DNA of 22,230 nt from a virus. This document shows positions 1-22,230 of the stretch, in pieces. The translations under genes and the position numbers were made by a program. The notes below the pieces were generated by a model. That model saw only the letters and a program-made list of their open reading frames with translations, had not been told where the DNA came from and searched no databases. Each line of letters starts with the position of its first letter. Position 1 is the first letter of the stretch. The stretch is from positions 455 through 22,684 of the IMG/VR virus record IMGVR_UViG_3300011129_000151; one strand, given 5' to 3'.

Positions 1-335
1 ATACAAGCCGTAGCTGGCTCGCTTCGATTACCCGATATGTCCTTCGTGATTAACGAAAAACAAGCGCCTTCCCTTGGTAGTGTGTAGTCTAATGCCTCGT
101 ACTCAATAACATCTTTAGATATTTCGGCAAACAACCCGCCACCGCTCAACTCATAACCTGCAATCTCACTTGCTGGTAGTGCTGTCCCGTCTATTCGCGT
201 TGTCGGTGCTGTGTATGTAAAGACTAGCTTTTGACTTTCTTGTGCTTTTACGTTCGAGATCAAAAACATTAGAACTATGAATAGTCCTATTGGCAGCAAG
301 TTGCGGGTCAGCTTTAATGCGGTCGATTTCTGCAT
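1..335 (-). CDS. Exported Fn3-like protein, 3' end cut off by window edge
   Basis: The reading frame starts at ATG 335 and stays open to base 1, so only about the first 111 residues are present. The start is supported by a TGGAG ribosome site eight bases upstream. The first ~31 residues are a good signal peptide: lysines and an arginine, then a hydrophobic stretch (LLPIGLFIVLMFLI), then a V-K-A cleavage site before QESQ. The mature part has the features of a fibronectin type III strand pattern: FTYTAPTTRIDGTALPASEI early and a C-F-S-L-I-T-K-D-I-S-G-N-R-S-E-P stretch late. Fn3-like domains usually mediate binding rather than catalysis. It follows two small membrane proteins, so it may act in the periplasm during lysis or at the cell surface. 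Its specific role is unknown and the C-terminal part is missing. Confidence 0.75.
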   Translation of the reverse strand, partial: MQKSTALKLTRNLLPIGLFIVLMFLISNVKAQESQKLVFTYTAPTTRIDGTALPASEIAGYELSGGGLFAEISKDVIEYEALDYTLPREGACFSLITKDISGNRSEPATAC

Positions 336-387
336 GGATATGACTCCAGTTACGAATTGGTTTTTTCACTAATTTAAATTCGATTTT

Positions 388-573
388 TTACGAATCTTTT
401 AACACTGGTGTTTTTGTCACGAATCGCATACCTAGCATGATAATTGACATGATGCCTGTACTTAAAGCAGCTTGCTGCTCCATTGGTATACCGTAGCCAA
501 AAGCACCAGCGATTGCAGCCACCAAACCAATAACTGCCACAATAATTGTTTTCCAACCTGTAATTTTTTCCAT
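388..573 (-). CDS. Small two-helix membrane protein, holin candidate
   Basis: This 61-residue protein has two predicted membrane helices: one around residues 9-27 (TIIVAVIGLVAAIAGAFGYG) and one around 37-51 (LSTGIMSIIMLGMRF). A short glutamine-rich loop separates them, and the C-terminal tail is polar and lysine-bearing. The size and two-helix hairpin layout fit small phage holins, which form inner-membrane lesions that release or activate the endolysin. The start is supported by a GAGGA ribosome site seven bases upstream of ATG 573. It begins three bases after another small membrane protein ends, which fits a lysis cassette located after the tail genes. No endolysin is recognised in the window, so the holin call rests on topology and position only. 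Confidence 0.55.
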   Translation of the reverse strand: MEKITGWKTIIVAVIGLVAAIAGAFGYGIPMEQQAALSTGIMSIIMLGMRFVTKTPVLKDS

Positions 574-575
574 CT

Positions 576-815
576 TTATTTCCTCGTTTGTTGGCGAACT
601 CTTCGGTCTATTTCTTCGTTAATTGCACAGCTTCTGATGTGGCTTTCGAGCTTTCTTCTGAGTTCGTGGAATTCATCAGCAGTAATGCAGTCATTGTAAG
701 AACGGTTATTTGAGCGACTTTCAGTAACCTTTTCCAAAAGCTGAGAGAGTAATTGGAGAACAATGAATACCCCAATGCCGATTCCTGCGAGTGTTTCGTG
801 ACTAAACGCTTCCAC
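576..815 (-). CDS. Small membrane-anchored protein with charged tail, lysis-associated candidate
   Basis: This 79-residue protein has one hydrophobic segment at about residues 9-26 (LAGIGIGVFIVLQLLSQLL). It is followed by a strongly charged, probably helical C-terminal half rich in E, R and K. It likely sits in the inner membrane with a soluble tail. The start taken is GTG 815, eight bases after an AGGA ribosome site; it begins ten bases after the previous gene ends. An ATG at 817 opens a different frame, but that product reads like a shadow. The position between the tailspike region and a holin-like gene suggests a lysis role (second holin, antiholin or spanin-like). It is too short for a typical Rz-type spanin. 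The function is not established from sequence. Confidence 0.5.
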   Translation of the reverse strand: MEAFSHETLAGIGIGVFIVLQLLSQLLEKVTESRSNNRSYNDCITADEFHELRRKLESHIRSCAINEEIDRRVRQQTRK

Positions 816-825
816 ATAACTTTTC

Positions 826-1374
826 CTATACCATTACATATATTGTTCTAGTTGATTCAATCTCGTTGCCATCCTCGTCATACTCTGAGGATTCAGGGAA
901 ACTCCTTATAATGGCTGGATTTTCTGCCAAGTTATAAGACTGCTCAATTTCCGAACCGTTAGTCACCATGATACCAGCTTCATTTGCATTACATAACCCT
1001 GCCGACATCGCCAGCAGCCCCTCACCGCCATCCATTGCAATTAGGTCGGGAAATGACCAATCCTGTGAGCCTTGGCTGTCGTCATCTACAAGAAAGCCAA
1101 CTAGCACCAGAACGCCCTGTATGCGCCTGTAAGCCATTATCCCAATGGTTGATATAACGCCACCAGAATTTTCTTTAACCCAGAAGCGGCAATCTACAGA
1201 CACGCTATCAGGTGCATTCACATCAAAGAGCTGCCGATAGAACGCCCGATAAATCTGAGGTATGTTTGGCTTGGCAGTAGCATTCTGCATTATGCGCGAT
1301 TCACTCGCTGCATAGAGTGCTCGAAAATCCTCATCAGACCAGTTAGCCCTTGTAACTTCAGAGAGATATTTCAT
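826..1374 (-). CDS. Hypothetical protein downstream of the tailspike
   Basis: This 182-residue protein is not recognised. It starts at ATG 1374, whose A is the last base of the tailspike stop codon (TAATG), and an AGGA ribosome site lies seven bases before the overlap. A longer version from ATG 1407 is possible but has no ribosome site. The sequence is soluble and acidic at the C-terminus. It has a central hydrophobic patch (GVLVLVGFLVDDD) and an acidic Asp/Glu-rich run near residues 165-175. Tight coupling to the tailspike gene suggests a chaperone or accessory factor for that protein, but no motif shows this. Other possibilities are a virion component or an unrelated accessory protein. Confidence 0.6.
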   Translation of the reverse strand: MKYLSEVTRANWSDEDFRALYAASESRIMQNATAKPNIPQIYRAFYRQLFDVNAPDSVSVDCRFWVKENSGGVISTIGIMAYRRIQGVLVLVGFLVDDDSQGSQDWSFPDLIAMDGGEGLLAMSAGLCNANEAGIMVTNGSEIEQSYNLAENPAIIRSFPESSEYDEDGNEIESTRTIYVMV

Positions 1375-3572
1375 TAGCCAATCCTGCGAAGTGAAACGTA
1401 AGACCATGTTGTAAAAGCGTCAGAGCTAAAGTGGTTAGTAATTAAAATTACATAAGCATTTGCTTGAGTTGCTTTAAACTCAATATCTATTAAACCCTTT
1501 GCAAAGAATCCCAAGCTGCCGTACATATCATCACTACCAGCCGATGATCCAACAAAAATTCTTGCATTGCTAGGTTGAGAATCCTCCAAAACTGCTCTTA
1601 ATCTATATCTGCCGCCCTCAACAAGCTGTACATTTTGGTAAGCCTTTCCGTAAGCCGTTGTATTTGTAATTTTTAGCCCTTCATTTGTCGCATCATAGCT
1701 CAAAGTTGAATTTGATCCAGATACCCAATTTTCAATGCTACCGTCAAAAAGTTTTTGCACATTTCTTGTAGAAGATCGAAAATATCCGTTTAACAATATT
1801 TCTTCACTTGGGAAATTTAATCTTTGAAAATCTTTTCTATAGCCAATCATCCTATGAGTATTGTACGATTTCATTGCTGGTTTTATTAAAGATTTTGTTA
1901 GGAAACTTGGATTATAATTAGCACTTGGCTCAAAATTAGTTTTCCAATCCGCAGCAGTTACGGTTGGGTCTGACTCATATGCAACATTTGCAAAAATGCC
2001 TACATTGTTTATCAAGTCAGCATTGCTATAAACATTATCCCTAATCCATGACGACCTTCCAGCATCATCATCACCAGATTCTTTTTGAACCCCTGTGCCA
2101 ATACTTAAATTAAACATCTGTGTTTTGTTTGTAAATAATAAATCGCTAATAACAAAGTTATTGTTTTGAATAATAAGACCGTAAGAACTTCTAGTGTCAA
2201 CCCTACTAGTTTTCACAGCCGTACTTCCCTCTGCGGTTGCTCCACTAAAAACAAATTCATTGTTTTCAATCTGAGCATGTGGAGAATTAGCAAGGTAAAT
2301 ACAGATTGATGAGTTTTGAGAGTTATCCCTAATATTCAAAAATCTATTATTGTTAATTAGAGTTCCTGCTGGAGTACCGTACAATCTCATTCCAGTAATA
2401 CCGTTATTAAAAACATTATTCCTGATATTTAATAAGCTGTAATCTGCTTGTATAAATCTACTATCACCAGTTGATGAACCTTCATCATCAGCATTGAAGT
2501 TATTATTTTCAATAAGAGTTTCTAGTGTTGGTTGCAAAAGACTTGAACTTGCACTTACATTTATTGCACATGATCTTTTAGTTTGAAGATGAAAGGAATT
2601 ACCGCTAATTATCCCAATGTCTTGCAAAATTGACTGCCGTACAAAAATAGCATTCCACCTACAGCCTTCATTGTTGACATCGTCATGCTGCTTAATTGAA
2701 AAATTATTATTTAAAACTTTAAAATTAGGAAAATAATGAATGTACAAAAAATTGTAATTAGTGTTTGCTGCTGCAATATAATCTCCATGAGTATAAGAAA
2801 CATCATTATCAACAAATTCAAGCAAACCGTCTGGGTTTGAAAGGCCAGCATTATCTATAAAAACTTTACCAATAGCATCTTCATCTTCTGAAGCGCCAGC
2901 AGATGCAGGAGCAAAATCAGTAATAAATTTATTACCTTTAATTTTTATAAGACCTTTCGATGTTCTGACTCTAATAATGTTTTTATTTTTATGGTAGAAA
3001 GTGTTATTTGCCAAAAGAATTTCTTTTGCAGGGCTTATAAAATTTAATCCATACAAGTTAGTAAAAGTAAGCTCGTCTGAGTCAGGAAAATCCCAATCAA
3101 AAACATTATCCTCTAAAATAATACGCCCTACTGCATCACTACCTGATTGCTCAAAAATTAAAGGCTCATAATTTGTTTGAGCTTGAGATTCAGTGTAAGT
3201 AATGGTAATGCCTTTCAAAGCAATAAAATCAGATTGCAAGGCGTTAAAACTTGACCACTCAAACAATGTTTTTTTGTAATCACCACCAAGGCTAGATGTT
3301 GCTGCGCTTGGTTTAAATATAACCTCACCAGTTTCGTTTGGCGCTTTTTGCAAAGAGACAAAGTTTGCGTAGACCATGTAACAAATAGCATCAGTATTGT
3401 TAGAAAATTCAATTTCTGTTGTGTAAGTACCTGCAAAAAAGTAAACGGTATCACCTAGGCTATGCCTAGCACCAAGAGTGTCCATAACGTAAGAAAGTGT
3501 AGCCGCTGGAGACTCAGCCGTTCCTCGACCAGCAGCATCTACGCCATCTTTGGCAATGTAATAATCAGTCAT
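1374..3572 (-). CDS. Tailspike, right-handed beta-helix with C-terminal carbohydrate-binding-like domain
   Basis: This 732-residue protein begins YYIAKDG..D..G.GT..SP..TL, a common opening of pectate-lyase-like phage spikes. From roughly residue 110 to 500 it has repeated short strands ending in asparagine ladders (IRNNVFNN, LINNNRFLNI, IENNEFVF), typical of right-handed parallel beta-helices. Residues from about 600 onward, after LFDGSIENW, look like a jelly-roll carbohydrate-binding module. Proteins of this design bind and often cleave capsular or O-antigen polysaccharide at the cell surface, usually as trimers. No catalytic residues can be assigned by eye. It starts at ATG 3572 in a TAATG overlap with the previous gene, after a strong AGAGGTGGG ribosome site. 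By eye it is more AT-rich than the head genes, which fits exchange of host-range modules. Confidence 0.85.
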   Translation of the reverse strand: MTDYYIAKDGVDAAGRGTAESPAATLSYVMDTLGARHSLGDTVYFFAGTYTTEIEFSNNTDAICYMVYANFVSLQKAPNETGEVIFKPSAATSSLGGDYKKTLFEWSSFNALQSDFIALKGITITYTESQAQTNYEPLIFEQSGSDAVGRIILEDNVFDWDFPDSDELTFTNLYGLNFISPAKEILLANNTFYHKNKNIIRVRTSKGLIKIKGNKFITDFAPASAGASEDEDAIGKVFIDNAGLSNPDGLLEFVDNDVSYTHGDYIAAANTNYNFLYIHYFPNFKVLNNNFSIKQHDDVNNEGCRWNAIFVRQSILQDIGIISGNSFHLQTKRSCAINVSASSSLLQPTLETLIENNNFNADDEGSSTGDSRFIQADYSLLNIRNNVFNNGITGMRLYGTPAGTLINNNRFLNIRDNSQNSSICIYLANSPHAQIENNEFVFSGATAEGSTAVKTSRVDTRSSYGLIIQNNNFVISDLLFTNKTQMFNLSIGTGVQKESGDDDAGRSSWIRDNVYSNADLINNVGIFANVAYESDPTVTAADWKTNFEPSANYNPSFLTKSLIKPAMKSYNTHRMIGYRKDFQRLNFPSEEILLNGYFRSSTRNVQKLFDGSIENWVSGSNSTLSYDATNEGLKITNTTAYGKAYQNVQLVEGGRYRLRAVLEDSQPSNARIFVGSSAGSDDMYGSLGFFAKGLIDIEFKATQANAYVILITNHFSSDAFTTWSYVSLRRIG

Positions 3573-3841
3573 TACCCACCTCTAGTTTCATCAATCCAAA
3601 GTCTGCTAGTTCCAGCCGCTTCATCAATATCTGCTGCGTTACCACTGATCTTAAAAAAAGAACATAAAATTACTTCTTTCAAAGAGCTTGCTGTAAAGGT
3701 TTCAATCAGCACATAATCAGTACCGTTAACACTACCCCACAAAGTCAAATCTTTATTACCGCGAGTTACTTGCACGATACCCTGCCCTGTTGAGCCTCTA
3801 AGGTTTGGTGTGAATGCTTGACCTACCTGTAATTCTGCCAT
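3572..3841 (-). CDS. Small tail-tip-associated protein of unknown function
   Basis: This 89-residue protein has no signal peptide or membrane segment. It is rich in short alternating hydrophobic strands (GIVQVTRGNKDLTLWGSVNG, DYVLIETFT, VILCSFFKIS) and ends in RLWIDETRGG, so it is probably a small beta-sandwich. It starts at ATG 3841 after a GGAG ribosome site, ten bases after the previous gene, and its stop overlaps the tailspike start. This suggests it is co-translated with the spike and may attach it to the tail or aid its folding. It is not assigned to a named family. Confidence 0.6.
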   Translation of the reverse strand: MAELQVGQAFTPNLRGSTGQGIVQVTRGNKDLTLWGSVNGTDYVLIETFTASSLKEVILCSFFKISGNAADIDEAAGTSRLWIDETRGG

Positions 3842-3851
3842 TTCTATTCTC

Positions 3852-4439
3852 CTAAATTATATCGTTGAATTTAAATCTGTAAGTTTTCCAGCCATTTAAT
3901 TCTGGTATTGGTATTTCAGAATGTAAGAAATACCTATCATCACTGGCTGCATGAGCTACCATTATCTTAACAATAGAACTGGTTTCTTCGCAATCCATAG
4001 AAAATCCCAAACAACCACATGTGTCTTTCATGTACCTATAAATTTCTGTTTTGAATGCATCATCGTTAAACCAAAAAAAATTGTTATTTTCTTTGTATCT
4101 ATACGACCATCGAATGCCGAAAAATTTACCACTAAAAATCCAATTGCTGTAAACAGCCCTTAATTTATCACCTTCTGATATTCTAATTAACCTTCCCCTT
4201 TTAGCTGAACCTAGCATTTCCATTTGTGACTCTGCAACAGATCGAAACTTTTCTAATGTGTCCATGTGCTCAGGAAGTTCAGTTCTTACAAAAGTATTTT
4301 TTGCGCCTTCTTCAATTTTTTGCTGGATTGCATATTTTCTTTCTTTCTCTTGCTCAAGTGTCTCACCATCTTTTTTTGACAATTCACCAAAATTAAAAGC
4401 ATCAGCTAGACTTTCATGCTCTGTTATAAGATACGTCAT
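3852..4439 (-). CDS. Hypothetical protein in the tail fibre region
   Basis: This 195-residue protein is not recognised. Residues 1-80 are charged and probably helical (EQEKERKYAIQQKIEEGAK), with coiled-coil character. Residues 85-195 are mixed and aromatic-rich (YSNWIFSGKFFGIRWSYRY, NNNFFWFNDD), with a C-G-C motif near residue 140. There is no signal peptide or membrane helix. It starts at ATG 4439, just two bases after the preceding stop codon, so translational coupling is likely. The layout (helical start, compact C-terminus) and its place among fibre genes suggest a tail component or a fibre assembly factor. There is no direct evidence for either. Confidence 0.55.
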   Translation of the reverse strand: MTYLITEHESLADAFNFGELSKKDGETLEQEKERKYAIQQKIEEGAKNTFVRTELPEHMDTLEKFRSVAESQMEMLGSAKRGRLIRISEGDKLRAVYSNWIFSGKFFGIRWSYRYKENNNFFWFNDDAFKTEIYRYMKDTCGCLGFSMDCEETSSIVKIMVAHAASDDRYFLHSEIPIPELNGWKTYRFKFNDII

Positions 4440-4440
4440 A

Positions 4441-4986
4441 TTAAGTCCATAAGAAATCGTTTATCGTGTCATCATCCGCAATCCAATTAAATATACCATC
4501 CTGCGTTAAACCACCACCCCAAGGTATTTCAGAACTTGTAATATCCCACTTCCAAATACTGATTTTACCTCCTTGATAAAATGTATTATCGGTAAATGTA
4601 GCGTCTGCTCTATTGAAACTAAATCCACCCTTAATAGGGCTAGTGCCTGAAAAAGAAGTCCACCAATTACTATTGTCTACTTGGTCTGAAGGATTCGGTG
4701 CATAAATTTGCAAATGAACATAATGGATTTCTGTTGATGGGTCTTGAGTCAAAATATTGCCATTTACATATTCTAATTTAAAAATGAAATTTCCATCTCT
4801 ATTCGGCATTCCTTCGGGCTTCCAAGAAGTTGGTTCGTTAACACTGCCATCAATTCCACCAGTTAGAGTTTGGTAGCCGTCATAACCCCACGATGCAGTT
4901 GTTCCGAATTTACCTAATAAAAATTCTGCGTAAAAAACAACAGTATTTTGTTGATAGCTAGAAGCTATAACTCCAGCACTGTGCAT
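4441..4986 (-). CDS. Putative tail tip or receptor-binding protein, tryptophan-rich
   Basis: This 181-residue protein has no recognised family. It looks all-beta, with many aromatic residues: WGYDGYQTLTGG, TSWKPEG, NSNWWTSFSG, ISIWKWDI, and the last residues FLWT. Exposed aromatic residues on beta folds are common in glycan-binding proteins, so a receptor-binding or lectin-like role is possible. The start used is ATG 4986, whose A is shared with the stop of the preceding gene (TAATG). A TTG-started extension to 5034 only reads back into that gene and is not supported. The position between a fibre gene and the tailspike supports a virion tip protein. Confidence in the gene is good; confidence in the function is low. 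Confidence 0.6.
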   Translation of the reverse strand: MHSAGVIASSYQQNTVVFYAEFLLGKFGTTASWGYDGYQTLTGGIDGSVNEPTSWKPEGMPNRDGNFIFKLEYVNGNILTQDPSTEIHYVHLQIYAPNPSDQVDNSNWWTSFSGTSPIKGGFSFNRADATFTDNTFYQGGKISIWKWDITSSEIPWGGGLTQDGIFNWIADDDTINDFLWT

Positions 4987-5477
4987 TAGCTTATTCCGCT
5001 GCCAAAAATAATGTAATTGTCTGCCGATATGCAAACTAACTCAGCCACACCACCTGACGCAATATTAACAGATGTGCCGCTATTGACTGTGATAGTCGTC
5101 ACTGCGCTTCCTGTGAGATGCTTTACCGTTTGGTCTGCCGTTCCCTTATCAAGCGTTATAGCGCCACTGTGAGCGTTGTGAATCACCCATGTATAGCCTA
5201 CCTCGCTGGCAGTTGCATCAGGTAATGTAATATCGTAATCACCATCAATGACAATTCGATAACCTTTATAAGTGATTAGGTCGGCAGCAGATATATTGCC
5301 GCCAGCGTCAAACAGAAATAATCCCTCGGCCTTGGCAAGAGGATACCCACCCTGCTTTGAATCACCATGCACCACTACGGTATCTTTATCAGTGTCTACA
5401 GTTATCTCACCCACTGCGCCAGTAAATGAAGAATGCTGCGCTGTAGTGCCGCGCCTTAGTTGTATTCTAGTAGCCAT
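4986..5477 (-). CDS. Tail fibre protein with RIQLRRGT-type N-terminal domain
   Basis: This 163-residue protein opens ATRIQLRRGTTAQHSSFTG, followed by GEITVDTDKDTVVVHG. This N-terminal module is widespread in phage fibres and baseplate proteins, including the N-terminal domain of the Bordetella phage major tropism determinant, where it helps with trimerisation and attachment. The rest is strand-rich (YRIVIDGDYDITLPDA, YTWVIHNAHSGAITL, GVAELVCIS) and resembles the small beta domains of fibre shafts. It probably forms a short trimeric fibre or collar at the tail tip. It starts at ATG 5477, with a weak TTAGG ribosome site, 17 bases after the preceding gene. No reverse transcriptase or template repeat is present, so there is no sign of targeted variation. 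Confidence 0.7.
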   Translation of the reverse strand: MATRIQLRRGTTAQHSSFTGAVGEITVDTDKDTVVVHGDSKQGGYPLAKAEGLFLFDAGGNISAADLITYKGYRIVIDGDYDITLPDATASEVGYTWVIHNAHSGAITLDKGTADQTVKHLTGSAVTTITVNSGTSVNIASGGVAELVCISADNYIIFGSGIS

Positions 5478-5494
5478 GTTAAAGCCTAAGGAAG

Positions 5495-6433
5495 TTATTT
5501 AAGACTAAAATTTACTGGTGTAATTATCTTAGGTGTTTTTCTGTTGTTACTTTCATTGTCAAATTTGATATAGCCATCTTCTATCATGGAAAATACTTCT
5601 TTTGCGCCTTCTTCATTCAAAATACTTTTTAGCCTGTGATTTAAATCCGAAACAGGGTCAAGCATAACAACCGTTTTACCTGTGTTGTCATTATGAAACC
5701 ACGGATGCGGTGCAACTTCCATATCTGAATTTTTAAAATCTAATGTTATTTCTTTTCTTTGTAGGCTAGCTTCAATTTCGCCATTTAAAAAAGCCCGCTT
5801 TTCTTCTCGCGTTGGCGGTATCATTAGCACATCTCTAAAACCTTTTCCATTTATTGTGTATTGAGGTGTAATGTCAGTTGCGCCATGATAAGCCCAAGTT
5901 GGGTCAGGTGCTACAACTATGCCTTCAGGCTCGTTACCGTTCATCATTAAGTAAATAAAAACACCTACTTCACCGTCTCCCATGTCGTATGGAGGTGATG
6001 CCTGAATATAACGCTCATCAAAATAGAACGTACAAGTTTGGCCGAAATATCCTTCTTGCAGTCCAATTACACCAGCGGCTGTATTTCCATTTCCAAAACC
6101 TGTCTCACCATCGTCAGGGCTGTCACCAGCTCCTTGAGCACCAGCAGTCCACCAAGAGTAAGTTCCCCCAGTAAGTGAGTAGCTTCCACTTTCAGATACA
6201 ACAATACTACCAGATGCTGTGCTAGTTTTTAATTGTGCTTGACCAACTGCCGCATCTTTTAAAGCTGCCGCATCGACTGAATTCGCTTGATAAGCTGCTG
6301 TTTGTATTTTAGGCGCACCATTCGCGCCTTCTGTTACCGCATCTAAATTGTCTCTAACCTTTGTCATCAATTGACTTGTAACAGGAGCATCGACTGCTAT
6401 TTCTGTGTTTTGAATTGTATTCCAAGTAGCCAT
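5495..6433 (-). CDS. Tail fibre or tip protein
   Basis: This 312-residue protein begins ATWNTIQNTEIAVDAPVTSQ and has the LMTKVRDNLDAVTEGANGAP motif, an N-terminal attachment segment I know from many phage tail fibre proteins, followed by a short alanine-rich shaft (KIQTAAY.ANSV.AAALKDAAVGQAQL). The middle is glycine- and aromatic-rich and probably beta-structured (GGTYSWWTAGAQGAG). The C-terminal ~100 residues are charged, with a helical segment (TREEKRAFLNGEIEASLQRK) and a HPWFHNDNTG stretch. It likely attaches to the tail hub encoded just upstream; the spacing is seven bases. The start at ATG 6433 has a GAGG ribosome site. The exact role (fibre, fibre anchor or central tip) is not settled. 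Confidence 0.65.
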   Translation of the reverse strand: MATWNTIQNTEIAVDAPVTSQLMTKVRDNLDAVTEGANGAPKIQTAAYQANSVDAAALKDAAVGQAQLKTSTASGSIVVSESGSYSLTGGTYSWWTAGAQGAGDSPDDGETGFGNGNTAAGVIGLQEGYFGQTCTFYFDERYIQASPPYDMGDGEVGVFIYLMMNGNEPEGIVVAPDPTWAYHGATDITPQYTINGKGFRDVLMIPPTREEKRAFLNGEIEASLQRKEITLDFKNSDMEVAPHPWFHNDNTGKTVVMLDPVSDLNHRLKSILNEEGAKEVFSMIEDGYIKFDNESNNRKTPKIITPVNFSLK

Positions 6434-6440
6434 AATGTCC

Positions 6441-9341
6441 TCAAATAATTAAAAATGGGTCTGCAACAGGCGCAGAGGCTATGCTAGTTTTAGCACTTAC
6501 TGAAGTCAATCGAATTGATAAGCCGCCAGAATCACCTATAACATCCGATGTTACATATCCAGTACCGTATTCAGTTACTGATAAAGCTGTTGCTGCTCCA
6601 GAATTCACAGCAGTAACCGTAACAGTGAATCCAGTGCCGTTGCCCCCTGTAAGCGACAAAGAATCATTGAGACTATAACCAGCGCCACCATCTACAATGG
6701 TAAATTCAGCGTAGAATTTTTCAGCAAAAACTGAATCTGAGCTTAAAGCATTATTTGCATCAGCTAAAACACAAGGATTGTAGTTGGCAGAACCAATTTG
6801 TAATGCCTTTACTGTGTAAATTTGTTTGATGTAATCAAACTGCAAGCTAGTGCATTGCATTCTAAGTGATATAGGCTCACCAAATGAATCTACAATATCT
6901 TTTGTCGTTAAATTAAAATGACATCCTGTAGTCATCAAGGCCAAACTACCATCATCATTTATAGTTTGGAAACTAGCATCTAAAGAAAATACTACACTCT
7001 TAGGCGGACTTCTGTAGCGCGATAACATTCGTTGAGACATAGAACTTGCAGTGGCCGATTCAATAACGCCATCTGCGTAAATTGTTTTTATCGCTTTTTG
7101 GTCATATTCATTTGATGTTTCAGCATCGCTATCAACGCTTACTTGCAGATTTTTGTAGTTTTTTGCATCATCACGATCCTCTACATGATTAACCATATTG
7201 TAGTAATAAAAAACTCTGCTGATTCTTTGCTTTGCGGAATCAATAAATTTAAAAGAATCTCGCACAATATGTTGGTCAGTAACTTCAGGAATTAAATTTG
7301 CATTTAATTGAGGTGTCTCAGTCCTCATTATTATTTGATTGTAAGTGTCATCGTAATAAAAGTTTACGCCTAGCTGTTTTGCAAAACGAGACAGTATTGA
7401 ACTAACTTGTTCAGGCTCAGAAATTATAGCGTTTATGTTGTAACTGGAAAGCCATTGCGTATTTTCATCTACCCAAGAATTGTTACCTCCCGCTGTGTTG
7501 TTGATTACTGATGTATCAATACCTGCATAATCAGTAAGAGTTAACAGTTTGTGAGCAGCATCGCGCAAACTTACACCAGTTGCACTGTCTTGGTAATCTC
7601 CAAAACTTAAACACGCCTGAACTGAATCACCAGCCTCATGATCGGCTTCTAGAGTCCCCCAATTACCTCTGAAACCAGAAAGCAATTCGAGGTGATGATC
7701 GGTAATTGTAGAGCTTGAAGTTGAAACTCTGTATTTAATTATTTCTTCATTAATCCTCATGTAACCATAAGTATTATTTGAACCAAAGCGACTATTTAAA
7801 GCACTGCCTGTAATTTGATTGCCTGTGGCAGTTTCGATTTTTACATGATGGTTAACACCATGTGAAAGATCAGCCATTAAAACGTGAGAATAACTTACAG
7901 GAGCTTCTGATTTCAAAGCATCAGTAAGTGATAAAGGGTCTTTTGCTTTTATCGTGCAAACATCTTTATCTAAAGACATTGATTCAATGATGTATTCTTT
8001 CCTTCCGTCATAGCTTTGAATGAACCCATCAGAATCTAAATAGCCATAATAAATTTTAACAGTCCTGCCAGTATAAAAAGGATTTCTTGCGATTAGCTTA
8101 GAAAAATAAGTTCCTTTGTTTGACGCTATATAATTTCTTGATGAAAAATAAGGGTCAATTCCTTTATCATTTGAAACAAAGTCTCTTAACTTTATTGTGA
8201 CGTTTGCCCTAACTGAAACGCCTTTAGTCGGCATGATTTCTACAGGAGCTTGCTTTGCAGAGATCAAGCATTGAGGTGCATCAGAAACTCTACCTTCTAA
8301 ACCTACACCCAACTCTTGGCAGAAAACAAATTTCTTTCTTTGAAGCGAATAATTATTTTTATCTTGACAGGTTGATATAGTGTTAAAACAAGCATCACTA
8401 TCATCACCAGCAGCAGTGCAATTACTAAAGCCGCTAGTGCTTCCGTATTTATTAAAACAATGATCTAAATGTAACTCACAAAATAAAACAGGCTCTCTTG
8501 GTGAGATTAAATTACTGTTGTTAAATCTCGATTCACTTACAGCTTGGCTAAACTTGTAAGGGTTACTATTAGGCAAAAGAAGCCCGCTGCCAAAAATTTT
8601 ATTTACTAAATATGATTGAACTTTTTGTGATTCTAAAACCGATAGCCTTCTATTGAAAATTAAAAATTGTTCAATACGAGCCTCGCCAGCATTCCCATCG
8701 TAATCTTGATTGAGTGTAATTGTGTAAGAATTTGACAAAGTAAAACTTTGGCTTGTTGTTTCGTAGGACTGACCATTAACAGAAGTGCCTATTTCAGTAG
8801 AATCTTTATAAACCTCAAACAATGCTTTCGAGCCTTGATATTGAGAGTTGTTTGATTGAGCGATGGTAGTAGTGCCAACAGAACTTGGATTGCCACTGTA
8901 GTTAAATTCAAAAGCATTAGACATTACACCATCGCCTGAATTTGGGGTATCTGTTTTAGTAAAATCTACAAAGCTAAAATCAAAACTATCGCCACTTGGT
9001 GAGCTTGCATGAAAAAACCTGCCATGACTATTAGCGTTTGTTCTTGTCTGGCCTACAATAAATATATGGAATTCGCTCGGAAAATTGTTTATACCGCCAT
9101 AACTTGCATTTCCTGCCGCAGCAATTGCCGATCCACTCAACAAACTTAATGAATCACCCCCAGCAAAATCACCACCAGCAGGAGCTGTGTTAGTGTCATC
9201 ATTTACAAAAACAAATTTATTGGGGCTTTTATCAAACCAAGTTCCTGTAATAGCTCTTGCACTTTTTACCCCGTCAAAAAGATCACTACTATCTAACCAA
9301 AGATAAAGCGATTTTAAATCATCATAAGGAGTATAAATCAT
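6441..9341 (-). CDS. Tail hub or tip attachment protein with N-terminal lectin-like domain
   Basis: This 966-residue protein is the largest in the window. Residues 1-250 resemble a concanavalin-A/LamG-type lectin fold: LYLWLDSSD, TWFDKSPN, FHIFIVGQT, ALFEVYKD and the typical closing pattern IEQFLIFNRRLSVLESQKVQSYLVNK (about 224-248). Next comes a cysteine cluster (C288, C295, C308, C318, C325, C341) with ..C.N.....CQD..N spacing, seen in tail-tip proteins of other siphophages and possibly metal-binding or disulphide-linked. The middle (about 400-850) is the hub-like part. Near the C-terminus is a glycine-rich beta module (GGAGYSLNDSLSLTGGNGTG). The start at ATG 9341 overlaps the previous stop as TGATG; the TTG extension to 9374 is rejected. 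It should form the tail tip hub that anchors fibres and starts infection. Confidence 0.75.
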   Translation of the reverse strand: MIYTPYDDLKSLYLWLDSSDLFDGVKSARAITGTWFDKSPNKFVFVNDDTNTAPAGGDFAGGDSLSLLSGSAIAAAGNASYGGINNFPSEFHIFIVGQTRTNANSHGRFFHASSPSGDSFDFSFVDFTKTDTPNSGDGVMSNAFEFNYSGNPSSVGTTTIAQSNNSQYQGSKALFEVYKDSTEIGTSVNGQSYETTSQSFTLSNSYTITLNQDYDGNAGEARIEQFLIFNRRLSVLESQKVQSYLVNKIFGSGLLLPNSNPYKFSQAVSESRFNNSNLISPREPVLFCELHLDHCFNKYGSTSGFSNCTAAGDDSDACFNTISTCQDKNNYSLQRKKFVFCQELGVGLEGRVSDAPQCLISAKQAPVEIMPTKGVSVRANVTIKLRDFVSNDKGIDPYFSSRNYIASNKGTYFSKLIARNPFYTGRTVKIYYGYLDSDGFIQSYDGRKEYIIESMSLDKDVCTIKAKDPLSLTDALKSEAPVSYSHVLMADLSHGVNHHVKIETATGNQITGSALNSRFGSNNTYGYMRINEEIIKYRVSTSSSTITDHHLELLSGFRGNWGTLEADHEAGDSVQACLSFGDYQDSATGVSLRDAAHKLLTLTDYAGIDTSVINNTAGGNNSWVDENTQWLSSYNINAIISEPEQVSSILSRFAKQLGVNFYYDDTYNQIIMRTETPQLNANLIPEVTDQHIVRDSFKFIDSAKQRISRVFYYYNMVNHVEDRDDAKNYKNLQVSVDSDAETSNEYDQKAIKTIYADGVIESATASSMSQRMLSRYRSPPKSVVFSLDASFQTINDDGSLALMTTGCHFNLTTKDIVDSFGEPISLRMQCTSLQFDYIKQIYTVKALQIGSANYNPCVLADANNALSSDSVFAEKFYAEFTIVDGGAGYSLNDSLSLTGGNGTGFTVTVTAVNSGAATALSVTEYGTGYVTSDVIGDSGGLSIRLTSVSAKTSIASAPVADPFLII

Positions 9342-10108
9342 CAGCTTGCATACCCTATTATCGGTATTGTCCAATCAAACGTAACTGCACCTTTTAATCT
9401 TGGTTGGCTTATTGTTTTGTCAGCAGTACACCAATAAACTTCATTTAGATTGCTGTCATCCCAAATCAGAAAAAAAGAATCCTTTTGTATTTTCAAGCCT
9501 ATAGTAAAAAACGGGTCGGATGTGGCATTAACACTCGCAGCATTTAATTTTGTTTCATCCATTGTGGTCAATTTAACTTTTAATTTTTTTGGTGTTTTTC
9601 GCTTTGGTAGCTGTGTATAAGCTGCACCCTGCATTCTTTTTATCGAGTCCTCATAGACTTGAAAATAAGGCGGAGCAAAGCTAGGAGCAATATCTACTTG
9701 AACCGTTTTACCGATGTGCATATTTGCTATCGTTTTAACATTAACAAAAGCAATTATAAAATACCTAAATGCTGTGCTACCTAGATTTATAGCTGTGCAA
9801 GTTCCATCATCATTTAAAAAGTGTGAACCCTGCTGCTGAGGGGAGTTTATTGATGTAGCAGTTGCTACTGAAACAGTACCTCCCTCATGCCCATAAATAG
9901 CCAACATATCGGCATTTATAGTAGTGCCGAAATCAAGCGTAATCTGAAATTGTGACTGACTACTAAAGTCGCAAAAAGTGTGACCAGCACCATCATGTAA
10001 TTTGTCGAAACCAGCGTTAGCAGGTAAGTTAGGTATACCAGTGTTGCCAGCGATTATCTCATAATCAAAGTCTCTCAACACGTTACTGTATAGTATTTGT
10101 GAAGCCAT
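9341..10108 (-). CDS. Distal tail protein, paralogue of the preceding gene
   Basis: This 255-residue protein starts at ATG 10108, sharing an A with the preceding stop (TAATG). It aligns along its length with the neighbouring 270-residue protein: LDFGTTINADMLAIYGHE with the partner's IDFGQNITISGAAVSGHN, IANMHIGK with INNLYIGE, SFAPPYFQVYE with PFSPNYFQNYE, and the ends FDWTIPIIGYAS with LSWTIPVIGYQS. The first ~150 residues have a discoidin (F5/8 type C) look, a beta-sandwich often used for glycan binding. The last ~100 look like a separate tail domain. Its place between the tape measure and hub genes matches distal tail or minor tail proteins that connect the tube to the tip. The exact ring position is inferred. 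Confidence 0.65.
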   Translation of the reverse strand: MASQILYSNVLRDFDYEIIAGNTGIPNLPANAGFDKLHDGAGHTFCDFSSQSQFQITLDFGTTINADMLAIYGHEGGTVSVATATSINSPQQQGSHFLNDDGTCTAINLGSTAFRYFIIAFVNVKTIANMHIGKTVQVDIAPSFAPPYFQVYEDSIKRMQGAAYTQLPKRKTPKKLKVKLTTMDETKLNAASVNATSDPFFTIGLKIQKDSFFLIWDDSNLNEVYWCTADKTISQPRLKGAVTFDWTIPIIGYAS

Positions 10109-10920
10109 TAGCTTTGGTATCCAATTACAGGAATAGTCCAACTCAATAAAGTTGGTTTTACAAATTCTGGCGTAGGCAAAGATTTATCTAAAACAAAAAA
10201 ATACGTTTCGTTCGTGTTGTTCGCACCACTAACTGATTTCCACATCAAGAAAAATGGTCTTTTTTCTATATGATATTGGACATAATCCATAAATCCTTTT
10301 GATTCATTCGCAATATTTGTTGAAGCACTTAAATCAGATTGCTGCAAATTATTTAATTTTAATTTCATTCTAATAGGTTTTTTTTGTACGTTGATTGGAA
10401 GCTGTCTGCCATCATTGTTTAGCAAGTTTTTTTGCTCGTAATTCTGAAAATAATTCGGTGAGAATGGAGTGCTTATATTAAAACCTTCTAGCCACTCACC
10501 GATATATAAATTATTTATAAATGTATCAGCGTCAAAAGCAATTGCAACTATCCTTATATATCTCGCGGTTACAGGAGCTATTGTCGTTTTTGCAAAAACA
10601 GATTTTGAATTGTAAGTTTCTGGCTGCATATTGCCAAAAAGATTAGTGTAAGTAATATTATCCAAACTGTAAGTAAACCTTAATTTCTGACCAGATTTAA
10701 AATTATGTCCGCTAACAGCCGCACCGCTTATCGTTATATTTTGACCAAAATCAATAAATGTATTGCTATTAACCCCATTACCCAGAACTTTCCAAGAAGT
10801 ATCAGACCTGCCATCGTGGCAATTATAAAACTCATGGTCAATTACTTTAGAATTTGTTTCACTGAGTATCGTATAGCTATAAGTCTCTAAAACATTATCT
10901 AATAGGGCTAGCGTAGTCAT
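10108..10920 (-). CDS. Distal tail protein with discoidin-like N-terminal domain
   Basis: This 270-residue protein follows the tape measure gene and starts at ATG 10920, overlapping its stop as TGATG after a GGTGG element. A TTG three bases earlier is also in frame but adds nothing. Residues 25-150 have a discoidin (F5/8 type C) pattern: a W near an early D-G-R-S-D-T-S-W, FIDFGQNITISGAAVSG, LRFTYSLDNITYTNL and ARYIRIVAIAF. Residues 150-270 form a second domain shared with the next gene, ending WTIPVIGYQS. It is expected to be a structural ring at the end of the tail tube, with the discoidin-like part possibly contacting host glycans. The two genes look like an old tandem duplication. Confidence 0.65.
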   Translation of the reverse strand: MTTLALLDNVLETYSYTILSETNSKVIDHEFYNCHDGRSDTSWKVLGNGVNSNTFIDFGQNITISGAAVSGHNFKSGQKLRFTYSLDNITYTNLFGNMQPETYNSKSVFAKTTIAPVTARYIRIVAIAFDADTFINNLYIGEWLEGFNISTPFSPNYFQNYEQKNLLNNDGRQLPINVQKKPIRMKLKLNNLQQSDLSASTNIANESKGFMDYVQYHIEKRPFFLMWKSVSGANNTNETYFFVLDKSLPTPEFVKPTLLSWTIPVIGYQS

Positions 10921-13205
10921 CAAACCACCATTGCATTAATTTCTAAACCATCTTCAGTAGCTTCGTTGATAGCCTCTATAATGCGCCTTGCGCCTTCAGG
11001 GTCAATAGTACCATCTACACTTACATTGACGATAGAAGGCTCTTGGACGCTCACTGAGTCTGCTGTATCAAATTGTACTGGTGCGCTAGAGGCTATTGAA
11101 GATGCTGTAGCACCACCGCCACCACCGCCACCAGCACTAGAAATCTGACCTGCTCCCGATGCGATTATTGCCGCAGCATTTATCCCACCAATAATTTTTT
11201 CTGTAGTCATGGCTGCCGCTGCTCTTGCAGGAGCATCTGGAGTAGGAAGGCTTAACTGCGATGTTCTTGCAAGAATCATGTTTTCCGCAGTAGCCCTAGC
11301 ATTGTTAGCTAGTGCCACACCTGTTTGTACTACTATTAATGCTTTTTGCAGCGCAGCATTTTTACCTGCAAATCCAGATAACAAATTTAAAGCTGCGCCC
11401 AAAGCTCTCTTCTTACCATCTAGCATAATTTTGTCTGATTTTTTTGTAGCGTCTTCAGTTTCTTTTAAATACTTAGTGACTATTGCGTCTTTATTTGCCT
11501 CATGCAACTCAAGAGCCTCCTCACTAAGTCCATACTTATTAAGTTTGGCTTCATACTCCAGGTCGGCTTGTGCAAGCAATGCTTCAAGCTCTAGCATTCG
11601 AGCCTCTGACATAAATTCACTTCGCTCAAGCTCTGCTGCTTGCAGCAACTCTGTTTTTATTCTTTCATTCGACTCGAAAAAATAAATTTCATCTAATACT
11701 TTTTCATGATTTTCTTGTGCTAACTGATCCGCTAACTGCCTTTTTATTTCATTATGCTCCCTAATAGCACCATCTTCTGCGTTCAGTCTTTCCATTTGCA
11801 GTTGATTTTCTTGCTTTGCAGCTTGCAAGGTTAGTATTGAAGCGGCTTCCATTTCCCCCTGCTTGATTAATAATGATGCTGTAGACCTTTTTAATTCAAT
11901 TTCAAGAAGCCTAGTGCTTACAAGGTCTTCTTGCGCCACTCTTGCCTCACCACTACTTCCACCATCACCACCTTCACCGATAGCGTACGGTTCTGGTATT
12001 CGACTAATATCAAAAGATGTATCGGGTGCTTTTTTTGGTTTGGAGGGTTGTGCTCCAAAAATAATATTATCAATTTCTTGCTGGATTGGAGAAGAGCTAC
12101 CAAAACTTGCAAGAAAATTTTTCATAAAGTTTTTTGAATACTGCTCTCCACTTGTCCTTGTCCCTTCTTCAAACTTTTTAAGAGCCGCTGTTAAGTTATC
12201 AAAAACGCCTGTCCAACCAACAGCCCATTGAGTTGCCGCACCACTTGTTCTTGCTGCCTCTGCAAAAGTTTCTAAAAGATGATCCATTGACTCGCCAAGA
12301 CCATCATAAGCACCAGCAACTCCTGTACCCGCTGCCGCTCCAGCCCCACCTAGTTTTTTCTCAACCTTATCTAAAATAAGGTCTTGGATTTCAAACTCTT
12401 TGTTTGCAAGTTTTAAAGTATCAATCAAATCGCGCTCTTGAGCAGAAAATTGAACGCCAGCCCTTCTCAAAGCGGTTAAATTATTAACAGGATCTTCCAA
12501 AAGTCTGCCAAGTTTTTGAACATTCGCAGACGCGCTTCCGCCAACAACTGCCGACATATCTCCAGCAGCAACCATTGCCCTTTTGAAAACATCTTCTGTT
12601 ATATTTCCATAAGTCAGCAATACTGCGGCAGCTTCTCTAAATTCAGCTCCAGATCCTAAAGTTGCTACACCTAACTCTCTTGCAAAATCTTGAATTGATT
12701 GAGATGTCATGCCAACTTGATTGTCGGTTGCTCTTAATACCGCTTCTATTTTTAAAACTTGAGATTCCATTTCGGCAAAAGCAGCAACAGATCGCTGCGC
12801 TGCAATGCCAAGCCCAGCCATTGTTGCGCCAAAAGCTAAGCCAACAACACCAACCCTAGACAAGCCTGTAGCAACAAATGACAATCGACCAGATACGCCA
12901 TTAAGTGGGCCTAAAAGTGTTGCAGAGGCGTTAGAAGCATTTCTAAAAGAATTTGCTAGCTTATCGTTACCTTTAGATGAGCTATCAGATGCTTTTTTAT
13001 TGTTTTGTTTTGCTTTAGTGTTTTGGTTTGTTTTTTTAGTGTTGTCTTGTGTTGCCTTACTGGATTTTTTATCAGTGTCAGTTTTCTTTTTTGCAGCGTT
13101 CTCTGCGCCCCTTGCTGACTTAGTGATGTTTTTTAAAAGTTTGTCGGCTTTTTCAAGCTCTTTGGTGTCAGCCTGAAATATTAGTTTTGCAATTGTGTCT
13201 GCCAT
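10920..13205 (-). CDS. Tail tape measure protein
   Basis: This 761-residue protein has the layout of a lambda gpH-type tape measure. It has a charged, lysine-rich N-terminus (about 30-80) and a hydrophobic Gly/Ala stretch around 95-140 (VGVVGLAFGATMAGLGIAA). A conserved region follows (SQSIQDFARELGVATLGSG, then LTYGNITEDVFKRAM, GRLLEDPVNNLTALRRAGVQFS), typical of phage minor tail proteins of this kind. Long helices with Q/E/A-rich segments lie at about 430-600, and a glycine run (seven G) is near residue 695. The protein sets tail length and moves into the host envelope on DNA injection. At about 1.5 angstrom per residue it predicts a tail near 110 nm. It overlaps the chaperone fusion gene by 25 bases and starts at ATG 13205 with an AAGG site. 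Confidence 0.9.
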   Translation of the reverse strand: MADTIAKLIFQADTKELEKADKLLKNITKSARGAENAAKKKTDTDKKSSKATQDNTKKTNQNTKAKQNNKKASDSSSKGNDKLANSFRNASNASATLLGPLNGVSGRLSFVATGLSRVGVVGLAFGATMAGLGIAAQRSVAAFAEMESQVLKIEAVLRATDNQVGMTSQSIQDFARELGVATLGSGAEFREAAAVLLTYGNITEDVFKRAMVAAGDMSAVVGGSASANVQKLGRLLEDPVNNLTALRRAGVQFSAQERDLIDTLKLANKEFEIQDLILDKVEKKLGGAGAAAGTGVAGAYDGLGESMDHLLETFAEAARTSGAATQWAVGWTGVFDNLTAALKKFEEGTRTSGEQYSKNFMKNFLASFGSSSPIQQEIDNIIFGAQPSKPKKAPDTSFDISRIPEPYAIGEGGDGGSSGEARVAQEDLVSTRLLEIELKRSTASLLIKQGEMEAASILTLQAAKQENQLQMERLNAEDGAIREHNEIKRQLADQLAQENHEKVLDEIYFFESNERIKTELLQAAELERSEFMSEARMLELEALLAQADLEYEAKLNKYGLSEEALELHEANKDAIVTKYLKETEDATKKSDKIMLDGKKRALGAALNLLSGFAGKNAALQKALIVVQTGVALANNARATAENMILARTSQLSLPTPDAPARAAAAMTTEKIIGGINAAAIIASGAGQISSAGGGGGGGATASSIASSAPVQFDTADSVSVQEPSIVNVSVDGTIDPEGARRIIEAINEATEDGLEINAMVV

Positions 13206-13881
13206 TCTGTCAACCTTGCTGCGTCTAGGTCTAGTATGGCATTAATTTGCCAGCCTTCTAAACGATCATTAAATAATTCACAATAAGCCTGAATATCTTT
13301 TAAAGAAATAGACTCAACACCTTTTGATATTTTACAAAAAGCATCCCATGTTGGAAGTAAATGACCGCTTAAATCTGGCTGAGAAATTAATTGTTGTGGG
13401 GCTATGCCGCTAATTCTCTCAGCGGCCTCCCAATTTTCAAGCCTAGTAGAATTACTACCTTTCATTTTCCCGTTGGCATGAAAAATCCACTTGCCAAACC
13501 TTACGATTTCTTCGGCTTGGCTTTGGTAAAATTTGCTCTTTCAGCTATAAATTGGTCAACTTGATCTTTAACATAAGGCGCTTTTGTATAAAGCTCTCTA
13601 CACAATTCAGGGGTGAATTTCTCTTCAGTTCCCCTCCAGCTTATCGTAGCTGCAACCATACCATCAATTGACATATTTTCATCATCAAAATCTTTTTCCT
13701 TCTTTGATCTTAATGCTTCGATATATGCTTTTTGCTGCTTCTTTGCGTGATCTCTAAAAACTTGAGAATCAACACCCATGACCGTAATAAAAAGACCTGT
13801 TTTTTTACCCTGATCATCGAGTATTTCGCATTCAGCGCCTTCAGCGTGTAAGTCGGTTGTGTAAAGGTTGTTTAGCTTCAT
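13181..13881 (-). CDS. Tail assembly chaperone G-T fusion made by -1 frameshift
   Basis: Translation of the 126-residue chaperone can slip back one base at A AAU UUU (13528-13534) and continue to the stop at 13181. This gives about 233 residues: 118 shared with G and 115 unique. The unique part is open from the slip site, continues through a natural-looking stretch (YQSQAEEIVRFGKWIFHANG) and includes the ORF that begins at ATG 13465. That ATG has no good ribosome site, and coding-like residues run upstream of it, so a fusion explains it better than a separate gene. In lambda, gpG and gpGT made this way bind the tape measure and recruit tube subunits, and are absent from the finished tail. The same position, just before the tape measure gene, supports this role. 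Confidence 0.85.
13493..13521 (-). promoter_or_regulatory. Frameshift-stimulating stem-loop
   Basis: On the transcript, GCCAAGCC (13521-13514) can pair with GGUUUGGC (13500-13493) over eight base pairs including one G-U, with a 13-base loop. The spacer from the slippery heptamer is six bases, in the usual 5-9 range for -1 frameshifting. The zero-frame UAA stop lies inside the loop. Confidence 0.7.
13501..13881 (-). CDS. Tail assembly chaperone, G-type product
   Basis: This 126-residue protein lies between the tail tube and tape measure genes, where lambda gene G and its equivalents lie. It begins MKLNNLYTTDLHAEGAECEI, then has a DDQGKKTGLFITVMGVDSQ segment, a charged helical stretch (HAKKQQKAYIEALRSKKEKD) and SWRGTEEKFT. 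These fit the HK97-type or lambda-type tail assembly chaperones that bind the tape measure during tail growth and are not retained in the virion. The end of the reading frame carries a slippery heptamer and stem-loop that lets some ribosomes make a longer fusion. ATG 13881 directly follows a hairpin leader, so this gene probably has its own translational control. Confidence 0.85.
   Translation of the reverse strand: MKLNNLYTTDLHAEGAECEILDDQGKKTGLFITVMGVDSQVFRDHAKKQQKAYIEALRSKKEKDFDDENMSIDGMVAATISWRGTEEKFTPELCRELYTKAPYVKDQVDQFIAERANFTKAKPKKS
13528..13534 (-). promoter_or_regulatory. -1 frameshift slippery heptamer A AAU UUU
   Basis: In the chaperone frame the sequence reads gcA AAT TTT acc, a perfect X XXY YYZ slippery site. 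Slipping back one base re-pairs both tRNAs (AAU to AAA and UUU to UUU). It enters a frame that is open for 115 more codons. The site is eight codons before the zero-frame stop and six bases before a stem-loop. Confidence 0.85.
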
Positions 13882-13920
13882 AAATCCCCCAAGGATTTGT
13901 TAAGCCCCACCCAGTGGGGC
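13882..13920 (-). promoter_or_regulatory. Two-hairpin leader before the tail chaperone gene
   Basis: In transcript order there is a 7-bp hairpin GCCCCAC-UGG-GUGGGGC (13920-13904), a 5-base spacer, then a 6-bp hairpin AAAUCC-UUGGG-GGAUUU (13898-13882) that ends right at ATG 13881. The only ribosome-site-like purines (GGGGG) are in the loop and descending arm of the second hairpin, so folding should affect initiation. The first hairpin has no U-run after it, so it is not a standard terminator. The same design occurs before the scaffold gene. Confidence 0.65.
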
Positions 13921-13922
13921 GA

Positions 13923-14846
13923 TTATGAAAGGTCGTTATCAAATCGAATAGAGCTACTGATTCCTGAGTTATAAAGAGCCGTGTACTCTATGCTTGCAGT
14001 AACAGCACCGTCAGATGCAATCTCCACAGTACCAGCAGTCAATGCACAAGCGGGCATTTCAAAGCTAATACCAGTTGTACCAGAGCCAATCTTTAAAATG
14101 ATAGCTGTTTTCTGGTTTTGAACAAAACGAGTGTACTCAGCATTAGATTCAAATAAAACAGTCATACTTCCCGTTACCGCAGACTTTCCTAAGTGACCCT
14201 CAATAGGCGTATCATCGCCAATTACATACATTGCTGACATACCATTATCTACTGAAAGAGAAAACTCAGTACAGACTGCGCTTGGTGAACCGTTAAACGT
14301 AACTTCAGCGTCAGATGCCTGGAAAGGGATTTTCTCTGCCGCGCTTACGGCTGTAACTGAACTCCCAACATGAGTTGTTTCCTCAGTCATGTTAGCGCCC
14401 ATAAGGGTAAAACTAGTCTCAATTGTTCCACTAGTCCCTACAGAAAGGCTAAAAGCGTTGATCTGACAGCCTACGAACTCATGAAATCTACCCGACATAA
14501 CTTCATTAACAAAAGTAAAATGTCGTTGAGTGCTTCCTATTGTATAAGTTGAAGGGGAACTCTCACTTACATCGTCAGAGTCGCCAAATACCGCAGCTAT
14601 TAACTCATTATGCGCTGGATCTGGAGAAAGATCGCAAGTGATGTCACCTGAAACCGATTTTGTTCCTTTTAATATATCTTCAGCGTTCCTGTCGCCTCGT
14701 ATGCGATCCACGCTTACATTTTCAAACGCAAGTGCAAGTGAACTGCTTTTTTGATTTAACTCTTGATAAGCACCTGTAGGCGCTGTTTTGTACGTTACCT
14801 CTTCGACAAAAGAAAGCTGTGTCTCAAAGCCTGTTGCAATAGCCAT
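13923..14846 (-). CDS. Major tail tube protein
   Basis: This 307-residue protein opens AIATGFETQLSFVEEVTYKT, followed by SSSLALAFENVSVDRIRGDR and a KGTKSVSGDITCDLSPDP segment. These match the family of phage tail tube proteins often found in siphophages with this neck layout. Such proteins stack as hexameric rings to form the non-contractile tube that carries DNA. The length is close to that family's usual 300-320 residues. The C-terminal half (strands around MSAMYVIGDDTPIEGHLGK, ending TASIEYTALYNSG) is part of the same fold. The start at ATG 14846 has a GAGGA ribosome site and lies two bases after the tail terminator gene. It should be the most abundant tail protein. A hairpin leader separates it from the chaperone gene. 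Confidence 0.85.
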   Translation of the reverse strand: MAIATGFETQLSFVEEVTYKTAPTGAYQELNQKSSSLALAFENVSVDRIRGDRNAEDILKGTKSVSGDITCDLSPDPAHNELIAAVFGDSDDVSESSPSTYTIGSTQRHFTFVNEVMSGRFHEFVGCQINAFSLSVGTSGTIETSFTLMGANMTEETTHVGSSVTAVSAAEKIPFQASDAEVTFNGSPSAVCTEFSLSVDNGMSAMYVIGDDTPIEGHLGKSAVTGSMTVLFESNAEYTRFVQNQKTAIILKIGSGTTGISFEMPACALTAGTVEIASDGAVTASIEYTALYNSGISSSIRFDNDLS

Positions 14847-14848
14847 TT

Positions 14849-15364
14849 TTAAGTCCTCGCTGCGGTGTAGGCGAAATATTCAATATCAATATTTCTAGCA
14901 AAAAATGCACCATCTCTGCGCCCTACGCCAAGTGATACGTTCTTAATTCTCACTTCTGTTGTTCCAGCAATCAAGGTATCGCCTTTAACAAAAGCATTAG
15001 CAATGATGTCCATGTCTACCTCGTAGCCACCAACACCAACTTCATTGAAATAATCTATCCTAAATAATCCAGAGTGTAAATCAGAACCAGATGTACCAAT
15101 TGCTGCGCTTACCGTTTCGGATGGCAGTAAAGTACCTCTAATCCAAGAAACACCATTTTCATCTTTATCCAAAGTTGTTAAATCAAACTCTGTATTTTCA
15201 TAAATAATATTAGAAAAATCTGTACTCAAACCGCTAAGTCTAGTCTCAAAGCACAAGCGAATATCTCTAAATACTCTGTCAGTCCTAGATGGAATATCAC
15301 CTGTTGAGTAAACGCCATCGTTTACCTGATCAGTAATTAAACCGTAATCAACTGTCCCGCTCAT
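14849..15364 (-). CDS. Tail terminator-like protein (DUF4128-like)
   Basis: This 171-residue protein resembles minor tail proteins annotated as DUF4128, which match the lambda gpU type of tail terminator. It has an early segment RDIRLCFETRLSGL, a central HSGLFRIDYFNEVGVGGYEV, a GTTEVRIKNVSLG strand and a GAFFARNIDIEYFAY end. In other phages this pattern of strands around a central helix caps the growing tail tube and docks it to the head. It lies between a tail-completion gene and the tube gene, its usual place. It starts in an ATGA overlap with the preceding gene, so the two are translationally coupled. Family assignment is by pattern; no profile search was done. Confidence 0.7.
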   Translation of the reverse strand: MSGTVDYGLITDQVNDGVYSTGDIPSRTDRVFRDIRLCFETRLSGLSTDFSNIIYENTEFDLTTLDKDENGVSWIRGTLLPSETVSAAIGTSGSDLHSGLFRIDYFNEVGVGGYEVDMDIIANAFVKGDTLIAGTTEVRIKNVSLGVGRRDGAFFARNIDIEYFAYTAART

Positions 15365-15759
15365 TTGTACGTTTTCCCAGCACTGTTGACATTTGTAATC
15401 AAAAAACCCTTGGGTGCAGAATCATACCCCCCTATTTCCATCTTAACAGCATAGGGCTGACAATTGGTTAAATTAATAGTTTGTCCAACTTTTTCAGGAT
15501 TAATGTTTTTTACCACTTCATCAATCGAGGTCAAACTATCAACACCCTTTCCGCTGCCTAAATAACCATCGCTAGGTCGATCTACTGAGGTAGCTGGGCT
15601 TATAAAAGATGCAGTCCAATTATTCCTTAGCTTCCCTGTCAGAACAGCAGTATCACGAACAATCTTTTTTGAAGTTCCATCAAAGGTGTTAGATACGATT
15701 TTCATCGCATCAATAATGTAGTTGTCAGCGCCTTTTTTAACTTGCGAGCTGAAGCTCAT
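15361..15759 (-). CDS. Tail-completion or neck protein, HK97 gp10-like
   Basis: This 132-residue protein has the layout of HK97 gp10-type neck proteins: an N-terminal helix (ADNYIIDAMKIVSNTFDGTS), a T-A-V-L-T-G-K-L-R-N-N-W motif (about 38-49), and a late NCQPYAVKMEIGG segment. The motif with a G-x-L-x-x-x-W arrangement is frequent in this family. Such proteins bridge the head-completion ring and the tail. It overlaps the preceding stopper gene by 23 bases and the following gene by four (ATGA), as expected for a coupled neck operon. The assignment to a particular ring is inferred from order. Confidence 0.7.
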   Translation of the reverse strand: MSFSSQVKKGADNYIIDAMKIVSNTFDGTSKKIVRDTAVLTGKLRNNWTASFISPATSVDRPSDGYLGSGKGVDSLTSIDEVVKNINPEKVGQTINLTNCQPYAVKMEIGGYDSAPKGFLITNVNSAGKTYK

Positions 15760-16090
15760 AATAAATTACCGTTGCTGCTGGTTGTAACGGTTCAACTTTT
15801 AGAACCCTGTATTTTTCAGAATTAACATCGACTGTATGCCCAATTTTTGGCTCAGTTGCTGATGAGGCTATAGCCTTAACTAACTTTCCCTGAACTGCTT
15901 GCTCAGAAAACTCTTCTTTTGGCTGCTTAAATAAAACAATAGTAGCAGAATAAGACTCTGCCGTATGAGCAGAGTAACCAGAGGCTGGATTATACGCCCC
16001 CCTAGCTACTTTATAGAATGTAACCGATTGACCAAACTTTTTAATAAGTGTATCAGCCGTAGACTTAACACCAGCGTAGTTATAGCTCAT
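15737..16090 (-). CDS. Head closure (stopper) protein
   Basis: This 117-residue protein lies directly after the head-tail adaptor gene, the usual place of the stopper that seals DNA inside the filled head. It has an N-terminal helix (KSTADTLIKKFGQSVTFYKV), a central strand-loop region and a C-terminal segment KIGHTVDVNSEKYRVLKVEP, a small beta-barrel pattern shared with head-closure proteins such as SPP1 gp16 and lambda gpFII. The gene starts in an ATGA overlap with the adaptor gene and ends inside the next gene, so all are coupled. The sequence alone is not decisive, but position and fold pattern agree. Confidence 0.65.
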   Translation of the reverse strand: MSYNYAGVKSTADTLIKKFGQSVTFYKVARGAYNPASGYSAHTAESYSATIVLFKQPKEEFSEQAVQGKLVKAIASSATEPKIGHTVDVNSEKYRVLKVEPLQPAATVIYYELQLAS

Positions 16091-16566
16091 ACCCTAACAA
16101 TCCTATTGCTAGATTTAACGATCTTCCTGAGAGCTTGTGTGGCCGCTGGGAGCAATACTTTGGAAGCACTGCCGTTTTTGTAGGTAATGGTTATTTCGCC
16201 AATTTTTTCGCTTTGTGTTTCACGTGAAACAGGATCATTAATTCCATAGCCTTGTTCAAAACTATAAGCTATCTCATAAATTGATTTTTTAACTTCTTTT
16301 GGGATCTCATCGCTATCAATGCCAAAACCATCAATTACCACGTTGTGTCGCGGCCATTGCATTGCTTGGTCATCGTCAACCACATAACCAACAAACATTT
16401 GATTCTCAAAGTAGTCAGTAGCTCTAAGAATATAGGCTTCTGCTTGAGTTTCAGAGATTGCGGCTCTGCCTACATATCGTGCGTCTAAAAACGCATTATA
16501 TTCAGCAACAGTGACGTAGCTATCTGAGTTTGTTTTCCCCGTACCATCTTCAATTACTAAAGTCAT
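16087..16566 (-). CDS. Head-tail connector adaptor (annotated elsewhere as DnaT-like)
   Basis: This 159-residue protein has the conserved pattern seen in phage proteins often labelled putative DnaT-like ssDNA-binding: TNSDSYVTVAEYNAFLDARY, then QAEAYILRATDYFENQMFVG, the short QAMQWPRHN motif, and IPKEVKKSIYEIAYSF. The gene is next to the coat and neck genes, so the DNA-binding label is probably misleading. An adaptor that docks on the portal (gp6/gp15 type) fits better. It starts at ATG 16566, just after the terminator-like hairpin and U-run that follow the coat gene, with only a weak AGG. Its expression is therefore probably lower than that of the coat. Confidence 0.75.
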   Translation of the reverse strand: MTLVIEDGTGKTNSDSYVTVAEYNAFLDARYVGRAAISETQAEAYILRATDYFENQMFVGYVVDDDQAMQWPRHNVVIDGFGIDSDEIPKEVKKSIYEIAYSFEQGYGINDPVSRETQSEKIGEITITYKNGSASKVLLPAATQALRKIVKSSNRIVRV

Positions 16567-16578
16567 TTCTACTGGCCT

Positions 16579-16635
16579 AAAAAAAACAGGCTACACGATG
16601 GAAAAGGGTTTAACCATACTGCCGTGTAACCTGTT
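16579..16635 (-). terminator. Intrinsic terminator or attenuator after the coat gene
   Basis: On the minus-strand RNA, AACAGGUUACACG (16635-16623) pairs with CGUGUAGCCUGUU (16597-16585) over 13 bp with one G-U. It is followed at once by eight U (16586-16579; the stem and U-run share two bases). A small inner AUGG/CCAU stem adds to it. On the plus strand the G-U becomes a C-A mismatch, so the structure is oriented for leftward transcripts. It lies between coat and connector genes and should lower expression of the latter. Confidence 0.75.
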
Positions 16636-16652
16636 AAGGAAATTCATTGAAT

Positions 16653-16671
16653 GGGCGCACAAAGTACGCCC
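16653..16671 (-). other. Hairpin just downstream of the coat stop codon
   Basis: The minus-strand RNA folds as GGGCGUAC-UUU-GUGCGCCC, an 8-bp stem with one G-U and a 3-base loop, nine bases after the coat stop. It has no U-run. It may protect the 3' end of the coat message or assist the terminator that follows. The G-U would be C-A on the other strand. Confidence 0.5.
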
Positions 16672-16680
16672 AAACAACAC

Positions 16681-17838
16681 CTAGCCCATGATAGTAGAGA
16701 TGAATTCAGGCTTCCACGCTTTGACACCCCAAACACACGCCACTTCAACAAAAGTTTGACGATATTGAGGATAAACGGAGATTTCAAAAGGCAAGCCGCT
16801 GAAAGGATCAACTACCGTTAAGCGATCAGTAGCCATATCAGATGCTGCTGCTGCTGGTGGGCGAATAGCAAGCTCTAATGCAGCTCGATGAAAAGCAACG
16901 GCTGGCGTATGAGTGGCCTTAACGGTAATTGCCTTTTCAGAAGCTGGAAGAGCCTGTTTTAATCCAGGTTCTGCAATCTTCAAAGTAGCACCACTTACAG
17001 CACCAATATCTTCAACAACACCATAAACATTAGGATCGTCCGCAAAGGTAATAAAATCACCTGCTTTTAGTGTGCCACTACCCGAAGATTTCAATGTTAT
17101 TACAGTCTCGCCTACTGCATAACCTGTGTTGTTTGTAGTCGCGGTGGTTGAAGTTCCCTTTACATGACTAGCAACAGCCGCAGATTCACGAATGTTAATA
17201 CCACTCATTGGCAACAAGATGCCGCTTCGAGCAATACTGTCAGTTCCTGCTTGGTTTACGTTTGCTTGCGTAGGGTTGCTTCGGACGTTTGCTCCAGCCA
17301 AAGTGTCAACAACCATCTGAAACTCACCGTTATTTGGAGTTCCATTATCAACAAGCATTTTTCTAGCAAAAGCAGCGTCAGTGTAATCGGTATCAAGAGT
17401 TGACGCGCCAGAACAATCACGAGCGGTGCTTGAGTTTTTTGAAGCCTCTAAAAAAAGATCAACTTCGATTTCGTTGGTCAAGGTTCGCATTGCTTGAGCA
17501 ACTTGATCACCGTAAACAGTTTCATAACCGTAACGGTTGTCGGTCTTTAATTTTTGCTCACCATTCCAGCCAATTTGAACGCCTCGCTGCTTGTTTAGAG
17601 TAAGAAATCGCTCGTCAATAGTTTGGTTGTCAGCATTGGGGGTAATATTGTTAGGAGCGATGTCTACAGCAGATGCTGTGTTGGTGAAAGCAGCAGCAAC
17701 ATTTGTCCCATAAGCAGCGCCATCAGCACCAGAGTTGATAGTTGCGCCAGTAACAAAGCCTGATTGCTCACGACCTACGATGTCAGCAGCTTTGTAAATA
17801 TCTTGAACGATTGAACTTAATACGTTTACAGTACCCAT
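16681..17838 (-). CDS. Major coat protein, P22-like
   Basis: This 385-residue protein resembles the P22 gp5-type coat family. It has an N-terminal arm (MGTVNVLSSIVQDIYKAADI), TLNKQRGVQIGWNGEQKLKT (about 80-99), and AVAFHRAALELAIRPP (about 314-328), a typical motif of this family. It also has the late DPFSGLPFEISVYPQYRQ strand region. Residues ~225-305 are strand-rich, with glycine turns, and sit where P22 coat carries its inserted domain. It is 45 residues shorter than P22 coat (430). It builds the icosahedral shell from an HK97-fold subunit around the scaffold. The start at ATG 17838 has a GGAG site, 17 bases after the scaffold gene. Two hairpins, one a terminator-like signal, follow it and fit a need for very high expression. 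Confidence 0.85.
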   Translation of the reverse strand: MGTVNVLSSIVQDIYKAADIVGREQSGFVTGATINSGADGAAYGTNVAAAFTNTASAVDIAPNNITPNADNQTIDERFLTLNKQRGVQIGWNGEQKLKTDNRYGYETVYGDQVAQAMRTLTNEIEVDLFLEASKNSSTARDCSGASTLDTDYTDAAFARKMLVDNGTPNNGEFQMVVDTLAGANVRSNPTQANVNQAGTDSIARSGILLPMSGINIRESAAVASHVKGTSTTATTNNTGYAVGETVITLKSSGSGTLKAGDFITFADDPNVYGVVEDIGAVSGATLKIAEPGLKQALPASEKAITVKATHTPAVAFHRAALELAIRPPAAAASDMATDRLTVVDPFSGLPFEISVYPQYRQTFVEVACVWGVKAWKPEFISTIMG

Positions 17839-17855
17839 TTTTTAAAACTCCAAAA

Positions 17856-18542
17856 TTAATCAGTAAGTTTGCCGCCATCTTTCATAAACTTAGCCCTACT
17901 TATGTGGTCAAGCCCATCAAAGTCTGCACGACTCATAGTTTTGGAATCACCAGCCCCGCTCGTATTTCCGCTTGCGCTACCCCCAGTAGCTTTTGAACCA
18001 TCTACCAAAAAAGGATATTCCTTTTTGACGGATGTCGTCAAATCTTGAAGTGATGAAACGGTTGCATTACCAGCACCGTCACTCACTTTTAACTCTCCAT
18101 CGACCATAACGAGTCGATTGGAAAATTGTTCTTTCAATAACTTCTGGCGACCAGCGTCAGTTGTTAAAGTTGAGGCTAATTCAGTAGCCTTGTTATCAAT
18201 ATTACTTTTCGTAATTTGATTTTTTAGGTCAGAAAACGCACTTTCTGACTTCTGCCTTTCAGCCTCAGAGCTTTCATACAAAGATTTGTAATCTTGATCT
18301 GACTTGGCCTTTTCAATAGCAGCAGCAACAGCGGCCTCTTCAGCTTCCTTTGCTTTTTGTTGAGCGGTTTTTTTCTCGCCTAACAACTCTTCTACTTTTC
18401 TTTTTAAACCACTGGTGTCCTCTTGCTCTGGCATCCCTGATACCGAAAGAACGAAATTATCACCATCTTGCTTGTACAAACCCTGAACAGACTCATCCAG
18501 TGAAGTAAAAGCATCTTTATCTAAAGTGTATTCAATAGCCAT
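17856..18542 (-). CDS. Capsid scaffolding protein
   Basis: This 228-residue protein directly precedes the coat gene. It begins MAIEYTLDKDAFTSLDESVQ. Residues ~40-105 form a long charged helix with coiled-coil character (LKRKVEELLGEKKTAQQKAK, KAKEAEEAAVAAAIEKAKSD). A Gly/Ser/Thr-rich linker lies near 185-205, and a short basic C-terminal segment (SRAKFMKDGG) follows, like the C-terminal coat-binding tails of scaffolds. It should assemble with coat subunits to form the procapsid and then leave. The start used is ATG 18542; the apparent TTG start at 18554 lies inside a hairpin. That hairpin leader, found also before the tail chaperone gene, places its only GGGG ribosome-like element in the loop. 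Confidence 0.8.
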   Translation of the reverse strand: MAIEYTLDKDAFTSLDESVQGLYKQDGDNFVLSVSGMPEQEDTSGLKRKVEELLGEKKTAQQKAKEAEEAAVAAAIEKAKSDQDYKSLYESSEAERQKSESAFSDLKNQITKSNIDNKATELASTLTTDAGRQKLLKEQFSNRLVMVDGELKVSDGAGNATVSSLQDLTTSVKKEYPFLVDGSKATGGSASGNTSGAGDSKTMSRADFDGLDHISRAKFMKDGGKLTD

Positions 18543-18543
18543 A

Positions 18544-18581
18544 TATAACCCCAAGTTATATTAGTGTGTCACCCAGTGACA
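18544..18581 (-). promoter_or_regulatory. Two-hairpin leader before the scaffold gene
   Basis: In transcript order there is a 6-bp hairpin UGUCAC-UGG-GUGACA (18581-18567), a 6-base spacer, then a 6-bp hairpin UAUAAC-UUGGG-GUUAUA (18560-18544) ending one base before ATG 18542. It starts 17 bases after the portal gene ends. Loops (UGG, UUGGG) and spacing match the leader at 13882-13920, while most stem bases differ but still pair. It has no U-run, so it is not a standard terminator. A role in translation is likely. Confidence 0.65.
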
Positions 18582-18598
18582 ATTTGTTATATACCAAA

Positions 18599-20077
18599 CT
18601 AATCTTCAGTAGTCAAAGATTCTTCTAAATTTTCTTCAGATTCTTCGCCTTCATCTTCATCAGCCACGTTTCTTCCTGCAATAATTGCTCTGCGTTTTAG
18701 CCTTTCTTTTAACTCTACTATTAGCTCGGCATCTATATCTTCGTTGGTTCTGCCGTCCTTAATCACGCCTTGATCTCTAGCAAGGTTTTGCATATCGCTT
18801 TTGGCAATAACACCGCCCTCATTCAACTGCATTGCAGCCATAAGCATTTGCGGATCGTTAGTATCGTCAAAAAACTCTGTATTTAGCTTAAATAGTGCAT
18901 CTGATGCAGCGCCCATAAACTCTCCACACCAGTTTATACACTGTTGTATGCCTTCACTTACGTTATCGGCAATAGTTGTGAGTATTGAAGTCTCACCAGC
19001 TTGCTCGATTAACGATTGCGTGGCAGTTTTAACACTACCCCCTTCTGAAATCATTCTAGCGCCCAATTTTCTCATTTGAGACTCTTTTCTTTCCATCAAA
19101 TGATCAGCTAATTGGTTTTTCTCAGCCTGAACAACAGAAAAACTGCCGCCCTCGCCTAAAAAGTGACCCGCCATCGCCCCTACAACAATCCCATTAGGAT
19201 TTGCTGCTTCAAATTGATCGTGGGACATAGATGATGAAACGCCTAGTGTTAATTGACCGTGAACAAAGCAATTTTCCTCAAGATCCGCAGAATTTCGGTA
19301 GTGTCCGATATTTAAGTGGGCAATATCGGCCAAGGGAGGCGTATCTACTTCACTATCATTGTTTTCAGCGCCAATAATAAACATTGGCATGATTGAAAAA
19401 GGTGTGCCATCAGCCTTTAAGGGTATGATTTCTTGCTCAAAAGGTTTGTTATCTCGATAGACTTGTTGAGAATAAACGCCATTGGTTAATCGTAAGACTC
19501 GATACTGAGTTTCTGCGTCAAACTCAAATTCATCAGAACTTGCGTTGTAGGTTTCCTTTAAAACGGCCAATCCTAATATTTTTTGGCCGTTTACCTTGTC
19601 TACTCGCCAATTAATCAGGGATTCGCAGTTATATCGGTTAATTGTGGCTTGTGGGCTGAGATTTTGTATCTGTTCAGCAGTTAAATTAGCCTCAAGTGGT
19701 GGGTAATCAACTAAAAGAACGTGCCTACCGCGACCAACAACCTCACCAGTTACATCTTTTGCCAGTGAAATTAAGGTTTCTCCTGCTCCATCAGCATTTT
19801 CCAGTAGATATTCGCACTCTGTAGGCAGCTCTATCTCTGGATCTTCTCTAAAAACAGCCCCTGTTAACCCTTCTTTTGTTCTACCAGTGAAGTTTACAAA
19901 GTTTGCCCTAGCAATATAGCTTAAATATCTGGGATCAGAGGTAGATACTTGACTCATTGGGCGCAGATACTTGTCTTTTTTATTTTTTACAGAACTTTGC
20001 CCCTCGCAGCAATCTTTTACCATCTCCCAATCGGATAAATGTTTTTTGTACTCTGAATGTTGCGTATCTATTGGCAT
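18599..20077 (-). CDS. Portal protein, DUF4055 family
   Basis: This 492-residue protein matches phage portals of the DUF4055 group. It starts HSEYKKHLSDWEMVKDCCEG, followed by KDKYLRP, then ARANFVNFTGRTKEGLTGAV (about 57-76). Further on is LADIAHLNIGHYRNSADLEE and, later, a helical TATQSLIEQAGETSILTTIA. The last ~30 residues are acidic (EDEGEESEENLEE). Portals form the 12-subunit ring at one capsid vertex through which terminase pumps DNA, and later hold the neck. It begins two bases after the terminase gene ends, at ATG 20077, with only a weak GGTG ribosome site, so translational coupling to terminase is likely. Length is normal for the family. Confidence 0.9.
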   Translation of the reverse strand: MPIDTQHSEYKKHLSDWEMVKDCCEGQSSVKNKKDKYLRPMSQVSTSDPRYLSYIARANFVNFTGRTKEGLTGAVFREDPEIELPTECEYLLENADGAGETLISLAKDVTGEVVGRGRHVLLVDYPPLEANLTAEQIQNLSPQATINRYNCESLINWRVDKVNGQKILGLAVLKETYNASSDEFEFDAETQYRVLRLTNGVYSQQVYRDNKPFEQEIIPLKADGTPFSIMPMFIIGAENNDSEVDTPPLADIAHLNIGHYRNSADLEENCFVHGQLTLGVSSSMSHDQFEAANPNGIVVGAMAGHFLGEGGSFSVVQAEKNQLADHLMERKESQMRKLGARMISEGGSVKTATQSLIEQAGETSILTTIADNVSEGIQQCINWCGEFMGAASDALFKLNTEFFDDTNDPQMLMAAMQLNEGGVIAKSDMQNLARDQGVIKDGRTNEDIDAELIVELKERLKRRAIIAGRNVADEDEGEESEENLEESLTTED

Positions 20078-20079
20078 TT

Positions 20080-21318
20080 TTACACCACGAATCTAAACGG
20101 CATTGCCGCTATTGGTTTAAGGATTGGCATTATAAACGCCACAGGATAAGTTGCCGCATCTGGCAAATGGTCAATATCCATTGATTTGTCTGGTAAACCA
20201 TTCTTATCATAAGTCAGTTGTTCAAGGCAAGAGGCTAATTCTGGACAAGCATCCTGGTTTATTCTCAATCGTCCATTAGAAAATGCAGCGTTAGTCGCCA
20301 TTACACGATCTTTAATAAATGGGTTTCGTCTTGTCGCACAGACATTAAATTTAGCCTGTTCGAGTAAAGCAATGTCAGATATTGAGGCGTTGACTGTTTT
20401 TCGTGCCGCGCCAGAGGCATCTGGATAAACAGATATTTGGTTATGTGGATATTTCTCCTGCAAGTGGGAAATCATAGAGGGGGTGTCATAAATCTTGTGA
20501 AATTCATTGACTGCATGATAAGTCTCCCCCCTTTTCACATAAACCACAGCACTCATATTTGTTACGTTAAAATCCATTCCGATGGTAAGAGTGTCAAAAG
20601 CAGTGACTTCTTCTTTGCTGTCGTGTTTCTCTCGATCATACACATCATAGACTGTACCTTGGGTAAGGTTGACAAACTCCCCCCGTAAATAAGCCGCTAA
20701 TTGGTTAGCTGGGTAGATGTTTTTAAGGTTTTCAACATAGTCGGGAGGAAGATGTGGGTTTGAGGTGGTTGGTGCTTGTATTAACTCAAAGCCTTTGGCT
20801 GGATTTTTCTTCCAAGTTTGATAGACAAATCGAAAACCCTCTGGAGTCGTTGTTACACCGATGGTATTAGGTTCGCCATTTTCTTTGATTTCACGATTAC
20901 GAGCGGTAATGGCACGAAAAGCAGACGCAGCATCTTCCGTTTTTAGCGTATCAAGCTCATCAATGTCAGCATCAGCGTGTGAATAACCAATGATCCGAGC
21001 AATATTATCCATCGATCGGAATATGATTTTCCCATAAGCACCCAAGTCGATATAATTCATTGGGGATTTATGAAGTTGGTAGGGTACACCTAGTTCCGAG
21101 AGCATTTGCTCAAATCGAGGCCAAGCAATCATTCTGATCAAATCGTAGGTAGGCTCATAAAACCCGCGATTGGTAGTAGGGTTTCTCAATTTCCCGATAA
21201 TACACCGCTGTACAGCCGCCTCAGTCTTTCCAGCACCAAAACCTGCAACCATAGCAGGGAATTTAGCTGTAGAATTAATGTAATCATATTGAGGCTGGGT
21301 TGGGTTTAAATTAGCCAA
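20080..21318 (-). CDS. terL: Terminase large subunit
   Basis: This 412-residue protein is the DNA-packaging motor and nuclease. Walker A is GFGAGKT at 26-32, near the N-terminus. A Walker B-like DIDE lies at 118-121. The nuclease domain shows the expected acidic residues: D249 in IGMDFN, D300 in VYPDASG, and D387 (with D383 nearby) in DIDHLPDAATY. It pumps DNA through the portal and cuts it. It is on the short side for the family but has both domains. The start is TTG 21318, with an AAGG ribosome site seven bases upstream; the next Met (residue 23) would remove part of the lead-in to Walker A. It follows the small terminase gene by nine bases. Confidence 0.93.
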   Translation of the reverse strand: MANLNPTQPQYDYINSTAKFPAMVAGFGAGKTEAAVQRCIIGKLRNPTTNRGFYEPTYDLIRMIAWPRFEQMLSELGVPYQLHKSPMNYIDLGAYGKIIFRSMDNIARIIGYSHADADIDELDTLKTEDAASAFRAITARNREIKENGEPNTIGVTTTPEGFRFVYQTWKKNPAKGFELIQAPTTSNPHLPPDYVENLKNIYPANQLAAYLRGEFVNLTQGTVYDVYDREKHDSKEEVTAFDTLTIGMDFNVTNMSAVVYVKRGETYHAVNEFHKIYDTPSMISHLQEKYPHNQISVYPDASGAARKTVNASISDIALLEQAKFNVCATRRNPFIKDRVMATNAAFSNGRLRINQDACPELASCLEQLTYDKNGLPDKSMDIDHLPDAATYPVAFIMPILKPIAAMPFRFVV

Positions 21319-21327
21319 TAGTAAACC

Positions 21328-21939
21328 TTAATCATTTGCAGAATAATCGTCTGGCGTTAAATCAATAGGATCAATCTTATCAGATTCAATAGAGACAGGG
21401 GCGTTGATTTGAATATTAATAGGTTGGGCGCGTGACATCTTATCAACATCAGCTTTTTCAGTCTGCCCTAACATCTGTTTACCAAGCCACATAAGCATTT
21501 GAGTATTACCATCAGTCGCTGACTCTATCTGCTTTCTGCGAATAATCTCTACGGTATGGAATCGACCCTTATCCATCGCAGCGCGAAAATCTGCATCCTC
21601 CTTGTACCTTAGCTGAATGGTAGCTTCAGAGCAGCGATAGAACTGAGCAATCTCCTTAAACGAGCAGTGCTGCCTCGCCATATATTCAATCTGGTCAAGA
21701 TCAAATTCCATTTTCACGGTAGGACTCAAAGACACCCCCCCTAAATACGGAGCTTCCTGAGCGTCCACAGCCTCCTGAGCCGCGTTAAGAGCAGGCACGA
21801 AATCAACCCCAGCCATAGACTCCAAGATACCTGTATTCTGCCCTAGGGATTTAGAGTTTCCCCTACCTAAGCCATTTTTTGTCTTACGAACACCTGTCAT
21901 GCCTTCTCCAGCGGTTAAAGCGTGAGGATAAGCCCCCAT
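21328..21939 (-). CDS. terS: Terminase small subunit
   Basis: This 203-residue protein has a helix-turn-helix segment at about 82-115 (IEYMARQHCSFKEIAQFYRC, SEATIQLRYKEDADFR). A MLMWLGKQMLGQ motif follows at 148-159, a pattern very common in phage small terminases. It recognises the packaging start site on phage DNA and loads the large subunit. The N-terminal ~70 residues are flexible and Gly/Ser-rich. Two starts are possible: ATG 21939 (with AAGGG) and ATG 21900 (with a better GGAGAAGG site), which would give 190 residues. I kept the longer form. It is the first gene of the packaging cluster and lies beside the likely packaging site. Confidence 0.88.
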   Translation of the reverse strand: MGAYPHALTAGEGMTGVRKTKNGLGRGNSKSLGQNTGILESMAGVDFVPALNAAQEAVDAQEAPYLGGVSLSPTVKMEFDLDQIEYMARQHCSFKEIAQFYRCSEATIQLRYKEDADFRAAMDKGRFHTVEIIRRKQIESATDGNTQMLMWLGKQMLGQTEKADVDKMSRAQPINIQINAPVSIESDKIDPIDLTPDDYSAND

Positions 21940-22089
21940 TAAGCCCTTTGCAATAGTTTTAAAACACTAGGGATTTGTTCACTGGTTGTATACTAGACAG
22001 CGTTTTCATAATTGAATTACCCCCACCCCCTACAAGCGCATACAAGAGCCCACCCGCCACGATAATTTTATTAATGCAATGGTACTAGC

Positions 22090-22113
22090 GAACGTGAGAA
22101 CGTGCGGCACGTG
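22090..22113. repeat. Triple ACGTG element at the putative transcription start
   Basis: GAACGTG occurs at 22090-22096 and again at 22098-22104, followed by CACGTG at 22108-22113. The last two make an inverted repeat ACGTG-CGG-CACGT. The elements overlap the start point predicted from the candidate promoter, where an operator would lie. No regulator that binds it is known from this window. Confidence 0.35.
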
Positions 22114-22115
22114 GC

Positions 22116-22144
22116 TTTATACAGCGGATTAGAGCGGTTTACAA
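22116..22144 (-). promoter_or_regulatory. Candidate sigma70-type promoter for the packaging operon
   Basis: On the minus strand, TTGTAA (22144-22139, four of six matches to TTGACA) and TATAAA (22121-22116, five of six matches to TATAAT) are separated by exactly 17 bases. Transcription would start near 22109 and run into the small terminase gene after a ~170-base leader. No competing promoter of equal quality was seen in this region. Confidence 0.4.
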
Positions 22145-22161
22145 TGCAATAAGGGCGCGGC

Positions 22162-22230
22162 AGATCGGAAGAGCACACGTCTGAACTCCAGTCACAGACA
22201 AAAAGCGCGTATGCCGTCTTATGCTTGAAA
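22162..22230 (+). other. Illumina TruSeq adapter left in the assembly
   Basis: From 22162, AGATCGGAAGAGC begins a 34-base perfect match to the TruSeq read-1 adapter, to 22195. Next come an index-like stretch (22196-22203), a degraded ATCT, CGTATGCCGTCTT (22208-22220) and TGCTTGAAA at the very end. These bases are synthetic and should be trimmed. The mismatches in the distal part suggest it came from few reads. Confidence 0.98.

Follow-up and report, generated by a model that had tools for sequence, protein, structure and literature searches.

Tandem same-loop hairpins before phage scaffold genes: what looks like an undescribed RNA control element for virus-head production

Two hairpin leaders and the genes behind them

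The stretch of virus DNA analysed here, called the window throughout (22,230 nucleotides of a 22.7-kb virus fragment), carries the genes for a head scaffolding protein, a P22-type coat protein and a tail assembly chaperone (Table 1), and two short leaders, both read on the minus strand, stand before the first and the third of these genes. A first-pass annotation had placed a pair of hairpins in each leader, and both the positions and the two-hairpin design are confirmed on the minus strand; its statement that the two downstream genes make assembly factors is borne out by the PHROG matches.

In each leader the hairpins are separated by a short spacer, CACUAA (6 bases) in the scaffold copy and UUAAC (5 bases) in the chaperone copy, and the second hairpin holds the Shine-Dalgarno sequence, with GGGG in the scaffold copy. 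The UAUAAC-UUGGG-GUUAUA core of scaffold hairpin 2 occupies 18560-18544 and is followed by one base and the AUG at 18542-18540, and the chaperone AUG (13881-13879) directly abuts its hairpin 2. The string CACTGGGTG occurs exactly twice in the window (0.11 expected), both times in these leaders and both times with CTTGGGG 14 bases downstream, and an equally good same-loop two-hairpin arrangement arose in 0/5000 and 1/5000 shuffles, one set having been made per leader. The looser pattern CACTGGGTG-N8-22-CTTGGGG was rejected as a search string over IMG/VR, its 88 contigs being mostly unrelated and genuine relatives having the 14-base gap.

Table 1. Positions of the leaders, genes and signals in the window
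Feature	Position	Strand	Description and basis
Scaffold leader hairpin 1	18567..18581	-	UGUCAC-UGG-GUGACA; sequence, covariation (5/6 pairs two-sided), folding
Scaffold leader hairpin 2	18543..18561	-	(A)UAUAAC-U[UGG]G-GUUAUA(U); sequence, covariation (4/6 pairs two-sided), folding
Chaperone leader hairpin 1	13904..13920	-	GCCCCAC-UGG-GUGGGGC; sequence, covariation (5/6 pairs two-sided)
Chaperone leader hairpin 2	13882..13898	-	AAAUCC-U[UGG]G-GGAUUU; sequence, covariation (4/6 pairs two-sided, relatives keeping hairpin 2)
Head scaffolding protein gene, 228 aa	17856..18542	-	PHROG 206, 2.6e-29
Major capsid protein gene, P22-coat type	16681..17838	-	PHROG 283, 1.6e-69; named relatives annotated P22 coat protein
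Tail assembly chaperone gene, 126 aa	13501..13881	-	PHROG 313, 7.9e-18
Promoter-like TTGACT-17-TATATA, between portal and scaffold	18588..18616	-	Sequence and relatives
Terminator-like hairpin after capsid gene, 13-bp stem then T8	16578..16635	-	Sequence

The promoter-like site between the portal and scaffold genes predicts a transcription start near 18581, which is the foot of scaffold hairpin 1. The window's own site has p=0.06, and among relatives the best site reaches p<=0.05 in 17 of 35 distinct scaffold leaders vs 0 of 44 chaperone leaders; the relatives' scaffold sites are of the TTGACA-17-TATATA or TATAAT type, and in most relatives having one they end 41-53 bases upstream of the start codon. 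With a promoter-like site upstream and a terminator-like hairpin after the coat gene, the scaffold and coat genes appear to share a single transcript, whose predicted 5' end carries the element. In HK639, Klebsiella 5, Acinetobacter qsb1, Pasteurella Pm86 and L003 an intrinsic terminator lies directly upstream instead of a promoter. A second hairpin (GGGCGTAC...GTGCGCCC) immediately follows the capsid stop codon (window 16578-16680, minus). A separate observation on this module is that the related locus L001, compared over 16681-18542 of the window, is 98% identical in the scaffold and 99% in the portal and only 80% in the capsid protein, possibly a trace of recombination inside the head module.

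Folding of the RNA from the predicted start gives the two hairpins as the structure of minimum energy, in the window as in most relatives, with an additional U-G closing pair in hairpin 2. The loop given in the first-pass annotation stands for hairpin 1 (UGG), and for hairpin 2 the proposed UUGGG is better read as a U-G-closed NGG triloop of the same kind. With longer upstream sequence included, minimum-energy folding favours other structures over the two hairpins. Pairing of hairpin 2 with the upstream TATATAAC was considered and dropped, because L235 alters the arm yet retains the upstream TATAT; a -10 element fits that stretch better.

This geometry is what gives weight to the main rival among the interpretations, a leader that needs no ligand, in which a 5'-terminal hairpin 1 would protect the scaffold-coat mRNA and the loop of hairpin 2 would present the Shine-Dalgarno sequence at a fixed translation rate, insulated from what lies upstream. 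The sigma70-like promoter puts the start at the hairpin 1 foot in the window family, the fold from that start is the two hairpins themselves, and 5'-terminal hairpins are known stabilisers of mRNAs such as ompA. We nevertheless regard such a leader as rather unlikely, in that several phages have the terminator and not a promoter just upstream, the chaperone leaders have no promoter sites, and it leaves unexplained why hairpin 1 should carry the loop of hairpin 2, why loops should match within a genome and change between lineages, and why coat leaders have hairpins far from the Shine-Dalgarno sequence (both described below).

Covariation and gene specificity in relatives

About 150 related loci were collected in scans that used the scaffold, coat and chaperone proteins as queries. 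In scaffold leaders at 50-56% protein identity both hairpins are kept with their letters changed, hairpin 1 occurring as UGUCAC/GUGACA, AUCUAC/GUAGAU, GCCAC/GUGGC, UGUCUC/GAGACA, GUCGC/GCGAC or GUUGC/GCAAC and hairpin 2 as UAUAAC/GUUAUA, UUAUUGA/UCAAUAA or GUUAC/GUAAC. Across a MAFFT alignment of 19 distinct scaffold leaders 97.3% of the cells pair, and two-sided changes are found in 9 of the 12 pairs and in 33 cells, compared with 9.7 cells in shuffles, none of 500 shuffles reaching these values. Pairing falls to 28-53% when partners are slid, and RNAalifold on its own predicts the same two hairpins. One leader, L047, was misplaced by the first MAFFT alignment and was excluded from the covariance model.

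The stems of the chaperone leaders carry two-sided changes as well (Table 1), the count for hairpin 2 being taken over rows selected for having that hairpin. The earlier argument from covariation had compared the two window leaders with each other; since these are not homologous copies, the differences between them are not covariation proper, and it is the homologous leaders that supply it. That a real RNA element exists at these leaders is near certain. A possible third hairpin, TTCGC-AGG-GCGAA or ACTCAC-AGG-GTGAGT, lies in-frame in the early scaffold codons of L033, L043 and some others and is absent in the window; its UUCGC-AGG-GCGAA form shows one synonymous covarying change, and it is not claimed as part of the element because a break stands beside that single change.

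A covariance model trained on scaffold leaders only was run over 94 loci (987 kb) and 29 whole virus records. Its strong matches mark the starts of scaffold genes. Of the weaker matches, nearly all lie at the starts of chaperone genes, which the training set did not include, or of more distant scaffold genes, and the remainder are antisense or at chance level. Such a search of relatives had been proposed at the outset, and the matches fall almost only before the two kinds of gene named there and are not randomly spread. A descriptor free of sequence (two stems of at least 5, loops with GG, an ATG within 10), applied to 4.8 Mb of strand, likewise picked out scaffold and chaperone genes almost exclusively once only reading frames of real length are considered. 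Tandem same-loop hairpins at p<=0.05 were found, among leaders thinned by similarity, before 21/28 scaffold, 10/36 chaperone and 3/50 coat genes and before 1/37 portal and 1/39 Hc1 genes, and in none of the 46 Ad1, 29 terminase, 26 tail tube, 17 tail terminator and 12 neck leaders. The covariation and these gene-specific matches uphold the proposal of a selected RNA structure common to scaffold and chaperone leaders. Four other loci (L347, at 1650-1669, L348, L349 and L350) have a single hairpin resembling hairpin 2, TATATC-TGG-GGATATATG, before a conserved gene whose product, about 214 aa long, begins like a signal peptide; this hairpin falls within the upstream coding sequence.

The outcomes named beforehand as refuting the proposal, unpaired or unrelated leaders in relatives and matches scattered at random, were looked for, and the results did not refute it. 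The chaperone copy is not universal: hairpin 2 is lost in one set of relatives, and in distant ones the chaperone gene begins right behind the tail-tube stop codon and lacks a leader. This copy is confined to relatives of the window phage, among which hairpin 1 is nearly always present, but in several members with hairpin 2 lost or weakened the loop of hairpin 1 has drifted to UAGU, UAU or UUUUG. The chaperone copy seems to have been recruited later, on the same design.

Retention of the chaperone hairpin 1 where hairpin 2 is lost, together with its GC-rich stem and its place after the tail-tube stop, could also speak for processing, terminator or antitermination signals that lie between genes by chance, and intrinsic terminators do occur just upstream in HK639, Klebsiella 5 and other phages. 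No U-run follows hairpin 1 in either window leader, the next bases being CACUAA or UUAACAAA, and a terminator scan lists neither hairpin 1 on the coding (minus) strand; moreover, the stems fall short of the length that RNase III needs and the position is tied to the start codons of a few genes, so that this explanation appears highly improbable. The chaperone gene itself forms, with the next frame of 94 aa (Phage_TAC_18), what resembles a programmed-frameshift pair (window 13181-13510, minus), in which an A-run right before the chaperone stop (CCGAAAAAATAG) is kept in relatives and the second frame is similar upstream of any start.

Loop types across phage lineages

Beyond the window family, scaffold or coat leaders again carry tandem hairpins in phages whose scaffolds barely align, and the loops match within a genome and differ between lineages, the types being NGG, GGAU/GGAA, NAG, NGA and NGU. 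The scaffold leader of Salicola phage CGphi29 has GCCC-GGAU-GGGC and GGCU-GGAU-AGCC and its coat leader two further GGAU hairpins; Klebsiella phage 5 has GGAU loops before both scaffold and coat, and in Synechococcus JY42 the scaffold leader has GGAU, AGAU and GGAU and the coat leader GGAU. Caulobacter DMCA has GGGC-GGAA-GCCC twice, and its GGAA/GGAU loop type is seen again outside the scaffold leader. NAG loops are found in Acinetobacter qsb1 and Pasteurella Pm86, two GGG hairpins upstream of the coat gene in Vibrio MAR10, GUGAU, GCGAU and GUGAA loops in Microcystis Me-ZS1, a GAG loop twice in L006 and an AGA loop twice in L261. In the coat leaders of the Klebsiella phage and MAR10 the hairpins stand 36-65 bases before the start and leave the Shine-Dalgarno sequence uncovered. 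The L029 scaffold leader has two consecutive copies of CTTGA-GCGGAAA-TCAAG, a larger-loop version of the tandem design.

After thinning at 80% coat identity, a strong hairpin lies within the last 55 bases in 45 of 46 leaders vs 42% in shuffles, and 29 of the 46 have a same-loop pair at p<=0.05, figures to be read with start codons assigned by script, loci that are related and a few leaders of a single hairpin. The loop of the strongest hairpin falls within one small set in 42/45 leaders vs 10% in shuffles, the set having been drawn up after looking. When the two strongest hairpins are chosen with the loop ignored, loops match within the genome in 17 of 32 cases vs 8.6 on permutation (P=0.0001).

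Loop type is associated with the N-terminus of the scaffold: the nearest relative by this region has the same loop type in 16/25 cases (P=0.0001), and the nearest by coat protein in 8/25 (P=0.16), with hand-assigned loop classes giving 15/22 and 5/22, respectively. A further nearest-neighbour test, in which certain pairs were excluded, was set aside because that exclusion rule confounded it. It has to be noted that the leader physically adjoins the N-terminal coding part of the scaffold gene, so that linkage can mimic co-evolution; the same loops at the chaperone leader, 4.6 kb away, and at coat leaders are not explained in this way.

Candidate readers of the loops and related operators

Free stems, a fixed loop shown twice, a Shine-Dalgarno sequence covered in the window family and lineage-specific loops shared by separate leaders of one genome are as expected of a phage-encoded, sequence-specific RNA-binding factor. 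Since the element goes with the scaffold gene and the loop type follows the scaffold's N-terminus, the scaffold is the foremost candidate. We infer that a protein binds the leaders, that the scaffold is this protein and that its binding represses. In the model that we propose, two small hairpins would display one loop (NGG here) just before the start codon, the second holding the Shine-Dalgarno sequence, and a phage-encoded factor would recognise this loop on a stem of free sequence and bind both hairpins together. By adjusting ribosome access, it might cause the scaffold, and via the same transcript the coat, to be made in step with assembly, and in the window lineage the tail chaperone might be timed to assembly by the same factor, for which the candidate is the scaffolding protein acting through its N-terminal region. 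Binding by an assembly protein is consistent with the within-genome loop match and the tracking of the scaffold N-terminus, and that the leaders are cis-acting translational operators for such a factor, most likely the scaffold, seems to us close to an even call, if a little short of it. Against it, the window scaffold protein belongs to no Pfam family, and its AlphaFold model, mainly a long coiled coil to which a small beta part is added at the N-terminus, has no fold match to any solved structure. The coat-leader hairpins that leave the Shine-Dalgarno sequence uncovered and the loss of chaperone hairpin 2 in some relatives also weigh against this reading.

The ribosome could itself be the reader, with both loops pairing with the anti-Shine-Dalgarno sequence and hairpin 1 as a standby or decoy site, and it counts against an operator that most loops with their closing G resemble a Shine-Dalgarno sequence (AGGG, GAGG, GGGG, GUGAU) and that the real one sits in hairpin 2 in the window family. 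Triloops, however, are too small for good pairing of this kind, GGAU, UGU and AGA match poorly, and the 16S 3' ends of the hosts are nearly identical, so that lineage-specific loops would be unneeded; we consider a ribosomal reader improbable. A host RNA-binding protein such as CsrA/RsmA bridging both hairpins is the least probable reading. The layout does recall CsrA/RsmA leaders, with two loop sites of which one lies over the Shine-Dalgarno sequence, and HK639-type phages have GGA-containing loops; CsrA/RsmA, however, requires a GGA loop (ANGGA), and all loops in both window leaders are UGG/UUGGG then G, giving GGG and no GGA. Moreover, loop type tracks the phage scaffold and not the host, and two Acinetobacter hosts have different loops, which is evidence against a host reader.

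For an operator read by a phage protein there are precedents. In T4/RB69 the gene 43 operator is an mRNA hairpin with the loop UAAC, which lies upstream of the ribosome-binding site, extends to it and is bound by the gene's own product (PMC3014915). Like it, the window-type leaders have, close to the ribosome-binding site, a stem that carries a specific loop, and they keep the loop as the stems change; the T4 operator differs in being a single hairpin at a replication gene with one loop type, as opposed to tandem same-loop hairpins at assembly genes. Support for T4-type binding and repression by the downstream product may be seen in loop similarity following the scaffold N-terminus and not the coat, and is only indirect. 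The coat operators of MS2, Qbeta and PP7 are small hairpins at the start codon whose loops are read by an assembly protein and are lineage-specific. The MS2-type operator of RNA phages has a bulged A and an ANYA tetraloop, whereas the window leaders have perfect stems with NGG triloops and the family as a whole perfect stems with triloops or tetraloops; the likeness is one of analogy, with a putative reader.

Feedback on scaffold synthesis in P22 was reportedly described by Wyckoff and Casjens in 1985, and how the dosage of scaffold and coat is controlled in tailed phages has, to our knowledge, been an open question since. P22 has the same coat family as the window phage, and the first-pass annotation had drawn on it; that direct tie is not supported, as the 130 bases upstream of gene 8 in P22 contain no tandem hairpins with a common loop. 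For the P22 scaffold autoregulation, PMC5744158 cites Wyckoff and Casjens 1985.

What is described here is a concrete RNA element, recognised from sequence alone, that occurs in phages whose hosts are marine bacteria, Escherichia, Klebsiella, Acinetobacter, Pasteurella, Salicola, Caulobacter and a cyanobacterium, and it looks like an undescribed RNA control element for virus-head production with a putative reader. More tentatively, and with about one chance in three in our estimation expressed loosely, it might represent a widespread, undescribed family of operators with a lineage-specific loop code, used by tailed dsDNA phages that have P22-type coats. The scaffold would read these operators, and the making of scaffold, coat and, in a single lineage, chaperone would thereby keep pace with assembly. 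If each scaffold did read its own loop code, DNA phages would have an assembly operator like that of RNA phages, and the loops would offer a set of orthogonal translation switches.

Such an element is not described in the openly readable papers searched, an absence of little weight. Rfam 15 gave zero gathering-score matches in the window or at the leaders of the related loci scanned, and chance-level ones only at relaxed thresholds. RNA motifs named after GP20 genes are said to have been reported by Weinberg in 2017, and no GP20-type motif name is among the Rfam matches. Away from the leaders, Rfam matches were obtained to abiF RNA in Salicola phage CGphi29 (L334 1561-1597) and to int-alpA RNA in Acinetobacter phage qsb1 and a Flyfo siphovirus (L332 10069-10139; L343 8058-8127).
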